64,000 nt of DNA, from the NCBI GenBank assembly GCA_022828105.1, contig JAJEJC010000007.1, positions 124,001-188,000 of the forward strand, in the 5' to 3' direction. The DNA is from Dehalococcoidia bacterium (GTDB taxonomy: Bacteria; Chloroflexota; Dehalococcoidia; Bin125). A model generated the notes under the pieces. It was given only the letters and a program-made list of their open reading frames with translations. It had not been told where the DNA came from and did not search any database. A program made the translations under genes and the position numbers. The first letter of the stretch is position 1. Every line of letters begins with the position of its first letter. Positions 1 through 64,000 of this stretch are shown here, piece by piece.

Positions 1-884
1 CCGCCCTTGCTGGTGCCGTCGAGCTTGGCCAGGCAAACGGCCGTGACGCCGGTGGCGTCGGAGAACTGTCGCGCCTGGCTAAGCGCATTCTGTCCGCTGG
101 TCGCGTCGATCACCAGCAGCACTTCGTGAGGCGCGCCGGGATGACGAGACTCGACCACTCGCCGCACCTTTCCCAGTTCCGACATCAAGTTGCGCTGGGT
201 CTGGAGCCTGCCGGCGGTGTCGATCAGAACGACGTCGGCGTCCCTGGAAACAGCCGCCTCGACAGCGTCGTATGCGACGGCGCCGGGATCCGATCCCTGC
301 TGATGCGCGATGACGGGGACGTCGATTCGTTCACCCCAGGTCTGGAGCTGCTCGATCGCGGCGGCGCGGAAGGTGTCCGCGGCGGCCAGGATGACCGACT
401 TGCCCTCTTCCTGGTATGCGTGCGCCAGCTTGGCGATGGAGGTGGTCTTGCCGGCGCCGTTGACGCCGACGACGAGGATCACGTGGGGGGTGCTGAGCGG
501 CTCGGATCCATTGACCGAGTTCCAGAGCATGCCGCCGCCCGAGGGTCGCTCGAGTCCCAGGATCATCCGCTCCCGCAACAGTTCCCGGACGGCCGCTGCA
601 TCCTTGCCCGATGACTCTGCCTGCAGGTCTTCAACCCAACGGGCCGAGGTGGCGCCGCCGACATCGCCCAGGATCAACGTTTCTTCCAGCTCGTCCCAGA
701 AGTCGTCGTCGACTCGGGAACGTCGAAAGATGCTGCGTAGCGCGCCGAGTTGACCTCGGCGAGTGGAAGCCACGCTGCGCCGATATTCCTCGCGGACCTC
801 GGCCGAATCCTGGGCGTCCTGCGCGGCGGCCTGTTCCGGCGGCTCGTCGCAGCTGCGGCGGAAGCGTCGGAAGAGACTGGCCAT
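1..884 (-). CDS. ftsY: FtsY, signal recognition particle receptor GTPase (C-terminus cut by window edge)
   Basis: SRP receptor, which docks ribosome-SRP complexes at the inner membrane. About 294 residues are visible; the gene runs off the left edge. Residues 1-60 are charged and arginine-rich, followed by the helical N domain. The SRP-type GTPase has its P-loop GVNGAGKT near residue 139, an ADTFRAAA box near 168, DTAGR near 221 and [10 protein letters not shown] near 285, where the usual TKLD is AKLD. The ATG at 884 overlaps the stop of the upstream esterase gene (TGATG), so the two are probably translationally coupled. The SRP RNA partner is encoded in this same window at 14574-14843. The N-terminal A domain is short, as in many Gram-positive-type receptors. 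Confidence 0.95.
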
Positions 885-1549
885 CAGTCGCCGGCTCCTT
901 CGCCGAGCATTCGCTCGCTGAGCCAGGCGGAGAGATCGTGCAGACTCTGGCGTCCGATCTCGTGCTGCATCGGGTACTCGCGATAGTCAAGATTCATCCG
1001 CATGGCCTGCAGACGGTCGCGGGAGTTGCGACCGCGATCGATTTCGACGAGCGGGTCGTTGGTGCCGTGCAGAACCAGCAGCGGAAGGTCGGGCGCGTCG
1101 ATATGCACATCGTCGGCGGCCTCGTCGGAGAGCCAGGTTGAGAGCATGGCCGCGCCGCGCCAGCGGCGAGGCTCGCTCAGCGCGAGCCGATAGGCGAGCG
1201 AGCCGCCCTGCGAGAAGCCCAGCAACGCGAGCCGTTGCGTGTCGACGTGATAGCGCTCGCATGCGGCGTCGATGAACTGTGAGAGGGACGAGGCGACGCG
1301 GGCCAGTTCACCGTCGAGCGGTCGATCATTGGCGCCCCGTCGCATCCAGGTGTACATCGGCGCGTACGAGTAGGGCGCTCCCTCGAGCCGGAATTCGGCT
1401 TGCGGACAGATGACCTGAAGCTGGCCATCGGCCAGGAGCGGCGCGAGCGGGGCGAGATCCTGGCAGTGCGCGCCGTGGCCGTGCAGTGCGATTAGGGTTG
1501 GATGTGGTCCCGGGCCGGCCGGGGTCCAGACAGCGTGAATGAATTCCAT
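884..1549 (-). CDS. Alpha/beta-hydrolase, phospholipase/carboxylesterase family
   Basis: A 221-residue cytoplasmic serine hydrolase; there is no signal peptide. The HGHG oxyanion-type stretch lies at residues 23-26. The nucleophile elbow GFSQGG puts Ser at 113, HGTNDPLV gives the acid Asp at 165, and the QHEIG motif gives His at 196, so the catalytic triad is complete. The length and motif order match the phospholipase/carboxylesterase (YpfH, EstB-like) family. The substrate cannot be predicted. It lies between smc and ftsY on the same strand, 89 bases after smc, and overlaps the ftsY start by a TGATG junction. Confidence 0.85.
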   Translation of the reverse strand: MEFIHAVWTPAGPGPHPTLIALHGHGAHCQDLAPLAPLLADGQLQVICPQAEFRLEGAPYSYAPMYTWMRRGANDRPLDGELARVASSLSQFIDAACERYHVDTQRLALLGFSQGGSLAYRLALSEPRRWRGAAMLSTWLSDEAADDVHIDAPDLPLLVLHGTNDPLVEIDRGRNSRDRLQAMRMNLDYREYPMQHEIGRQSLHDLSAWLSERMLGEGAGD

Positions 1550-1638
1550 GCAACTCAGACTACGACAGCGCGGCGCACCGACTGCCGGCGGACCCTCGTT
1601 GGATGTCTGTGCATCGTCAGCAACTCGTCAAGAGATCG

Positions 1639-4600
1639 TTAGGACGCGGCCGAGACCGCCTGGTCGACCCTGACCGACAACAACCGGCTGACGCCCGCCG
1701 CGCCCATGGTGACGCCATAGATGCTGTCGGCCTGCTCAATCGTGCGTCGGTTGTGGGTGATGACCACGAACTGCGTGTGCCTGGCCCGTTCCTTGAGCGC
1801 GCTGACGAAGCGCTCGACATTGGCCTCGTCCAGCGCGGCGTCAACCTCGTCGAGAATGCAGAACGGGGCAGGTCTCACCTCCAGCAACGCGAAGAGCAGG
1901 GCAATCGCAGTCAGCGCCCGCTCTCCACCGGAGAGCAGTCCCAGCGTCGAGACGCGCTTGCCCGGCGGCTGCGCGCGAATGTCCACACCGGGTTTGCTGC
2001 GGGCCTGCGACTCCGAGTCGCCGTGCTCGCCGTCCTCGCCGGACTCGGCTGCCTCCTCGGTGAGCACCAGTTCGGCGCGTCCGCCGCGAAACATGAGCTG
2101 GAAGTAGCGCTGAAAGGCTTCGTCGACCTGTCGGCAGGCATCCCGAAACCGACGCTCAATCTGTTGTTCGAGATCTCGCTCCGCCTCGCGCAACGATTGC
2201 TCGGTCTGTTCCAGGTCATTGATTTGGGCTTCGATATCCCGCCAACGTTCGTGTTCTGCGTCGTACTCACTCGCCGCGCCGGGATCGACTGGTCCGAGGC
2301 GCTGCAATCGGTCCTGCAAGCCCAGCATTCGATCCCTGAGCAGCGGGACCGGCGGAGCTTGAGGCTCGACGACCGCGACCGCGCCCGCAACGGCAGTGCG
2401 CGACCGCACGACATGCCGACCGTCGCCGTTGCCGCCTGGGGGGGAGCCGTTGAGTTCAAGCAGCGATTGCGCGGAGCGCCGCGGCAATGAGAGATCGATG
2501 CCCTCGGCGGCCGCTTCGGCTTCGAGCCGCGCGCGGGAGGTCTCCGACTCGCGCAGTGCTGCGTCCGCTTCAACTGCGTCGCGCTCGGCGGCAAGCCGAG
2601 ACTCCTGGGTCGCCTCAACCTGCCGAGCGGCCTGCGCTCGGCGTTGCCCCACGGTTTCGACTTGCTCGCGCGCAAGATCGTGCGCGGCGGTGTCCTCAGC
2701 GGTTGAAGCGGCCGCTTCGAGCTGCGGCTCACGCGCCCGGATCTCGGCCTCGACTTGGACAAGCTCTCGCTGCAACGATTCGAGGCGGGCACGATCCGAA
2801 CGCGCCCGATCGGCCGACGCGGCTTGTGCTCGCGCTTCAGCCAGGAAGGCGGCGCGTTCGTCTCGCTGCTGTTCGAGCGCCGCGATGTCAGTTGCTTCGC
2901 CGAGTTCGGTGTCCGCCAGCTCGCGATCCGCCCGCAACGAATCGGTGCGAGCAGCGGCCAACCTGCCGCGCACCATGTCGATTTCGCGCCGCAACGCGCG
3001 GTGGGTTGTCAGCGCATTGCCTCGTTGTCGTTGCAGCGTCTCAAGCAACTCGCGCGCCTCGCCTGCCGCCGCTCGCGCTACTGCTCCCTCCTCGCGGAAA
3101 CTTGCCAGCTCCGCTTCGGACTCAGCGAATTCCTGTCTGGCGCGCTCACCGGGCGGAAGCGATTCGATTTCACTCGTCAATGCCGCCCGCTCCGCACGAA
3201 GCTGGTTGATCTGTTGCCGCAATCGGGCGGCGCCAGGTAATGAGCCGCCGCCGAGCACGACGCCGTCTGGTCGGACGACGATGCCGTCCGGCGTGGCAGC
3301 CGTGCGGTTCGAATCCGCCGACCGCAAGGCTTCGTCGAGCGAACTGGTGAAGTCCACGGAGTCAAGGATGTTACGGATGAAGTCGTCGGCGCGATCCACT
3401 GGCAGGGCTACGGCCCGACCGGCATCGCCGTCGACGATGCGCCTGACCAATTCGATGGCTTCTTCTCGCGACTCGTGCAGCGTCGCATCCATCAGTTCGC
3501 CGAAGACGGCGTCTGCCCGGACGTGGTCGTCGGTCAGCTCGTAGACCCGAGACCTGAGTGTGTTGGCGGCCCCGAAACGTCGGTCGAGACTCTGGATCTG
3601 GGCGTCGATCTCAGCGATCCGCGACGAGCAGTCCGCGCGTCGACGCTCATGCGCTTGTTCTTGCGACGTTCGCTCGGCAACCCGCTGCTCCGCCTCACTA
3701 ACGCGAGCTTCAGCTTGCTGCCGGGCCAACTCCGCCTTGCGATGTGCCGCCTCGGCCCTCGACACCTCCGACGCGCCAAGGACTCCTTGCACCGCAGCAG
3801 CTCGCCAGCGTCGCGCCAGTTGCGTTGCCTGCGCTTGGCTCTCGGCCATCTCTGCCTGCGACATGCGGCGACTCGTCGCCGCTTCCTGGTTTCGTTCCAG
3901 CCGGTCGCGACGGTCCCGCGTTGCAGAGAGGGCCTGGTTCACTTCAGCAAGCGCCGCTTCAGCCGCGGCGACGTCTCCTGCTGACTGGCTCTCGGGCTGG
4001 GATTGCACGCGGTCGGACAGGTCGGCGATCTCGCGCTGGAGCCAGGAGTGTTGCTGCTGGTCCAGTTCCTGCTGGTGCTCAAGCGTGCGCAGCCGGTTGC
4101 GGGCGCCGCGGATGTTCTCCGCGGCCGATTCAACGGCCTGCCGTGAGGCGGCAGCCTCGCGCTCGACCGAGGACAGCGCCTCGGTGGCCGAAGCGCGTGC
4201 CGCTTCCGCGAGCTTGCGAGCATTCGCTGCTGCCGCCGATGACTCACGTCGGACTGCCAGCTCGTGTTCGAGCTCCGTTGCGGCGGCGAGAAAGTAGTCT
4301 CGCTGCGCCTCGCTGAGCTCCAGCCTGAGCTTCTGGACCTGGCGCGCGCGACGAGCCGCACGCTCGAGGCTCTTCAGCCGGGGTGAGAGTTCATCACGCA
4401 GCAGCCTCGCGCGTTCGAGGTGTTCCTGTGCGCGCTCTCGTCGGCGCCGCGATTCTTCCATTTGGTGACGGTGGTGTCGTACTCCACTGACTTCCTCGAT
4501 TGCCTGTCGGCGCTCGGCTGGCCGCAGCCTGAGCATCTCGTCTACAAGTCCCTGGCTCATCAGCGCAAATCCGCCGGAGCCCAGGCCGCTATTGCGAAAC

Positions 4601-4980
4601 AGGTCCTGGACGTCGCGAAGGCGAGCCGAGCGCCCGTTGATGCGGATGTCGGACTGGCCGTCGCGATGCACACGGCGGACAATTTCGACTTCAGCCGCAT
4701 CGAGGTCAAGCCATCGCTCGCCATTGTCGAGCTTCACGCGCACCTCGGCGAATCCGGAAGGCGCGCGATCGCGGCCACCGGAGAAGACCACATCCTCGGC
4801 CCGGCGAGCCCGCAGCGCGCGTCCCGTCCCGGCGCCAATCGCCCAGCGCAATCCGTCCATGACGTTCGACTTGCCCGAACCGTTGGGGCCGACCACGGCC
4901 GTCAGCGGCGAGTCGAACTGCAGGGCCGTCCGCGCCGCGAAGGACTTGTAGCCGTGCAACTCGATCGAACGAAGCCGCAT
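1639..4980 (-). CDS. smc: SMC, chromosome condensation and segregation ATPase
   Basis: A 1113-residue structural-maintenance-of-chromosomes ATPase that organises and segregates DNA as a dimer with ScpA and ScpB, neither of which is in the window. The Walker A GPNGSGKSN is at residues 31-39. Long glutamate/arginine/alanine-rich coiled coils flank a hinge at roughly 478-578. The C-terminal head has the signature LSGGERA at about 1016 and Walker B CILDEVDAALDE near 1041. Linkers rich in Ser, Asp and Gly interrupt the C-terminal coiled coil. The hinge is shorter than usual (see findings). The ATG at 4980 overlaps the rnc stop (TGATG), the common rnc-smc-ftsY arrangement. Confidence 0.96.
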   Translation of the reverse strand: MRLRSIELHGYKSFAARTALQFDSPLTAVVGPNGSGKSNVMDGLRWAIGAGTGRALRARRAEDVVFSGGRDRAPSGFAEVRVKLDNGERWLDLDAAEVEIVRRVHRDGQSDIRINGRSARLRDVQDLFRNSGLGSGGFALMSQGLVDEMLRLRPAERRQAIEEVSGVRHHRHQMEESRRRRERAQEHLERARLLRDELSPRLKSLERAARRARQVQKLRLELSEAQRDYFLAAATELEHELAVRRESSAAAANARKLAEAARASATEALSSVEREAAASRQAVESAAENIRGARNRLRTLEHQQELDQQQHSWLQREIADLSDRVQSQPESQSAGDVAAAEAALAEVNQALSATRDRRDRLERNQEAATSRRMSQAEMAESQAQATQLARRWRAAAVQGVLGASEVSRAEAAHRKAELARQQAEARVSEAEQRVAERTSQEQAHERRRADCSSRIAEIDAQIQSLDRRFGAANTLRSRVYELTDDHVRADAVFGELMDATLHESREEAIELVRRIVDGDAGRAVALPVDRADDFIRNILDSVDFTSSLDEALRSADSNRTAATPDGIVVRPDGVVLGGGSLPGAARLRQQINQLRAERAALTSEIESLPPGERARQEFAESEAELASFREEGAVARAAAGEARELLETLQRQRGNALTTHRALRREIDMVRGRLAAARTDSLRADRELADTELGEATDIAALEQQRDERAAFLAEARAQAASADRARSDRARLESLQRELVQVEAEIRAREPQLEAAASTAEDTAAHDLAREQVETVGQRRAQAARQVEATQESRLAAERDAVEADAALRESETSRARLEAEAAAEGIDLSLPRRSAQSLLELNGSPPGGNGDGRHVVRSRTAVAGAVAVVEPQAPPVPLLRDRMLGLQDRLQRLGPVDPGAASEYDAEHERWRDIEAQINDLEQTEQSLREAERDLEQQIERRFRDACRQVDEAFQRYFQLMFRGGRAELVLTEEAAESGEDGEHGDSESQARSKPGVDIRAQPPGKRVSTLGLLSGGERALTAIALLFALLEVRPAPFCILDEVDAALDEANVERFVSALKERARHTQFVVITHNRRTIEQADSIYGVTMGAAGVSRLLSVRVDQAVSAAS

Positions 4981-5699
4981 CAGGTCGACTCCTCGGCAAA
5001 GCGCTGCAAGGCGAGGCGCGCGGCCTCCATTTCGGCGGCCTGCTTGCTGTGTCCCACGCCCTCGGCCAACGCGTTGCCGTCCACTTCGACGGCCGCGCGA
5101 AACGACCGTTCATGCTGCGGTCCGCATTCGCCGATGATTGCGTACGTCGGCTGTGAACCGCGTTGCGACTGGACCAGTTGTTGCAAACGAGACTTGGCAT
5201 CCTTGACCAGACCTGCGGCGGCGATGTCGGCAAGCTCATCGGCAAGCAGCGCGAGAATGACGGTCTCAGCGGCCTCATCGCCGCCGTCCATCCAGATCGC
5301 GCCGAACACTGCCTCCAGCGACCGGCTCAACACCGAGTCGCGCTCACGCGCGCCCTCGTTGGCGATGCCCGCACCCATCAAGAGACAGGGTCCGATTTCG
5401 ACGGCTCGGGCAACTGCAGCCAGTGTTTCCTTGCGCACCAGCCGGGAGCGCGCCACCGTCAGCCAGCCTTCGTCGGCCTCGGGAAAGTCCTGGAACAGCC
5501 GCCGGGCAACGACCGAGCCCAGAATGGCGTCGCCGATGAATTCCAGGCGCTCGTTGGACACCTGGCCCGCACCGGCCGCCTCGTTCAGCCATGATCGGTG
5601 CACGAGCGCTTGACGCAGGAGGTCGGGATCGGCAAAGCGATACTGCAATCGATCCTGCAGCATGACGAACTGATCCTCGGCGCGCGCACACATCGTCAT
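4980..5699 (-). CDS. rnc: Ribonuclease III, with an altered catalytic motif
   Basis: Double-stranded-RNA endonuclease for rRNA and mRNA processing, 239 residues. The RNase III signature NERLEFIGDAIL is at 49-60, with expected acidic residues E50, E53 and D57. The DEGW segment near 76-79 supplies another conserved glutamate. The second catalytic helix reads DSVLSRSLEAVFGA at 121-134. The glutamate corresponding to E. coli E117 is kept (E129), but the position of E. coli D114 is Arg126, and the E100 position is Asp. A double-stranded RNA-binding domain fills about 165-239. ATG codons at 5699 and 5693 both fit; a possible -10 lies just upstream. It is first in an rnc-smc unit. Confidence 0.93.
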   Translation of the reverse strand: MTMCARAEDQFVMLQDRLQYRFADPDLLRQALVHRSWLNEAAGAGQVSNERLEFIGDAILGSVVARRLFQDFPEADEGWLTVARSRLVRKETLAAVARAVEIGPCLLMGAGIANEGARERDSVLSRSLEAVFGAIWMDGGDEAAETVILALLADELADIAAAGLVKDAKSRLQQLVQSQRGSQPTYAIIGECGPQHERSFRAAVEVDGNALAEGVGHSKQAAEMEAARLALQRFAEEST

Positions 5700-5702
5700 C
5701 TC

Positions 5703-5708
5703 AGTGTA
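5703..5708 (-). promoter_or_regulatory. Candidate -10 element for rnc-smc
   Basis: On the minus strand the hexamer TACACT lies three bases before the rnc ATG at 5699 and nine before the in-frame ATG at 5693. I see no convincing -35. Its position suggests a very short leader or a leaderless message beginning at 5693. It lies in the 100-base divergent gap between rnc and the nucleotidyltransferase gene. Confidence 0.35.
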
Positions 5709-5788
5709 CTCAGGTGATCAATTGGTGGACAGACTTGACGGCATTGACAGACACATGCACGCATTGACCTGCGGGAACTCGGTAGGCG

Positions 5789-5794
5789 TACGGT
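5789..5794 (+). promoter_or_regulatory. Candidate -10 element for a leaderless cca-type transcript
   Basis: TACGGT is followed by seven bases and then the ATG at 5802, the spacing expected if transcription starts at the initiation codon. No Shine-Dalgarno sequence of note is present. The same layout recurs at other genes in this window. Confidence 0.4.
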
Positions 5795-5801
5795 GAGATG
5801 C

Positions 5802-7076
5802 ATGAAGATTGAGTTTCCACGGCGGCGGGTGTTCGATTTCGTAATCGGCCGGTCCGAGCCGGCGGGCACGTTGCTAGAAGCATTATGTCAAACTGCAGAC
5901 GCTCGCGGCGATTCGCTCTACGTCGTTGGCGGCGTGGTGCGGGACATGCTGCTGGATGTCGAGGCATCTCCGCTGCCGCATGTGGAGGCATCTCTGCTGC
6001 CGGCGCTCGATCTCGACATCGCCGTCGACTCCGACACTGCCGCCTATCGGGACACCATCGCCGCTGTGACTGGCGCTGCGGCCACGCATCACGACCGATT
6101 CGACACGGCGAGCACCACGCTGTCGGACGGAGCCACCGTCGACCTGGCGCGCACGCGGACGGAACGGTATCCGGGGCCCGGTTCGTTGCCCGTGGTCGAG
6201 CCGGCGCCGATTGAGACCGACCTGGGCCGCCGAGACTTCACGATTCATACCGCCGCGGTGGCGATTGTCGGTCCCGACACGGGTTTCTTGCTCGACCCGT
6301 TCGGAGCGAACGCCGACCTGGAGGCGCGCCGCATTCGCATTCTGCACCCCGAATCTTTCCGCGACGATCCCACGCGTCTGATCCGCGCGGCGCGATATGC
6401 CGCACGGATCGGCGGGCGGATCGAGGCGCGCACGGTCGCAGCCGCCCGGCGTGATCGTGAGTTGCTCGGCACGCTCAGCGTCAACCGCTTTGGAGATGCC
6501 TGGCGACAGTTGGTCGACGACACTGCATCGAATGAGGGTCTTGTCCTGGCGAGACGACTGCGTCTCCCCGAGAGCCGAGATTCCCGCTGGGTACTCCCAT
6601 CAGGCCTCTCGGAGTGGCCGCGCGGGGCAGAGTCGTTCTGGTCCTGCGTCGGCCTGACCAGTAGTGCCGCGCAGATTGAGCAGTGGTTGCCCCGATCGGT
6701 CGGAGTGACGCGCCGTGAGCAGAGTTCGCTGGCCGCGGGAGCCAGGTTGCGGGGACGGCGGCGAAGCATCGGCGCGATGCGGCGGCCCTCGAGTGCGGCT
6801 GCCGCGCTTGCCGATGTCCCGGACGCTCCGCTCGAGGCCGCAACCCGGCTGTGGAACGGAGCGTCGGGAGAGGCCGTCGCCAACTATCTCGCGCGTCGCA
6901 CGTCCGTCCGTTCTCCGATTTCAGCCGATCGATTGAGCGAGCTGGGCGTCGATCAGGGCCCGTCGATGGGCAGGTGGCTGCGCAAGCTTGAAGGGTTGGT
7001 TTGGGACGGGGAACTCGACCCGTGCGATCCTGCGGCTATTGCCCTTATCGCAGAGCGGGTACGATTGTCGCGATGA
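5802..7076 (+). CDS. cca: tRNA nucleotidyltransferase / poly(A) polymerase family (CCA-adding type)
   Basis: Class II nucleotidyltransferase, probably maintaining tRNA 3' CCA ends or adding short A tails; about 424 residues. The head domain has the VVGGVVRD motif, the metal-binding LDLDIAV, then RRDFTIHT and the DPTRLIRAARYAARIGG segment typical of the class II neck. An insertion made of two copies of an eight-residue unit separates VVGGVVRD from the DLD carboxylates (see repeat). The C-terminal body is poorly conserved and has no HD domain that I can see. I chose the ATG at 5802; a GTG at 5793 is in frame. The stop overlaps the next ATG (ATGA). The three tRNAs here already encode CCA, so the role may be repair rather than synthesis. 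Confidence 0.85.
   Translation: MKIEFPRRRVFDFVIGRSEPAGTLLEALCQTADARGDSLYVVGGVVRDMLLDVEASPLPHVEASLLPALDLDIAVDSDTAAYRDTIAAVTGAAATHHDRFDTASTTLSDGATVDLARTRTERYPGPGSLPVVEPAPIETDLGRRDFTIHTAAVAIVGPDTGFLLDPFGANADLEARRIRILHPESFRDDPTRLIRAARYAARIGGRIEARTVAAARRDRELLGTLSVNRFGDAWRQLVDDTASNEGLVLARRLRLPESRDSRWVLPSGLSEWPRGAESFWSCVGLTSSAAQIEQWLPRSVGVTRREQSSLAAGARLRGRRRSIGAMRRPSSAAAALADVPDAPLEAATRLWNGASGEAVANYLARRTSVRSPISADRLSELGVDQGPSMGRWLRKLEGLVWDGELDPCDPAAIALIAERVRLSR
5958..6005 (+). repeat. 24-base tandem duplication inside the nucleotidyltransferase active-site loop
   Basis: Two adjacent 24-base units (5958-5981 and 5982-6005) differ at only a few positions and encode VEASPLPH and VEASLLPA. The reading frame is preserved. 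The duplication sits directly between the VGG-VRD loop and the DLD metal ligands, where related enzymes have a short linker, so it looks like a recent in-frame expansion. Confidence 0.85.
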
Positions 7077-7429
7077 CTACCGAAGCGGCCATCGAGTCGG
7101 AGGCGGTGCTCTGCGTGGTGTGCAGTGAGCCGGCGGCTCCCGAGGCGCGCTCGGATTGCTACCGCTGCGGCGAGTACTTCCACCTCAGGCTCACGACCAC
7201 GGCAACCGGTCCCGATTGCGGCGATGTCTGGATCGACGACGAGGTGATGGCGCTGCAGTTCGCCTGTCACGGTTGCCTCGCCGAACAGCGCGGCGAATCC
7301 TTGCCGGCGTCCGACGACACGCACCAGCCCGATCAGCCAACGACATCGACCCGCGGTCGGACCAGACGCGCGGTTGAAGGGGCTTCGGCGCGAGATCTGG
7401 CGCGCGACCGGGCGCGGAGACGGCGCTGA
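7073..7429 (+). CDS. Small RING/PHD-like zinc-binding protein, function unknown
   Basis: A 118-residue protein starting at the ATG that overlaps the previous stop (ATGA). The metal-ligand pattern is CVVC, then CYRCGEYFH, then a lone DCGD cysteine, then CHGC: Cys-x2-Cys, Cys-x2-Cys-x4-His, Cys, Cys-x2-Cys. That order resembles the cross-brace ligand series of RING, PHD or B-box fingers and suggests two zinc ions. An acidic central part is followed by an Arg-rich tail from about residue 88. No family is recognised with confidence. Coupling to the nucleotidyltransferase suggests an RNA-related role, which is an inference from position only. Confidence 0.7.
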   Translation: MTTEAAIESEAVLCVVCSEPAAPEARSDCYRCGEYFHLRLTTTATGPDCGDVWIDDEVMALQFACHGCLAEQRGESLPASDDTHQPDQPTTSTRGRTRRAVEGASARDLARDRARRRR

Positions 7430-7430
7430 T

Positions 7431-7727
7431 ATGCCTCGTCCACGACCTCGCCGTCGACGCCGACGACAAAGCGTTGCACAGGCTGACCGCGCTTCATTCC
7501 AGGAACCACAGATTGCACAGAGTGAAGCGGCTCCGGTCCGGCGCTGGATTCCCTCGGCCGGCGTGGTGACCGCGCTGGGCGTCGGCATCTGGCTGGGCGT
7601 GGTGTTCGGAGGCGCCGGTGGACTGCCGGAGACGATTTCACTCTGGGTTGGCGTACTGATGGCGGGACTAGGTGGAGGCCGGATCTTCCGGCGATCGCTG
7701 CAGAATCGTCAGGACCGTCGGCGCTAG
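7431..7727 (+). CDS. Small membrane protein with basic N-terminus
   Basis: 98 residues from the ATG directly after the preceding stop (TGATATG junction). The first 12 residues are almost all Arg and Pro (PRPRPRRRRRR). Two hydrophobic segments follow, about 42-59 and 66-80, joined by a short Gly/Pro turn, and the C-terminus is basic. It looks like a two-helix hairpin with both ends cytoplasmic. I do not recognise a family. It is third in the run with the nucleotidyltransferase and the zinc protein, and its end overlaps the convergent gene by four bases. Confidence 0.65.
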   Translation: MPRPRPRRRRRRQSVAQADRASFQEPQIAQSEAAPVRRWIPSAGVVTALGVGIWLGVVFGGAGGLPETISLWVGVLMAGLGGGRIFRRSLQNRQDRRR

Positions 7728-8143
7728 TCGCGAGTGAGATTAACTCCACTGCCCTGCACCGAGTCGAGTCGAATGATGACGGCGGTACCGGTCCGCTCCA
7801 TGTCGCGCGACTTCTCGAGGTCGTGCTGACCTTCCCAGATGGCGTCGCGCTGCGCCTGGTCGGTCGTCACCGCGGCCTGACCGCGAAAGATGAAGAACTT
7901 GCGCGCGGGCATGTTGGTGTAGGTCATGGCCACGCTCGGATTCTGCGCGATGGCCTCCAACGTCGAGGAAGGCTCGCCCCGGACCCAGATGGCGAGCGAG
8001 TCGTCGCCGTAGGTCTGGGCGCTGCCGCGAAAACTCACGACCGGTTCGGCATCGGCGCCGACGGCCATCAGGGCGAGGGGAAAGCCCTCGTCGAGCGCGA
8101 GATTGACGCGGTCCTTGACTTCATCGGGCAAGATCATCGGCAT
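7724..8143 (-). CDS. Pyridoxamine 5'-phosphate oxidase-family flavoprotein
   Basis: 139 residues with the split-barrel pattern of PPOX proteins, which bind FMN or F420. An N-terminal helix is followed by a FPLALMAVG strand, VVSFRGSAQ, an IAQNPSVAMTY segment and the FFIFRGQAAV strand, ending in a VIIRLDSVQG strand. The substrate is unknown. The ATG at 8143 has a GAGGAG ribosome-binding site six bases upstream, which decides the start. The upstream acetyltransferase gene ends at 8154, so the two are probably co-transcribed. Confidence 0.75.
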   Translation of the reverse strand: MPMILPDEVKDRVNLALDEGFPLALMAVGADAEPVVSFRGSAQTYGDDSLAIWVRGEPSSTLEAIAQNPSVAMTYTNMPARKFFIFRGQAAVTTDQAQRDAIWEGQHDLEKSRDMERTGTAVIIRLDSVQGSGVNLTRD

Positions 8144-8153
8144 CGGCGGCTCC

Positions 8154-8696
8154 TCATTCGTCGGGTTGCACTGATGGTTCCAACGAACGCTGCATCCACA
8201 ACGCGTCGCGGGCAACTCCGTTCGGCCAATCGTCGGCGTGGACATCGACCGAGCGGAGCGGGGTGTAGCCCAAGCGTAGCCAGAAGTAGAGCGCGACTCC
8301 ATTGTCCGGCGGCAGCGGCGTAAGCGCGACGGTCGCGCCGGCGGCGCGGGCCGCGTCCTCGAGCAACGGCACGGCGGCGCCGCCGTAGCCATATGCTCGC
8401 CAGCGCGCCTCGACCGCCAGCCACGTCCAGATCACGGCATCGGGTCCGGGACGCGCAGCCGGCCCTGTCGAGCCCAGCCGGGCGCACAGCGCGCCGACCG
8501 GCGCGTCGTCGGCCATGATCCACCAGGCCTGGTCGCCGTCGTCCAGGCGGTCTCCGATCCGGCAGGGCGCACGTCGTCCGGCGATTGCCTGCGCCGCTTC
8601 TTCCAGCCACTCGACCGTCGCGATTGAATCGTCAACCGGGACGATGGCCGTGCGATCTCCTCGCACGGTGGTAGGCCATGCGCTGTCTCTGCTCAC
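8154..8696 (-). CDS. GNAT-family N-acetyltransferase
   Basis: 180 residues. The acetyl-CoA pyrophosphate-binding motif A appears as VEARWRAYGYGGAAVPLLE near residues 93-111 (R-x-x-G-x-G type). It is followed by a helix and a YFWLRLGYTP motif B typical of GNAT C-termini. The acceptor substrate is not predictable. The GTG start at 8696 overlaps the dinG stop (GTGA), so the gene is translationally coupled to the helicase gene. Confidence 0.8.
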   Translation of the reverse strand: MSRDSAWPTTVRGDRTAIVPVDDSIATVEWLEEAAQAIAGRRAPCRIGDRLDDGDQAWWIMADDAPVGALCARLGSTGPAARPGPDAVIWTWLAVEARWRAYGYGGAAVPLLEDAARAAGATVALTPLPPDNGVALYFWLRLGYTPLRSVDVHADDWPNGVARDALWMQRSLEPSVQPDE

Positions 8697-11479
8697 GCGT
8701 CACCGTCTGGGCGCGGGAGGAACGTGCGGAGCTCTTCCGCCACGGCTCCGACGGGGATCTGCTTGACGGGCGCGGGCGGCATGGCTTCAATGAACCGTTG
8801 CCCGTAGCGGCGACTGACAATTCGGCCGTCAAGGACCGCGATCGCTCCGATGTCGGATTGTGTGCGAATCAACCGTCCCACGCCCTGTCGGAACTGCAAG
8901 ATCGCCGCAGGAAGGGTGAATCCCATGAACTCGTTCTCGTAATGCTCGCCGCGGGCCTTGAGGACGGGATCGTTCGGCGGAGCGAAGGGCAGGCGGGTCA
9001 CGATGAGCAGCGACAGGGCATCGCCCGGGATGTCGACGCCGGTCCACAGCGCATTGACCCCGAACAGTACGGAGCGCGGATCGCGTCGCAGCGCCTCGAC
9101 GACCGCGGCGGCCGAGCCGTCCCGTCCCTGGCGCAGGAGCACCAACCCTTCCTGTTCCAGGCGATCCTGCGACCGCCTCGCCACCTGGTTCATGGCGCTG
9201 TAGGAACGGAACAACACCATGGTGCGTCCGCCGGCAGCGGCGGCAAGTGTCACCACCGCGTCGGCGACCGAGTCATGATGCTCCGGGCTGTCGGCATCCA
9301 GGACGTCGGTGGGCAGATAGATGCGGCAACGGTTCTCGTAATCGAAGGGAGAGCCGTACTGTGACTCTTCGGCATCGTTGATGCCCAGTCGATCGCGCAG
9401 GTATCCGAAATCGGCGTCATTCGACGAGGATGCCGCCAGCGTCGCGCCGGTCAGCACGGCGGCGTGCCGCTCCTCCCAGAGAGGCTGGAGGTAGCCGGCG
9501 ACGCTCAACGGCGCCGCATGGACGCTGGCTCGTTCCGATTTTCTCGTCTCGCGCGTTGCCCAGGCAACGATCTCCTCAGCGTGCTCCGTGACGGAGCGGT
9601 TCAACTGGCTCATTCGTTCGTTGAGTTCTGCGACCAGCGACTCGGCGTTCCCGGCGAACGAGAGGAGCTGCTGCTCCTCATCGCCTCGAAGCTCGGCGGC
9701 CATGCTGCGCCCCTGGTCGGCGATTTGCTTGACCTCAGCGGTGAGACCACGCAGATCCTCGTGCGCAGCCTCCCAGTCCATCTCCAGTTCAGACCACGCG
9801 CGGCTATTGCGTGCTCCGGGACTGAGCGTGACCCGGTCCTGGTTACCCATGCGATCGTTGGCATACTCGGACACGAACTCGGCGACGTGTTCAAACAGGT
9901 TGGCCAGTGACATTTCGGTCCGAGCCACTGACTGAACCAGCTCTGCGGACTGATCGTCGATGCCGACCTGCACCGCCTTTGCGGCCAGGGAGTCGGCCCC
10001 ATGCGCCACTTTGACCACGCTCTCCATCATCCAGCCCTCGTTCATCGCCAGGGAGAGTTGATCGGTTGCGATGTCCTCGAGCGCGTGGGCTTCATCAACA
10101 ATGACGACGGCGCTTTCGGGGACCGTGATGGCCCCGCTGACGAGTGCCCGAACGAGCAGCGCATGATTGGCGATGACGATGTGCGACGCGGCCGCCCGGT
10201 GCTGCACCTGGAGCAGGAAACACGTCCCATTCCTGGCGTACTCGCACGTCTCGTCGGAAAGACAGCGGGTGTCGCCGGCGGAGAGCTTTGGCCACTGTTC
10301 GAGCACTGGCGCGGGCAATCGCAGTTCGGCCCGGTCGCCTTGCTGGGTGCCCGTACGCCACACGGCGGCGCGGGCGAGCAGCAAGGGATCCTCCCAGTCG
10401 GCGCAGCGCCCCAGTTCGAGGTCGAGCTTCTCCTGGCAGAGATAGTTATCCCGGCCCTTGACCACGGTCGCCTGGAGAGCGTCGGCCGCTTCCCGAGAGA
10501 CGCCTGCAATCAGCCGTCGGGCGAACTCAATGTCCTTGTAGACCAGCTGCTGCTGCAGATTGATCGTGTGGGTGCTGACGATCACCGTGCTGCCTGTCTT
10601 GAGCGCCCAGAGCGCCGCCGGAACCAAGTAGGCGAGGGACTTGCCCGTGCCCGTACCGGCCTCGACGATGCGCGTGCCGCCCTGTTGCAGGCTCTGCGCG
10701 ACGTCGCGGGCCATCTCGAGTTGCTCCGCTCGATGCTCAAACTCATCCGCATCGAGCGAGGCGAACGCCACCTGGGTCAGGTTGGCAAGCGAGCCTTGCG
10801 GCAGCTCGACACGTTCGGGCGAGCGGGCGATCGACCGACCAGCTGCGCGTTGCCCGGCGGGAGACTGGACGCGCGGCGCGGATTGCTCCCACTCGCGGAG
10901 CACACGCCCGGCGGGCCAGAAGAATGATCCCGTGCTGGAGATCTCTGCGAGGGCGTCACGCGCGTGCGGCGACTGCGCGGCAAAGCGCTCGCCGAGCCTG
11001 AGAAACAGCAGCCGACATGCTTCGGCGTCGGCGAGCGCGCGGTGTGCGTCGTCGAGCGGAATCCCATAGCGCTGACAGAGGTCGCCGAGTCGGTGCGAGG
11101 GCGCGGCCGGATCGAGTATCTGGGCCAGCGGCAGCGTGTCCACGGAGGGCGACCCGGTCTCAATCCCCGCCGCTTCAAGGAAACTCTCGTCGAAGCCGAT
11201 GTTGTGGCCGATCAGCGTCGCGCCGTCAAGCAACTCGCGCACGCGACTTTCGACCTGATCCCAGGCTGGCGCCGTCTCAAGCGTTTCCCGTGTGATGCCG
11301 GTGATGCGCTGGACCCGCAGCGGGGGCATTTCCAGTGGTCGGACGAGGGTCTGCCAGCGGTCCAGCACTTCTTCCGGCGTGCAGCGAATGATGCCGACTT
11401 CGATAATCTCGTCAAGGCCGGGCTTGAGGCCGGTCATCTCAAGGTCGATGGCGGCGTAGATGCGGTCAGTCACGCCCAA
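8693..11479 (-). CDS. dinG: DnaQ-like exonuclease fused to DinG/XPD-type helicase
   Basis: 928 residues in two parts. Residues 1-170 form a DEDD exonuclease with DLEMTG (D12, E14), HNIGFD and HRALADAEA. The rest is a superfamily 2 XPD/DinG helicase: Walker A EAGTGTGKS near 271, DEAH box VDEAHALED near 460, and C-terminal motifs GVDIPG and QGVGRLIRT. Cysteines at YLC near 345 and in RCLSDETCEYARNGTC near 406-421 fit the XPD iron-sulfur cluster. This exonuclease-helicase architecture is known in Gram-positive-type DinG. It probably acts in DNA repair or R-loop removal. GTGA coupling to the acetyltransferase follows. Confidence 0.92.
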   Translation of the reverse strand: MGVTDRIYAAIDLEMTGLKPGLDEIIEVGIIRCTPEEVLDRWQTLVRPLEMPPLRVQRITGITRETLETAPAWDQVESRVRELLDGATLIGHNIGFDESFLEAAGIETGSPSVDTLPLAQILDPAAPSHRLGDLCQRYGIPLDDAHRALADAEACRLLFLRLGERFAAQSPHARDALAEISSTGSFFWPAGRVLREWEQSAPRVQSPAGQRAAGRSIARSPERVELPQGSLANLTQVAFASLDADEFEHRAEQLEMARDVAQSLQQGGTRIVEAGTGTGKSLAYLVPAALWALKTGSTVIVSTHTINLQQQLVYKDIEFARRLIAGVSREAADALQATVVKGRDNYLCQEKLDLELGRCADWEDPLLLARAAVWRTGTQQGDRAELRLPAPVLEQWPKLSAGDTRCLSDETCEYARNGTCFLLQVQHRAAASHIVIANHALLVRALVSGAITVPESAVVIVDEAHALEDIATDQLSLAMNEGWMMESVVKVAHGADSLAAKAVQVGIDDQSAELVQSVARTEMSLANLFEHVAEFVSEYANDRMGNQDRVTLSPGARNSRAWSELEMDWEAAHEDLRGLTAEVKQIADQGRSMAAELRGDEEQQLLSFAGNAESLVAELNERMSQLNRSVTEHAEEIVAWATRETRKSERASVHAAPLSVAGYLQPLWEERHAAVLTGATLAASSSNDADFGYLRDRLGINDAEESQYGSPFDYENRCRIYLPTDVLDADSPEHHDSVADAVVTLAAAAGGRTMVLFRSYSAMNQVARRSQDRLEQEGLVLLRQGRDGSAAAVVEALRRDPRSVLFGVNALWTGVDIPGDALSLLIVTRLPFAPPNDPVLKARGEHYENEFMGFTLPAAILQFRQGVGRLIRTQSDIGAIAVLDGRIVSRRYGQRFIEAMPPAPVKQIPVGAVAEELRTFLPRPDGDA

Positions 11480-11503
11480 ACCAGGTGTCTACGAGCGAGG
11501 CGG

Positions 11504-12235
11504 CTACGGCGCTTCATCGTCGGCGCATGGACCGAACGGTCGGAACTCAGCGACGTTGAGCCCTTCGTAGCAGACCGTTGCGCCGTCGTGGAGGAGCTGC
11601 ACGGTATGCTCGCGGCCGGTCAGCTTCTCGGGGAACACGGTCGTGTAACTGCCGATCCCGGACGTGGAGTGAGCGTCGGACCCGCCTGTGACCGGCTTGT
11701 CGAGGATGCGAGCGACTTCGAGCGCGAACAGATTCTCACGCCTCGTGTTGCCCCCGTTGCCGACTTCGATCCCGTGGACGACCTGGAAGACGTGCATTTT
11801 CTCGGCGGCTTCTTCCGGCGTCATGGAGAAGGGTTCCTCACCGCGGCGACGGAACGTGACCGGATCAAAGAAGTGGCGGAAGGGGTGCGCGACCGACATG
11901 AACGCGCCGATCTCGTCGCAGACTTCGCGCAGGCGTTCGGCGGATCGAATGCCTGAGTAGTACTGGTCGATGCCAAAGACGATGATGTGACCGAGATCGG
12001 TGGAGACTTCCATGCCTTGATTGAGGTAGATGCCGGCCTCGCCCATCGACTCGGTGTAGAGATTCCAGTCGTAGCGTTCCCAGACACGGTCGTGCTCGGT
12101 GAGGTTGACTCCGGTCAGGCCAATCCGCTTCGCTTCATCCAACAGCTCTTCGGGCTGCAGCGCCGAGTCGGCGGCGCCGCGAACGGTGTGAATGTGGGCG
12201 TCAAGGATGGTTCCGGGTAGTGACTGTGGATCCAC
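11504..12235 (-). CDS. PHP-domain metal-dependent phosphoesterase
   Basis: 243 residues. PHP metal-binding motifs occur in order: DAHIHT near residue 9, TEHDR near 47, SVAHPFRHF near 119 and GSDAHS near 196. Such proteins hydrolyse phosphoesters with two or three divalent metals; this one has no polymerase or histidinol-phosphatase partner domain, so the substrate is open. The frame is open for another 330 bases upstream, but the GTG at 12235 has AGGAG five bases before it, and the upstream translation is low-complexity, so I start there. A strong -10 lies 41 bases upstream. Confidence 0.85.
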   Translation of the reverse strand: MDPQSLPGTILDAHIHTVRGAADSALQPEELLDEAKRIGLTGVNLTEHDRVWERYDWNLYTESMGEAGIYLNQGMEVSTDLGHIIVFGIDQYYSGIRSAERLREVCDEIGAFMSVAHPFRHFFDPVTFRRRGEEPFSMTPEEAAEKMHVFQVVHGIEVGNGGNTRRENLFALEVARILDKPVTGGSDAHSTSGIGSYTTVFPEKLTGREHTVQLLHDGATVCYEGLNVAEFRPFGPCADDEAP

Positions 12236-12276
12236 CAGGGCTCCTGCTCCAGGGGCGGGTGTGGGTTGCTCACCTG

Positions 12277-12282
12277 AGTATA
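12277..12282 (-). promoter_or_regulatory. Candidate -10 for the PHP gene
   Basis: TATACT on the minus strand, embedded in TGCGTATACTC, an 11-base string that occurs identically before alaS (around 43136-43141). No clear -35 is visible. A start site seven bases on would give a leader of about 35 bases containing the AGGAG site. Confidence 0.45.
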
Positions 12283-12330
12283 CGCACCGATCTGTCGGTC
12301 TCCGCCCGCCACGCTCATGGGCGCGGGCCG

Positions 12331-12750
12331 TCAGGAAACGGCGAGGTGCGGGAGCATCCAGCCGTAGCACCCGATTGCAAGCAGCGCGGTCAGCGCGAAC
12401 CTGCGCCAGAGCGTCGGCTGCCAGAACGCCGCAGCGATCGCGATCAACCCGACGACCAGGATCACGCCCGTCGTGAACTGCCAGGACGGACTGCCGAGGC
12501 CGCTGGAGCCGCCGTCGGCGACGTTGAGAAAGGCGACGCCGAGCAATAGTCCGAGCACGGCGCAACCGGCCTGGGCCACGAGCGCCGCGCCGAGGCTGAC
12601 CATGACCCAGTTGGAGGGATCGGGAAACTGGCGGCGCAGCCAGTTCGTCGTGGGTACGCTGACCAGCAGCGGGCCGAAGATGCCCAGTCCCAGGACGCCC
12701 ACGGCTGCGCCCGCGACGAATCCGGAAAACAGTGCGGCGACGGTTTCCAT
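12331..12750 (-). CDS. Four-helix membrane protein, function unknown
   Basis: 139 residues with hydrophobic segments at about 5-30, 48-75, 90-110 and 113-132, so an integral membrane protein with four helices. The first loop carries the polar motif TTNWLRRQFPDPSNW. I recognise no domain. It starts three bases after the ispE stop on the same strand and is probably co-transcribed with ksgA and ispE. Confidence 0.65.
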   Translation of the reverse strand: METVAALFSGFVAGAAVGVLGLGIFGPLLVSVPTTNWLRRQFPDPSNWVMVSLGAALVAQAGCAVLGLLLGVAFLNVADGGSSGLGSPSWQFTTGVILVVGLIAIAAAFWQPTLWRRFALTALLAIGCYGWMLPHLAVS

Positions 12751-12752
12751 GC

Positions 12753-13694
12753 TCAGAGTTGTCGTACCGTCGTGGCCTCGCTCCTGCTCAGTGGAGCGGC
12801 GATGCGGGTAAAGCCGCGAGCGGATTGCAGCCGGGCGGCGGCGCGCCGTGCGCTGGATTCGGAGAGTAGCGCGAACAGGGTCGGCCCCGCTCCGGCAAGC
12901 AATGGCACGACTGGTTGCTCGTCGGACTCCAGCGTCGCGTCGGCGATGGCCGCGCCCATCGTTCTCCAGGCACTGGTCAGACCCTGCATGACCTCTCGCG
13001 CAGGCGCGTCGAAGGAGTTCACGAGGTCGTTCTGAGTGGGCCGTTGGCCGTCGCGCAGCCGATCGGTCAGGATTGCTGTGGCCTCACCCTTGCGAAAGTC
13101 CGACGAGCGCAGGGCTCGATACATGGACGCCGTCTTGTCTGCGGGCATGGGGAGTTCGGGACGATGCAAGAGCACCGCTACGTCATGCCATGTCGCCTGT
13201 TGCGTATCGAGCGGCGTCAGTGCTTCGCCGCGCCCCTGCATCAGCGCGGGACCGCCCAGCAAGCAGACGGGGACGTCGGAGCCGACTTCCGCGCCGATAT
13301 CGCGCAGTTCGTCATCCGACAGGTCCAAGTCCCAGGCGGCGCGGGCCAACCGCAGGAATGCGGCCGCATCGGTTGAGCCGCCGCCCATACCGCTCGTGAC
13401 CGGTATGCGCTTGGTCACTTCAACCGCTGCATCGGAGGGCAGTTCGCAGTGGCGTTCAAGGACCGACCACGCACGCCGGATGATGTCGTCCGACGTCTCG
13501 ATGGAGACCGGCCTGCCCCGGTCGTCGCGATAGGCAATCGAACGCTCTGCGGCGACGGTGTCGAGCCGAACTTCGTCGGCCAGATCCAGCGCGATCACCA
13601 CGGATGCGAGGTCGTGAAACCCGTCGCTGCGCTTGCCGATCACCTCCAGAGTCAGGTTCAGCTTGGCCGCGGCGAGGGTGAACCAGGAGCTCAA
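12753..13694 (-). CDS. ispE: IspE, 4-diphosphocytidyl-2-C-methyl-D-erythritol kinase
   Basis: GHMP-family kinase for the fourth step of the MEP isoprenoid pathway, 313 residues. The substrate-binding Lys/Asn motif AAAKLNLTLEV is at the N-terminus and the ATP-binding loop PVTSGMGGGSTDAAA near 96-110. The C-terminal GAGPTLFALL is the third GHMP motif. The start is TTG at 13694: it overlaps the ksgA stop (TTGA) and has GGGGAG eight bases upstream, whereas the frame further up is unrelated to the family. With ispH at 60194 the window holds two MEP genes. Confidence 0.92.
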   Translation of the reverse strand: MSSWFTLAAAKLNLTLEVIGKRSDGFHDLASVVIALDLADEVRLDTVAAERSIAYRDDRGRPVSIETSDDIIRRAWSVLERHCELPSDAAVEVTKRIPVTSGMGGGSTDAAAFLRLARAAWDLDLSDDELRDIGAEVGSDVPVCLLGGPALMQGRGEALTPLDTQQATWHDVAVLLHRPELPMPADKTASMYRALRSSDFRKGEATAILTDRLRDGQRPTQNDLVNSFDAPAREVMQGLTSAWRTMGAAIADATLESDEQPVVPLLAGAGPTLFALLSESSARRAAARLQSARGFTRIAAPLSRSEATTVRQL

Positions 13695-14530
13695 GACTGT
13701 CGCTCCCCGTACTCGGCGATGTGCTCCTCGCGCCACCAGGCGAGCCGCGCCCACTCGTCAAGGCTGAGCGTGGCCGGCCGCCTGGTTGCGTCAATCCCGC
13801 ATGCTGCAAGCCACTCACCGGCACCCTCGGGCGGAAGCCAGACGCCCTGCGCGAGCGCGTTATGTAGCTGTTTGCGCGGACTGCGGAAGCCTCCGCGTAC
13901 GACCTCGAAAAATCGCTCCACGCTGGGCACGTCGACGGCGGGACGATCGAGCAGCTTGAGCATCACGACCGCTGATCGCACCTCAGGCGGGGGAGCAAAC
14001 GCCTCCCGCTCGACCGCAAAGAGCAGATCGGCTTGGGCATAGAACTGAACCGAAACACCAAGCAGCGAGAGCTTTCCCGGACGAGCGGTGATTCGCTGCG
14101 CGACCTCGTGCTGGACCATGACCAGCATCCACGCCGGCCGTTGGGATTCGCTCTCCAGGAACTTGCGAAAGATGGGCGCGGTGATGGCGTAGGGCAGATT
14201 GCCGACCAGGCCGTACGGCGGCCTGGCGGCCACCGCCGCCAGCGCCTCCTGCGCCTCAGTCTCCAGCACATCCTGTTCCAGCACGGCCGCCGTGCGTTCC
14301 AGTCCGATCGCGGCGAGCCGGCGTCGAGTGCGGAAGGCCATGACTTCATCAAGTTCGATTGCCACGAGCGGGCGGCCGGTTTGCGCCAGTCGCTCGGTCA
14401 ACGCGCCGTCTCCCGATCCGATCTCAAGGATTGGATCGGGATGATCCGGCAGCGCATCGACGATGCGATCGACGACGCGCTGATCCTGGAGCAAGTGCTG
14501 ACCGAGGCGGGTCCGCCGGCGTCTGCTCAT
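13691..14530 (-). CDS. rsmA: KsgA/RsmA, 16S rRNA adenine dimethyltransferase
   Basis: Dimethylates the two adjacent adenines in the terminal 16S rRNA helix; 279 residues. It has the LGQHLLQD N-terminal motif, SAM-binding LEIGSGDGALT near 35, an acidic AIELDE at motif II, and catalytic NLPYAI near 112. The C-terminal domain includes VRGGFRSPRKQLHNAL. The ATG at 14530 gives the family N-terminus. A start at 14584 would run into the SRP RNA and is rejected. The pair ksgA-ispE is a common neighbour pair, here joined by TTGA overlap. Confidence 0.94.
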   Translation of the reverse strand: MSRRRRTRLGQHLLQDQRVVDRIVDALPDHPDPILEIGSGDGALTERLAQTGRPLVAIELDEVMAFRTRRRLAAIGLERTAAVLEQDVLETEAQEALAAVAARPPYGLVGNLPYAITAPIFRKFLESESQRPAWMLVMVQHEVAQRITARPGKLSLLGVSVQFYAQADLLFAVEREAFAPPPEVRSAVVMLKLLDRPAVDVPSVERFFEVVRGGFRSPRKQLHNALAQGVWLPPEGAGEWLAACGIDATRRPATLSLDEWARLAWWREEHIAEYGERQS

Positions 14531-14573
14531 GGCGCGTCCCGACCGATCGGGCGCGGGCAAGTTGGAGTTGGAG

Positions 14574-14843
14574 TGGCCGTGCACCTGGAATCGAACGACT
14601 CCACAAGCTTGCCTTCGCTAGCCGGCTCCGTCCAGGCACTCCCGCGTCACCCGACCGAACAACCGCTTACCGCTGCTTCCTCTCGGACCTGACGGGGTTC
14701 ACGGCGGGCCGCCGCGCGGGACCCAGACTTCATCACTGCTTGGCGTCGGTAGGTCTCATGTCGCCGGCCTCAACTCAGGAGTTCAACCCCGCTAGAGCGG
14801 ATTGCGGGTACAGGGCACCGCTAGCTCCCCGTCTAGCACGGCC
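14574..14843 (-). ncRNA. ffs: Large-type bacterial signal recognition particle RNA
   Basis: On the minus strand the universally conserved SRP helix 8 appears around 14660-14700: GTGAACCCC, GTCAGGTCCG, then AGAGGAAGCAGCGGTAAGCG, followed by CGGGAGTGCCTGGACGG. Toward the 5' side (14765-14835) are CCCTGTACCCGCAATCC and GGGGTTGAACTCC, typical of the Alu domain of large SRP RNAs. The ends pair: GGCCGTGC at 14836-14843 with GCACGGCC near 14574-14581. The implied length of about 270 nt equals the Bacillus scRNA class rather than the 110-nt 4.5S class. Exact ends are estimated from that closing helix. Confidence 0.93.
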
Positions 14844-14853
14844 GCTCATAACG

Positions 14854-14866
14854 TTATCACCAGCCG
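14854..14866 (-). promoter_or_regulatory. Possible -10 region of the SRP RNA gene
   Basis: Immediately upstream of the RNA 5' end the minus strand reads GATAACGTTATGAGC, an AT-rich patch containing GATAAC about nine bases before the proposed first base. No good -35 is seen. The remaining bases up to the divergent gene at 14944 hold only that gene's ribosome-binding site and a TACACT hexamer on the plus strand near 14886. Confidence 0.3.
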
Positions 14867-14943
14867 ACGCAATGACATCCGCAGGTACACTCGACAGAGC
14901 AGGCGACCCTGTTCGCTCAGTTGGCGCAGGCAAGGAGCGGCCC

Positions 14944-16350
14944 ATGCGAATCATCTCGATCGGCTGCCCCGTGCCCAGTCCCAACGTCGACAATCACTCG
15001 ATCGCCAACGCGCCGTCGCTGTTCGACTACGACGCATGCATCATCGATCCGCAGGCAGTATCTGAACAGATCGAAGGCCTCGCGTCCATGACGCTGGACG
15101 CGAAGTCGCCCGACGGGCGGGCCATCTCACCAGGCGAGTCGGGCGCGTTCCACTTCGGATTGGGCGAGCTGCTGCAGTCTCGACAGCTTGAGTTACGCCA
15201 ACTCCTGGATCGCGGCGGCCTGTTGGTGGTGTTCGCTTACGCGAATGTGCGCCATCCCAGCGTCGCCTCGTTTGCCGGCCTCACTCGCTACTCCCTGATT
15301 CCCAGCCCCGAGGGCGACCCTTTCAAGTGGCCATCGTTGCGTCCGGCCGACGGCAAGGACGTGCGCTCAGTGATTCCACAGCACGCCGCCGCTGGGTTCC
15401 TTGACGATCTTGCCGGTCGCCTGCGTTATCGGGCGATCCTGGACCTCGACGACTCGCACGACGGGACCGTTCTGGGCCGATCGGTAGGCGGCGCGGCCGT
15501 GGCTGCGGAGTTTCGCGTCGGGGCCGGACGCATCGTGGTGCTTCCGCCTCCGGACACTCTTGCCGCCACGCAGCGCAAAGTCTTTAGCTCAGCGCTGCTC
15601 GAGTGCGTCGAGCGGTTGCTGCAGGAACCCGAGGTCGAGGAAGCGCCGCTCTGGGTGCGCCGCTACGACACGCCGGCGTCGGCGTCGGCGCGTGACGAAC
15701 TGAGTGCCGCGGAGCTGGAACTCAAACAGGCGCAGCGCAGGGTGCAGGAAGCGCGCTCGCTCCTGGCCGACGCGACGAGGCTCCAGGGCATGCTCTGGCA
15801 GAGCCAGAATGCGGCGCTTCGCGAGCTGATTGAAGACGCCTTCCGTTTGCTCGGCTACGCCGTGACCAGTAGCGAAGCCGCGATCGAGATCCGTGACGGT
15901 TCCGACTCGGTGCTGGTTGAGATCTCGTCGTCCAACAACGCCGTCAGCGATCGCCTCTATCTGACGTTGCAGCAACGCGTCGAGGAACAGTACCTGCGCC
16001 GCAAGACTCGCCCGCGCGGAATCATCGTGGCCAATGGACTCCGAAACACCGACCCGCGAGTCAGGCGGGAGCCGTTCCCGCGCGCGCTGGTCAATGCGTG
16101 TGAGACCTACGGCTATGCATTGATCCCAGTTGAAGTGTTGTTCGAGTTGGTTACCTTTGCCGACGAAGCAAGCGATGAACCGGAGCTGCTTGAAGAGATT
16201 CGACGTTCAATCGCCGAAACGGCCGGCGTCCTGGAAATCGCCCTGGAAGAAGAGGAAGACGACGATGGGGACGAAGCCGACGAGGCAGACGAAGCCGCAG
16301 CGATTGACGAGGGCAACGAGGCAGCAATCGGAGCGTCGGAGTCGGTCTGA
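14944..16350 (+). CDS. Unrecognised 468-residue protein: Rossmann-like N-terminus, coiled coil, nuclease-fold-like C-terminus
   Basis: The ATG has AAGGAG six bases upstream. Residues 1-215 alternate strands and helices (MRIISIGCP; DYDACIIDP; RGGLLVVFAY; GAGRIVVLPPP), recalling a glutamine-amidotransferase/ThuA-like fold without an obvious catalytic Cys-His pair. Residues 245-290 are a charged helix, probably coiled coil. Residues 290-405 resemble a PD-(D/E)XK nuclease-like domain: a helix with LIEDAFRLLGY, then EIRDGSDSVLVEISSS, a Gln-rich helix and a GIIVANGLRN strand. The expected E-x-K is E-I-S, so it may be inactive or unusual. The tail (435-468) is highly acidic with DEA repeats. It stands alone, convergent with lepA. 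Function is unknown. Confidence 0.7.
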   Translation: MRIISIGCPVPSPNVDNHSIANAPSLFDYDACIIDPQAVSEQIEGLASMTLDAKSPDGRAISPGESGAFHFGLGELLQSRQLELRQLLDRGGLLVVFAYANVRHPSVASFAGLTRYSLIPSPEGDPFKWPSLRPADGKDVRSVIPQHAAAGFLDDLAGRLRYRAILDLDDSHDGTVLGRSVGGAAVAAEFRVGAGRIVVLPPPDTLAATQRKVFSSALLECVERLLQEPEVEEAPLWVRRYDTPASASARDELSAAELELKQAQRRVQEARSLLADATRLQGMLWQSQNAALRELIEDAFRLLGYAVTSSEAAIEIRDGSDSVLVEISSSNNAVSDRLYLTLQQRVEEQYLRRKTRPRGIIVANGLRNTDPRVRREPFPRALVNACETYGYALIPVEVLFELVTFADEASDEPELLEEIRRSIAETAGVLEIALEEEEDDDGDEADEADEAAAIDEGNEAAIGASESV

Positions 16351-16359
16351 TCGGTCTGA
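16342..16359 (+). repeat. 9-base tandem duplication at a stop codon
   Basis: TCGGTCTGA occurs twice in direct succession (16342-16350 and 16351-16359). The first copy contains the stop codon of the 468-residue gene, the second repeats it in frame. Confidence 0.8.
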
Positions 16360-16365
16360 TGCAGA

Positions 16366-18225
<1,860 letters not shown>

Positions 18226-18233
18226 GTGGGCAG

Positions 18234-18239
18234 ATCGTA
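18234..18239 (-). promoter_or_regulatory. Candidate -10 directly upstream of lepA
   Basis: TACGAT on the minus strand followed by eight bases and then the lepA ATG at 18225. No ribosome-binding site lies between and no -35 is convincing. This is the TANNNT-to-start spacing seen at several genes of the window. Confidence 0.4.
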
Positions 18240-18261
18240 TCAGTCAGCCGCTCCGCCGCCG

Positions 18262-18281
18262 ATTGACAGATATTGACAGAT
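18262..18281. repeat. 10-base perfect tandem duplication
   Basis: ATTGACAGAT occurs twice head to tail between lepA and the upstream hairpin. It is non-coding and resembles the TTGAC-containing repeat near 5734-5767 in the rnc-cca gap. Confidence 0.8.
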
Positions 18282-18285
18282 ACAG

Positions 18286-18311
18286 AGAGCGGGGCCTTGC
18301 GGCCCCGCTCT
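18286..18311 (-). terminator. GC-rich hairpin after the opp ATPase genes
   Basis: Perfect 11-base inverted repeat AGAGCGGGGCC / GGCCCCGCTCT with a four-base loop, 25 bases beyond the oppF-type stop. On the minus strand it is followed by TGTATCTGTC rather than a clean U-run, so it may be a terminator of moderate strength between the transporter genes and lepA. Confidence 0.5.
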
Positions 18312-18336
18312 GTTCGGCTGCCAGTTCGCTCAACGG

Positions 18337-19579
<1,243 letters not shown>

Positions 19580-19587
<8 letters not shown>

Positions 19588-20626
19588 TGGCAGTCTCCTC
19601 TTCCAGGATCTCCACGGTGTGGGCGCTGGCCAGGATTCGGTCGGCCTCGTCGGCGACCGCCTCGGATTCCCAACAGGCAACCAGGTGTCCGGGTGCAAAC
19701 TCTACGAGTTCCGGACGTTCTGAGGTGCACTGGTCCGTCGCAAAGCGGCAGCGCGGCGCGAATGAGCAGCCGTCCGGCAGGTTGGTCAGGTCCGGAGGAG
19801 TTCCTTCAATGGGAATCAGGCGGCCGGTGCGAGCGTCAAGTCGAGGCACCGACTCCAGCAGACCGAGCGTGTACGCGTGCTTGGGACGCGCGTAGATTTC
19901 GGTCGCGTCGCCGCTTTCGACGATGCGTCCGCCGTACATCACGTTGACGCGGTCGGCGTAACGCGCGACCACGCCCAGGTTGTGGGTGATGACGATCACG
20001 GCGGTACCGAGCTCGCGGCTCAAGCGGGCCATGACTTCGAGCACCTGCGCCTGAATGGTCACGTCGAGCGCGGTCGTCGGCTCATCCGCGAGCAGGAGCT
20101 TGGGGTCGCAGGAGAGCGCCATCGCGATCATCACGCGCTGCCGCATGCCGCCGGAGAACTGGTGGGGGAAGTCGAACAGCCGCTGCTCGGCGGCAGGGAT
20201 GCCGACCATGTTGAGCAGCTCGATGGCGCGCTCATTCGCCTGGGTGCGATTGAGTCCCATGTGCAGCTCGATCGCCTCCGTGAGCTGCCGCCCAATCGTG
20301 AGCACCGGATTGAGCGAGGTCATCGGCTCCTGGAAGACCATGGCGATGTCGTTGCCGCGAATCTCGCGCATGCGCGAGTCGTCGACGGCCATCAGTTCTT
20401 CGCCGTCGAACCAGACCTGGCCATCGACAATCTTGCCCGGCGGGTTCGGGATCAGGCGCAACAGCGAGAGCGCGGAGACGCTCTTGCCGGAGCCCGACTC
20501 GCCGACGAGACCGAGCGTCTGGCCCGGCATCAGGTCGTAGGAGACGTCGTTGACCGCCTTCACGACTCCTTCGGACGTGAAGAAACTCGTGGAGAGGTTC
20601 TGGACACTCAACAGCGGGTCAGCCAT
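19580..20626 (-). CDS. oppD: Oligopeptide/dipeptide ABC transporter ATPase (OppD/DppD type)
   Basis: 348 residues, the second ATPase of the peptide importer. Walker [10 protein letters not shown]-loop [10 protein letters not shown], signature FSGGMRQR, Walker [13 protein letters not shown], and C-terminal [10 protein letters not shown], the cysteine motif of this subfamily. The ATG at 20626 has AGGAG eight bases upstream. It overlaps the following ATPase gene, so the two are made together. Two tRNA genes lie just upstream on the same strand; the transporter may share their transcript or have its own weak promoter in the 87-base gap. Confidence 0.92.
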
Positions 20627-20713
20627 AAGAGAACTCCTTTAGCGACGCCTCTGGCTCCGGTTGGTGCAACGCCGTGAGCGTCAGGTGGTCACGGCGAGAT
20701 TGCCTGGCGGGAC

Positions 20714-20798
20714 TGGTGGGGAAGAGGAGACTCGAACTCCTACGCCTTGCGGCACATGATCCTAAATCATGCTCGTCTGCCAATTCCGACACTTCCCC
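20714..20798 (-). tRNA. tRNA-Leu (anticodon TAG)
   Basis: 85 nt with the CCA encoded. The acceptor arm GGGGAAG/CTTCCCC is perfect. The anticodon stem CATGA/TCATG encloses loop TTTAGGA, so the anticodon is TAG, reading CUA. It has the long variable arm expected of a class II tRNA (TGCCGCAAGGCG) and T-arm AGGAGTTCGAGTCTCCT. Confidence 0.96.
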
Positions 20799-20884
20799 CG
20801 ATTCGAGCGAGGCCGCCGGTGCGCCGGCAGCCTCAAGCGAACGGCGCAGAAGCGTGGGCAGACCGCCCAGGCTGCTGGAATGAT

Positions 20885-20960
<76 letters not shown>

Positions 20961-21222
20961 GCGCGTGATGCGCGACCACGACACCGGCTGCGCCGCGGCG
21001 TCAGACAATCTTACACGCCCTGCACTGCTTCCGCGCGCGGCGGCCGATTGGCTCAAGTTGCGCTCCTATCTCCCCGATGCCCTCGATGCCCTGGCGTCCA
21101 GTGCGCCCGCTGCCATCGACTTGGCCTGCAAGCTAGCCAAGACGACGCAGAACGTCAACGAGGTAACAGTGATTGTAGACGGTGGGCGCACAGTGGTCGT
21201 CGGTGCCGCCCGCCGGTTCGCG
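20961..21222. other. Non-coding gap between divergent tRNA genes
   Basis: No gene is supported here. An open frame of 109 codons (20965-21294, plus) ends inside tRNA-Val, has no ribosome-binding site and carries the tRNA-Val promoter within it. On the minus strand TAAGAT at 21008-21013 could be the -10 of the tRNA-Lys/Leu unit, with no good -35. Confidence 0.5.
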
Positions 21223-21252
21223 TTGACCATGCGTGCAGGCGCGACCTACGAT
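21223..21252 (+). promoter_or_regulatory. Promoter of tRNA-Val
   Basis: TTGACC (21223-21228), an 18-base spacer and TACGAT (21247-21252). Transcription would start near 21259, about 13 bases before the mature tRNA. It may also drive thrS, which starts 31 bases after the tRNA with no other promoter visible. Confidence 0.65.
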
Positions 21253-21271
21253 GAATCCGCACCCCCGGTGC

Positions 21272-21348
21272 GGGCGGTTAGCTCAGTTGGCTAGAGCGCT
21301 GCGTTGACATCGCAGAGGTCACTGGTTCAAGTCCAGTATCGCCCACCA
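21272..21348 (+). tRNA. tRNA-Val (anticodon GAC)
   Basis: 77 nt with CCA encoded. Anticodon stem CTGCG/CGCAG with loop TTGACAT gives anticodon GAC, reading GUC and GUU. T-arm CTGGTTCAAGTCCAG is standard. The acceptor GGGCGGT pairs with ATCGCCC through one G-U. Confidence 0.97.
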
Positions 21349-21379
21349 CTCTCCCACGCGACCGTGCCGGGCGTATCGA

Positions 21380-23269
21380 ATGCGTACGCTCGGACTCCAG
21401 CTTGATGACAGACGGATGGCCGACGACCCGTTTGACCTGGAACCGGAACTGGAGGCGGGCGTCCCTGCGGTCGCCGCACCGGGCGAGGTGGACGAGGCCG
21501 AGTGGCTGCAGCGAATGCGGCACTCCGCGGCTCACGTCCTGGCCCAGGTCGTGCTGGAGATGTTCCCTGAGGGCAAGATCGCGATCGGCCCGCCAATCGA
21601 CACCGGCTTCTACTACGACTTCGACCTGCCGCGACCGCTGACACCCGAGGATCTCTCCCAGATCCAGAAGCGGATGCGCAAGGAGATGGGCCGCAACCAT
21701 CGCTTCGTCTGGGAAGAGATATCGGTCGACGAGGCACGCGACCGGTTTGCCGATCAGCCGTTCAAGCAGGAATTGATCGACCAGTTCTCGCTCGATTCAG
21801 ACCGCCTGGGAATCTGCACGCACGCAGCGTTTACCGACCTGTGCCGGGGCGGGCACGTGGAATCGACACGGCAGATCGGCCCGTTTCGCTTGACCAGCGT
21901 GGCCGGCGCGTACTGGCGCGGCGACGAACGCCGACCGCAGCTGCAGCGGGTCTACGGCGCGCTATTCGCCACCAAAGAAGAGCTGGACGCACATTTCCAG
22001 CGGATTGAGGAGGCGCAACGGCGGGATCACCGACGCTTGGGCCGCGAGTTGGACCTGTTTGCGTTCGACGAGTTGGTCGGCGCAGGCGTGCCCTTGTTGC
22101 TGCCCGACGGCGCGATCGTGCGGCAGGAGATGGAACGCCTGATCCGCGAGTTGCAGGAAGCGCGCGGCTATCGCGAGGTCTGGACCGGTCATCTGGCTCG
22201 GGGGGAGCTGTTTCGGCGCTCCGGTCACCTGGAGAACTATTCCGATGTGATGTATCCGGCCATGCGCGAACACGACGAACACCGAAATGGTTCGGAGGAT
22301 GACGAGGACGGCGAGGCCTACTTCCTCAAGCCGATGAACTGTCCGCTGCATATGACGCTCTACAACCACTCGCTGCATTCCTACCGCGAGCTGCCCTTGC
22401 GCTATGCCGAGTACACGACCCTGTATCGATACGAGAAGTCCGGGCAACTCTCCGGTCTGACTCGGGTGCGGTCGCTGACCCAGGACGATTGCCACATCTT
22501 CATCACCCCCGATCAAATCACTGATGAAGTTGCGCGGGTCCTGGAACTGGTGCAGACGCTGTTCACGACCTACGGCATGCCCAACTTCCGCTACGAGCTG
22601 TCGCTTCCGGGCGAGGGCGGCAAGTACGTGGACGATCCGCAGGCCTGGTCAATCGCAGTGACCGCACTGCGTGACGCGCTCGACAAGGCCGGCATCGACT
22701 ACGTGGAACAGCAAGGCGAGGCGGCATTCTACGGACCGAAGGCCGACCTGTTCGTCTCCGATGTCATGGGCAGGGAGTGGCAACTCTCGACCATTCAGCT
22801 CGATCTGATTCAGCCGGCGCGGCTGGGCTGCGTGTATGTCGCCGACAATGGAGAACGCCGCACGCCCGTCGTCATTCATCGGGCGATTCACGGTTCGTTC
22901 GAGCGATTCATGGGCATTCTGATCGAGCACTACGCTGGCGCGTTTCCGCTCTGGCTGGCGCCAACGCAAGCGCGCTGCATCCCGATTGCGGACCGGCACC
23001 AGGAATGGGCCGACGAAGTCGCGCGCGAGCTGCGCGAAGCAGGATTGCGGGTCGATGTGGACGATGGCAACGAGCGGATGCAGGCCAAGATTCGCAACGG
23101 CCAGCGGCGCAAGATTCCCTACTTGCTCGTGATTGGCGACCGAGAAGTCGAGGCGCGCTCGGCCGCGGTTCGGGTCCGCAACGGCGAGGATCTGGGCGCC
23201 ATGCCACTCGATCAGATTCGCGAAATGCTGACCCAACTCAAGGCAAGCCGAGCAAACGAACCGGCCTGA
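21380..23269 (+). CDS. thrS: Threonyl-tRNA synthetase lacking the TGS domain
   Basis: Class II synthetase, 629 residues. The editing domain starts almost at once with RHSAAHVLAQ near 47, IGPPIDTGFYYDF near 69 and QPFKQELI; the usual 60-residue TGS domain in front is absent. The catalytic core has GVPLLLPDGA (motif 1 region), motif 2 in TTLYRYEKSG...LTRVRSLTQDDCHIF, and motif 3 in HRAIHGSFERFMGILIEHYAG. A Glu/Asp-rich insert (about 305-320) precedes FLKPMNCP. The anticodon-binding domain closes the protein. ATGs at 21380 and 21416 are both possible; neither has a strong ribosome-binding site. It follows tRNA-Val by 31 bases. Confidence 0.95.
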   Translation: MRTLGLQLDDRRMADDPFDLEPELEAGVPAVAAPGEVDEAEWLQRMRHSAAHVLAQVVLEMFPEGKIAIGPPIDTGFYYDFDLPRPLTPEDLSQIQKRMRKEMGRNHRFVWEEISVDEARDRFADQPFKQELIDQFSLDSDRLGICTHAAFTDLCRGGHVESTRQIGPFRLTSVAGAYWRGDERRPQLQRVYGALFATKEELDAHFQRIEEAQRRDHRRLGRELDLFAFDELVGAGVPLLLPDGAIVRQEMERLIRELQEARGYREVWTGHLARGELFRRSGHLENYSDVMYPAMREHDEHRNGSEDDEDGEAYFLKPMNCPLHMTLYNHSLHSYRELPLRYAEYTTLYRYEKSGQLSGLTRVRSLTQDDCHIFITPDQITDEVARVLELVQTLFTTYGMPNFRYELSLPGEGGKYVDDPQAWSIAVTALRDALDKAGIDYVEQQGEAAFYGPKADLFVSDVMGREWQLSTIQLDLIQPARLGCVYVADNGERRTPVVIHRAIHGSFERFMGILIEHYAGAFPLWLAPTQARCIPIADRHQEWADEVARELREAGLRVDVDDGNERMQAKIRNGQRRKIPYLLVIGDREVEARSAAVRVRNGEDLGAMPLDQIREMLTQLKASRANEPA

Positions 23270-23415
23270 CGAGGGAGCGATGCAGACGACGCGTCGCCGG
23301 GCCGATACTCTTCATACACTCAGGCAGGTATGCTCGCTGAGGCTCCGTTGAGCCGCCCGCCGAACGCGCGAACTCCGACCAACGACGAACAGAACCAGGG
23401 ACAAGAGCAACGCGC

Positions 23416-24978
23416 ATGCCCGAGTTGCAACGACCGTTTGACACGCTCCTGATCGCGAATCGCGGAGAGATTGCGGTCCGAGTGATTCGAGGCGCGAGAG
23501 ATCTCGGTATCCACACCGTGGCGGTGTACTCGGACGCGGATCGCGACGCGCGGCACGTGCGCATGGCCGACGAGTCGGTGCGGATCGGCGATTCGCCGCC
23601 TTCCGAGAGCTACCTGTCGATCGAATCGGTGCTCAAGGCAGCCAAGGAGTCCGGCGCCGACGCCGTCCATCCCGGCTACGGATTTCTCTCTGAGAACACG
23701 ACCTTTTCGCGCGCCTGCCGCGACAACGGGATCATCTTCGTCGGTCCCTCGCCCGAGGCGATTGAGCTGATGGGCGACAAGATTGAATCGCGGCGCACGA
23801 TGCAGCAGCACGGCGTGCCGATCATTCCCGGCGCGATTGACCCGATCACCGACCTCGACGAGGCTCGCCGGACAGCCGACGAGATTGGCTATCCCGTCGT
23901 AATCAAGGCGGCCGCCGGCGGCGGCGGGCGCGGAATCCGTGTCGTGGAAGCGGCGAGCGAGATTGAACGCGCGGTGAAGCAGGCGCAGGAAGAGGCAATC
24001 ACGGCTTTTGGCGACGGCGCGGTGTTTGTGGAGAAGCTGCTGCGACCTGCGCGACACATTGAGATTCAGGTCGTGGCCGATACGTTCGGCAACATCGTGT
24101 GCCTGGGCGAGCGCGACTGCTCGGCTCAGCGGCGGCGGCAAAAGCTGGTCGAAGAATCGCCCGCGCCCGGCATGACGCCGCAGCTTCGGGCGCGCATGGA
24201 AGAGGCGGCGACCAACGCCGCGCGCGCTTGCGACTACACCTCTACCGGAACCGTCGAGTTTCTGGTCTGGGACGACCCCAACGCGCCCGACGGCAAGAAC
24301 TTCGCCTTTCTCGAGATGAATACGCGGCTGCAGGTCGAACACCCGGTCACGGAACTGGTCCGCGGCGTCGATCTGGTGCAGGACCAGTTGAAGATTGCCG
24401 GAGGTCAACCACTTGGCTACACCGCGGCCGAGCGCCCCATTCGCGGCTGGGCGATGGAGTGCCGAATCACGGCCGAGGACCCGTTCCGCGACTTCACGCC
24501 GTCGGTCGGGCCGATCGCATGGTTCCGTGAGCCCGGCGGTCCGGGCGTGCGCCTGGACTCGATGCTGGCGCGCGGGGTCGGTGTGAGTCCGTTTTACGAC
24601 TCCTTGATCAGCAAGCTGATCACCTGGGGTGAGACTCGCGACCAGTGCATTCGGCGGATGCAGCGGGCGCTTGGGGAGTATCTCATCCTCGGCGTGAGCA
24701 CATCGATCCCGTTTCACCAGGCGCTGCTGGAAGACGAGCAGTTCCGCGACGGCGAGATTCACACCTTGTACGTCGAGGAGAAGGAGATCCTGGATCCGAC
24801 TGAACGCCCGTCGGGCGAACACGAAGCGTCGCTGGCGGCCGCCCTGTTCTTTCATACCCAGGGCGAACGCGCCGACGCTGAGCGCGGCGGTCCCTCGACT
24901 CGGCGGCGGCCATGGGCGCGCACGGCGCGCGGTCGTAGAAATCTTGTGGAGCAGGGATGGCGAAGAACTACCGGCTAA
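23416..24978 (+). CDS. accC: Biotin carboxylase subunit of an acyl-CoA (or pyruvate) carboxylase
   Basis: 520 residues; ATP-dependent carboxylation of biotin. LLIANRGEIAVRVIR at the N-terminus, the HPGYGFLSEN motif near 77, the ATP-grasp glycine loop KAAAGGGGRGIR, HIEIQVVAD, ERDCSAQRRRQKL, and the catalytic FLEMNTRLQVEHPVTE near 295. The family normally ends near residue 450; here a 60-residue polar, Arg-rich tail follows. The end overlaps the next gene by 22 bases. No carboxyltransferase gene is in the window, so the final substrate (acetyl-CoA, propionyl-CoA or pyruvate) is not known. Confidence 0.93.
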   Translation: MPELQRPFDTLLIANRGEIAVRVIRGARDLGIHTVAVYSDADRDARHVRMADESVRIGDSPPSESYLSIESVLKAAKESGADAVHPGYGFLSENTTFSRACRDNGIIFVGPSPEAIELMGDKIESRRTMQQHGVPIIPGAIDPITDLDEARRTADEIGYPVVIKAAAGGGGRGIRVVEAASEIERAVKQAQEEAITAFGDGAVFVEKLLRPARHIEIQVVADTFGNIVCLGERDCSAQRRRQKLVEESPAPGMTPQLRARMEEAATNAARACDYTSTGTVEFLVWDDPNAPDGKNFAFLEMNTRLQVEHPVTELVRGVDLVQDQLKIAGGQPLGYTAAERPIRGWAMECRITAEDPFRDFTPSVGPIAWFREPGGPGVRLDSMLARGVGVSPFYDSLISKLITWGETRDQCIRRMQRALGEYLILGVSTSIPFHQALLEDEQFRDGEIHTLYVEEKEILDPTERPSGEHEASLAAALFFHTQGERADAERGGPSTRRRPWARTARGRRNLVEQGWRRTTG

Positions 24979-25472
24979 TCGTCCAGCAGGCGCTGCGCGA
25001 AGTATCCATTGAAGAGGCTGCAGACGGCCGATACCAGGCCGACTTCGATGGCCAGACGCACGAGCTGGAACTCGTACCACTCGATGACAGCAGCCTGTTT
25101 CGGTTTCGCATCGACGGACAGAGCATGCCGCTGGCGATCCGACGAGATGGGATGTCGCTGGACGTTTTCATCGGCCCAGACCGGTTCACGGCTGAGATTG
25201 AGCGCAGCGCCGGGGTGTTGAGTCAGTCGGGACCGGCCATTGCCGGTGAGATTCGCCTGACCGCGCCGATGACGGGGCAGGTGACGGAAGTGCTTGTCGC
25301 CGAGGGCGACAGAGTTACGGAGGGCGACGGGTTGTTGGTGATGGTGGCAATGAAGATGAACAACGAGATTCGCTCTCCGGCGACGGGAACGATCACCGCT
25401 GTGAACGTCTCGCCGGGCGACGCCGTCGATCAGGGCGACCTGATGCTGGTGATCGATACCGAGTCGGAGTGA
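24957..25472 (+). CDS. accB: Biotin carboxyl carrier protein
   Basis: 171 residues. The C-terminal biotinyl domain has the modification motif VAMKMNNEI with the biotin-accepting Lys near 134, flanked by SPATGTI and NVSPGDAVDQGD. Residues 1-90 form a separate strand-rich domain like those preceding the carrier in acyl-CoA carboxylase alpha subunits. Its start overlaps the end of the biotin carboxylase, so the two subunits appear to have split from (or failed to fuse into) one polypeptide. The ATG at 24957 has a GGAG-type site (GTGGAGCAGGG) upstream. Confidence 0.92.
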   Translation: MAKNYRLIVQQALREVSIEEAADGRYQADFDGQTHELELVPLDDSSLFRFRIDGQSMPLAIRRDGMSLDVFIGPDRFTAEIERSAGVLSQSGPAIAGEIRLTAPMTGQVTEVLVAEGDRVTEGDGLLVMVAMKMNNEIRSPATGTITAVNVSPGDAVDQGDLMLVIDTESE

Positions 25473-25498
25473 ATCTGGCAGAGTTAGCGGTGCACGGA

Positions 25499-25527
25499 TT
25501 GAAACCGCGAACCGACAGTCCTAGTAT
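25499..25527 (+). promoter_or_regulatory. Promoter of infC-rpmI-rplT
   Basis: TTGAAA (25499-25504), a 17-base spacer and TAGTAT (25522-25527) make one of the best sigma-70-type promoters in the window. Transcription should start near 25534, giving a leader of about 45 bases that contains a perfect hairpin and the infC ribosome-binding site. Confidence 0.75.
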
Positions 25528-25540
25528 CGGCGACAACAGA

Positions 25541-25561
25541 GCGAATCAGACGATGATTCGC
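25541..25561 (+). promoter_or_regulatory. Leader hairpin just before the infC ribosome-binding site
   Basis: GCGAATCA (25541-25548), loop GACGA, TGATTCGC (25554-25561): a perfect 8-base stem that ends four bases before the AAGGAG site. It is placed so that it could influence ribosome loading on infC; no U-run follows, so it is not a terminator. Confidence 0.6.
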
Positions 25562-25578
25562 AGCGAAGGAGATTAGCT

Positions 25579-26211
25579 CTGGCCGTCAAGGATCAACGAG
25601 AACAACGTGAACAGCGCGTCAACGAAGCGATCCGGATCCACGAGGTGCGAGTGATCGGATCCGAGGGCGAGCAGCTCGGCATCATGCCGACCGGTCAGGC
25701 CCTCGACCTGGCCCAAGCTCAAGGTCTGGATCTGGTGGAAGTCGCGCCCAATGCCCGCCCACCGGTCGCCAAGATGCTCGACTACGGTCGCTACAAGTAC
25801 GAGCAATCAAAGCGAGAACGCGAGGGGCGGCGGCGCCAGAAGACCGCGTCGTTGCATCAGGTCAAGATGCGCCCGAACATTGGCAAACACGACATGGAGG
25901 CCAAGGGACGTACGGCGGCTCGACTGCTGCGCAATGGCGACAAGGTCAAGATCTCGGTGATGTTCCGGGGACGCGAGATCACCCACCGAGAAATCGGCCA
26001 GGAGCGTATCCAGGAGATGCTCGACACGCTGGCCGAGAACGACGTGCCGACCGTGGTTGAGAAGCCGATTACGACCGAGGGCAGATTCATGTCGGTGATC
26101 GTGGTCGAGGACAAGGCGAAGGCCAAAGCGATCGCCGACGCCAAGGTCGCTCCCGACACGGAAGCAGCCGACGCCGTCGAGTCGATTGAGGCGGTCGAAG
26201 CCGCGGGCTAG
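25579..26211 (+). CDS. infC: Translation initiation factor IF-3, apparent CTG start
   Basis: 210 residues. IF-3 binds the 30S subunit, keeps subunits apart and checks the start codon. The N-domain motif RVNEAIRIHEVRVIGSEG begins at residue 11; the linker KMLDYGRYKYEQ and the C-domain KMRPNIGKHD, KVMFRGREI-type strand and a C-terminal Ala/Glu tail of about 25 residues follow. The first in-frame ATG, GTG or TTG is GTG 25645, inside the conserved N-domain. A CTG at 25579 lies seven bases after AAGGAG and gives the family N-terminus AVKDQ; the in-frame codons back to the stop at 25522 contain no other start. Confidence 0.93.
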   Translation: MAVKDQREQREQRVNEAIRIHEVRVIGSEGEQLGIMPTGQALDLAQAQGLDLVEVAPNARPPVAKMLDYGRYKYEQSKREREGRRRQKTASLHQVKMRPNIGKHDMEAKGRTAARLLRNGDKVKISVMFRGREITHREIGQERIQEMLDTLAENDVPTVVEKPITTEGRFMSVIVVEDKAKAKAIADAKVAPDTEAADAVESIEAVEAAG

Positions 26212-26269
26212 CGCTCGTACCACCTCTACTGCTGCGCCCAGCCGGATCCTGCCCCTGTGTTGCGTCTGA

Positions 26270-26298
26270 TTGGACTGTGTCCAAATCGATCGTAAGCT
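26270..26298 (+). promoter_or_regulatory. Inverted repeat and possible secondary promoter before rpmI
   Basis: TTGGAC-TGT-GTCCAA (26270-26284) is a perfect 6-base inverted repeat. TTGGAC could also serve as a -35, with TAAGCT 17 bases on at 26293-26298. It may be an internal promoter or an RNA site for ribosomal-protein feedback; the sequence alone does not decide. Confidence 0.3.
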
Positions 26299-26355
26299 GA
26301 TACGAAGCGACGGCCGGGTTTCGCCAGGCCGCGACTGCGCTGGAGATCACGATCC

Positions 26356-26562
26356 ATGCCGAAGATGAAGACTCACAAGGGCGCGGCCAAGCGATTCCGC
26401 ATCACGCGAAACGGCAAAGTGATGCGGATGAAGGGCTACCGCGGACACAACAAGCAGAAGAAGCACAAGCGTACTCTGCGCGCACAGGGCCGGATGCACG
26501 AAGTCAAGCGTGCCGGCGATCAGAAGCGCGTCAAGCGATTGCTGCCCTACGGCTCGCCCTGA
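26356..26562 (+). CDS. rpmI: Ribosomal protein bL35
   Basis: 68 residues, the usual length. MPKMKTHKGAAKRFRIT at the N-terminus, then KGYRGHNKQKKHKRTLR and a basic C-terminus; this is the standard bL35 pattern. It is a component of the 50S subunit. GGAG lies about ten bases before the ATG. Gene order infC-rpmI-rplT is the widespread one. Confidence 0.98.
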   Translation: MPKMKTHKGAAKRFRITRNGKVMRMKGYRGHNKQKKHKRTLRAQGRMHEVKRAGDQKRVKRLLPYGSP

Positions 26563-26587
26563 GTCGCACTGAACAGGAACGTTCACC

Positions 26588-26947
26588 ATGCCTCGAGTCA
26601 AGGGCGGACCGCGCGAGCGGCGTCGCCACAAGAAAGTCCTCAAGCAGACCAAGGGCCATCACGGCGTACGCAATCGGCTCTACCGCCGGGCCTCCGAGTC
26701 GCGCCTGCACGCCCTCTCCTACGCCTACGCGCACCGGCGCGAACGCAAGGGCGACATGCGTCGCATCTGGATTCAACGGATCAATGCCGCGGCGCGCCTG
26801 AATGGCACGACATACAGTCGCCTGATTCACGATCTCAAGCTGGCTGGTATCGAAGTCGACCGCAAGGTGCTGGCGGAGATGGCCGTCCATGACCCGAGTG
26901 GGTTCGCCTCGGTCGTCGAGCAGGCGCAGTCGAGTCAAGCAGCCTGA
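26588..26947 (+). CDS. rplT: Ribosomal protein bL20
   Basis: 119 residues, normal for bL20, an early 50S assembly protein that often represses its own operon by binding the m[21 protein letters not shown] opens the protein, where most homologues have RARHKKIL, followed by [14 protein letters not shown] and [18 protein letters not shown], then the globular domain with [24 protein letters not shown]. It lies 25 bases after rpmI. Confidence 0.98.
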
Positions 26948-26982
26948 ATCTTCGACCCAAGGGATACCCGCAAGGAACAATC

Positions 26983-27021
26983 GCGCCCGGCGCCGTCGAG
27001 TCCGAAGGGCCGAGCGCTTTT
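26983..27021 (+). terminator. Terminator of infC-rpmI-rplT
   Basis: GCGCCCGGC (26983-26991) pairs with GCCGAGCGC (27009-27017) with one mismatch, and TTTT follows at 27018-27021. It lies 36 bases past the rplT stop, in the gap between convergent genes. Confidence 0.5.
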
Positions 27022-27022
27022 G

Positions 27023-27038
27023 TCCCGCATGAGCGGGA
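27023..27038. terminator. Small hairpin at the end of the CIRCE-controlled gene
   Basis: TCCCGC-ATGA-GCGGGA, a perfect 6-base stem, seven bases after the stop of the minus-strand gene. On that strand it is followed by CAAAAG, not a U-run, so any terminator activity would be weak. Confidence 0.3.
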
Positions 27039-27044
27039 AGCCGG

Positions 27045-27560
27045 CTAGGAGCTGGCCGCGAGGGCTGGCGTGCCGCTGGAGTCCGCTGCAAGCTCGGCAG
27101 CGTCACCGTCGGGCAAGTGATTGAGCAGCCACTGATCGCCGTCGTGATCGCGCAGCCAGGGGAGGACACTGGTCAGCGCAATGAACTCGCGCGGGTGCAG
27201 CGCGTTCTTGATCGCGCTGAATTCGATCTCGCGGCTGCGCTCGCGCCACTCGTCGGGCAGGTCGATGAAAGCGTCCTCGAACGCGCGAGCCGCAACGCGC
27301 GCATCTTCGACTTCGAGACTGAGCAATGCCCGCAGCCGTCGGACGGACCGCTCGTGGGCGTACTCAAGCGAGGCTGCGCCTTCGCGTCGAGCCAGCGCGC
27401 GCATCACTCGGCGCAACTCGATCGGCGGAAGTGCGGTTGCGTCGTAGAGCACCGCCGCGAGTTCGACGTGATCGCCGGCATCGTTCAGCCGGTGGGTGAG
27501 ATCACCGAGGTCGAAGGCGCTGCCATAGTTCTCGGACAGGTTCGGATGCACGTAGGTCAT
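27045..27560 (-). CDS. Unknown 171-residue protein under a CIRCE heat-shock operator
   Basis: No domain is recognised. The protein has no cysteine, no signal peptide and no membrane segment. It looks mainly helical with alternating acidic and arginine-rich stretches (RRVMRALARREG; RSVRRLRALLSLE), a DLPDEWRERSREIEF segment in the middle and a low-complexity acidic/Ala/Ser C-terminus from about 150. It is not an alpha-crystallin, GroES or DnaJ-type chaperone. The ATG at 27560 has GGAACGGAG upstream. A near-consensus CIRCE inverted repeat lies 41 bases before it, so it should be repressed by HrcA and induced by heat or misfolded protein. It follows pheT after 163 bases. Confidence 0.75.
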   Translation of the reverse strand: MTYVHPNLSENYGSAFDLGDLTHRLNDAGDHVELAAVLYDATALPPIELRRVMRALARREGAASLEYAHERSVRRLRALLSLEVEDARVAARAFEDAFIDLPDEWRERSREIEFSAIKNALHPREFIALTSVLPWLRDHDGDQWLLNHLPDGDAAELAADSSGTPALAASS

Positions 27561-27600
27561 GTTCGACTCCGTTCCTCGAAATCTGCTGTTGGATGCAATT

Positions 27601-27627
27601 CTGGCACTCTATGGGCGAGAGTGCCAA
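27601..27627 (-). promoter_or_regulatory. CIRCE element (HrcA operator)
   Basis: Minus strand: TTGGCACTC, nine bases, GAGTGCCAG. The CIRCE consensus is TTAGCACTC-N9-GAGTGCTAA; the arms match at eight and seven of nine positions and the nine-base spacer is exact. TTGGCA of the left arm can act as a -35, with CAGAAT 18 bases later as -10, so HrcA would cover the promoter. In the family's known biology this element controls groESL and dnaK operons. Confidence 0.8.
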
Positions 27628-27653
27628 CTCCGGGTGATTGCCTGAGCGCGACA

Positions 27654-27681
27654 GTGCTAAGCACGGCACACTGTGAGTGTG
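27654..27681. promoter_or_regulatory. Two palindromes upstream of the CIRCE site
   Basis: GTGCTAAGCAC (27654-27664) has 5-base arms and shares the GTGCTAA half of the CIRCE consensus. CACACT-GTG-AGTGTG (27667-27681) is a perfect 6-base inverted repeat. They could be a second, partial HrcA site and the pheT transcript end, respectively. Confidence 0.4.
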
Positions 27682-27690
27682 ACGTGCGGA

Positions 27691-27708
27691 GTGTTGGCAG
27701 TGTTGGCA
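27691..27708. repeat. 9-base perfect tandem duplication
   Basis: GTGTTGGCA occurs twice in direct succession, 16 bases after the end of pheT in transcript direction. Non-coding. Confidence 0.75.
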
Positions 27709-27723
27709 GAGTTGGGTGCGAGG

Positions 27724-30138
27724 TCAGGAGTCGCGCAGCTTTGCCTTGAACTGCGATTGCAGGCGGCGCACGATGCCTCGGCGCGCCTTCTCGACATCGC
27801 GATCGGTCAGCGTTCGATCCGGAGAGCGGTAGTAGACGTGGAGCGCGACTGACTTTCGGCCGGCAGGGATCTGATCGCCGCTGTAGATGTCGAACAGCTC
27901 CACGCTCTCGACCAGTCCATTGTCTGCAATGGCCGCCGCGAGATCGCCCGCCGGACATGAGGCTTCGACGATCAGCGCAAGGTCCTCGACGGCGGCCGGG
28001 AAGACGGACGGCGCGGCGACAGTCTCGGACCGGGTCAGCAACGGAGCCAGCGCGGCGATGGAGAGTTCCAGCGCGAAGAGGTCGCCTTCGACATCAAACG
28101 CGGCGGCAGTCGCGGGCCGCACTTGGCCGATCAAGCCGACTTCACATCCGTCCACGCTCAGCTTCGCCGATCTTCCCTTGATCAGGAAGTCGTCGCCCGC
28201 TCCGGGGACGAGGTCAAACGTCGTCCCAAGACCGGTACCTAGCTGCTCCAACAGGCCTTTTGCGTCGAAGAAATCGAACTGGCGCGCGGGTTCACCGTGA
28301 AGCGATGCGGGGGTTTCTCCCCCAAGCAGTGCGAACAGCATTCGCGTTTCCGTCGGCTGGCCAGCCCCATTGGGCGTGAACGTCTTGCCCACTTCGAAGA
28401 TTCCGAGCGCGCTCCGCGCCTCCCGCTGATTCTGAGCGAACGTGCGCAGCCCCCAGGGCCGCAAGCTGGTTCGCATCCGGTCCCGCTCTGCGTTCATCGG
28501 ATTGAGCAGACGAACCGAGTCGATCTCTTCGTTGCCGATCGACGATGTGGCCGTCGACTCCTGTTGACCGACGGTCACGTAGGTGATGATCTCGTGCAGA
28601 CCCATACCGCTGAGCAGGTCGCGGATCCGTTCGCCGAGGTCGCGCTGGGGGTCGAGATCGGGATCCGGAACCGACCCAGGCAGCGGTGCGGAAGGCAAGT
28701 TGTCGTAGCCGATGATCCGCCCGATTTCTTCAATCACGTCGTCGGCCACGTTGATGTCGGAGCGCCACGGTGGGCAACTTACGGCAAAGCGATCGGGCGG
28801 GAGCCAACGGTTGGAGATGCCCAACGCGGAGAGCACGCCGCGCACTTCTTCCACGCTCGGCAGGATGGAGAGAATCTGCTCGATCCTGCGCTGCGTGACG
28901 AGCACTTGCGGTGCGTGCGCCTTGCCGGGAAACTCGTCGGCAATCCCTGCACAGGCAGTTCCGCCGGCGGTCTCGATGATCAACGCCGCCGCTCGCCGGG
29001 CCGCCAACTCGGCCAACTCCGGGTTGAGCGACTTCTCGAACCGCCGGCTCGCTTCCGTGCCCGACTCGGTATGTGCGGCTCGGCTGCGCCGAATCGTCGC
29101 TTCCTGGAAGTTCGCTGTTTCCAGCAACACGGTGGTGGTCGTATCGGAGATCTCGGAGTCGGCCCCGCCCATGATGCCCGCCAGTGCGACGGCGCGCTGG
29201 GCGTCGGCGATCACCAGGTCCTCGGGCTGCAGTTCGAGCTGCGATCCGTCCAACAACTCCAGTTGCTCGCTTGGACGCGCCCGGCGCACCACGATTCGAT
29301 TCTCCTGCAGCAGCTCGTAATCGAAGGCATGCAGCGGCTGGCCCCACTCGAGCATCACGAAGTTGGTCACGTCGACGATGTTGTTGATCGGTCGCATCCC
29401 GGCGGAGACCAGCGCGTCTTGCATCCACTGCGGTGAAGGTCCGATCCGAACTCCGTCGATCACGATGGCGGTGTACCGGGGACAGCCTTCGGGATCCTCA
29501 ATCGTCACGCTCGTGCGCTCGCCGATCGGTATGTCTGATTCGGGGAACGTTGCGGCGGGCTCGGTAACCGTGCTTCCGCTCAGGGCCGCAACCTCGCGCG
29601 CGATTCCCAAAATTGAATAGTGGTCGGGGCGATTGGGCGTTGGCTTGATGTCGAGCACGACATCTGCCAATACATCGGAGAGCGGCGTTCCAAGCGCGGC
29701 CTCGGTGTCGAGCACAAGAATGCCCTCATGCTCGTCCGAAAGTCCAAGCTCACGCTCCGAACAGATCATGCCCATCGAGGTCACGCCGCGAATCTTGCCG
29801 CGACGGAGCTTGCGCAACTCTCGAGTGCTCGGATCGATCAGTTGCGCGCCAACCTGGGCAAAGGCAATCGTCTGGCCCGTGTCCAGGTTCGGCGCTCCGC
29901 ATACGACCTGGAGCGGTTCGTCGGCGCCGAAGTCAACCGTGGCGAGTCGCAAACGGTCGGCATTCGGGTGCGGCTCAACGGCGGTCACGCGTCCGATTAC
30001 GACCTGATCCCATTCGCCGCCGCTGCGCTTGATTGCCTCGACTTCGGCCCCGGCCATGCTCAGCCGATGCGCTAGCTCCTCCACCGAGAAGTCCCAGTCG
30101 ACGTAGTTCGCCAACCACTTCAAGGGGACATCCATCAT
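27724..30138 (-). CDS. pheT: Phenylalanyl-tRNA synthetase beta subunit
   Basis: 804 residues, normal for the bacterial beta subunit of the alpha2-beta2 enzyme. Domains in order: tRNA-binding OB fold at about 40-150 (VIGRVTAVEPHPNADRL, QVVCGAPNL), B3/B4 editing domain at about 210-390 (RPINNIVDVTNFVMLEWGQPLHAFD), B5 near 410-480, the inactive catalytic-like domain, and the C-terminal anticodon-binding FDX-ACB domain (SVELFDIYSGDQIPAGRKSVALHVYYR). The tandem ATG at 30138 overlaps the pheS stop. The gene ends 163 bases before the CIRCE-controlled gene. Confidence 0.97.
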   Translation of the reverse strand: MMDVPLKWLANYVDWDFSVEELAHRLSMAGAEVEAIKRSGGEWDQVVIGRVTAVEPHPNADRLRLATVDFGADEPLQVVCGAPNLDTGQTIAFAQVGAQLIDPSTRELRKLRRGKIRGVTSMGMICSERELGLSDEHEGILVLDTEAALGTPLSDVLADVVLDIKPTPNRPDHYSILGIAREVAALSGSTVTEPAATFPESDIPIGERTSVTIEDPEGCPRYTAIVIDGVRIGPSPQWMQDALVSAGMRPINNIVDVTNFVMLEWGQPLHAFDYELLQENRIVVRRARPSEQLELLDGSQLELQPEDLVIADAQRAVALAGIMGGADSEISDTTTTVLLETANFQEATIRRSRAAHTESGTEASRRFEKSLNPELAELAARRAAALIIETAGGTACAGIADEFPGKAHAPQVLVTQRRIEQILSILPSVEEVRGVLSALGISNRWLPPDRFAVSCPPWRSDINVADDVIEEIGRIIGYDNLPSAPLPGSVPDPDLDPQRDLGERIRDLLSGMGLHEIITYVTVGQQESTATSSIGNEEIDSVRLLNPMNAERDRMRTSLRPWGLRTFAQNQREARSALGIFEVGKTFTPNGAGQPTETRMLFALLGGETPASLHGEPARQFDFFDAKGLLEQLGTGLGTTFDLVPGAGDDFLIKGRSAKLSVDGCEVGLIGQVRPATAAAFDVEGDLFALELSIAALAPLLTRSETVAAPSVFPAAVEDLALIVEASCPAGDLAAAIADNGLVESVELFDIYSGDQIPAGRKSVALHVYYRSPDRTLTDRDVEKARRGIVRRLQSQFKAKLRDS

Positions 30139-31130
30139 CGTCGCCCTTCGAACTGGCGGAGGAACCGCACGTCGTTGCGGTAGAAGTGACGGATATCGCG
30201 CACGCCGTAGCGCAGCATCGCCACGCGCTCGACGCCCATGCCGAACGCGAATCCGGTGTAGCGCTCCGGGTCGAGCCCGGCATCTTCAATGATCTCGGGG
30301 TGGACCATGCCGCAACCGAGGACTTCCAGCCAGTCTCCCTGCCAGCGGACACCGAGTTCGGCGCCAGGCTCGACGAAGGGGAAGTAGTCACAGCGGAACC
30401 GGGTCTCGATGTCGGCGCCGAACATACGGCGGACGAACGCCTCGAGCGTGCCCTTGAGATGCGCGAACGAGAGATTTTCGTCGATGACCAGGCCTTCGAT
30501 CTGGGTCAACATCCACTCGTGCGTTGCGTCGGTCGCCTCGTAGCGATAGCAGGCGCCGGGGACGATGACGCGGATCGGCGGTTCGCGGCGCTCGAGGTAA
30601 CGAATCTGCATCGGCGAAGTATGAGTGCGCAATAGCTGGCGCGGTCCGTCGTCGTCGCCGGCGACCCAGATCGTGTCCCACATGTCGCGGGCCGGATGCC
30701 CGGCGGGTATGCGGAGACGGTCGAAGTTGTACTCCTCAAGCTCGACGTCGGGACCCTCCACGACATCAAAGCCCATGTCACGAAATGTGCGTTCCAGCAG
30801 CCGACGCGTCAGCGTGATCGGATGCAGCGAGCCAAGAGGCGGGTTCCGCCCGGGCAGGGAGACGTCAATCGACTCGGCGTCAGCAGCGGACGCAAGCAAC
30901 CGGGTCCGATGCTCGTCCCCGGCGTCCTCCAGTGCGGCCTTGAGCCGGTTTGCCCCAGCGCCGACCCGAGGGCGAACCTCGGGCGGAAGATCGCGAACGC
31001 CGCGCAGCACCGTCGTCAGCCGACCTCGGCGACCGAGCCAAGCGACTCGCCAGGCGTCAACCGCCGCCTCGTCGCCCGCTTCTGCGAGCGACGCCCGCGC
31101 TTCCGCTTCCAGCGCCTCAAGATCGTCCAC
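30135..31130 (-). CDS. pheS: Phenylalanyl-tRNA synthetase alpha subunit
   Basis: 331 residues, the catalytic subunit. An N-terminal coiled coil (about 1-85) is followed by the class II core: HPITLTRR, the GFDVVEGPDVELEEYNFDRLRIPAGHPARD region, motif 2 around YRYEATDATHEWMLTQIEGL, and motif 3 in AFGMGVERVAMLRYGVRDIRHFYRND. The GTG start at 31130 is the only one giving the family N-terminus; its ribosome-binding site is weak. pheT follows with overlap. Confidence 0.97.
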   Translation of the reverse strand: MDDLEALEAEARASLAEAGDEAAVDAWRVAWLGRRGRLTTVLRGVRDLPPEVRPRVGAGANRLKAALEDAGDEHRTRLLASAADAESIDVSLPGRNPPLGSLHPITLTRRLLERTFRDMGFDVVEGPDVELEEYNFDRLRIPAGHPARDMWDTIWVAGDDDGPRQLLRTHTSPMQIRYLERREPPIRVIVPGACYRYEATDATHEWMLTQIEGLVIDENLSFAHLKGTLEAFVRRMFGADIETRFRCDYFPFVEPGAELGVRWQGDWLEVLGCGMVHPEIIEDAGLDPERYTGFAFGMGVERVAMLRYGVRDIRHFYRNDVRFLRQFEGRR

Positions 31131-31170
31131 GGCATACGTCCGTTACTGACTGACGGAACCACTGATTCGT

Positions 31171-31199
31171 ATCGTACCTGCCGACTCGCCAGTGCTGAA
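31171..31199 (-). promoter_or_regulatory. Candidate promoter of pheST
   Basis: Minus strand TTCAGC (31199-31194), 17 bases, TACGAT (31176-31171). A start near 31164 would leave a 34-base leader before the GTG, too short for a T-box or attenuator. Confidence 0.4.
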
Positions 31200-31216
31200 C
31201 ACGCCTGTGTTCCCCC

Positions 31217-31235
31217 ACCAGAAGCTGCGCTTCTG
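31217..31235. promoter_or_regulatory. 7-base inverted repeat between pheS and the Lrp-like gene
   Basis: CCAGAAG-CTGCG-CTTCTGG, perfect arms, in the 174-base divergent region. Its place upstream of a regulator-like ligand-binding gene suggests an operator. There is no U-run to support a terminator. Confidence 0.4.
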
Positions 31236-31304
31236 GATAGTAGACTTGGATCGACCCGACAGCCCGTGCGGGTCAAATCTTCGCGCGATTCTGGAGACTC
31301 TCCG

Positions 31305-31553
31305 ATGGCAGTGAAAAGCTACATCCTGATTGAAACCGATGTCGGAACCGCCAAGCAGGTGGCACTGTCATTGGGCGAACTCACTCACAGCGAGGGAGAG
31401 ATCAAATCCGTTGAACTGGTGACCGGGCCGTTCGACGTGATCTGCCTGGTCGAGGCGGAGAACCTGGAACGGCTGGGAAGCTGCATCACCGACTCGATCC
31501 AGACAGTCGCCGGCGTCAAACGGACAACAACCTGCCTGACGATCCAGGTCTGA
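31305..31553 (+). CDS. Stand-alone Lrp/AsnC-type ligand-binding (RAM) domain protein
   Basis: 82 residues. The whole protein matches the C-terminal effector-binding domain of Lrp/AsnC regulators: a beta strand YILIETDVG, helix, VELVTGPFDVICLVEAEN, helix, and VAGVKRTTTCLTIQV. There is no helix-turn-helix. Such stand-alone domains (SraA-like) form ring-shaped oligomers and bind amino acids or act as accessory sensors. GGAG eight bases before the ATG decides the start; the frame is open further upstream but unrelated. moeA follows after about 29 bases. Confidence 0.88.
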   Translation: MAVKSYILIETDVGTAKQVALSLGELTHSEGEIKSVELVTGPFDVICLVEAENLERLGSCITDSIQTVAGVKRTTTCLTIQV

Positions 31554-31582
31554 GCTCACACGGAGTCAGAAACGCATTGTCG

Positions 31583-32908
31583 ATGACCACGAGCAAGTCG
31601 GCTCCCGACCGTTCCACCGAACCACCGATCGACATGCTGCCTGTTGAAGACGCGGCCGATCGGATTCTGTCGTTTTGTCAACGGCTGCCAACCGAGACAA
31701 AGCCGATTGTTGATGCGGTGGGACAGGTGCTCGCCTGCGACATCTCAGCGCCGTTCGACATTCCTCCCCACGACAACACCGCGATGGACGGCTACGCCGT
31801 GCAAGCGGCCAGCACCGACGGCGCGTCGGATGCGAATCCGATCCGACTGGGAGTGATCGGCGAACTGGCCGCCGGATACCTCTTCGACCGCGCCGTCGGA
31901 CCCGGCGAAGCGGTCAGGATCATGACCGGCGCGCCAATGCCGAACGGCGCGGACACCATTGTCCCGTTTGAGGAGACGGACGAGCAAGGATTGCGCGCTC
32001 CGGGACAAGAACACGCGGTCATCGAAGACGTGGGGATTCTCAAGGCAGCCGCGCCGGGCAACAACATCCGCCGACGAGGAGAGGACGTGCGCGCCGGCCA
32101 ACAGGTCCTCGATGCAGGCACCGTGCTTCGCGGACCGCAGGTGGCGGTGCTGGCCTCGCTCGGTGTTGGCGACGTAGAGGTCGTCCGTCGGCCGCGGGTC
32201 GCCATTCTCTCGACAGGCGACGAACTGCTGACGCCGGGCGATCCTCCGGCAGCGGGCAAGATCTATGACTCCAACTCCTACGGCCTCAGCGCCCTGGTCT
32301 CGCAGCACGGCGGCATCCCGCAGCGATTCGGCATCGCGCAGGATACGATTCCCGCCTTGACCGCCAAGATCAACGAGGCGCTGGAGACCTGCGACCTCGT
32401 GATCACCTCCGCCGGCGTATCGCGCGGCGACTTCGACGTGGTCAAGGAAGTGCTCGCGCGAGAGGGAGCGATCGATTTCTGGACGGTGAAGATGAAGCCG
32501 GGCAAGCCGCTTGCATTCGGCGAGTTCGCGGCGCCGGGCGGTCGGCGCGTTCCCCACATCGGCTTGCCGGGCAACCCCGTTTCGTCGTTGCTGGCGTTCG
32601 AGTTGTTCGGCCGCTTGGCGATCTACCGGATGATGGGCCGCGCGCCGCAGCCGCGACCGATCATTCGCGCCATCGCCGACGAAGACATCGTGAACACCGA
32701 TTGGCGCAGGGTCTACGCCCGCGCGATCGTGGACCAGGACGCCGAAGGACGCTGGCACGCCCGACTGACCGGACCCCAAGGCAGCGGCGTCCTCACCTCC
32801 ATGGCCCTCGCAAACGGCTACGCCGTATGTCCTGAGGATCGAGAGCGCGTCCATGCCGGCGAAGAGTGCGACGTGATCATGGTCGACTGGGATCATCCAA
32901 TCGACTGA
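31583..32908 (+). CDS. moeA: MoeA, molybdopterin molybdotransferase
   Basis: Inserts molybdate into adenylated molybdopterin; about 441 residues. Domain motifs in order: IPPHDNTAMDGYAV near 55, VRIMTGAPMPNGADTIVPFEE near 112, NNIRRRGEDV, the MPT-binding core AILSTGDELL near 210 with YDSNSYGL, TSAGVSRGDFD, KPGKPLAFGE and GLPGNPVSS, then the C-terminal beta domain. The ATG at 31583 and a TTG at 31577 are both possible; the only GGAG is 16 bases before the TTG. No other molybdenum cofactor gene lies in the window. Confidence 0.94.
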   Translation: MTTSKSAPDRSTEPPIDMLPVEDAADRILSFCQRLPTETKPIVDAVGQVLACDISAPFDIPPHDNTAMDGYAVQAASTDGASDANPIRLGVIGELAAGYLFDRAVGPGEAVRIMTGAPMPNGADTIVPFEETDEQGLRAPGQEHAVIEDVGILKAAAPGNNIRRRGEDVRAGQQVLDAGTVLRGPQVAVLASLGVGDVEVVRRPRVAILSTGDELLTPGDPPAAGKIYDSNSYGLSALVSQHGGIPQRFGIAQDTIPALTAKINEALETCDLVITSAGVSRGDFDVVKEVLAREGAIDFWTVKMKPGKPLAFGEFAAPGGRRVPHIGLPGNPVSSLLAFELFGRLAIYRMMGRAPQPRPIIRAIADEDIVNTDWRRVYARAIVDQDAEGRWHARLTGPQGSGVLTSMALANGYAVCPEDRERVHAGEECDVIMVDWDHPID

Positions 32909-32943
32909 TTCGGTCAAGTCGCGAGCAACGAATCGAGAGCAAC

Positions 32944-34269
32944 ATGTCCGTACGAACCGCCATCCGATCGGCCGTGACCCCGTGGTACATCAAGGCGCGG
33001 CTGATGCAGGAGCGACTGCAGTCGGGCGTCGTCTGGTTCCCGCTGGATCCCAACTTCATCGCCAATCCCTATCCCACCTACAAGGAACTGCGCGAGCGCG
33101 ACCCCTATCATCCCAGCCCCCTGACCGGAGCGATGGTGGTCTCGAAGTACGACGACGTAGATGCGATCCTGCGCAACTACAAAGTCTTCTCAAACGAACG
33201 CGGACCGGTCGGCACGCGCAACCGTCGCAACATCGGGGAACAGATCGAGAACGAGTTGCAACCCTCGATGCTCTCTCTCGATCCGCCCGATCATACGCGG
33301 CTGCGCGGCCTGGTCAGTCGCGCATTCACTCCGCGTCAGATCGCCAAGATGGAAGACCACATTCGCGCGACGGCACACGCGCTGCTCGACGAGGTCGACG
33401 GCCAGAACGAATTCGACCTGATGTCGAACCTGGCTGCGCTGCTGCCGACCGTGGTGATCGCCGAGATGATCGGCGTCCCGACCGAAGATCGGCAGCAGTT
33501 CAAGGAGTGGTCGGACAAGTTCGCCCGCGTGCTCGAACCGAATCTGAGCCAGGACGAGCTGGGCGATGTCTTCGACACCGCCCAGCTCTTTGACCGGTAC
33601 TTCAAGGGCATCGTCGCGGAGCACCGCGAGCATCCACAGGACGATCTTGTTTCGCGTCTGATCGAGGCGGAGGAAGAGGGCGACAAGCTGACCGAGGACG
33701 AGATGATCGTCACGCTGCGGCTCTTGCTCGTCGCTGGCAACGAGACGACCACGAATCTGATCGGCAACGGACTCAAAGCGTTGCTCGAACACCCGGAGCA
33801 GCTTGAACTGCTTCGCCAACGCCCGGAACTGATCGACAACGCGATCGAGGAATTGCTGCGCTACGACTCGCCCGTGCAGTTGGACGGGCGGGTCACGCTC
33901 GACGAGTTCGAACTGGATCGCCACACGCTGAAGCCGGGACGACCGGTGTCGCTGTTGGTCGGCGGCGCCAACCGCGATCCCGAGGAGTTTAGCGATCCGG
34001 AGACGCTGGACATCACGCGCGAGGACGCGGGTAACATCTCGTTCGGTCGGGGCATTCATCACTGCCTGGGCGCGCCGCTGGCAAGGTTGGAAGGCAAGAT
34101 TGCATTTGAGGCGCTGCTCGAACGCTTCGACGACATCCAGTTCGGCTCGCGGACGCCGGTCTACAAGCCGAACATCGTGCTACGCGGACTGCGCCACCTC
34201 GACGTTCGGGTCCAGCGCTCGAGCGGCCGGGCTCACACGGGCGTCGAAGTTGAGGCGGCTGCCGACTGA
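32944..34269 (+). CDS. Cytochrome P450
   Basis: 441 residues, soluble bacterial class. I-helix oxygen-binding motif LLVAGNETTTNLI, K-helix EELLR (E-x-x-R), and heme ligand loop FGRGIHHCLGAPLARLEG with the axial cysteine. N-terminal ANPYPTYKELRERDP and SLDPPDHTRLRGLVSRAFTPRQI are typical of CYP families acting on terpenes, fatty acids or xenobiotics; the substrate cannot be told. No ferredoxin or reductase gene is adjacent. The ATG at 32944 begins the family N-terminus, 35 bases after moeA. Confidence 0.95.
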   Translation: MSVRTAIRSAVTPWYIKARLMQERLQSGVVWFPLDPNFIANPYPTYKELRERDPYHPSPLTGAMVVSKYDDVDAILRNYKVFSNERGPVGTRNRRNIGEQIENELQPSMLSLDPPDHTRLRGLVSRAFTPRQIAKMEDHIRATAHALLDEVDGQNEFDLMSNLAALLPTVVIAEMIGVPTEDRQQFKEWSDKFARVLEPNLSQDELGDVFDTAQLFDRYFKGIVAEHREHPQDDLVSRLIEAEEEGDKLTEDEMIVTLRLLLVAGNETTTNLIGNGLKALLEHPEQLELLRQRPELIDNAIEELLRYDSPVQLDGRVTLDEFELDRHTLKPGRPVSLLVGGANRDPEEFSDPETLDITREDAGNISFGRGIHHCLGAPLARLEGKIAFEALLERFDDIQFGSRTPVYKPNIVLRGLRHLDVRVQRSSGRAHTGVEVEAAAD

Positions 34270-34305
34270 GCTGACGAACGCCGCCGCGCACCGATCACCC
34301 CAACG

Positions 34306-36048
34306 TCAGGAGACGCCGACCACCGCGTCGATGGCGTCGGAGACGACCTCAGCGGGCACGTCGTCGCGGACGATCGGATTGCCGACGCTCTCCAGCAGGA
34401 TCCAGCGCTGCTTGCCGCCCACGACCTTCTTGTCGCGCGACATCGCCTCGACAATCTCCGCCCGACCCAGACCGGGAGGGCTCTTGGTGGGCAGCCCGAA
34501 GCGCTCGATCAGGCGGCGGTGCCGGGCGACCAGCGCTTCGTCGATCAAGCCCATTGCGCAGCCCATTTCCGCCACCGCGACCATGCCCATCGCCACGGCT
34601 TCCCCGTGCAGCACCGTGCTGTAGCCGGTGACTGCCTCGATCGCGTGTCCAAGCGTGTGTCCGTAGTTGAGAATGGCGCGGATGTCGGACTCGCGTTCAT
34701 CAGCAGACACGACAGAGGCCTTGATCGCCTGGTTTCTCGTGATCACGTCGACCAGCAACTGCCGCCTCGACGAATCCAAGGAACCGGCCGACGGGTCAAG
34801 CAGTGAGTCGGCAGTCTCTTCCAGCAGATCGAGCATGGGCTCGTCGCGGATGAAGCCGTGCTTGATCACCTCAGCGAAGCCTGAGCGGAGTTCGCGCGGC
34901 GGCAACGTGGCCAGGGTGGCTGCGTCGGCGAGCACGGCCCGAGGCTGGTAGAACGCACCGACGAGGTTCTTGCCCGAGGGCAGGTCGATGGCCACCTTGC
35001 CGCCGATCGCGGCGTCAACCATGCCGAGCACGGTCGTCGGCGCATGGACCAGGGGCATGCCGCGCAGGTACGTGGCTGCGGCCATTCCGCCCAGGTCGGT
35101 GATCATGCCGCCTCCGAGCGCGAAGATGACATCGCGGCGTTCGGCGCGGTGAGACGACAACCATTCGTACAGGAGCTCCAGGGAGGCGAGCGACTTGCTG
35201 GCCTCGCCGGACGGCACTCGATAGGAGTTCACCGTCCGACCGGCCTGCTCCAGCGATTCCAGGGCAGTCGAACCGTGCGTGTCGAACACCGCCTCATCGA
35301 CAATCATGAACACTCGACCTGTCAGACCAAGCCGGTCAAGTACGTCGCCCGAGCGTTCCAACAGTCCCCACGCGCAATAGACCGGGTACTGAGCCGATTC
35401 GGTCTCAACGATGCAACCGACGTCAGGCCCGTAATCGTGAATCGGCGGCGGATCGACACCCGGACCATTGCGCATCTCGCGTAAGCGGTTCTCCGAATCA
35501 AGCACGGCACCTCCCCGCCGTTGCACCGCTTCGACAATGACATCGACCGCGTCATCCACGTGGTCATCCGTATGAACGGTGAGGTCAGAGAGCGCATAAA
35601 ACGGCTGGCGCGCCGCCTTGAGCGTTTCGATCCGTCGGCGGCGACCTGCGCCGGAGAGCATCGGCCGCTGCTCAGCGCTGTCCTCCGCCGCGGCCGCATA
35701 GCGAGCCTCGATGGTTCCGGACCGGGCCTCCAGCGTGATCACAAACCCCTGCTCAGCCAGCAGCGCGCGATTCTCCGCATGCAACCACGCGCCCCCGCCG
35801 GTGGCGATCACGACCTGGTCCCGCGCTACTGCTTCTTGGACCGCCTGCTGTTCCCGCGCGCGGAATCCGCGCTCGCCCTCCGACTGGAAAATCTCGGGGA
35901 TTGATCGACCGGCCGCTCGCTCGATTTCTTCATCCAGGTCAACCGAGTCCCAGCCCAACCGGTGAGCGATTAACGGAGCCAGTACCGATTTGCCGGTCGC
36001 GCTGAATCCAATCAGGACAATCCGCCTGAGACCATGCGGAACACTCAC
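34306..36048 (-). CDS. aroKB: Fused shikimate kinase / 3-dehydroquinate synthase
   Basis: About 580 residues. Residues 1-170: shikimate kinase with P-loop GFSATGKS, VDLDEEIE, the shikimate-binding GFRAREQ and ATGGGA. Residues 215-580: 3-dehydroquinate synthase with VPSGEASKS, NAD-binding GGGMITDLGG, PTTVLGMVDAAIGGK, GFAEVIKHG, zinc ligands in NYGHTLGHAIE and LHGEAVAMG. One polypeptide thus carries steps 2 and 5 of the shikimate pathway. The GTG at 36048 sits five bases after AAGGAG and overlaps the aroC stop (GTGA); a GTG at 36054 is less well placed. Confidence 0.95.
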   Translation of the reverse strand: MSVPHGLRRIVLIGFSATGKSVLAPLIAHRLGWDSVDLDEEIERAAGRSIPEIFQSEGERGFRAREQQAVQEAVARDQVVIATGGGAWLHAENRALLAEQGFVITLEARSGTIEARYAAAAEDSAEQRPMLSGAGRRRRIETLKAARQPFYALSDLTVHTDDHVDDAVDVIVEAVQRRGGAVLDSENRLREMRNGPGVDPPPIHDYGPDVGCIVETESAQYPVYCAWGLLERSGDVLDRLGLTGRVFMIVDEAVFDTHGSTALESLEQAGRTVNSYRVPSGEASKSLASLELLYEWLSSHRAERRDVIFALGGGMITDLGGMAAATYLRGMPLVHAPTTVLGMVDAAIGGKVAIDLPSGKNLVGAFYQPRAVLADAATLATLPPRELRSGFAEVIKHGFIRDEPMLDLLEETADSLLDPSAGSLDSSRRQLLVDVITRNQAIKASVVSADERESDIRAILNYGHTLGHAIEAVTGYSTVLHGEAVAMGMVAVAEMGCAMGLIDEALVARHRRLIERFGLPTKSPPGLGRAEIVEAMSRDKKVVGGKQRWILLESVGNPIVRDDVPAEVVSDAIDAVVGVS

Positions 36049-37244
36049 GTCCACTCCTTCCGCGGTATCGCCGTGCCGAGAAACGCCTGCATATTGCGCC
36101 GCGTCTCGGACAGTGCATCACCGCCGAACTTCTCGAGGATCGCATCGGCCAGGACCAGGGCCAGCATCGCCTCGACAATCACGCCGGCGGCGGGCACGAC
36201 GCATACGTCCGAGCGCTCGAAGTGCGCTTCGACTCGCTCGCCTGTCGTGAGATCGGCCGACGGAAGCGGATGCGCCAGTGTCGCGATTGGCTTGACTGCG
36301 ACGCGAACCACCAGGTCTTCGCCGTTGGAGATGCCGCCTTCAATGCCGCCGGCATGGTTCGTCTGCCGACGCCAGGGCTGGTCGCCCCAGGCGTCCTGGG
36401 GCAGCACGACATCGTGGAAACTGCGTCCGGTCAGCGCCGCGCCGCTAAACCCGTCGCCGATCTCAACCCCCTTGAACGCATTCATCGAGAGGATCGCCTG
36501 GCCAATCCGACCGCTCAGCTTGCGGTCCCACTGTACGTGCGATCCGAGGCCGAACGGCAAGCCGCTGACTCGTGCTTCCAGCGTGCCGCCCAACGTGTCG
36601 CCGTCCTGCTTGGCCGCGTTGATCGCGTCGATCATCGCCGCCGCGACATCGGGATCGGTGCAGCGCACCGGCGATGCTTCCACGGTGTCCCAATCAGCCG
36701 TCGTCGACGGGTCAATAGACACCGAACCGATCTGCACGACGTGGCTGTTGAACTCGCAGCCCAGTTCCTCGCACAGCCGCCGCGCCACCGCGCCGGCCGC
36801 GACCCGCGCCGCGCTCTCCCCCGCCGATGCGCGCTCGAGCGAATCGCGGACATCCTCGTAGCCGTACTTGAGCGAGGCGGTCAGGTCGGCGTGACCGGGA
36901 CGCACACGCGTGACTTGCGTCGGCGGTGGATCGACCGCATCCAGCGACATCGTCTCGCGCCAGGGCCGCTTGTCCGGGCCAAGCCCCTGGTCAAAGTCGC
37001 GATTCTCAATCCACAGCGCGATTGGGCTCCCCATCGTTCGGCCCTGGCGCACGCCGCCTCGGATATGGGCGTAGTCGGTCTCGATCTTCATCCGACCGCC
37101 GCGTCCGTAACCGCGTTGCCGACGCGCAAGCTGTTGGCGAATCTGCTCTTCCGACAGCGGCAGACCGGACGGGACGCCGTCGACGATGACGGTCAATCCA
37201 GGCCCGTGCGATTCACCAGCCGTGAACCAGCGCAGACTGCCCAT
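36045..37244 (-). CDS. aroC: Chorismate synthase
   Basis: 399 residues, last step of the shikimate pathway, FMN-dependent. GESHGPGLTVIVDGVPSG at the N-terminus, RRQRGYGRGGRMKIE, RPGHADL, the RASAGESAARVAAGA core, and C-terminal RADLTTGERVEAHFERSD-like segment with PAAGVIVEAMLALVLAD. The ATG at 37244 gives the family N-terminus and has GGGAT upstream. GTGA overlap with aroKB follows. Confidence 0.96.
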   Translation of the reverse strand: MGSLRWFTAGESHGPGLTVIVDGVPSGLPLSEEQIRQQLARRQRGYGRGGRMKIETDYAHIRGGVRQGRTMGSPIALWIENRDFDQGLGPDKRPWRETMSLDAVDPPPTQVTRVRPGHADLTASLKYGYEDVRDSLERASAGESAARVAAGAVARRLCEELGCEFNSHVVQIGSVSIDPSTTADWDTVEASPVRCTDPDVAAAMIDAINAAKQDGDTLGGTLEARVSGLPFGLGSHVQWDRKLSGRIGQAILSMNAFKGVEIGDGFSGAALTGRSFHDVVLPQDAWGDQPWRRQTNHAGGIEGGISNGEDLVVRVAVKPIATLAHPLPSADLTTGERVEAHFERSDVCVVPAAGVIVEAMLALVLADAILEKFGGDALSETRRNMQAFLGTAIPRKEWT

Positions 37245-37287
37245 CGATCGATCCCTTTCGCCCCACTGCGGTCCGCCTCCACCGGCG

Positions 37288-37941
37288 TTAACCCGCGGCG
37301 GCCGCCGACTCGTCGTCCACCATATCCGCGAACGGATCGTCGGGCAGTTCAATCGGTCGCGGTTCGCCGTTCGGGGCGCGATCGGCGGTGGTCTCGAACT
37401 CGCGGGCGAGCACCGCCGGCGGCTGATTCCAGTCCAGGCTCATGGCCGAGGCGCGATCAGCCTGGACTGACAGGATCGGCAACGCTTCCGCCTTGCCCTC
37501 GGAGTCGCGGAACGTGGTGTAGACATCGACGCGCACATACTGGGGTCGGAAGTTGGGCAGGTCATAGAAGATCATCTCGACCAGCCGCATGGCCGTCGCG
37601 TAGGCGGTGTCGAGCGAGGACGCGATCTGTTCGCGAGCGCCGTCGACCACGCCAAACTCGGGATCGGCCGAGGTGCTGACGCGCACGTGTTCGGCCGACG
37701 CGCTGACCAGGTCCAAGCCCTGCACGCCCGCCCAGACCATCGCGCTGACGTCCTTGGGTGGTCGCTGTGTGCGCCAGTGCTCGATCTCCTGGTCGAGGAT
37801 GCCACGAATCGCCTGCATGTCGTTCTCGGCGACGAGCTGACGCCAGAACCGGTGCGTTCGCGCCTCCTTGAAGAGCAGCAGACCGATGCCGCCGAAGACC
37901 GCGGCAATAATGGCGAACCCAATCGTGACGCCCTCGTTCAC
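37288..37941 (-). CDS. Single-pass membrane protein between aroE and aroC
   Basis: 217 residues from a GTG that overlaps the aroE stop (GTGA) and follows GGAGG. One hydrophobic segment at about 6-23 (GFAIIAAVFGGIGLLLF) anchors a cytoplasmic or external domain of 190 residues rich in charged and aromatic residues (RFWRQLVAEND; EIEHWRTQRPPK; IFYDLPNFRPQYVRVDVYT), ending in an acidic tail. I recognise no family. Tight coupling inside an aromatic-biosynthesis and wall gene run gives no clear hint of function. Confidence 0.7.
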   Translation of the reverse strand: MNEGVTIGFAIIAAVFGGIGLLLFKEARTHRFWRQLVAENDMQAIRGILDQEIEHWRTQRPPKDVSAMVWAGVQGLDLVSASAEHVRVSTSADPEFGVVDGAREQIASSLDTAYATAMRLVEMIFYDLPNFRPQYVRVDVYTTFRDSEGKAEALPILSVQADRASAMSLDWNQPPAVLAREFETTADRAPNGEPRPIELPDDPFADMVDDESAAAAG

Positions 37942-38798
37942 ACCGCCGCCTCCGACATCGCCTCTGCAGCTGACTGCAGCATCACCTCGACAGGCGCCTC
38001 GCGCTCCGTCCACAGTTCAAACGACGCTGCGCCCTGATAGACAAGCATTGGCAGGCCGCCGATTGCGCGGCGTCCCGTTTCCCGCACCGCCTTGACCAGC
38101 GAAGTCTCGACCGGGTTCGCGATCAGGTCGGCCACAAACGCATCCGCCGCGAGCAGGGATGGTTCAAACGGCAACTGCCCTTCCGTCTCGTTGCCCTTCA
38201 GTCCGACGGACGTGCATTGCACGACCAGGTCGGCGTGCCCCAGGGCGTCAAGCACGCGCTCGTCGTCGGGGCCCATCGAGCTCAGCGAGACATCGGCCGA
38301 TGCAGCCGCGAGGTCGTGACGCAGGCGCCCCGCGCGGACGGTCGTGCGGTTGACGATGATGAGCGAGTCAACCCCGCGCCAGATCAACCCCCAGGCGACG
38401 GCGCGGGCCGCGCCGCCTGCGCCCCAGAGCACGGCACGCGCGCCACGGGGATCGAAGCCCGCCTCCGCCAGTGATCGTTGGAAGCCGGTCACGTCGGTGT
38501 TGTAACCCTGCAGGTGCCCCTCGTTGTTGACGATCGTGTTGATCGCACCCACGAATCGCGCCGTCTGATGCAGGCCGTCCATGTGCCGCAGCGCCGCTTC
38601 CTTGAATGGAATCGTCACGTTGGCGCCCAGTGCATCGTCGCTTCGCAGCTCGTTGATAAACGTCTCCAGCACGGACGGTTGAAGATCCCAGGCCTGGTAG
38701 CGAGCATCGATTCCGGCCGCATCGAATCCTGCTTGTTGAAAGCGCGGCGAGATGCTGTGCGCTACCGGATGACCGATCACCCCGACGCGACGTTTCAT
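37938..38798 (-). CDS. aroE: Shikimate dehydrogenase
   Basis: 286 residues, NADP-dependent reduction of 3-dehydroshikimate. N-terminal VIGHPVAHSISPRFQQAGFDAAGID (substrate-binding Ser pair), GANVTIPFKEAALRHMDG with the catalytic Lys, NTIVN, the dinucleotide-binding WGAGGAARAVAWGL and C-terminal LVYQGAASFELWT. Overlaps mltG upstream and the 217-residue gene downstream by four bases each. Confidence 0.95.
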   Translation of the reverse strand: MKRRVGVIGHPVAHSISPRFQQAGFDAAGIDARYQAWDLQPSVLETFINELRSDDALGANVTIPFKEAALRHMDGLHQTARFVGAINTIVNNEGHLQGYNTDVTGFQRSLAEAGFDPRGARAVLWGAGGAARAVAWGLIWRGVDSLIIVNRTTVRAGRLRHDLAAASADVSLSSMGPDDERVLDALGHADLVVQCTSVGLKGNETEGQLPFEPSLLAADAFVADLIANPVETSLVKAVRETGRRAIGGLPMLVYQGAASFELWTEREAPVEVMLQSAAEAMSEAAV

Positions 38799-39850
38799 CG
38801 GTTGGCTCCTCGATATCGCTCGACGTTGGCCTGGTGCTCTTCAAACGTCACCGCGAAGGCGTGCGTGCCGTCGCCGCGGGCGAAGAGGAACAGGTACGGC
38901 ACGGCGGCAGGATTGGCAGCGGCTGAGATTGAGTCAAGCCCCGGCGATGCGATTGGCGACGGCGGCAGACCCGAGGACACGTACGTATTGAACGGGGACT
39001 GTGTCGCCAGGTCTGCGCCCGTCAGTTCCTGTTTCCACCACTCAGCCGGCTCGCCAACCGCGTACTGAACCGTGGAGTCGAACTGCAGCGGCATGCCGGC
39101 GGCAAGCCGGTTCCAGATCACCGCAGAGACCAACACGCGTTCAAAATCCTCGACCACTTCCCGCTCGATGATCGACGCAATCGTCACGATCTCGTGCAGC
39201 GTTCGGCCCGATTCGGCGATCCGGTCGCGCAGGTCCTGGGTCAGCGCGTCGTCGAAGCGCCGCAGCATCTGGCGTAGGGCATCTTCGGCCGTTCCGTCCA
39301 GGGGAAATGTGTAGGCGCTGGGAAACAGGTACCCCTCGAGCGACGTTCCCGACGGACGCGATGCGGCAAGCGTGCGGGCGACCAGATCGGAGCTCGGTGT
39401 TCTGGCCGCGGTCAGGAACGACGTTGCATCGACCACTTCTGACTCCACCAGACGTTCCGTTACCTGTTCGAGCCTCAGTCCTTCCGGCAACACGACGCGC
39501 CAGGGCGAGGTCTCTCCAAAGTGTATGCGCCGCAGAATCTCATAGGTCGTGAGTCCGGCTTCGAAGCTGTAGGCGCCCGGCTCAAGCCTCGATTCCCAGC
39601 CCAGCAACAGCGCGAGCATTTCAAAGCGGTAGTGGGAGTCGATGACGTGGTTTGCGACCAGGCGTCGGCCGATTGAACCCGCGGTGTCGCCGGCGACCAC
39701 CGTCACGGACGTGTTGTCGGTCGCGCCGATTGTGGGCGTCGGTCTCCTTCCAGGCTCGTAGGAGTCCGGCGTCTTCGAGAGCGCGACCGTAGCCGCCGCG
39801 ATTGCTGCGAACAGCACGGCGCACATCGCAATCGTGACGCCGGCTCTCAT
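38795..39850 (-). CDS. mltG: MltG, endolytic murein transglycosylase
   Basis: 351 residues, membrane-anchored cleavage of nascent glycan strands. One N-terminal transmembrane helix (about 4-24) is followed by a LysM-like region and the YceG domain: VVLPEGLRLEQVTERL, LEGYLFPSAYTF, catalytic TIASIIEREV, LQFDSTVQYA, and SPFNTYVSSGLPPSPIASPG. All core motifs are kept. It overlaps ruvX (ATGA) upstream and aroE downstream; ruvX-mltG-aroE linkage is frequent. Confidence 0.95.
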   Translation of the reverse strand: MRAGVTIAMCAVLFAAIAAATVALSKTPDSYEPGRRPTPTIGATDNTSVTVVAGDTAGSIGRRLVANHVIDSHYRFEMLALLLGWESRLEPGAYSFEAGLTTYEILRRIHFGETSPWRVVLPEGLRLEQVTERLVESEVVDATSFLTAARTPSSDLVARTLAASRPSGTSLEGYLFPSAYTFPLDGTAEDALRQMLRRFDDALTQDLRDRIAESGRTLHEIVTIASIIEREVVEDFERVLVSAVIWNRLAAGMPLQFDSTVQYAVGEPAEWWKQELTGADLATQSPFNTYVSSGLPPSPIASPGLDSISAAANPAAVPYLFLFARGDGTHAFAVTFEEHQANVERYRGANR

Positions 39851-40362
39851 CTACGTTCACGATCGGCGCGATCGGCCAGTGCGCGAGCCTCTGTTCCCGC
39901 CGTTGCGTCGAGCCATCGCTGCAGGATCCTGGCGGCCGCCTCGGCATGCGAGCGTTGACGCTCGCGCCTGCGCCGCTGTGTGCTCTTGCGCCCCGGAGCC
40001 CGTGGCTTGCCGCCCCGTTCGCGTTCGGCCGACAGCATCCTGACATCAGGGCTTGCGCTTGAGTAGCGTTCGTTCTGCGCAATGCACTCGGCTCCCAGCG
40101 CCTGCGCCAGCGCTTCGCCCCACTCGCGGAAGCGTTGCGCCTGTTCGTCTTCTTGACCGTCCGGACGCAGCGGCACGCCGATCACGAGCTGGGCGACCGG
40201 GTCGCCGCCGAGCAAGTCGCGCAGCGATTCGAGCACGGCTTGCTCCCCGGCCTGCCGGTCGAGTGTGCCGACAGGCAGGGCGAGCGACGACCCCTGCGCC
40301 GCTCGGGCGACGCCGATCCAGCGCTCCCCCGGATCAATCGCGACGGCGCAGCCGCGTGACAT
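39847..40362 (-). CDS. ruvX: RuvX/YqgF, RNase H-fold nuclease
   Basis: 171 residues. RNase H-like protein linked to pre-16S rRNA end processing or Holliday-junction resolution. First acidic motif AVAIDPGERWIGVA, VIGVPLRPDG, then the NERYSS glutamate. A basic insert (PGRKSTQRRRRERQR) precedes the final helix SHAEAAARILQRWL, where the usual catalytic Asp is His. The ATG at 40362 yields the family N-terminus 10 bases after the alaS stop; the ribosome-binding site is weak. Confidence 0.88.
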   Translation of the reverse strand: MSRGCAVAIDPGERWIGVARAAQGSSLALPVGTLDRQAGEQAVLESLRDLLGGDPVAQLVIGVPLRPDGQEDEQAQRFREWGEALAQALGAECIAQNERYSSASPDVRMLSAERERGGKPRAPGRKSTQRRRRERQRSHAEAAARILQRWLDATAGTEARALADRADRERR

Positions 40363-40372
40363 GGCCGGCGTC

Positions 40373-43021
40373 CTATCCAAGCTGCTCCTGGACCGCGTCC
40401 GCGACTGCGGCGAGCGCTTCATCGAGTTTGCCTGCGTCGCGGCCGCCGGCCTGGGCCATATCGGGCGCGCCGCCTCCGCCGCCTCCTGCGATTCGCGCGA
40501 TGCCTCCGATGAGCTTGCCCGCATTGATTCCGCTGGCGACTGCGCCATCGGTCGCCATGGCGACAAACAGGGGGCGATCGTTCGCGACTGCGCCGAGCAC
40601 GATCACACCGTCGCGACCGCTCTCGATCAGTCGGCGGCGGACTTCGTCGCCCGCGCGACGCAGCGCGTCGGCTGATTCGACGGCAACTCTCCCTGAGGCC
40701 ACCGCGAGCGATGAGACCTCAACCGCCGACGCGGCGATCTGCTCGGCATCCGTGGCGCCGGTCTGGGCCTCGACTGCTTGCAGCCGCCGACGCAACTCGG
40801 CCGCTTCCGTCTGCAACTGGGCAATGCGCTCGCCGGCGGTGTCCGGCGTCGCACGGACCGAGCCGGCGATCTCCGCCAGCGCATCGAGTCGCGAGTCGGT
40901 CCAATCGGAGGCGGCGGCGCCGGTCAGCGCCTCGATCCGGCGCACACCGGCGCCGACGCTGCCCTCCGAGATGATCTGAAACGCGCCGACGAAGCCGGTC
41001 GCGGACGCATGCGTGCCGCCGCACAGCTCCTTGGAGAAGCAATCGTGGACATGGGGGTCGGGGTCGCAGATTTCCACGACGCGCACGTCGGTTTCGTACC
41101 GCTCGCCGAAGATTGCCATCGCGCCGGTCTTGAGCGCGTCGTCGTAGGACATCTCAGTTGTGGCGACGGGGATGTTGTCGCGAATGCGTTCCTGAACGAG
41201 TTGCTGGACCCTGCGCAGGTCCACCGGGTCGGGCGCGTCGGGCTGGGTGTAATCGAAGCGCAGATGGTCGGGGGCGACCAGTGATCCGGCCTGGCGTACG
41301 TGCTCTCCGAGCACGTGCCGCAGCGCCGCGTGCAAGAGATGGGTGGCTGTGTGATTGCGGGCCGCGTCGGCGCGGCGAGCGCGGCTCACTTCGGCCGACA
41401 CGCGGCTGCCGACAGCGACTTCGCCCGACGCGACCACGCCGATGTGCGCGATCACGTCGCCGAAGGCCCTGGTGTCGGACACATCGACCTGTAGCCCGTC
41501 GCCGCGCAGCCAGCCGGCGTCGCCGACCTGTCCACCACCCTCGGGATAGAACGAGGTTCGATCCAGGACCAGGCTGACTTCATCGCCCGTTGACGCGAAC
41601 GCCACTTGTTCGCCGCCGGCGACGATGGCCACCACTTCAGCCTCGGCCTCGATGGACTCGTAGCCGGTGAATTCGGTGGCGACTTCCAGCTCCGCGTACC
41701 GCGCCGCATCTTCGTCGTAGGCAAAGGTCGCCTGCTGCCGCGAGCGCTCGCGTTGAGCCTGCAACGCGGCGTCAAACTGCTCCCGCAGGGTCGCCTCGTC
41801 ACCGAGCGCGTGTCGCTCCCTGGCGACTTCTGCGGTGACTTCAAAGGGCAATCCGTACGTGTCGTACAGCTCGAAGGCGTCGCGGCCGCTGATCGCGCCG
41901 GTCTCCAGCGCCGCGATCCTGCTTTCCAGCAATGAGCGCCCGGTCGACAACGTGCGGCGGAAGCGGTGCTCTTCCTGGTCGAGCACATTGGCGACCAGCG
42001 CGGCGTGTTCGTTCAGCTCGGGATACCAGGCCGCCATCACGTCGCGTACCTCGACCGCCAGGTCCGAGAGCAGGTCGTCGCTGATTCCAAGCGAGTCGGC
42101 CATGTACAACGCGCGCCTGATCAGCCGACGCAGCACATAGCCGCGGCCCTCATTGCCGGGAATCGCGCCATCGGCGACCAGGAAGGTCATGGCCCGGCCG
42201 TGCTCGGCGACCACTCGCATCGCGCGTCGGTCGGTCTCGTCTGCGCTCTGGTACTCGCGATCGCAGCGACCGCCGATGTACTCCAACAGCGGCGCGAACA
42301 GATCGGTGTCGTAGAGGTTGTCCATGTCCTGCAGCATCATCGCCCAGCGCTCGAGTCCGGCGCCGGTGTCGATGCTCTGCGCGGGCAAGTCCTCGCGGCG
42401 GCCGTCGTCGAACCGCGTCCATTGCATGAAGACCAGGTTCCAGATCTCCAGCCACTTCTCCTCGGCCTCGGCGGGTCCGGCGTCGTCGCGGTAACCGGGA
42501 CGCATGTCGTAGTGCAACTCCGAGCACGGCCCGCACGGTCCCGTCGGACCGGCCGCCCAGAAGTTGCCCTGGTCTTCGCCGTAGCGGTAGATCTTCGAGT
42601 CGGGCAGGCCGATCTTCTTCCACTGCTCATAGGCGAAGTCGTCGTCCGTGAAGACGGTGGCGACCAGCCGCTCCGGCGGGATGCCGATCACGTCGGTGAC
42701 CAGCTCCCAGGCCCAGGCCTGCGCCTCGGCCTTGAAGTAGTCGCCCAGCGAAAAGTTGCCGAGCATCTCGAACATGGTCAGGTGCGACGCGTCGCCGACC
42801 TCGTCGATATCGGTCGTGCGGAAGCACTTCTGGATCGAGGTCAAGCGATGGTGCGGAGGCTGCGCCTCGCCGAGGAAGTAGGGCTTGAACGGGACCATGC
42901 CCGCGCTGGTGAAGAGCAGCGTCGAATCCCCCGGGGCGGTCAGCGGTGCGGACGCGACCGCGAGATGGTCGCGCTCAACGAAAAAATCGGTGAATGTCTT
43001 GCGGATGGTCTGAGCGTCCAT
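40373..43021 (-). CDS. alaS: Alanyl-tRNA synthetase
   Basis: 882 residues, full length. Catalytic core: IRKTFTDFFVERDH, LLFTSAGMVPFKPYFLG, RLTSIQKCFRTTDIDEVG (motif 2), and GAGLERWAM (motif 3). The editing domain has NHTATHLLHAALRHVLG and the zinc-type CGGTHASATGFVGAF; the oligomerisation C-Ala domain has GGGGGGAPDMAQAGG. The ATG at 43021 starts the family N-terminus MDAQTIRKTF. The transcript probably begins near 43130 and so has a leader of about 110 bases that contains a 12-base direct repeat. Confidence 0.97.
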   Translation of the reverse strand: MDAQTIRKTFTDFFVERDHLAVASAPLTAPGDSTLLFTSAGMVPFKPYFLGEAQPPHHRLTSIQKCFRTTDIDEVGDASHLTMFEMLGNFSLGDYFKAEAQAWAWELVTDVIGIPPERLVATVFTDDDFAYEQWKKIGLPDSKIYRYGEDQGNFWAAGPTGPCGPCSELHYDMRPGYRDDAGPAEAEEKWLEIWNLVFMQWTRFDDGRREDLPAQSIDTGAGLERWAMMLQDMDNLYDTDLFAPLLEYIGGRCDREYQSADETDRRAMRVVAEHGRAMTFLVADGAIPGNEGRGYVLRRLIRRALYMADSLGISDDLLSDLAVEVRDVMAAWYPELNEHAALVANVLDQEEHRFRRTLSTGRSLLESRIAALETGAISGRDAFELYDTYGLPFEVTAEVARERHALGDEATLREQFDAALQAQRERSRQQATFAYDEDAARYAELEVATEFTGYESIEAEAEVVAIVAGGEQVAFASTGDEVSLVLDRTSFYPEGGGQVGDAGWLRGDGLQVDVSDTRAFGDVIAHIGVVASGEVAVGSRVSAEVSRARRADAARNHTATHLLHAALRHVLGEHVRQAGSLVAPDHLRFDYTQPDAPDPVDLRRVQQLVQERIRDNIPVATTEMSYDDALKTGAMAIFGERYETDVRVVEICDPDPHVHDCFSKELCGGTHASATGFVGAFQIISEGSVGAGVRRIEALTGAAASDWTDSRLDALAEIAGSVRATPDTAGERIAQLQTEAAELRRRLQAVEAQTGATDAEQIAASAVEVSSLAVASGRVAVESADALRRAGDEVRRRLIESGRDGVIVLGAVANDRPLFVAMATDGAVASGINAGKLIGGIARIAGGGGGGAPDMAQAGGRDAGKLDEALAAVADAVQEQLG

Positions 43022-43069
43022 GGTCTGTCGGTCGCCTTGAAGACTGGGGAAAGCCTGTGGATTGCGATA

Positions 43070-43094
43070 CGCGAAGACATGGCGCGAAGACATG
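43070..43094. repeat. 12-base direct repeat in the alaS leader
   Basis: CGCGAAGACATG at 43070-43081 and again at 43083-43094, one base apart. It lies 49-73 bases before the alaS ATG and inside the predicted leader. Confidence 0.8.
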
Positions 43095-43135
43095 CTTCGA
43101 CGAGGGCGGGCTCCCGAGGAGCACCGCCAGAATCG

Positions 43136-43141
43136 AGTATA
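43136..43141 (-). promoter_or_regulatory. Candidate -10 of alaS
   Basis: TATACT on the minus strand within TGCGTATACTC, identical over 11 bases to the element upstream of the PHP gene. No -35 at normal distance is convincing. Confidence 0.45.
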
Positions 43142-43192
43142 CGCAGGCGTCCGGACTCGCCCACCGCGCGCAACGAAGCTGCGTCGACGCGG

Positions 43193-43222
43193 TTGACAGT
43201 CAATATCCTGGCTACCTAGCGT
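43193..43222 (+). promoter_or_regulatory. Candidate promoter of the glmU cluster with overlapping palindrome
   Basis: A perfect TTGACA (43193-43198), 18-base spacer and a poor TAGCGT (43217-43222). The -35 is part of the palindrome TTGACAGTCAA (43193-43203), which could be an operator. glmU starts 35 bases further on. Confidence 0.45.
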
Positions 43223-43256
43223 TGAGTCCACCAACCCTCGTGATTCGGAGCCCCGA

Positions 43257-44675
43257 TTGAGTTCCGACGACGATCCGCCAGAATCCGATCCGTTTCCCCA
43301 TGTCACTGCGGTCGTGCTCGCCGCCGGAGACGGTACGCGCCTGGGTTCGGAAATTCCCAAGCCTGCGTACCCAATCTGCGGACGGGCGATGGCCGCGCAC
43401 GTGTTGCACGCGCTCAGCGCCGCCGGCATCCGTCGAGCCGTCGTGGTCATCGGGGCCGGTCCGCGTGGGGATACCGTTCGCGATGCGCTCGATGCCGACC
43501 CTTCGGCGATCAAGCTGTCCTACGTCGTGCAACCCAAGCCGCGAGGCACCGCGGACGCCGTGCTGACGGCACGGAGGGAAGCGTGTAGCGCCGAAGTACT
43601 CGTCGTCAATGGCGATCTACCGCTCCTCACAGCCGACCAGATCAGCCCGGTACTGTTGGCCGAGGACGCAGACGCCGTGATTGCCACGGCGCAGGCAGCC
43701 GATCCGTCCAACATGGGCCGCATCGTGCGCGGCGAGTGCGGCTCGCTGCGGGAGATCGTCGAGTGGCGCGACGCGTCGGACGCGGTGCGTCGACTCCGCG
43801 AGGTCAACCTGGGCCTGTACAAGTTCCGCAGCGACTATCTCTGGCCTGAGCTGGAGCGCATCGTAACCCGGGCAACGGGCTCCGGCGAGGCGTATGCAAC
43901 CGACGCCATTCCCGCTGCGGCCGCGCGAGGCCGAGCCCGCGCCGTCGAGGTCTCAATGGCCGACGGCCGATTGAACGTCGAGTCGCCCGCGGACGCCGCC
44001 GATGCAGAGGCGGTGTTACGCAAGCGAATCGTCGGCGCGCACCTCGAGTCGGGTGTCCACATTCGCGATCGCGGCGTGGTCTGGATCGATGCGCAGGCGA
44101 CCATTGCCGCACGGGCCGTGATCGAGCCCGGCGTCCACATCCGCGGCGCGAGCAGCATCGGCGCGAACTCGCGGATCGGTCCGAATGCGGTGATCGAGGA
44201 CTCCACAATTGGCGAGCGCTGCGTCGTCGAATCATGCACCATTCGGGGTTCGCGGCTGCTCGACGATGTCGAGGTCGGCCCCTACACGACCATTCGGCCC
44301 GGCTGCGTGATCGGGTCTCACGCGCACATCGGCACACACGCCGAGCTGAAACAGGCCCGCGTCGGCGAGTACGTGCAAATCGGGCACTACTGCTATCTCG
44401 GCGACGCGGAGATCGGCGCGCGCGCCAACTACGGCGCCGGCGCGATCACCTGCAACTTCGACGGCGAATCGAAGCACGTCACCAGCATCGGCGAGGACGC
44501 GTTCATCGGCAGCGGCACGATGCTGGTCGCTCCGCTCACGATTGGCGCGCGCGCCCGCACCGGGGCGGGATCGGTCGTGACCAGGGACGTGCCGGACGAC
44601 GGCAACGCCGTAGGTCATCCGGCGCGTCTCACTCCGGCGCGCCGGGAGCGGCGAGGATCGGAGCGGCCCGCATGA
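43257..44675 (+). CDS. glmU: GlmU, bifunctional UDP-GlcNAc pyrophosphorylase / GlcN-1-P acetyltransferase
   Basis: 472 residues; last two steps to UDP-N-acetylglucosamine. N-terminal uridyltransferase: VLAAGDGTRLGSEIPKP near 20, QPKPRGTADAVL, VVNGDLPLL, EVNLGLY and YATD. C-terminal left-handed beta-helix from about 260, with hexapeptide repeats (GVHIRGASSIG, NSRIGPNAVI), KQARVGEYVQIGHYCYLGDAEIGARANYGAGAITCNFDG and the catalytic histidine region. The start is TTG at 43257, six bases after GGAG. The stop overlaps the next gene (ATGA). It works in one pathway with glmS at the right end of the window. Confidence 0.96.
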   Translation: MSSDDDPPESDPFPHVTAVVLAAGDGTRLGSEIPKPAYPICGRAMAAHVLHALSAAGIRRAVVVIGAGPRGDTVRDALDADPSAIKLSYVVQPKPRGTADAVLTARREACSAEVLVVNGDLPLLTADQISPVLLAEDADAVIATAQAADPSNMGRIVRGECGSLREIVEWRDASDAVRRLREVNLGLYKFRSDYLWPELERIVTRATGSGEAYATDAIPAAAARGRARAVEVSMADGRLNVESPADAADAEAVLRKRIVGAHLESGVHIRDRGVVWIDAQATIAARAVIEPGVHIRGASSIGANSRIGPNAVIEDSTIGERCVVESCTIRGSRLLDDVEVGPYTTIRPGCVIGSHAHIGTHAELKQARVGEYVQIGHYCYLGDAEIGARANYGAGAITCNFDGESKHVTSIGEDAFIGSGTMLVAPLTIGARARTGAGSVVTRDVPDDGNAVGHPARLTPARRERRGSERPA

Positions 44676-45952
44676 GCGACGGCTCAATCGTTGCGCTCGT
44701 CATCCTGATTCTCGCCGTGACGCTGCTGGTGCTGGAAGCGATCGCCGAAGCCGGAGTGATCTCCCTTTCCCGGTCGCGGGCGCAGCTGCTGGCGAGCCGG
44801 CAACCCGACAACCGACGTGCGAATCGACTGACGGTGATCACCGCCGAGCGCGAACGCGCCCTTGGTTCATTTGCCGTCGGACGCACGGTTGCGGTGTCGA
44901 GCGGATTCACCGCCATCTTCTACATCGTGATCCGCGAGACCGGGTTCCAATGGGAGTGGCTGTGCGTCACCGGCGTCGTCTCGGCCGTCGTCGCGGCGCT
45001 GACCCAGTCCGTCCCGCGCCGCCTCGCAGCGACATGGCCCGAGGGCTTTGCGCTCAACTTTGTGCCGATCATCGACTTGTTGGACGCAGTGTTCCTGATC
45101 CCCGCTGCGATCCTGGAAGCGCCCGCGCGCCTGGTCACCGGGCTCGGCCGCAGACACACCGAGGTCGCGCCGCAGCCGACCGACATTGAAGTGCTGATCG
45201 AACAGGAGCACGAGACGATTGCCGAGGACGAGCGCGAGATGATCCGCGGCATCATGACGATCGGCGACCGAATCGTGCGCGAAGCGATGACGCCGCGGCT
45301 GGACATCGCCGCGCTGCCGGCCGACACGGATCTGACCGAGGCGGCGAACTTCCTGCTTGAACGCGGATTCTCGCGCGTGCCCATCTTCGAAGAGTCGATC
45401 GACAACATCACCGGCATCGTCTACGCCAAGGACCTGATGGCGGAGATTCTCAGGGAGGGCGACCAATCAATCGCCACGATCGCCCGCCCGCCGATCCTGG
45501 TACCGGAATCCAAGCTGATCGACGATCTGCTGCACGATCTACGCGGGTCGCGGGTGCACATGGCTATCGTCCTGGACGAATATGGCGGGACTGCGGGTCT
45601 GATCACGCTGGAGGACATCCTGGAGGAGATCGTTGGCGAGATCGCCGACGAATACGATCCGGCCGGCGCCGACGACGACGGCGCGCGGATGGTCGACGAC
45701 GCACTGGTGCTCGACGGCCGCGCCCCGCTTGGCGCGTTGGAACAGATCGGCGGCCACGTTGAGGCGGCGGACTACGACACCGTGGCGGGGCTCGTGTTCG
45801 ACCGGCTCGGTCGCATTCCCGAGGTCGGAGACGAAGTGCGGTTGGGCAATCTGTCGGTCGTGGTTGAACGCATGAACGGCCGGCGCGTGATCCAGATGCG
45901 AGCGATGGCCACTGCGGCTCCAGTTGCTGACAGCAATGAGGAGTCGCGCTAA
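44672..45952 (+). CDS. CorC/HlyC-family membrane protein with CBS pair
   Basis: 426 residues. N-terminal CNNM-like region with hydrophobic segments at about 5-27, 70-87, 90-112 and 125-145, then two CBS domains (MTPRLDIAALPAD; FSRVPIFEESIDNITGIVYAKDLM; MAIVLDEYGGTAGLITLEDILEEIVGEI) and a C-terminal transporter-associated CorC_HlyC domain. The family is linked to magnesium or cobalt efflux and to acid or metal stress; the substrate here is not known. ATGA overlap with glmU. Confidence 0.88.
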   Translation: MSDGSIVALVILILAVTLLVLEAIAEAGVISLSRSRAQLLASRQPDNRRANRLTVITAERERALGSFAVGRTVAVSSGFTAIFYIVIRETGFQWEWLCVTGVVSAVVAALTQSVPRRLAATWPEGFALNFVPIIDLLDAVFLIPAAILEAPARLVTGLGRRHTEVAPQPTDIEVLIEQEHETIAEDEREMIRGIMTIGDRIVREAMTPRLDIAALPADTDLTEAANFLLERGFSRVPIFEESIDNITGIVYAKDLMAEILREGDQSIATIARPPILVPESKLIDDLLHDLRGSRVHMAIVLDEYGGTAGLITLEDILEEIVGEIADEYDPAGADDDGARMVDDALVLDGRAPLGALEQIGGHVEAADYDTVAGLVFDRLGRIPEVGDEVRLGNLSVVVERMNGRRVIQMRAMATAAPVADSNEESR

Positions 45953-45963
45953 CGTGAGCGCTC

Positions 45964-47073
45964 GTGTCTGACATTGACCAATCGATGAACCCCGATACTC
46001 CGTATCGCGTTGCCTTCTCCCACGTCACCGGAGTGGGTCCGGCGCGGCTTGCGGCGCTGGAAGGCGCGTTCGAGAGCCTTGCCCAGGCCTGGTCGGCGGA
46101 TCGCACGGCGTTGCGCGAGGCGGGGCTGGACCGGCGCGCGATCGATGAGTTGGAGTCGGCCAGGGCAACCCTCGATCCGTTCGTTGCTCATGCCCAAATG
46201 CTTGAGTCGGGCATCGACATCCTGGCGCGCGAGGACGACGGCTATCCCCGCCGCCTGCGCGAAATCGCCGATCCGCCGCCGCTGCTGTATGTCAAGGGAC
46301 AGTTGGCTGAGCGAGACGAATGGTCGCTCGCCATCGTGGGAACCAGGCGCCCGACCGCGTACGGACAACAGGTGACGAGGTCACTCGCCGGGGAGCTGGC
46401 CGACGCGGGACTGACGATCGTCTCGGGTCTCGCGCGAGGCATCGACGGCATCGCCCACGAGACGGCGCTGCAACGCGGCGCGCGCACCGTAGCGGTGGTC
46501 GCCTCGGGACTGGATCGCGTGTACCCCCCGGAACACAAGGGCCTCGCCGAGCGGATTCTCAGTTCGGGCGGCGCGTTGGTCAGCGAGTACCCGCTCGGCA
46601 CACGACCCGACGCGCGGTTCTTCCCGCGCCGCAACCGCATCATTGCCGGTATGACATTGGGCACACTGGTCACCGAAGCAGGGGAAAAGTCGGGCACCTG
46701 GCATACAGTGACTTCTGCGCTCGACCAGGGCCGCGAGGTCTTTGCCGTGCCGGGGCCGATCACCTCGGAGCAGTCCACCGGCGCGAACAATGTCATCAAG
46801 CGAGGACTGGGCAAACTCGTCTCGTGCGCCCAAGATGTGCTGGACGAGCTCAACGTCGGACCGATCGAACGGCAGGCCGAACTGGCGGAGCAACTGCCCG
46901 AGGACCCCAGTGAAGCAGCGCTGTTGCGGCAGATCGGCGGCGAGCCAATCCATGTGGACGAACTCTCGCGGCTGCTCCAACAACCCGTCCACGAAACCGC
47001 GGCCGCCATGGCCACGCTTGAGCTCAAGGGACTGATCCAGCAAGTAGGACCAATGACCTATGCCCGACGCTGA
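45964..47073 (+). CDS. dprA: DprA/Smf, DNA-processing chain A
   Basis: 369 residues. Loads RecA on incoming single-stranded DNA in transformation. N-terminal helix-hairpin-helix-like region (VTGVGPARLAAL), Rossmann core with PPPLLYVKG, AIVGTRRPTAYG, SGLARGIDGIAHETAL, VVASGLDRVYPPEH, the GALVSEYPLG and FPRRNRIIAGM motifs, and a C-terminal winged helix (ALLRQIGGEPIHVDELSR). Start GTG at 45964; an ATG at 45985 is possible. The end overlaps topA by 14 bases, the usual dprA-topA-xer order. Confidence 0.95.
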   Translation: MSDIDQSMNPDTPYRVAFSHVTGVGPARLAALEGAFESLAQAWSADRTALREAGLDRRAIDELESARATLDPFVAHAQMLESGIDILAREDDGYPRRLREIADPPPLLYVKGQLAERDEWSLAIVGTRRPTAYGQQVTRSLAGELADAGLTIVSGLARGIDGIAHETALQRGARTVAVVASGLDRVYPPEHKGLAERILSSGGALVSEYPLGTRPDARFFPRRNRIIAGMTLGTLVTEAGEKSGTWHTVTSALDQGREVFAVPGPITSEQSTGANNVIKRGLGKLVSCAQDVLDELNVGPIERQAELAEQLPEDPSEAALLRQIGGEPIHVDELSRLLQQPVHETAAAMATLELKGLIQQVGPMTYARR

Positions 47074-49555
47074 GCAGACATCGAGGCAAGACGGCAAGAC
47101 GCTGGTGATCGTCGAATCGGGCGCCAAGGCCGAGACGATCTCCCGCTTCCTCGACGACGATTTTGTCGTCACCGCCTGCTTCGGACACATCCGCGACCTG
47201 CCGCGCCGCGCCGCCGAGCGACCGGCCAAGATCAAGGGCAAGCCGTGGGCCGACTTCTCGGTCGACGTCGATCACGGGTTTCAGCCCTACTACATCGTGC
47301 CCGGCGAATCGAAGAAGCACGTCACCCGACTGCGCAAGGAACTGAAGCAGGCCGACCGGGTCTTACTCGCCACCGACGAAGATCGGGAAGGCGAGTCGAT
47401 CGGCTGGCACCTCGTCGAGGTGCTCAAGCCGAAGGTGCCCTACGAGCGGATCGTCTTTCACGAGATCACCGCCTCGGCAATCGAAGCCGCGCTCGAGTCT
47501 CCCCGCCAGATCGACGAGCACCTCGTCGAAGCGCAGGAGTCCCGTCGCATCCTTGACCGCCTCTACGGCTACTCGCTCAGTCCCGTGCTCTGGCGCAAGC
47601 TGGGACAGGGCACCTCGGCCGGTCGGGTGCAGAGCGTGGCGCTCAAGTTCCTCGTGGATCGCGAGCGCGAGCGGATGGCCTTCGTCAGCGCCGAGTACTG
47701 GGGCGCGAATGCCGACTTCCTTGTCGGCGACACGCCGCTCAGCGCCCGCCTGCACTCCCTGGGAGGCAGCGAACTCGCCAGCCAGACCTCCGATTTCGAT
47801 CCGGCTACGGGGCAGCTCTCGGCGACCGAAAAGCGCTGGGAGACCGAGGAGTCGCTGGCCGACATTCAGCCTGCATTGACCGCGGCCGAGTGGACGGTGT
47901 CAACCATCGCCAAGACCCAGGCGCAGATGCGTCCGGCGCCGCCCTTCACGACCTCGACGTTGCAGCAGGCTGCGTCCAACAGGCTGGGCATGGGCTCCGC
48001 CCGCGCGATGGCGGCTGCCCAACGCCTCTACCAGGGCGTCGACCTCGGCGCAGAGCGCGTCGGCCTGATCACCTACATGCGCACCGACTCGGTCACGCTC
48101 TCCGACCAGGCCCTCGCCCAGGCCTCCGACTACATCAAGAGCACCTACGGCGAGGAATATCACCAGTTCCGCACCTACCGCACCCGCTCTCGCAACGCGC
48201 AGGAGGCGCATGAGGCGATTCGGCCGACCGACATCGGCAGGACGCCGGACTCGCTGCGCAGGGTGCTCGAAGGCGACGACTTCGCTCTCTACGACCTGAT
48301 CTGGCGGCGCGCGGTCGCCTGTCAGATGGCCGACGCGCGGGTCGAACGCACGCGTATCGAGCTCACGGCGCGCCTGACCGGTCGACCTAACGACGATCCG
48401 GCAGTGATGGTCGCCAACGGCCAGGTCGTGATCTTCCCCGGCTGGTACGAGGTCCTGCCTCCGAGCGGCGACGGTCAACAACTGCTTCCCGACGTTGCCG
48501 AAGGCGAGCGCGCGAAGTTGGACCGTTTCGAGTCGCGAAGGAGCGAGTCGCAACCGCCGGCTCGCTACACGGAAGCATCGCTGGTCAAGAAGCTGGAGGA
48601 CGACGGCCTGGGCCGCCCGAGCACGTACGCAGCAATCATCAAGACGTTGACCGATCGCAGCTACGTGAATCGTCGCGGCCGCACCCTGATCCCGACGTTT
48701 CTCGGATTCGCCGTCACCGATCTGCTGACCCAGCACTTCTCCGACCTGGTCAATGCCGAGTTCACGGCGGAGATGGAGGAGCAGCTCGATCAGATCGCCC
48801 GCGGCGAAGCACGCTCCGAAGAACACCTGCACGCGTTCTACTTCGGCGACGTTGACGAGGCGAACGGACTCAAGGGTCGGGTTGCCGAGAAGATCGACAC
48901 GATTCCGTTCTGGGCGCTGAATCTGACCGCGGACGGTCTGACGCTGGATACGAACAACGACGACAGCCGGATCGGGCCGGACGACATCCAGGTTCGGGTG
49001 CGCGGGGGGCAGTCGTTCCTGCGCCGAGGGGCCGGAGACGGCATGCGCACTGCTCCGCTGCCGCCCGACATCGCGCCGGCCGATCTCACTCTGGAGCATG
49101 CCAACGACTTACTGGACACCACGCTGCAGTTGCCCAGGCGGCTGGGCCGTCATCCGGAGGCGGACGACGATGTCTGGCTGCTCAATGGTCGATTCGGACC
49201 CTTCGTCCAGATCGGCGAGGTGGTCGGCCGGCCCAAGCGGGGCGTGCCCAAGCCCAGGCGCGCCTCAGTGCCCAAGGACATGGAACTGGCCGAGGTCAAC
49301 CTGGAGCACGCCATCGAGTGGCTGCGTTGGCCCAAGACGCTCGGCTCGCATCCCGAGACTGGAGAAGAAGTGGTGGTCCGGCCGGGACGCTGGGGCCCCT
49401 ACGTGCAGTCCGGCGACGAGCGCCGCAATCTCAAGGACGATGACGACCTCGAGACAATCGAGTTGGATCGCGCCCTGACCTTGCTCGCCGAGCCCAAGGC
49501 GCAACGTCGCGGCAGAGGTCGACCCGGCGGGCGGCGCGGGCGGCGCCGCCCTTAG
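47060..49555 (+). CDS. topA: DNA topoisomerase I
   Basis: 831 residues, type IA, relaxes negative supercoils. Toprim domain LVIVESGAKAETISRFL near 14-30 and TDEDREGESI near 106-115; LSAGRVQSVAL-like GTSAGRVQSVALKFL; catalytic tyrosine in GLITYMRTDSV near 339; NAQEAHEAIRPT. The C-terminus has no Cys4 zinc ribbons but two topoisomerase C-repeats (LGRHPEADDDVWLLNGRFGP; LGSHPETGEEVVVRPGRWGP) and ends in a run of Arg and Gly. Confidence 0.97.
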   Translation: MPDAEQTSRQDGKTLVIVESGAKAETISRFLDDDFVVTACFGHIRDLPRRAAERPAKIKGKPWADFSVDVDHGFQPYYIVPGESKKHVTRLRKELKQADRVLLATDEDREGESIGWHLVEVLKPKVPYERIVFHEITASAIEAALESPRQIDEHLVEAQESRRILDRLYGYSLSPVLWRKLGQGTSAGRVQSVALKFLVDRERERMAFVSAEYWGANADFLVGDTPLSARLHSLGGSELASQTSDFDPATGQLSATEKRWETEESLADIQPALTAAEWTVSTIAKTQAQMRPAPPFTTSTLQQAASNRLGMGSARAMAAAQRLYQGVDLGAERVGLITYMRTDSVTLSDQALAQASDYIKSTYGEEYHQFRTYRTRSRNAQEAHEAIRPTDIGRTPDSLRRVLEGDDFALYDLIWRRAVACQMADARVERTRIELTARLTGRPNDDPAVMVANGQVVIFPGWYEVLPPSGDGQQLLPDVAEGERAKLDRFESRRSESQPPARYTEASLVKKLEDDGLGRPSTYAAIIKTLTDRSYVNRRGRTLIPTFLGFAVTDLLTQHFSDLVNAEFTAEMEEQLDQIARGEARSEEHLHAFYFGDVDEANGLKGRVAEKIDTIPFWALNLTADGLTLDTNNDDSRIGPDDIQVRVRGGQSFLRRGAGDGMRTAPLPPDIAPADLTLEHANDLLDTTLQLPRRLGRHPEADDDVWLLNGRFGPFVQIGEVVGRPKRGVPKPRRASVPKDMELAEVNLEHAIEWLRWPKTLGSHPETGEEVVVRPGRWGPYVQSGDERRNLKDDDDLETIELDRALTLLAEPKAQRRGRGRPGGRRGRRRP

Positions 49556-49596
49556 GCCACTACTCGATCGCTGCTCGCCTGCAGTCTCGGCCGCCC

Positions 49597-49602
49597 TACA
49601 GT
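49597..49602 (+). promoter_or_regulatory. Candidate -10 for a leaderless xer transcript
   Basis: TACAGT, six bases, then the GTG at 49609. No ribosome-binding site is present in this gap, consistent with transcription starting at the initiation codon. Confidence 0.45.
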
Positions 49603-49608
49603 GGACTC

Positions 49609-50562
49609 GTGAGCGATCAGTCGACCGCGACGCACGACCATCCTGCGCTCGAGCAGTATCTCGGCCTGCTGCGAGACGGCCGCGGCCTGTCCCCGCATAC
49701 GATTCGCAACTATCGATCCGACATCGGCGACTTCCTCAACTGGCTCGACGGAGGGTCTCGGGAGCTGGCCGAACTGACGCGGGCCGACTATCGCGAGTAT
49801 CTCGCCTCACTGCGAGAGTCCGCGATGGCCGAGGCCTCAATCAAGCGGCGCGCCTCGACGATCAAGTCATTCACCCGCCACTTGAAGCAGGCGGGCAAGT
49901 TGCAACGCGATCCGCTGACGTTGGCATCAACGCCCAGGGGGACTTCGCGTCTTCCGCACGTGCTCAGCGAGACGCAAGTGACTGCGCTGCTCGAAGCGCC
50001 GGACACCGCCACCGTTGCAGGCATTCGCGATCGCGCGATGCTCGAGTGTCTCTATGGATGCGGATTGCGAGTTTCGGAGCTGGTCGGACTCGAGATTAGC
50101 GACTACGACGACGATCATCGGTCGTTCGTCGTGCGCGGCAAGGGAGATCGGCAGCGCGTCGCACTGCTGAGTCGCAGCGCGCGCCTGTGGCTTCAGCGGT
50201 ATCTGCGCGACGCGAGGCCCGCGCTGGCTTCCGCAACGATCACGGACTCGCTCTGGCTCAACCGATTCGGCAACCAACTATCGACCCGGGCCGTCCAGCT
50301 ATCGATCAAGAGATATGCGGAGCGAACCGGACTGCCGGCCGCCGTGCATCCTCATCTGTTGCGGCACTCATTCGCCACACATATGCTCGACGGAGGCGCC
50401 GATGTCCGTGTGGTCCAGGAGCTGCTCGGCCACGCTTCCGTGTCCACGACCCAGGTATACACACACGTCAGCGACGCCGCGCGTCACGAGACGATCGAGA
50501 AGGCGCTCGACGGAGTTGCAGAGCTGCTTCTCGAGCGACGGCTTCAGGATCTGGATGAGTAG
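49609..50562 (+). CDS. xerC: XerC/XerD-type tyrosine recombinase
   Basis: 317 residues. N-terminal SAM-like core-binding domain (LEQYLGLLRDGRGLSPHTIRNY). Catalytic domain with Arg in GCGLRVSELVGL near 155, Lys in VRGKGDRQR, HPHLLRHSFATHML (H and R) near 246, LLGHASVSTTQVYTHV (H and the nucleophile Tyr) near 280. All catalytic residues are present. It most likely resolves chromosome dimers at dif; whether it is XerC or XerD cannot be settled from the sequence. topA precedes it by 53 bases. Confidence 0.93.
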   Translation: MSDQSTATHDHPALEQYLGLLRDGRGLSPHTIRNYRSDIGDFLNWLDGGSRELAELTRADYREYLASLRESAMAEASIKRRASTIKSFTRHLKQAGKLQRDPLTLASTPRGTSRLPHVLSETQVTALLEAPDTATVAGIRDRAMLECLYGCGLRVSELVGLEISDYDDDHRSFVVRGKGDRQRVALLSRSARLWLQRYLRDARPALASATITDSLWLNRFGNQLSTRAVQLSIKRYAERTGLPAAVHPHLLRHSFATHMLDGGADVRVVQELLGHASVSTTQVYTHVSDAARHETIEKALDGVAELLLERRLQDLDE

Positions 50563-50569
50563 CACGCCC

Positions 50570-51052
50570 ATGAAAGTACTGCTGATCTCGGGACCCAACC
50601 TCAACATCCTGGGCCAGCGCCAGCCGGAGATCTACGGCACGCAGACGCTGGCCGACATCGAGGATCTCGTCGGCAAGCGGGCCAAGGAGTGGGGCGTCAC
50701 GATTCGTCCGTACCAGTCCAACCACGAAGGCGCGATCATCGATTTCATTCAGCAGGAACGATCGGCCGAGGGCCTGATCATCAATCCCGGCGCGCTTTCG
50801 CACTATGGCTACTCACTGCGCGACGCCCTGGAGGCCTTTCCCGGGGGCAAGATGGAAGTGCATCTCTCCAACGTCCACTCGCGCGAAGAGTTTCGACACC
50901 ATCTCGTCACCGCGCCGATCATGGATGGCGTTGTTGCCGGGCTCGGTTGGCGAGGCTATCTCGCCGCGCTCGACGCGCTGGTTCCGATGCTCCAGGAGCG
51001 CCTGAATCGCAATGACTCGGCGAAGCCTGTCGAACCTGAAGCAAGCGCATGA
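50570..51052 (+). CDS. aroQ: 3-dehydroquinate dehydratase, type II
   Basis: 160 residues, third shikimate step. ISGPNLNILGQRQPEIYG at residue 6 with the catalytic Tyr, PYQSNHEGAIIDFIQ, IINPGALSHYGYSLRDAL with the active-site Asn and His, and EVHLSNVHSREEFRHH. It lies apart from the aroKB-C-E run, so the five shikimate enzymes are split between two loci 12 kb apart. The ATG at 50555 would add five residues. It overlaps pepP by four bases; the aroQ-pepP-efp order is widespread. Confidence 0.95.
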   Translation: MKVLLISGPNLNILGQRQPEIYGTQTLADIEDLVGKRAKEWGVTIRPYQSNHEGAIIDFIQQERSAEGLIINPGALSHYGYSLRDALEAFPGGKMEVHLSNVHSREEFRHHLVTAPIMDGVVAGLGWRGYLAALDALVPMLQERLNRNDSAKPVEPEASA

Positions 51053-52152
51053 CCTCAACCATGAGCCGGATTGACCGCATCAGGCCGCGCTTGTCCGAGG
51101 CCAATGTCGACGCGCTGTTGATCACTGAGCTTCACAACCGCCGGTACGCCTCGGGGTTCAGCGGCTCGAACGGTTGGTTGGTGATCCCGGCGGACGACGC
51201 GCGCGCTCCGATTCTGGCCACCGACTTCCGCTACCTGGAGCAAGCCGCGCAAGAGTCTCCGGAATTCGAAGTCGTGCAGATGAAGGGCGAGATGCAGAAG
51301 TGGTGGGACGAGTTGGCGAGGCCGTTGGGCAGGATCCGATTGGGATTCGAGTCGGCCGACCTCACCGTGTCCGCACACAAGCGGCTCCGTGACGTCAACG
51401 CCAAGATTCCCGCCAGCCAACGGCCCGCGCTGGTCCAGACCGCGAACATCGTGGAGTCGATCCGTGCAGTGAAAGACGACGCCGAGTTGGCGCTGCTGCG
51501 CCGCGCGGCGCAGCTGACGGATGACGCGTTCGCCCACGCAACGTCGGCAGTCGAAGCAGGTTGGACCGAGTCCCGGGTCTCCTGGGAAATCGAACAGTAT
51601 GCGCGCGGGCATGGCGCGGAAGCGATGGCCTTTGAGTCGATCGTGGCCGCCGGACCCTGGGGCGCTCGACCGCACGCACGCCCGAGAGACGAAGCCATCG
51701 AAATGGGCGAACCGATCGTGATCGATATGGGCGCCCGCTTCAGCGGCTATTGCGCCGATATGACCCGCACGATCGTGCTGGGAGAGCACGACGAACAGTT
51801 TCCCCGCATCTACGACATCGTTCTTGCCGCGCATGAGACGGCCGCGCAGATGATCGAGCCGGGAATGTCGGGCAAGGACGCTGACCAGCTTGCGCGCCAG
51901 GTGATCACCGACGCCGGCTATGGCGAGCAGTTCGGTCACGGCCTCGGCCACGGAGTCGGACTGCAGATACACGAAACGCCGCATCTCGGCGTCACGTCGA
52001 AGGACACCCTGGAACCGGGCATGGTGATCACCATTGAACCGGGCATCTACCTGTCCGACTGGGGCGGCGTGCGAATCGAAGACATGGGACTGCTCGACGA
52101 GCAGGGCTTCCACTCGTTCACGGGCACGCCAAAGCTCCGGATGCTCGCGTAA
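51049..52152 (+). CDS. pepP: Xaa-Pro aminopeptidase (M24 family)
   Basis: 367 residues. N-terminal creatinase-like domain (1-130), then the pita-bread catalytic domain with metal ligands in VIDMGARFSGYCADMTRT (two Asp), GHGLGHGVGLQIHETP (His), MVITIEPGIYL (Glu) and VRIEDMGLL (Glu). All five ligands are present. It releases N-terminal residues preceding proline; its partnership with EF-P in the same cluster is a recurring arrangement linked to proline-rich proteins. ATGA overlap with aroQ. Confidence 0.95.
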   Translation: MTSTMSRIDRIRPRLSEANVDALLITELHNRRYASGFSGSNGWLVIPADDARAPILATDFRYLEQAAQESPEFEVVQMKGEMQKWWDELARPLGRIRLGFESADLTVSAHKRLRDVNAKIPASQRPALVQTANIVESIRAVKDDAELALLRRAAQLTDDAFAHATSAVEAGWTESRVSWEIEQYARGHGAEAMAFESIVAAGPWGARPHARPRDEAIEMGEPIVIDMGARFSGYCADMTRTIVLGEHDEQFPRIYDIVLAAHETAAQMIEPGMSGKDADQLARQVITDAGYGEQFGHGLGHGVGLQIHETPHLGVTSKDTLEPGMVITIEPGIYLSDWGGVRIEDMGLLDEQGFHSFTGTPKLRMLA

Positions 52153-52190
52153 CGGCACGAACGTACACACACGCAACTGACAGGCTGACA

Positions 52191-52748
52191 ATGATCTCCA
52201 CCGGCGACCTCAAGCGCGGATTCGTGATCGAACTGGACGGCAACGAGTACCAGATCGTCGACTGGGAGCACATCAAGGTCGGGCGCGGCTCGGCCCAGGC
52301 GCGGCTCAGGTTGCGCGACATTCGCGGCGGTCACACGATCGAGCGCACATTCCAGGCCGGCACCAAGTTTCGCCGCATTCGCACCGAGCATCGGACGATG
52401 CAGTATCTCTACCGCGACGGCGATCTGCTCTACTTCATGAACACGGAGACATTTGAGCAGGAACCGCTCGCGCTCGACGTCGTTGGCGAGGCGGTCAACT
52501 ACCTGGCCGAGAACGCGGAGGCGGAAGTCTTGATCGTGGGCGAGAATCCCGTCGCGGTCGAACTGCCCGCCGCCGTACCGCTCGTCGTTGCCGAGTCCGA
52601 CCCCGGCGTCAAGGGCGACACGGCCACCGGCGCGACGAAGCCGGCCACGCTCGAGACCGGCCTCACCGTCAACGTCCCCCTCTTCATCAACCCCGGAGAC
52701 ACCGTCAAAGTCGACACGCGCAGCGGACAGTACCTCGAACGCGCCTGA
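52191..52748 (+). CDS. efp: Elongation factor P, with arginine at the modification tip
   Basis: 185 residues, three-barrel EF-P that rescues ribosomes stalled at polyproline. KOW-like domain I (STGDLKRGFVIELDGNEYQIVD), the domain I tip loop HIKVGRGSAQARLRLRD, domain II (TFQAGTKFRRI...MQYLYRDGDLLYFMNTETFEQ) and domain III ending TRSGQYLERA. The tip, usually KPGKG with a modified Lys, is KVGRG: the proline is lost and the modified position is Arg. No EpmA, EpmB or EarP gene is nearby. Confidence 0.95.
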   Translation: MISTGDLKRGFVIELDGNEYQIVDWEHIKVGRGSAQARLRLRDIRGGHTIERTFQAGTKFRRIRTEHRTMQYLYRDGDLLYFMNTETFEQEPLALDVVGEAVNYLAENAEAEVLIVGENPVAVELPAAVPLVVAESDPGVKGDTATGATKPATLETGLTVNVPLFINPGDTVKVDTRSGQYLERA

Positions 52749-52799
52749 GCCGATCCCTGCTTCATCCGGGAGACGGCTAGGGTGAGGGCGGAGCCACCG

Positions 52800-54107
52800 A
52801 TGCCCAAGCGACCACCAACCGGCTTCAACGTCCGCCGCTCCCAACAACAGCGCATCGACTGGGACGATCCACCACTCTCGGATCCGTCCGCCGCCGCGCC
52901 CAGGTCGCGTCCGGTCGGCGAAATCGCCCGACACATCAAGAGCCGACTCAAGGCGGACGCCGAGCTCAACGATGTCTGGATCGAAGGGGAGGTCCGCAGT
53001 CTCAATCGTTCAGGCGCCGGGCACTACTACTTCGACCTGGCCGACGCCGAGTCCGACGCGGCACTCTCTTGCGCCTTCTTCCGCAATCAGAATCGCGGGA
53101 TCCGCGTGGAGCAAGGCGACCAGGTGCTGGTTCACGGCAGTGCCGATGTGTATCTGCCCAGAGGCAGCCTGCAGATCATCGTCGACGCGCTGCGGCCGAT
53201 TGGCGAAGGGGTCTTGCAGGCCGAGTTTGAGCGGCTGTCTGGCAATCTGAAGGCCGAGGGCCTGTTCAATCCGGACCGCAAACGCGCGATACCGAGCTAT
53301 CCGAAGCGCATCGGCGTGGTCACATCGCCCAGTGGGGCCGTCTGGCATGACATCCAGCAGGTCCTCGCGCGGCGTTGGCCGCTCGTGTCGCTGTTGCTTG
53401 CTCCATGCCTGACCCAGGGGTCGGGCGCCGCAACCTCGATCGCCGCAGCGATTGAGGAACTGAATCTGTTGACGACCGGCGAGCCGGATCTGATCATCGT
53501 GGCACGAGGCGGCGGTTCGCCGGAAGATCTCTGGGCCTACAACGAAGAGCCCGTCGCGCGGGCGATCTTCGCCAGCGACATTCCGGTCATCTCTGCGGTA
53601 GGACACGAAACCGACGTGACCATCGCCGATCATGTCGCCGATCTGCGCGCGCCGACCCCTTCGGCTGCGGCAGAGATCGCCGTGCCCGACCGAGCCGAAG
53701 AGGCCGCTCGTCTGGCCGCCCTGCGCCAGCAGACGAACCACTCCATCGAGGTTCGAGTCTCGCAGCAACAGCAGTGGCTTGTGCTCGCACGCGACCGAAT
53801 CGATGCGGGTGTGCCTCATCCACCAACGCTGCGGATTGAACTCAACCGCCGTCGCCAGGACCTGGATCGGGCGCTCGACAGCGGCGTGTCCGAGCTGCGG
53901 GCGCGGTCGAGCTCGGCCGGGCTTCGACTCGATGCCTTGAATCCGCGACGCACGCTCGAGCGCGGGTACGCCATTGTCTCGAACGCCGAAGGTCACGTGG
54001 TCACGGCCGCCGCGCAACTCGACGTGGACGACGCAATCGAGATCCAGTTCGCTGACGCAGTGGTCGCAGCCCGCACCGCGCTCAACCGGCGGTCAGGAGA
54101 GGCATAG
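52800..54107 (+). CDS. xseA: Exodeoxyribonuclease VII large subunit
   Basis: 435 residues. N-terminal OB fold (DVWIEGEVRSLNRSGAGHYYFDLAD), catalytic domain with PSYPKRIGVVTSPSGAVWHDI, the DLIIVARGGGSPEDLWAYNEE motif, ISAVGHETDVTIADHVADLRAPTPSAAAE, a coiled-coil region of about 100 residues, and the C-terminal segment NPRRTLERGYAIV. It degrades single-stranded DNA with XseB. The ATG at 52800 follows GGAG by seven bases; the GTG at 52782 is less likely. Confidence 0.95.
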   Translation: MPKRPPTGFNVRRSQQQRIDWDDPPLSDPSAAAPRSRPVGEIARHIKSRLKADAELNDVWIEGEVRSLNRSGAGHYYFDLADAESDAALSCAFFRNQNRGIRVEQGDQVLVHGSADVYLPRGSLQIIVDALRPIGEGVLQAEFERLSGNLKAEGLFNPDRKRAIPSYPKRIGVVTSPSGAVWHDIQQVLARRWPLVSLLLAPCLTQGSGAATSIAAAIEELNLLTTGEPDLIIVARGGGSPEDLWAYNEEPVARAIFASDIPVISAVGHETDVTIADHVADLRAPTPSAAAEIAVPDRAEEAARLAALRQQTNHSIEVRVSQQQQWLVLARDRIDAGVPHPPTLRIELNRRRQDLDRALDSGVSELRARSSSAGLRLDALNPRRTLERGYAIVSNAEGHVVTAAAQLDVDDAIEIQFADAVVAARTALNRRSGEA

Positions 54108-54111
54108 CCAG

Positions 54112-54315
54112 ATGACCGAATCCGAAGACCAGACCTACGAAGAGATTGTCGAGTCTCTGGAGGTTGTGCTGACCGAACTGGAGGACGGAGGCCTGCCTCT
54201 CGACAGCGCCCTGGACGCCTATGAGCGCGGCGTGCGCCTCAGCGAGCAGGCGGAACGGCTCTTGACGGAGGCGGAGCTTCGGATTGAACAGTTGCGCGAG
54301 CGTTCCGAGACATGA
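54112..54315 (+). CDS. xseB: Exodeoxyribonuclease VII small subunit
   Basis: 67 residues, typical length. TYEEIVESLEVVLTELEDG then LPLDSALDAYERGVRLSEQAERLL matches the two-helix XseB. It lies four bases after xseA and its stop overlaps the formyltransferase start (ATGA), so the subunits are made together. Confidence 0.95.
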   Translation: MTESEDQTYEEIVESLEVVLTELEDGGLPLDSALDAYERGVRLSEQAERLLTEAELRIEQLRERSET

Positions 54316-55091
54316 CCCTGAGGATCGCCTGGTTCGCCACCGCGCGTGGCACGAGTTCGAGCAAACTGCTCAACGCGGCCCTGGGCGCCATCGCCGAACA
54401 GCGGCTGGACGCCGAAATCGCCTGCGTCGTCTGTAATCGGGAGCGAGGCCAGTCGTCCAACACCGACGCATTCCTCGACGCCGTTGAACGGGCCGAGATT
54501 CCGCTGATCGCCCGCAGTTCCGGGGCCTGGCGCAAGTCGGTCGGCGGGGAGTTCTCCGATCCCAGCCAGGGCCTTGCCTCCTGGCGTCGCGACTTCGACG
54601 CGTTCCTGTACGAGCGCATCGCCGGATATCGACCGGACATCGCCGTGCTGGCCGGCTACATGATGATCGTCACCGACATCATTTGCGACCGCATCGCCTG
54701 TCTCAACCTGCATCCCGCCTTGCCCGACGGTCCGATTGGGACGTGGCAGCAAGTGATTCACCAGCTCATCGCCGATCGCGCCTCGCGTTCCGGCATGGTC
54801 ATGCAGCGCGTGACCACGGAACTGGACCGCGGCCCGACCGTCACCTGGGCGCAGTATCCAATCCAGGGAGCCGACTTCGCGCCGCTCTGGAAGCGGCACG
54901 GCACAGATCTCGGCCAGCAGACGCCGCTCTTTCACGCGATCCGCGAAGCGGGCGTCCGCCGGGAGCCGACCTTCGTGATCCAGTCGCTTCAGGCCATCTC
55001 GGAAGGCGAGGTCGCCGTGCCCGCGCCGGATGCGGCCACGACTGGGTCGGAGATCACCGATCGCGTGGAGACCAGCTTGAGGGCGGGCTGA
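54312..55091 (+). CDS. Formyltransferase related to phosphoribosylglycinamide formyltransferase (PurN)
   Basis: 259 residues. The N-terminus (RIAWFATARGTSSSKLLNAAL) resembles the GART nucleotide-binding loop, and the formyl-transfer core has AGYMMIV, NLHPALPDGPIGTWQQ (Asn-x-His) near 135 and TTELDRGPTVTWA (the catalytic Asp) near 172. The insert between LDAEIACVVCNRERG and the core and the C-terminal 60 residues are longer than in PurN, so the substrate may differ. It is coupled to xseB rather than to purine genes. Confidence 0.75.
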   Translation: MTLRIAWFATARGTSSSKLLNAALGAIAEQRLDAEIACVVCNRERGQSSNTDAFLDAVERAEIPLIARSSGAWRKSVGGEFSDPSQGLASWRRDFDAFLYERIAGYRPDIAVLAGYMMIVTDIICDRIACLNLHPALPDGPIGTWQQVIHQLIADRASRSGMVMQRVTTELDRGPTVTWAQYPIQGADFAPLWKRHGTDLGQQTPLFHAIREAGVRREPTFVIQSLQAISEGEVAVPAPDAATTGSEITDRVETSLRAG

Positions 55092-55160
55092 CGATCTCGA
55101 TCGGTTATGTCAAGTTTGACCCTTCGGTCAGTACTGGGCACGTGAGTAAGCCAATAACTA

Positions 55161-55166
55161 TATGAT
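55161..55166 (+). promoter_or_regulatory. Candidate -10 for a leaderless transcript of the small membrane gene
   Basis: TATGAT, six bases, then the ATG at 55173, exactly the spacing for transcription starting on the A of the start codon. There is no Shine-Dalgarno sequence. No -35 is recognisable. Confidence 0.5.
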
Positions 55167-55172
55167 CGCGGC

Positions 55173-55457
55173 ATGGCCGATGAAGATGTCCCCGTCCTGA
55201 CGCCGGTCCTTGTTGAGTCGCGCCCGTCCTCGCTGCTGCCGGCGATTCGCGAGGACCTGGCGCCGTTTGTGCCGGCCATTCGCAGCGTCGCCGGCATCCT
55301 TGCCGCCGCCGCGGTCGCCGAATTCACTGCTCGGTATGCTGCACCAGCGTTGATCGATACCGCGCGGCAGATCATCGCCCCGGCGCCGCAGCACAAGCAG
55401 ACAATCCTTGTTGAAGAACAAACGACAGTCCGCCGTCGGGTTACGGTCCTCTCTTAG
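55173..55457 (+). CDS. Small protein with one hydrophobic segment
   Basis: 94 residues. A hydrophilic N-terminus with Pro is followed by FVPAIRSVAGILAAAAVAEF (about 32-51), then a helical stretch and a basic C-terminus. It resembles a membrane-anchored or peripheral helix. No family is recognised. Its last 50 bases overlap the start of the lamin-tail gene in another frame, which suggests coupled expression. Function is unknown. Confidence 0.6.
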   Translation: MADEDVPVLTPVLVESRPSSLLPAIREDLAPFVPAIRSVAGILAAAAVAEFTARYAAPALIDTARQIIAPAPQHKQTILVEEQTTVRRRVTVLS

Positions 55458-57816
55458 CGTCCTCGTCTTGATCGCTATCGCCGGAATGCTGTTTCCCCTG
55501 GTGCACGGTGCTCGCTCCGCAGCAGCGACACACAACCCACGGCTGATCATCAGCGAGGTCTATCCAAACGCACTCGCTGCGGGCGCCTCGGTCGAGACGA
55601 ATGAGTGGGTCGAGATTCAAAATCTCGAGTCGCACCGAGTCAGTCTTTCCGGCTGGATGATCGAAGATGCGCAGGCAGTTGCTGCCTTGCCCGACATCAA
55701 CCTTGCTCCTCGAGCCGCGGTGCTCATCGTCGGTCGGGCGGCAACGATGTTGGTGCCGGCTTCACAGACGCTGATCGTGCTCGATTCCTCCGCGATCGGC
55801 ACCGGTTTGCGCAACAGCGGCGATCGCGTCGCGCTCGTCAATCCCCAGGGTGTCCGCCATGACGCAGTGAGTTGGGGTGACGTGCGAAGTCCGCGCTTCA
55901 TGCAGGCGCCGAATCCCGGCGAGTCGATCGTCCGCGACGCTCTCGGTCAACAGCGGATCGCTGCCGCGGCTTCACCGTGGATCGTTTCTGAGCCGCTCGG
56001 CGCGGAACCGGATCGTCACGAGCATCCCAGACCGGACACCCGAATGCGGATCATTGCTGCGTCGGTGAGCGAGCAGGGCGACCAGGGCGAAAGCGTGACC
56101 GTTCGCAACGTCGGCGATGAACCGCTTCGGACTGTCAACTGGACGCTCACGGTCGGAAGATCATCGGTGCGGCTGCGCTCGTTGTTGATTCGGCCCGGCG
56201 ACAGCCACATCATTCGACCGGATGCCGGACGACTCGGTTCCGGACTGCGCCGCGCCGGCGGGCTGCTGGTGCTTCGCGATCAGGATGGGAACTGGCTCGC
56301 CACCGCTAGTTGGGGCGACGACCGGACATTCCACGACCAGTCCGCGCCCGAAGCAGGAGAGGATCTTCGCTTCAATCCGCTGACCCGGAAGCATCCCAGG
56401 ATTCCCTGGTATGAATCGTCAGGCTTCAGTGGCTTCTACCAGGTCTCGACCGTTGGGCGAGCAGCATGCCGCGCCTGCCACGCCGAGATTGCGATCCAGC
56501 TTGAATTCGAGCAACCCGACCGCGTGTCCGGCGATGGCGTTCAGCAAGATGAGCCGGCACTGTGGATCAGCGAGGTCTACCCCAATGCGGGCCAGGGCCG
56601 CAATGACGCATCGTACGAGTGGTTCGAGCTGACGAGCCGCAGCGACGCGCCCATCGACCTGAGCGGATGGATGATCCAGGACAACACGTCGAGCGACCCG
56701 CTTGACGGCCTCGTGATCGCGCCCGGCTCTTCCGTCGTCATTGGGGCCGGCTCGGAGTCCGAACAAGCTTTGGACCTGAGTATCGAAGACGGTCGGATTG
56801 GTAACGGTCTGGCCAACGCAGGCGATCGTCTGCAGCTCGTTGATCCCGGCGGACGAGTCGTCAACGCAATCAGCTGGGGCAACGACCGAACCCATACCAC
56901 CGTCAAGGCGCCCGACGAACAGCACTCAATCCATCGATCGCAGCACGATGCCGTGCCGACGGTCGGTCCTCCGAGTCCGGGCGAGGTCCCGATTCCCATT
57001 CTCGACGCAGAAGCTGAAGAGGACGACGAGTCAGTTGCAGCGACTCAGGTCGAGAGTCAGCCCGAGGCGGTAAACAACGCCCGCGACGGCGAGTCTTCAG
57101 CGCAAGAGCGGGCATCAACGGAGACCCCAACAGTCCGAATCACCGAGATTCTGCCTGCACCGCTGTCGGGACAGCCGGAGTGGATCGAGCTCTTGAATGC
57201 CTCCGGGCAACCGGTCGATCTGAGCGGGTGGTCAGTCGGCGATCTCGGCGGTCGCACCGACCTCTCCGGAATACTGCCAGCCGGCGGCCGCTTAGTGATC
57301 GCCACGTTGCCGCTCGACTCAGACGGATCGACACTGGTGGTCGATCGCATCGGCAACGGACTCAATAACGACGCCGACACGATCGTCGTGTATGACGCCG
57401 CTGGACGCGAAGTGGACCGCGTCACGTATGGCGGCAACGGCTTACCTGCACCAGGATCCGGTCTCTCGATCGCGCTCGATCCAGCGCGTTGGGTTGTGAC
57501 GGCGAGTCCGTCGCCGGGGACGAGCGATGTCGTACCGCTGCTTGACGACGCGTTTCGCGCAGCCGCCGTCAAGGAGCCGGTCTCCGACGAAGGCCGGCTG
57601 CCGGTCGTTCAGGCTCCTCCCGAGGAAGGCGTCAATGCGTGGATGATCGTCAGTTTCGCGCTGATCGGCGTCATTTTGACTCTCTCGCTACGCCGCTGGC
57701 AGCCGAGTCCCGAACCAGCCGATGACGCTGCCGAGCCAGCCGTCTTTGCGAGTCAACCGGAGTCCCCGGAAGGCACCCCGGGGCGCCATGCCGATGACGA
57801 GACTCCTCCGAGATGA
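55408..57816 (+). CDS. Cell-surface protein with lamin-tail domains and a CxxCH motif
   Basis: 802 residues. A signal peptide or N-terminal anchor (about 12-35) is followed by three clear lamin-tail domains (LTD), at about 45-150 (LIISEVYPNA...NEWVEIQNLE), 385-495 (WISEVYPNAG...YEWFELTSRS) and 575-680 (VRITEILPAP...PEWIELLNAS), each with an SGW turn and an ANAGD or NNDAD loop, and a weaker copy at about 213-310. A CRACH sequence near 352-356 matches the c-type heme-binding pattern CxxCH. A transmembrane helix (about 746-764) and an acidic tail close the protein. The start is TTG 55408 or 55411. It is likely exported and membrane-anchored. Confidence 0.85.
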   Translation: MLKNKRQSAVGLRSSLSVLVLIAIAGMLFPLVHGARSAAATHNPRLIISEVYPNALAAGASVETNEWVEIQNLESHRVSLSGWMIEDAQAVAALPDINLAPRAAVLIVGRAATMLVPASQTLIVLDSSAIGTGLRNSGDRVALVNPQGVRHDAVSWGDVRSPRFMQAPNPGESIVRDALGQQRIAAAASPWIVSEPLGAEPDRHEHPRPDTRMRIIAASVSEQGDQGESVTVRNVGDEPLRTVNWTLTVGRSSVRLRSLLIRPGDSHIIRPDAGRLGSGLRRAGGLLVLRDQDGNWLATASWGDDRTFHDQSAPEAGEDLRFNPLTRKHPRIPWYESSGFSGFYQVSTVGRAACRACHAEIAIQLEFEQPDRVSGDGVQQDEPALWISEVYPNAGQGRNDASYEWFELTSRSDAPIDLSGWMIQDNTSSDPLDGLVIAPGSSVVIGAGSESEQALDLSIEDGRIGNGLANAGDRLQLVDPGGRVVNAISWGNDRTHTTVKAPDEQHSIHRSQHDAVPTVGPPSPGEVPIPILDAEAEEDDESVAATQVESQPEAVNNARDGESSAQERASTETPTVRITEILPAPLSGQPEWIELLNASGQPVDLSGWSVGDLGGRTDLSGILPAGGRLVIATLPLDSDGSTLVVDRIGNGLNNDADTIVVYDAAGREVDRVTYGGNGLPAPGSGLSIALDPARWVVTASPSPGTSDVVPLLDDAFRAAAVKEPVSDEGRLPVVQAPPEEGVNAWMIVSFALIGVILTLSLRRWQPSPEPADDAAEPAVFASQPESPEGTPGRHADDETPPR

Positions 57817-58592
57817 CTGATGCTGACCGAGTTCGAATCGCCGTTGCGATTGCGCGCAGCGGTCGCGCTTCCCGCAGAGGCGCGGAGGTACTGATCCGCG
57901 AGGGCCGCGTCGCCATTGACGGCGAGCCGACCACGGATCTCTCCCTCCGGGTCGATCCTGATCGGCAACGGATCACGATTGACGGCGCGCCTCTCGCGAA
58001 GTCCGAAGCGCTGCGCTACTACGCCCTGAACAAGCCTCGCGGCGTCCTCTCGAGCGCGCGCGACGACCGAGGCCGCACCACGGTTGTCGACATGCTTCCG
58101 CGGAACGCCCCGCGCTGCGTTCCGGTCGGCCGACTGGATCTGGACAGCGAAGGCCTGATGCTGTTGACCAACGACGGTCCACTGGTCAGTGGTCTGCTTC
58201 ACCCGTCAAGCGAAGTGCAGCGCGTGTATCTCGTTGAAGTCACGGGCGTCCCCAGCGGCGATCAACTCGACCGCATCAACGACGGACTCGTTTCCGAAGG
58301 CGAGCAGCTTCAGGCCAAGCCCGCGCGATCACGCCGACCGGGGCGCACGCTCAAGTCGGGACGTGTCACGTCCTGGATCACACTGACGCTGCACACCGGC
58401 CGCAAACGAGAAGTGCGGCGCCTGTGCGAGGCGATTGGTTATCCGGTAGTCACATTGCGCCGCGTGCGGTTCGGCCCGCTCCTGCTCAGAGACCTGGAGA
58501 GCGGCGGCGTACGGCCACTGAGTCGTCGCGAGATCCGCCTCCTGCGTCGCGCGGCTGGACTTGGCGGCGACGCTACGGAAGTCGGACCGTAG
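57813..58592 (+). CDS. RsuA/RluB-family pseudouridine synthase
   Basis: 259 residues. N-terminal S4 RNA-binding domain (RVRIAVAIARSGRASRRGAEVLIREGRVAIDG), then the catalytic domain with YYALNKPRGVLSS, PVGRLDLDSEGLMLLTNDG (catalytic Asp) near 110 and TLHTGRKREVRRLCEAIGYPVVTLRRVRFGPL. It modifies 23S or 16S rRNA; the exact site (RluB or RsuA type) is not certain, though the length fits RluB. ATGA overlap with the lamin-tail gene, and cmk follows, the usual rluB-cmk neighbourhood. Confidence 0.92.
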   Translation: MTDADRVRIAVAIARSGRASRRGAEVLIREGRVAIDGEPTTDLSLRVDPDRQRITIDGAPLAKSEALRYYALNKPRGVLSSARDDRGRTTVVDMLPRNAPRCVPVGRLDLDSEGLMLLTNDGPLVSGLLHPSSEVQRVYLVEVTGVPSGDQLDRINDGLVSEGEQLQAKPARSRRPGRTLKSGRVTSWITLTLHTGRKREVRRLCEAIGYPVVTLRRVRFGPLLLRDLESGGVRPLSRREIRLLRRAAGLGGDATEVGP

Positions 58593-58604
58593 TTGGTTCA
58601 CCAT

Positions 58605-58610
58605 TACCAT
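58605..58610 (+). promoter_or_regulatory. Candidate -10 directly before cmk
   Basis: TACCAT, six bases, then the cmk ATG at 58617. No ribosome-binding site intervenes. The spacing equals that before the xer gene and the 94-residue gene. Confidence 0.4.
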
Positions 58611-58616
58611 GACCGC

Positions 58617-59366
58617 ATGACCGATGCGCCCATGTCCGGTTGCCAAGATCTGCTGGTCGCGATCGACGGACCGGTCGCCTCGGGCAAGACCGCGGTCGGC
58701 GAAGCGCTATCCCGTCGCTTCGGCTGGAGACTGTTCGACACCGGGATCATGTACCGGGCCGCTACCTGGCAAGCTCAGCGCCGCGCCGTGCACCTGGACG
58801 AACACGAGACCGTCGCTGACCTGATCCGGGCTTCCGAGTTTCGGCTCGTGCCCTGCTCGGACCGGAACTCCACCGGACTCGATGTCTATGTGGACGGCCA
58901 CGACGCAACGCCGCACCTCAGAGAGTCGGCAGTGGAGTCCGGGGTTCCCACAGTGGCAGCGATCGCAGAGGTTCGCGCGCTAATGGTCGAGATACAACAA
59001 CGAGAAGCGGCGCGCGGATGCATGATCGTCGTGGGGCGGGACATCGGCACGGTGGTACTGCCCCATGCGCCGGTGAAAATCTTCCTCGACGCGAGCGAAC
59101 AGGTTCGAGCGCAGCGCCGAGCTGCTGAACAGGCTGAACAGAGTGACGGCGTCGACGAAGAATCCGTCCTCGTCGCCACTCGCCGCCGCGACGCCCGCGA
59201 TCGGAGTCGTCGCACCTCGCCGCTCGTGGTCGCGAGCGACGCGATCACGCTGGACACGTCCGAGCTCACGCTCGACGAATCGATCGATCTGGCCGAGCAA
59301 ATCGTGCGGCAGCGCATCCCCGAACTATCGCTGTCCGGCGATGCCGTGCCGCCGGCGGGAAGCTGA
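58617..59366 (+). CDS. cmk: Cytidylate kinase
   Basis: About 249 residues. P-loop AIDGPVASGKTAVG near 16, LFDTGIMYRAATW, the CMP-binding insert with TPHLRESAVESGVPTVAAI, GCMIVVGRDIGTVVLPHAPVKIFL and DRSRRTSPLVVASDAITLDTSELTLDE. Phosphorylates CMP and dCMP. A 9-base duplication (59124-59132 and 59133-59141) encodes AEQAEQ in a loop. The frame is open up to 58593, but the ATG at 58617 is the first good start. It is four bases from plsC. Confidence 0.94.
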   Translation: MTDAPMSGCQDLLVAIDGPVASGKTAVGEALSRRFGWRLFDTGIMYRAATWQAQRRAVHLDEHETVADLIRASEFRLVPCSDRNSTGLDVYVDGHDATPHLRESAVESGVPTVAAIAEVRALMVEIQQREAARGCMIVVGRDIGTVVLPHAPVKIFLDASEQVRAQRRAAEQAEQSDGVDEESVLVATRRRDARDRSRRTSPLVVASDAITLDTSELTLDESIDLAEQIVRQRIPELSLSGDAVPPAGS

Positions 59367-59369
59367 ACC

Positions 59370-60197
59370 ATGCGACGCCGTGTGTACCGTTGGACGACGC
59401 GACAGCTCACGCGGCTGTTCTTTGGCGAGTATGAGGCGCTGGCCAACATCGGCATGACCGGAATGCCCAACGCGTCCCGCGTCTGGTTCCTGGTCGCCGG
59501 CTTCCTCGCCCGCACGGCATTCATGCGCGTCGTACGCTGCGAGTGGATTCACTTCGACCGAATCCCCAAGGGCGCCGTGATCATTGCCTCCAACCATGTT
59601 TCTTCGGCGGATCCCGCGATGATGGCCTCGGCAATGTATCCACGCTCTCCCCGCTACATGGCGAAGGTCGAATTGTTCCAGAAGGAACCGGTGATCGGAT
59701 ACCTCTTTGCGCTCTCGGGTGCGTTTCCGGTGCGCCGGGGCGCCGGCGACCGGCTCGCAATCCGCGAGGCCGAGCGCCTGCTCGACGACGGCGCGGCGGT
59801 CGGCATGTTTCCCGAAGGCCACCGTTCCGACACGGGAGCGATGATGCAGGCCCATTCCGGCACGGCGCTGCTCGCGCTGCGTTCACGCGCTCCGGTGGTC
59901 GCGGTCGGAATCACCGGTTCCGAGCGGATGCGAGCCGGTTGGCGGGCGTTGTTTGCCCGTACCCGGGTGCGCATGACCGCCTCGCATCCCTTCGTCGTCG
60001 AGCCTGCGGGCAGGCGGATCACGCGCGATGACATCGATCGGGCGCACACGACCATCATGCGTGCCATTGCCGAACAGCTACCCCCCGCGTATCGTGGCGT
60101 GTATGGGCACTTGGTCGACAATGCCGACCAAGCGAACGCAGCCGTTCCAACCGCGACGGAGACGCCGACGCCACAACAGCCAGGAGCACGAGCATGA
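59370..60197 (+). CDS. plsC: 1-acyl-sn-glycerol-3-phosphate acyltransferase (PlsC family)
   Basis: 275 residues. The acyltransferase boxes are complete: NHVSSAD (H-x4-D) near 75, FPVRRGAGD, FPEGHRS near 148 and VVAVGITG. A hydrophobic stretch at about 36-54 probably contacts the membrane. It makes phosphatidate from lysophosphatidate. The C-terminus has a Thr/Pro/Ala-rich tail. It overlaps the ispH start by four bases; cmk-plsC-ispH is a known gene order. Confidence 0.9.
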   Translation: MRRRVYRWTTRQLTRLFFGEYEALANIGMTGMPNASRVWFLVAGFLARTAFMRVVRCEWIHFDRIPKGAVIIASNHVSSADPAMMASAMYPRSPRYMAKVELFQKEPVIGYLFALSGAFPVRRGAGDRLAIREAERLLDDGAAVGMFPEGHRSDTGAMMQAHSGTALLALRSRAPVVAVGITGSERMRAGWRALFARTRVRMTASHPFVVEPAGRRITRDDIDRAHTTIMRAIAEQLPPAYRGVYGHLVDNADQANAAVPTATETPTPQQPGARA

Positions 60198-61069
60198 AGA
60201 TTCACCGAGCAAGTGACATGGGCTTCTGTTTTGGGGTGCGTCGAGCTGTCGACATGATGAAAGAAGCGGCGGCCAATGGGACCAGGGTGACCACGCTGGG
60301 ACAGGTGGTGCACAACCCTCAGGTGGTCGCCGAGCTGGAGACAACGGGCATTGCGGTCAAGGAGGACCGTTCCGCCGACGGAGTCGACACGCAGACGGTC
60401 GCCATCACCGCTCACGGTGTGGGCGAAACCGTGGTACGCGACATTGAGGCCCGAGGCCTGCAGGTAATCGATACCACCTGCCAGTTTGTTGCCCGCTCGC
60501 AGCGAGCGGCCCGAAACCTTGCAGAACGCGGCTTCACAGTGATCATCTTTGGCGATCCGACCCACCCGGAGGTGAAGGGCGTGCTCGGCTGGTGCCGCGG
60601 CCGCGGCATCGTCATCAACGACGAGTCGCTCGAAGGGTTGCCCGACTATCTGTCGGCCAAGATCGGCGTCATCTCGCAGACCACTCATACGCCCGAGCGG
60701 TTCGCCGCATTTGTTTCCAACCTGATGCGCGCCCGCATTGACCAGATCACCGAGATTCGCGTCGTCAACGTCCTCTGCAACGCGACGACAGCCCAGCAGA
60801 CGGCAACGAGAGACCTGACCGAAGATGTCGATCTGATGATCGTGGTTGGCGGACACAACTCGGCTAACACGCGTCACCTGGCCGAACTCTCGCGGGCCAA
60901 CGGCATCGAGACGTATCACGTCGAGACCGCCGGCGAGCTTGAGTCGCATTGGTTCGACGGTCACGAGGATGTCGGGGTAACTGCCGGCGCTTCTACACCC
61001 GATTCCTCAATCGACGCGGTCGTCGCGCGAATCGAGGAGATCGATCAACTGGCCTCCGCGACTGTCTGA
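60194..61069 (+). CDS. ispH: IspH, 4-hydroxy-3-methylbut-2-enyl diphosphate reductase
   Basis: 291 residues, last MEP-pathway step. The three cluster-binding cysteines are in MGFCFGVRRAV (residue 12), DTTCQFVARSQ and NVLCNATTAQQ. Substrate-binding motifs THPEVKG (catalytic Glu), ISQTTHT, VVGGHNSANTRHL and VGVTAGASTPDSSI are all present. ATGA overlap with plsC. Confidence 0.96.
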   Translation: MKIHRASDMGFCFGVRRAVDMMKEAAANGTRVTTLGQVVHNPQVVAELETTGIAVKEDRSADGVDTQTVAITAHGVGETVVRDIEARGLQVIDTTCQFVARSQRAARNLAERGFTVIIFGDPTHPEVKGVLGWCRGRGIVINDESLEGLPDYLSAKIGVISQTTHTPERFAAFVSNLMRARIDQITEIRVVNVLCNATTAQQTATRDLTEDVDLMIVVGGHNSANTRHLAELSRANGIETYHVETAGELESHWFDGHEDVGVTAGASTPDSSIDAVVARIEEIDQLASATV

Positions 61070-61078
61070 CCCGGATCG

Positions 61079-61084
61079 TACGGT
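61079..61084 (+). promoter_or_regulatory. Candidate -10 before the DUF512 gene
   Basis: TACGGT, five bases, then the ATG at 61090. The hexamer is identical to that before the cca-type gene. Confidence 0.3.
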
Positions 61085-61089
61085 TTCCC

Positions 61090-62511
61090 ATGCCCCGATC
61101 GCGCCGTTCCACAGTCCCTGCTGGTGCGATCCGCGCCATTGACCCCGACTCGCTGGCCAACGAAGCCGGCCTGCAACCCGGCGACCAGGTGCTGTCCGTG
61201 AACGGACAGCGGATTCGGGATCCGGTCGATTACCGCTTCCAGACCACAGAGCAACTTGTCGAACTCGAAGTCGTCCACGAGGGGCAGGTTGGGTTCGTTG
61301 AGTTTGAGAAGCCGATTGATGAACCGCTGGGCATCGAGTTCAACGACGAGGCGTTCGACGGGACCCGGATCTGCAACAACAAGTGTTTCTTCTGCTTCCT
61401 CAAGGGTCTGCCCAAGGGACTGCGGCGTCCGCTGTACATCAAGGACGACGATTATCGGCTCTCCTTTCTGCACGGCAACTTCGTCACCATGACCAATCTC
61501 AGCGACGACGATTGGCAGCGGCTCGCGGAACAGCGCCTGAGCCCGTTGCACATCAGCGTGCACGCGACCAACCTGGAACTGCGGCGCAGGTTGCTGGGCA
61601 ACCGAACCGCGCCCGACATCCTGGAACAGCTCGATCGACTTGCGGAGATGAGAATCGAGGCGCACACGCAGGTCGTGCTCTGCCCCGGCGTCAATGACGG
61701 CGCCGCGCTCGATGAGACCGTCTCCGACCTGCTCAGTCACGACAACGTGGTCTCCATCGGGGTCGTGCCGGTCGGCTCTTCGATGGAGGGAGATGCGCGC
61801 ATCGGCGAACCAGGCATGCGAGCGCACAGCGGCGTCGAAGCGAAGCAGGTCATCCGCCAGCTCCGGCGATGGCAGAGTATCGCCCGGACCCAACGCGGCG
61901 CGTCAGTGGTGTTCCCTAGCGACGAGTTCTATCTCACCGCCGGCGCTCAGATACCCTCCAGCGGCCGCTATGACGGATTCCCGCAGTGGGAAAACGGCAT
62001 CGGTATGACGCGCACGCTCTTCGACGATTGGACCAAGACTCGACGCAGACTGCGCAAGGGGAACTTGAACGTGCCTCGCACGGAAGCGCTCCTGGCGTGC
62101 GGCACGCTCATCGCCCCGACACTGAAGCAGCTGTGCGAGGATGCTTCGCGATTGACCGGCTGCCGCCTTGAGGTCGTCCCGGTTGAGAACACGCTCTTTG
62201 GTTCGCGGGTCAATGTCAGTGGACTAATTCCCGGGGCAGACTTCGCCGCCGCACTGCGGGGTGTTGACCTTCCGGAGCGAGTGTTTCTGCCGCGCGCCTC
62301 GCTCGACTACTTCGGCAACAAGTTCCTCGACGATCTCACTCCAGCCGAGCTCGAAGATCGAATCGACCGTCCGGTGTCCTTTGTTTATTCCATGTCGGAG
62401 CTACTAGAGTCGATCAGTGACGGCGTTGAGCAGGGGAGCCGCGACGGCAGGCAACCGCGCCCCAACCTGCGTTCCAACGGTCGAAGTTGGACCACGCCCG
62501 AGGCGGGGTAG
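61090..62511 (+). CDS. PDZ / radical-SAM / DUF512 iron-sulfur protein
   Basis: 473 residues. An N-terminal PDZ-like segment (DPDSLANEAGLQPGDQVLSVNG) near 20-40, then a cysteine cluster CNNKCFFCFLKGLP (C-x3-C-x2-C) near 95 typical of radical-SAM enzymes, SPLHISVHATNLELRRRLLGN, and a C-terminal DUF512 domain with DEFYLTAG, GRYDGFPQWENGIGM and VENTLFGSRVNVSGL. Members of this family are conserved in Firmicutes-like and Chloroflexota genomes near der or ispH. The reaction has not been established. The ATG at 61090 starts the family N-terminus; the long upstream frame lies within ispH. Confidence 0.88.
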   Translation: MPRSRRSTVPAGAIRAIDPDSLANEAGLQPGDQVLSVNGQRIRDPVDYRFQTTEQLVELEVVHEGQVGFVEFEKPIDEPLGIEFNDEAFDGTRICNNKCFFCFLKGLPKGLRRPLYIKDDDYRLSFLHGNFVTMTNLSDDDWQRLAEQRLSPLHISVHATNLELRRRLLGNRTAPDILEQLDRLAEMRIEAHTQVVLCPGVNDGAALDETVSDLLSHDNVVSIGVVPVGSSMEGDARIGEPGMRAHSGVEAKQVIRQLRRWQSIARTQRGASVVFPSDEFYLTAGAQIPSSGRYDGFPQWENGIGMTRTLFDDWTKTRRRLRKGNLNVPRTEALLACGTLIAPTLKQLCEDASRLTGCRLEVVPVENTLFGSRVNVSGLIPGADFAAALRGVDLPERVFLPRASLDYFGNKFLDDLTPAELEDRIDRPVSFVYSMSELLESISDGVEQGSRDGRQPRPNLRSNGRSWTTPEAG

Positions 62512-62525
62512 AAGCAGAGCGCTCC

Positions 62526-64000
62526 ATGTGCGGCATCGTCGGTTATGTCGGCCATCAGTCGGCCGGACCCATCCTGCTGGAGGGGCTACACCGGCTTGAG
62601 TATCGCGGCTATGACTCCTCGGGCATCGCCGTCCTCGATCGCGACGGCGCGATCGCTGTGCTCAAGCGGCAGGGCAAGCTGCGCGATCTTGAGGCCGCGA
62701 TTGACGTCATGCCGGCCGGAGGCGCGGGGATCGGCCATACACGCTGGGCGACCCACGGCGTTCCCTCGGATCGCAACGCGCATCCCCACGCGTCGAGCTC
62801 GGGCGATGTAGTCGTCGTGCAAAACGGCATCGTCGAGAACTACCGCAGCCTCAAGGTCGAGCTGGAGTCCTCGCTGCTCGATCGCGGGCAAGGCTGGCTG
62901 TCCGAGACCGACACGGAAGTCATTCCCGAACTGATCGCCCGCGAACTCGACCGGGGATGCTCGTTCGTGGAGGCGCTGCGCGCGGCGCTCGGCCGCCTGC
63001 AGGGCGCGAATGCAGTCGCAGCATTCCATCGCGCCGATCCTTCACGCATCTATGCGGCGCGCAAGGGTTCGGCCGGCGGCATCGTAATCGGCTATGGCGA
63101 CGGCGAGATGTTCATCGCCAGCGACCTGCCCGCCCTGCTGCCGCATACCACGGCGGTGTATCACCTGGAAGACGGCGAGATCGCGACGATCGATGCCGAA
63201 GGCGCGGTCGTGGATCGGGCCAACCAGCCGCCGCTCCGACCCCAGCCGCAACGGGTTGAACTCGATCCGGTCGCGATTGCGCGGGGACCGTACCGCCATT
63301 TCATGCTCAAAGAGATGTACGAGCAGCCGCGCGCCCTGTCCGACACGATTCGCGGACGCGCCAGGCTCGATCCGCCGAGTGCCCTGGCAGACGAGTTCAA
63401 CCTCACCGACAACCAATTGCGGTCCGTAGAGCGGGTGCTCGTGATCGGCATGGGAACGTCCCTGCACGCGGCGATGATCGGGCGCTGGTGGCTCGAACGG
63501 ATCGCGGGCATTCCGGCTGACTTCGACAACGCCTCGGAGTTTCGCTTTCGCGCGCCGGTGATCGGATCCTCGACCCTGGTCGTCTCGGTGACGCAGTCCG
63601 GCGAGACGATCGACACGCTCGGCGCAATGGACCAGGTGCGCGAGCGCTGGGGCGCGCCGCAGGTCGTGATCACCAACGTCGACGGATCGGAAGCGACCCG
63701 CAAAGCGGATGCGTCGATCCTGTTGCGCTGCGGTCCCGAGGTCGGTGTTGCGTCGACCAAGACATTCGTGGGATCGCTCGCTGCGCTCTACCTGTTGGCC
63801 TGCCGCATCGGCCGGGCGCGCGGCGCGCTCGACGAGACCGAACTCACCGAGTCGCTTGAGCACCTCTTGACAGTGCCATCGCTGGTCGAGCGCGGACTCC
63901 AGCTCTCCGAACAATGCAGCGAGATTGCCAAGTCGTACACCAGCGCCGCCAACTTCCTCGTCCTCGGCCGCGGCATCGAGCATCCAATAGCGATGGAAGC
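62526..64000 (+). CDS. glmS: GlmS, glutamine-fructose-6-phosphate aminotransferase (3' end cut)
   Basis: About 491 residues are visible; the gene runs off the right edge. N-terminal glutaminase domain begins at Cys2 (MCGIVGYVG), with RLEYRGYDSSGIA, GHTRWATHG, NGIVENY and FIASDLPALLPHT. The isomerase part has HFMLKEMYEQPRAL, IGMGTSLHAAMI, SVTQSGETIDTLGA and PEVGVASTKTF, then the second SIS domain. The linker is a little shorter than usual. Substrate: fructose-6-phosphate plus glutamine to GlcN-6-P, feeding GlmU. There is no room for a glmS ribozyme in the 14-base gap upstream. Confidence 0.96.
   Translation, partial: MCGIVGYVGHQSAGPILLEGLHRLEYRGYDSSGIAVLDRDGAIAVLKRQGKLRDLEAAIDVMPAGGAGIGHTRWATHGVPSDRNAHPHASSSGDVVVVQNGIVENYRSLKVELESSLLDRGQGWLSETDTEVIPELIARELDRGCSFVEALRAALGRLQGANAVAAFHRADPSRIYAARKGSAGGIVIGYGDGEMFIASDLPALLPHTTAVYHLEDGEIATIDAEGAVVDRANQPPLRPQPQRVELDPVAIARGPYRHFMLKEMYEQPRALSDTIRGRARLDPPSALADEFNLTDNQLRSVERVLVIGMGTSLHAAMIGRWWLERIAGIPADFDNASEFRFRAPVIGSSTLVVSVTQSGETIDTLGAMDQVRERWGAPQVVITNVDGSEATRKADASILLRCGPEVGVASTKTFVGSLAALYLLACRIGRARGALDETELTESLEHLLTVPSLVERGLQLSEQCSEIAKSYTSAANFLVLGRGIEHPIAME

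Follow-up and report, generated by a model that had tools for sequence, protein, structure and literature searches.

IF3 control of infC in known systems

In E. coli, the IF3 gene infC is followed by rpmI and rplT. The start codon of E. coli infC is AUU and the gene is autoregulated (PMC5472188), and IF3 selects against every start codon except AUG, GUG and UUG (PMC4611024; PMC5472188), hereafter the canonical starts. In other bacteria, infC starts at AUA in S. aureus, at AUC in Streptomyces and at AUU in B. subtilis and Xanthomonas (PMC13009471, PMC5472188, PMC6097659, PMC5559785); these starts are likewise non-canonical, but all deviate at the third base and none is CUG. A related case is Streptomyces sigR, whose GTC start is repressed by IF3 with a measured effect (PMC5472188), the same kind of repression as we propose below, in another gene and with another codon. 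We found no report of CUG or ACG as an infC start in the literature searched (including PMC1805508 and PMC5622118), a body of mostly non-subscription papers whose accessible parts name AUU, AUC and AUA. A survey of genes that favor starts other than AUG (arXiv 2008.10758, cited in PMC9845219) could already list such cases.

The infC locus in the window very likely has a CTG start

We analyzed a 64,000-nt stretch of a Dehalococcoidia genome (the window), whose positions are used throughout. Its infC locus (L001) carries the following features.

25522..25524, + strand, in-frame stop (TAG) read in the sequence, bounding the frame upstream and overlapping the -10 box
25566..25571, + strand, Shine-Dalgarno sequence (SD) AAGGAG, 7 nt before CTG, invariant in 15/15 genus members
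25579..25581, + strand, CTG start codon, found in 15/15 genus and 19/19 family members
25579..26211, + strand, infC (IF3), 210 codons with CTG start, TIGR00168 E 9.7e-54, IF3_N and IF3_C, frame and start conserved
26356..26562, + strand, rpmI (L35), ATG start, TIGR00001, control gene
26588..26947, + strand, rplT (L20), ATG start, TIGR01032, control gene

Profile matches gave the order infC, rpmI, rplT, and a biotin-carrier gene precedes infC and its promoter. The encoded IF3 has two domains, matched by PF05198 and PF00707 in addition to TIGR00168, and is alignable along both with IF3 of known structure. The locus thus shares with E. coli infC the gene itself, a strong SD, a start outside AUG/GUG/UUG and the gene order. 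The E. coli AUU deviates at the third base, whereas the CUG of the window deviates at the first, and unlike E. coli infC the gene appears to have its own promoter, behind the biotin-carrier gene; feedback is proposed here by analogy. AUU, AUC or AUA is usual in infC genes of the E. coli type without being part of the mechanism, and the window has CTG instead.

The preliminary description of this DNA had reported no ATG, GTG or TTG between the stop at 25522 and the N-domain, which we confirmed. Over the 18 codons from 25525 to 25578, ATG, GTG, TTG, CTG, ATT, ATC and ATA are all absent in frame. The first in-frame canonical codon is GTG 25645, where the mechanical open reading frame list opens the gene (188 aa). 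From the comparisons below, we consider it very likely that infC starts at CTG 25579.

The CTG start is kept throughout the family

The preliminary description had placed the start at the CTG lying 7 nt after AAGGAG and had called for an alignment of infC 5' regions from relatives. In our comparison, CTG, AAGGAG and the 7-nt spacer were present in all 15 genus species (window included). The four other family genomes with an infC match (L067-L070) encode a shorter N-terminus but had CTG in the corresponding register behind an SD, so that CTG was kept in 19/19 family members. No infC match was found in G015, the fifth family genome from another genus. An ATG or GTG start with an SD at this position, which would have spoken against CTG, occurred in 0/19. 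Its recurrence across genomes makes a sequencing error very unlikely.

Between the in-frame stop and CTG, no canonical codon was found in 13/15 genus members, three of which (L056, L065 and L066) have the stop only four codons before CTG. The remaining two (L059 and L060) have an in-frame TTG or GTG farther upstream, without an SD of at least 4 nt. Elsewhere in the IF3 genes of the genus, CTG accounts for 78 of 160 Leu codons, compared with 15/15 at the start site, which indicates that it is kept here as a codon. In each of the 19 family members the codon directly after CTG is GCN, which in the class often follows ATA too; this suggests that the family has kept the start site and not acquired one at another place.

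A rival start site is an internal GTG, 25645 or 25651, which would yield an IF3 lacking its first 22-24 residues. GTG 25645 is the first in-frame GTG and the mechanical list begins there; the preliminary description had named it as the alternative start. However, the codon at this position is GTG in nine, TTG in one and GTA or GTC in five of the 15 genus members. In L060 the codons at both positions are GTC and GTA, and therefore neither can be a start there. The stretch that would be lost also contains RVNEAIRI, which is conserved in IF3 and opens the IF3_N profile. We regard an internal start as extremely improbable.

Non-canonical infC starts beyond the family

We compared start codons in 180 infC genes from three phyla (Chloroflexota, Pseudomonadota and Deinococcota). 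Among near relatives, 56 of 61 genomes matched and 50 were used (G023, G027, G031, G033, G052 and G053 were left out); a wider search of the phylum matched 198 of 201 genomes, from which we took 70, the 30 best and 40 picked to add families. The two outside sets, the best-scoring 30 of 60 and 30 of 41, were centred on L034 (Pseudomonadota) and L026 (Deinococcota), from which the phylum names were taken. A second match in G003 (376-aa frame), which may be contamination, was left out. For each gene, the in-frame ATG, GTG, TTG, CTG, ATT, ATC, ATA and ACG codons were ranked by their SD at 5-11 nt and the best was chosen, with no codon preference.

By this chooser, CTG was the start in 19/19 family members and in 0/161 genes elsewhere. 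The rest of the class (n=40) gave ATA 26, ATC 6, ATT 2, ACG 1, TTG 1 and no SD in 4, and the rest of the phylum (n=61) gave ATT 22, ATC 20, ATA 15, ACG 3 and TTG 1. Pseudomonadota (n=30) gave ATC 14, ATA 8, ATT 6, GTG 1 and no SD in 1, and Deinococcota (n=30) gave ATA 28 and ATT 2. Altogether 172 of the 180 infC starts were non-canonical, 3 canonical and 5 undecided, the doubtful rows being L137 (ACG or ATA), L157 (ACG, CTA or GTC) and the five without an SD. Applied to rpmI and rplT of the same loci, the chooser gave ATG, GTG or TTG in 173/194; of the remainder, 10 received a non-canonical codon and 11 none. By a stricter test, 117/180 infC genes have no in-frame canonical codon over 40 codons or as far as the stop, compared with 0/194 for rpmI and rplT. 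As a check on the chooser, the Deinococcota ATA followed by KEYL fits the N-terminus of the solved Thermus IF3 in 5lmn, where KEYLTNERIR begins at residue 2.

Probable ACG starts were found in another family, f61, where infC has ACG in 4/4 genomes examined (L141, L283, L284 and L285; G215, G150, G202 and G072). An in-frame TGA lies two codons before this ACG and GGAGG lies 8-9 nt upstream, and the ACG aligns with the ATC of L143 from another family. ACG is thus the likely infC start in f61. The f61 infC genes also have a terminator-like hairpin and T run just before the SD. In f29 (L074 and L280), infC may likewise start at ACG, and in f33 (L077 and L170) it may start at an ordinary TTG, a possible exception in the class.

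The comparison therefore shows a near-absence of AUG, GUG and UUG as infC starts in the sampled clades. What is conserved is a start outside ATG/GTG/TTG, with CUG as a lineage-specific codon swap: the ancestor of the class probably already had a non-canonical infC start, for which the family then substituted CTG. The preliminary description had called CUG an independent solution. Since ATA, ATC and ATT are in use in the class and phylum, this was too strong, and the change is the replacement of one non-canonical codon by another and not a separate invention of the switch.

The infC leader contains a conserved promoter and a local hairpin

Upstream of the SD we identified three further features.

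25499..25504, + strand, -35-like hexamer TTGAAA, in 15/15 leaders
25522..25527, + strand, -10-like hexamer TAGTAT (TA[GC][TC]AT in relatives), in 15/15 leaders
25541..25561, + strand, perfect 8-bp hairpin with a 5-nt loop (stem 25541-25548 / 25554-25561) between promoter and SD, in 4/15 species

On its own, the TTGAAA-17-TAGTAT site at 25499-25527 is unremarkable (1 found, 0.5 expected by shuffling). The promoter proposed earlier is credible despite this near-chance scan because TTGAAA-17-TA[GC][TC]AT is present in all 15 genus leaders.

The preliminary description had also made the hairpin before the ribosome-binding site part of a possible switch. The hairpin itself is real. When the 38-nt leader segment was shuffled with its base composition kept, 400/400 shuffles gave a stem shorter than the 8 bp seen here, while the whole 99-nt leader folds no better than shuffles (z -0.48). 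Besides the window, three close relatives keep 8/8 pairs, and the four species differ by one compensatory G-C for A-T exchange, a covariation matched by 135/500 shuffles and hence weak. In the other 11 genus species, no fewer than 6% of shuffles, and mostly far more, equaled the best stem. The hairpin is thus kept in only 4/15 species and, with a strong stem absent from most of the others, does not qualify as part of a family-wide switch. It is perhaps a local addition, a stabilizing stem at the 5' end. We also considered the palindrome as a genome-wide operator and rejected this, as a search of the whole own genome gave an exact match at infC only and two mismatches at all other sites; a private operator of infC is possible.

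Bacillus controls the same operon from the 5' side through an L20 leader, but the window hairpin is far smaller; the Rfam L20 leader had no match at gathering score anywhere in the window, including upstream of infC. Rfam does place an ordinary large bacterial SRP RNA (RF01854) at 14577-14841 on the minus strand of the window. Pairing of the SD with its spacer (AGGA with UCCU before CTG, seen in many genus members) was discarded, the mean being -2.41 kcal/mol compared with -2.30 kcal/mol in shuffled spacers. Downstream, the 144-base gap between infC and rpmI (26212-26355) contains the short inverted repeat TTGGAC-TGT-GTCCAA at 26270-26284; rpmI-rplT may have a promoter or control site of their own there.

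IF3 feedback through CUG is the favored explanation

We propose that infC is translated from CUG 25579 and that this start subjects it to feedback of the E. coli type, a reading we hold with good though not full confidence. The gene's own promoter would give an mRNA whose leader is some 45 nt long (from the predicted transcript start), on which initiator fMet-tRNA, guided by AAGGAG, would begin at CUG. Against the CAU anticodon, CUG has a first-base mismatch, and 30S subunits bearing IF3 should reject it. IF3 synthesis would then fall when IF3 is plentiful and rise when it is short. The loop would be the E. coli AUU feedback run with another codon, probably a variant of a known self-limiting trick, and would not need the hairpin to work across the family.

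Such autoregulation, which we infer from E. coli, is likely because IF3 rejects non-canonical starts, because the E. coli precedent exists, because CUG is a poor start and because the window IF3 aligns in both domains. In E. coli, expression from CUG reaches 0.86% of that from AUG (PMC11497404, citing others), CUG makes less stable initiation complexes (PMC11497404), and at the first base IF3 tolerates Watson-Crick pairs only (PMC10158994). This last rule fits rejection of CUG and does not in itself imply autoregulation.

The same poor expression from CUG (PMC11497404) would suit a simpler explanation, in which CUG is merely a weak start that fixes IF3 at a low level with no real feedback. Holding IF3 down might take no more than a weak start. 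However, a weak SD or promoter could set a fixed level as well, and here the SD is strong (AAGGAG); the 172/180 non-canonical infC starts also agree better with starts selected to be rejected by IF3 than with starts selected to be weak. We therefore consider a plain weak start rather unlikely. Less probable still is that control lies mainly with the 8-bp hairpin, as a protein-binding operator or a stability stem, with CUG secondary. The 8/8 pairs in four species with their one compensatory change, and a palindrome that recurs exactly nowhere else in the genome, would agree with such a role, but the strong stem is missing from most of the 11 remaining species of the genus and the covariation is of a kind that 135/500 shuffles reach.

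An altered initiator tRNA might instead make CUG an ordinary start in this lineage. The initiator-type tRNA of the window genome has A29-U41 replacing G29-C41, and a different change in the same helix, a G30-C40 swap, weakens E. coli discrimination against CUG (PMC11497404). The anticodon nevertheless remains CAU, and G29-C41 is found in 6/12 genus members and in four family genomes of other genera, yet CTG is the infC start in all 19. These counts refer to the genomes found, the anticodon-arm pattern having missed G001, G003 and G007 in the genus, G018 in another genus and 18/41 class genomes; ARAGORN was applied to 30 loci among the 45 tRNA matches in the window genome and to 6 stretches. 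In the genome sample, 30/961 in-frame CTGs lay behind an SD, compared with 2.3% for all codons except ATG/GTG/TTG. This chooser covered about 464 kb of 2.74 Mb and 358 gene frames, 238 of which gave none, and is noisy because most genes there have no clear SD; it shows only that CTG is not clearly enriched. Taken together, an initiator tRNA changed so as to make CUG an ordinary start is scarcely credible, its distribution among the genomes found being at odds with CTG in 19/19. The A29-U41 pair itself occurs in 6/12 genus members found: G000 (C10:44624-44650, L306), G002, G004, G006, G011 and G013.

Implications of the codon swaps

We lean, with some reservation, towards the view that selection on Chloroflexota infC keeps rejection by IF3 while the rejected base has moved: the third in most families (AUA, AUC and AUU), the first in this family (CUG, 19/19) and the second in another (ACG, 4/4 genomes examined). 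This suggests that selection acts on IF3 rejection and not on a particular codon. If true, nature would offer in the infC start codons a series of IF3 sensors, each with its own tuning, and an essential gene would genuinely start at CUG and at ACG in nature, in the case of CUG across a whole family. First-base discrimination by IF3 would also become testable with natural sequences.

For annotation, an ORF finder restricted to ATG/GTG/TTG opens IF3 at 25645 (25645-26211), cutting the first 22 residues. We predict that, in genomes of this family, IF3 is truncated at its N-terminus by standard gene callers, and the same risk applies to other infC genes with non-canonical starts.

Follow-up and report, generated by a model that had tools for sequence, protein, structure and literature searches.

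A Gene for an Unnamed Helical Protein Is a Likely Lineage-Specific Member of the HrcA Regulon in Certain Dehalococcoidia

Introduction

Does the HrcA repressor control, in some uncultured Dehalococcoidia (Chloroflexota), a gene that bears no chaperone signature? The question is raised by a 64-kb stretch of DNA (the window) from a Dehalococcoidia MAG of 2.74 Mb and 97% completeness (G000). An earlier note on this DNA had described an inverted repeat with the exact spacing and near-consensus arms of the CIRCE operator in front of a gene for a 171-residue, cysteine-free protein resembling no chaperone, and had proposed a new member of the HrcA regulon.

In delta-proteobacteria and previously studied bacteria, groESL was described as the only constant member of the HrcA regulon (PMC545781). 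Extra targets have been described in single lineages, namely rpoH in Geobacter sulfurreducens (PMC545781), the effector gene wcw_0502 in Waddlia (PMC12038028), and further targets in the latter (PMC4989314). Within the open-licence literature, HrcA, CIRCE and Chloroflexi were joined only in work on Myxococcus groEL. That HrcA can have additional targets in particular lineages is an established principle; since such targets have already been found elsewhere, the novelty here lies in another member of a known regulon, whose product belongs to an unnamed protein family.

The Operator and the Gene in the Window

The locus contains the following features:

26588 to 26947, plus strand: rplT (ribosomal protein L20), convergent; identity judged from sequence
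27045 to 27560, minus strand: open reading frame with ATG start, unnamed gene; its 171-aa all-helical product belongs to the CIRCE-linked clade
27567 to 27570, minus strand: GGAG, likely ribosome-binding site 6 nt 5' of the ATG, read from the sequence
27601 to 27627, minus strand: predicted CIRCE (HrcA operator), TTGGCACTC-tcgcccata-GAGTGCCAG, an inverted repeat with an N9 spacer
27724 to 30138, minus strand: pheT (phenylalanyl-tRNA synthetase beta), upstream on the same strand; identity judged from sequence

The predicted operator lies 40 nt from the ATG and matches the consensus TTAGCACTC-N9-GAGTGCTAA at 15 of the 18 arm positions, with the N9 spacing exact. When up to three mismatches to this consensus were allowed, it was the sole match in the 64 kb, and 100 dinucleotide shuffles of the window yielded none; base composition predicts 0.008 sites of this quality per 64 kb, or about 0.3 per genome. 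No plus-strand gene is available at the window locus as an alternative target of the palindrome. The encoded protein (19.05 kDa, pI 4.9) contains no cysteine. Both the repeat and the protein proved to be as the earlier note had described them. The dN/dS ratio of 0.04–0.21, about 0.13 (28 pairs, dS 0.55–1.4), indicates purifying selection, and the open reading frame is therefore a real gene. Because rplT is convergent, the transcription unit contains nothing after the 171-aa gene.

HrcA and CIRCE Sites in the Carrier Genomes

The repressor gene itself, whose absence the earlier note would have counted against its proposal, is present in the window's genome (PF01628, E 1.1e-33, G000:C1:73003-73719) and was found in 22/22 genomes carrying the 171-aa gene. 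A scan of the whole genome for TNGCACTC-N9-GAGTGCNA returned exactly four sites, none with one mismatch, and no site for a reversed control pattern. Eight further sites have two mismatches, a number that the reversed pattern also reaches, so these look like chance. Of the four, one stands before hrcA, which has dnaK and dnaJ downstream of it, one before groES-groEL, one before another groEL gene (groEL2) and one before the 171-aa gene. The same held when ten more genomes were added: in all 11, every CIRCE site stands before groES, groEL2, hrcA or the 171-aa gene, with no orphan site (reversed control: no site in ten genomes and one site in one). In G016, a genome of the same family in which the 171-aa gene was not found, there are just three CIRCE sites, located before the other three units. 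Within the hrcA operon of the window's genome, a possible small membrane-like open reading frame was noticed between dnaK and dnaJ on the opposite strand (L161:5418-5837, G000:C1).

Conservation of the Operator among Homologues

In the window's family (two genera), CIRCE was found upstream of 16/16 homologues. A profile search covering 393 genomes of the class Dehalococcoidia revealed distant homologues in two further families, of which five are intact (G061, G087, G214, G309 and G374) and share about 28–31% identity with the window protein. All five are preceded by CIRCE, which is perfect in three of them, bringing the total over three families to 21/21 intact homologues of the clade. Orthologues lacking the operator, the other finding that the earlier note had named as adverse, were thus sought by scanning relatives and none was found. 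Even a broken copy in G184 retains CIRCE; this copy (L054:1341-1720, G184:C4), with a frameshift and a truncation and followed by a PAC2 fragment, is an assembly error or a pseudogene.

Over 23 sites from the 21 homologues the arms show little or no variation, and the central spacer positions vary freely. The operator of G061 is a variant, TTAGCAGTC-N9-GACTGCTAA (L050:462-488, G061:C43), with symmetric, complementary changes in both arms; G061 has the canonical sequence at its other three CIRCE sites. Three members of the window's family (G007, G008 and G017) carry two tandem copies before the gene. The tandem pairs lie at L019:1382-1451, L020:1392-1461 and L021:2050-2158, and in L019 and L020 the embedded promoter described below occurs in the distal copy only.

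The gene appears to be missing from several genera of the window's family and is therefore dispensable. No carrier outside the class was detected among 400 genomes drawn in a phylum-wide search, and a plasmid collection gave no match.

A sister family of unnamed helical proteins from Dehalococcoidia (alignment A3) shares a homologous core with the CIRCE-linked clade (profile-profile probability 98.5, E 1.5e-15). Its members end in WWxFW, a motif absent from the window protein, and, in contrast to the window's clade, none of 18 A3 loci has CIRCE. A single branch in the tree (UFBoot 100, SH-aLRT 99) parts all CIRCE-linked proteins, the window protein included, from the sister clade. The operator in all 21 intact homologues, its absence from the 18 sister genes and the one separating branch make the CIRCE link a property of one clade. 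It was probably gained once, with loss in the sister clade as the alternative, as the root of the tree is not fixed. The neighbourhoods of the sister genes are scattered and display no consistent theme. Some sister-family proteins are Met-rich (L177, L179 and L182), and among these some comprise two tandem copies of the domain and a C-terminal WWEFWK.

Comparison of genomes thus strongly supports the earlier proposal of a new regulon member, given the four-site regulon, hrcA in the carriers and CIRCE at every intact homologue: that HrcA controls the gene appears very likely. We also consider it likely that in certain Dehalococcoidia the gene constitutes a fourth, lineage-specific unit of the heat-shock regulon governed by HrcA. 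Since CIRCE is kept before every relative of this protein that could be checked, the protein is probably a so far unrecognised part of the heat-shock response.

A Putative Promoter within the Operator

Two further predicted features coincide with the operator:

27622 to 27627, minus strand: promoter-like -35 hexamer TTGGCA, from a consensus scan; it lies within the left operator arm
27598 to 27603, minus strand: promoter-like -10 hexamer CAGAAT, extended by TG (TGC); it overlaps the right operator arm at its end

These hexamers form the one promoter (9/12 matches, 18-nt spacer) found between 26900 and 27800 in a scan with the sigma-70 consensus, which may not hold for this class; shuffles gave a mean of 0.1. 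By the same criterion, an embedded promoter occurs at 12/21 loci of the gene, all 12 among the 16 of the window's family, versus 0/32 chaperone sites, and the other families keep the CIRCE motif without such a promoter. In the window's genus, the chaperone genes have TACGAT- or ACAAT-like -10 candidates before CIRCE, as read by eye. The operator arms may supply the -35 and the extended -10 in this genus, a reading that fits only the window's family.

The Protein and Its Partners

In the AlphaFold models the chain forms about ten helices, packed as a compact helical repeat, and its ends are disordered (pLDDT about 81, 80.6 for the first model; pTM 0.73–0.74); a second run with 26 sequences reproduced this helical core (mean pLDDT 80.8). 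The window protein has no Pfam match at E<=10 and its best NCBIfam match is irrelevant (E 0.31); its homologues likewise have no significant match in either collection. PHROGs profiles matched neither the protein nor its homologues significantly, and searches of PDB sequences with the single sequence and with a profile gave nothing significant. Foldseek against the PDB retrieved only generic helical-repeat matches (MA3, MIF4G, CID, HEAT-like; best E 0.27), and the VIA-align scores against the PDB (Z at most 7.5) fall inside the background for helical models. The impression that the protein resembles no chaperone agrees with the profile searches, which revealed no family; the structure comparison retrieved no specific fold. 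For the known families of chaperones, co-chaperones and protease adaptors, no curated Pfam or NCBIfam profile matches the protein. The functions suggested in the earlier note (a small chaperone, a protease adaptor or a ribosome-associated stress protein) are accordingly conjectural.

The sole functional hint comes from another family, f2, in which the gene is followed, without a change of strand, by one for a PAC2-family protein:

L048:1818-2741 and L050:1042-1962: extra PAC2-family gene (PF09754) directly after the CIRCE-led gene

The matches in these two scanned loci have E values of 2e-36 and 2e-45, and the same arrangement can be read in L049 and, in broken form, in G184. The PAC2 gene is an extra copy besides the other PAC2 paralogues of those genomes. 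The archaeal PAC2-family protein PbaB is a chaperone and proteasome activator (PMC3605417), and the neighbour of the f2 genes hints at protein quality control. The window protein itself is not homologous to PAC2, and in the window's genus the link is missing and the gene stands alone. Classical 20S proteasome assembly is an unlikely role for the PAC2 link: in neither G309 nor G374, both with the PAC2-linked operon, was a proteasome-fold gene detected, which makes a chaperone-like role of PAC2 likelier there than proteasome assembly. Elsewhere, only weak matches to proteasome-fold genes were obtained. A weak proteasome-family (PF00227) match lies in a 276-aa open frame of the window's genome (L157, G000:C4:44432-44953), which may encode a proteasome-like peptidase.

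Discussion

At normal temperature, HrcA would occupy positions 27601–27627. In the window's genus this segment would be operator and promoter at once, with the -35 in the left arm and the extended -10 at the end of the right arm, and bound HrcA would block RNA polymerase directly. The GroEL-titration model of HrcA activity comes from other bacteria. If it applies here, misfolded protein would occupy GroEL, HrcA would lose its activity, and the gene would be switched on together with hrcA-dnaK-dnaJ, groESL and groEL2. Its product, a small, soluble, all-helical protein, would then serve as a client- or partner-binding accessory of the chaperones. Such a non-catalytic helical accessory is a tentative assignment. 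In the same tentative vein, one may envisage a chaperone module controlled by HrcA, built around a small helical protein of an uncharacterised Dehalococcoidia superfamily that binds clients or chaperones and has a PAC2 partner in some lineages.

Next in rank comes a feedback regulator, which would bind HrcA or GroEL and tune repression instead of handling clients. The gene belongs to a very small regulon otherwise composed of hrcA and chaperones, and the model shows a helical scaffold in which no active site is obvious, both of which suit a regulator. However, G016 appears to lack the gene and yet keeps all three other CIRCE units, and in another family the neighbouring PAC2 gene speaks for a role in protein handling; we regard this role as rather unlikely. 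Less probable still is a role in support of the ribosome or of tRNA charging, with induction by heat to protect translation. It is suggested by the position of the window gene, which follows pheST and faces infC-rpmI-rplT, with pheT and rplT adjoining it. Nevertheless, this neighbourhood is local, whereas CIRCE is general: in other families the gene is flanked by different neighbours (PAC2, a MerR-like gene, a ferredoxin-like gene).

The remaining alternatives concern the palindrome rather than the protein. Selection could have kept it for its promoter elements (-35 and extended -10) and not as an HrcA operator, and indeed its arms coincide with promoter-like hexamers in 12/16 members of the window's family. 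Yet positions that lie outside the hexamers vary just as little; hrcA, groES and groEL2 of these genomes carry the motif too, with no embedded promoter; and other families retain it where no promoter reaches the criterion, all of which makes this explanation highly improbable. A chance inverted repeat before an unrelated gene, for which the expectation of about 0.3 sites per genome leaves some room, is refuted almost completely by the conservation in 21/21 intact homologues of three families and the absence from 18 sister genes.

Compared with the established HrcA/CIRCE regulon (groESL, hrcA-grpE-dnaK-dnaJ), the predicted HrcA-controlled unit shares the operator sequence, the N9 spacing and hrcA, and the same operator stands at the chaperone operons of the genome; the target here, though, is an unnamed gene without a chaperone signature. 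With rpoH of G. sulfurreducens and wcw_0502 of Waddlia it has in common CIRCE before a non-chaperone gene in one lineage only, but the gene products are unrelated, and the present case is predicted from sequence comparison. A conserved extra HrcA target would be a protein needed when chaperones are needed, which gives the unannotated family a testable role. The window's genus moreover allows two modes of repression by HrcA to be compared within single genomes: at the 171-aa gene, where the operator appears to overlap the -35 and -10, the repressor would cover the promoter itself, but at the chaperone genes it would act from a position immediately 3' of the likely -10. A minor feature of the window locus is a half-site-like TTAGCACT upstream of CIRCE (27650–27665, minus strand), perhaps what is left of a second operator of the kind that relatives carry in tandem.
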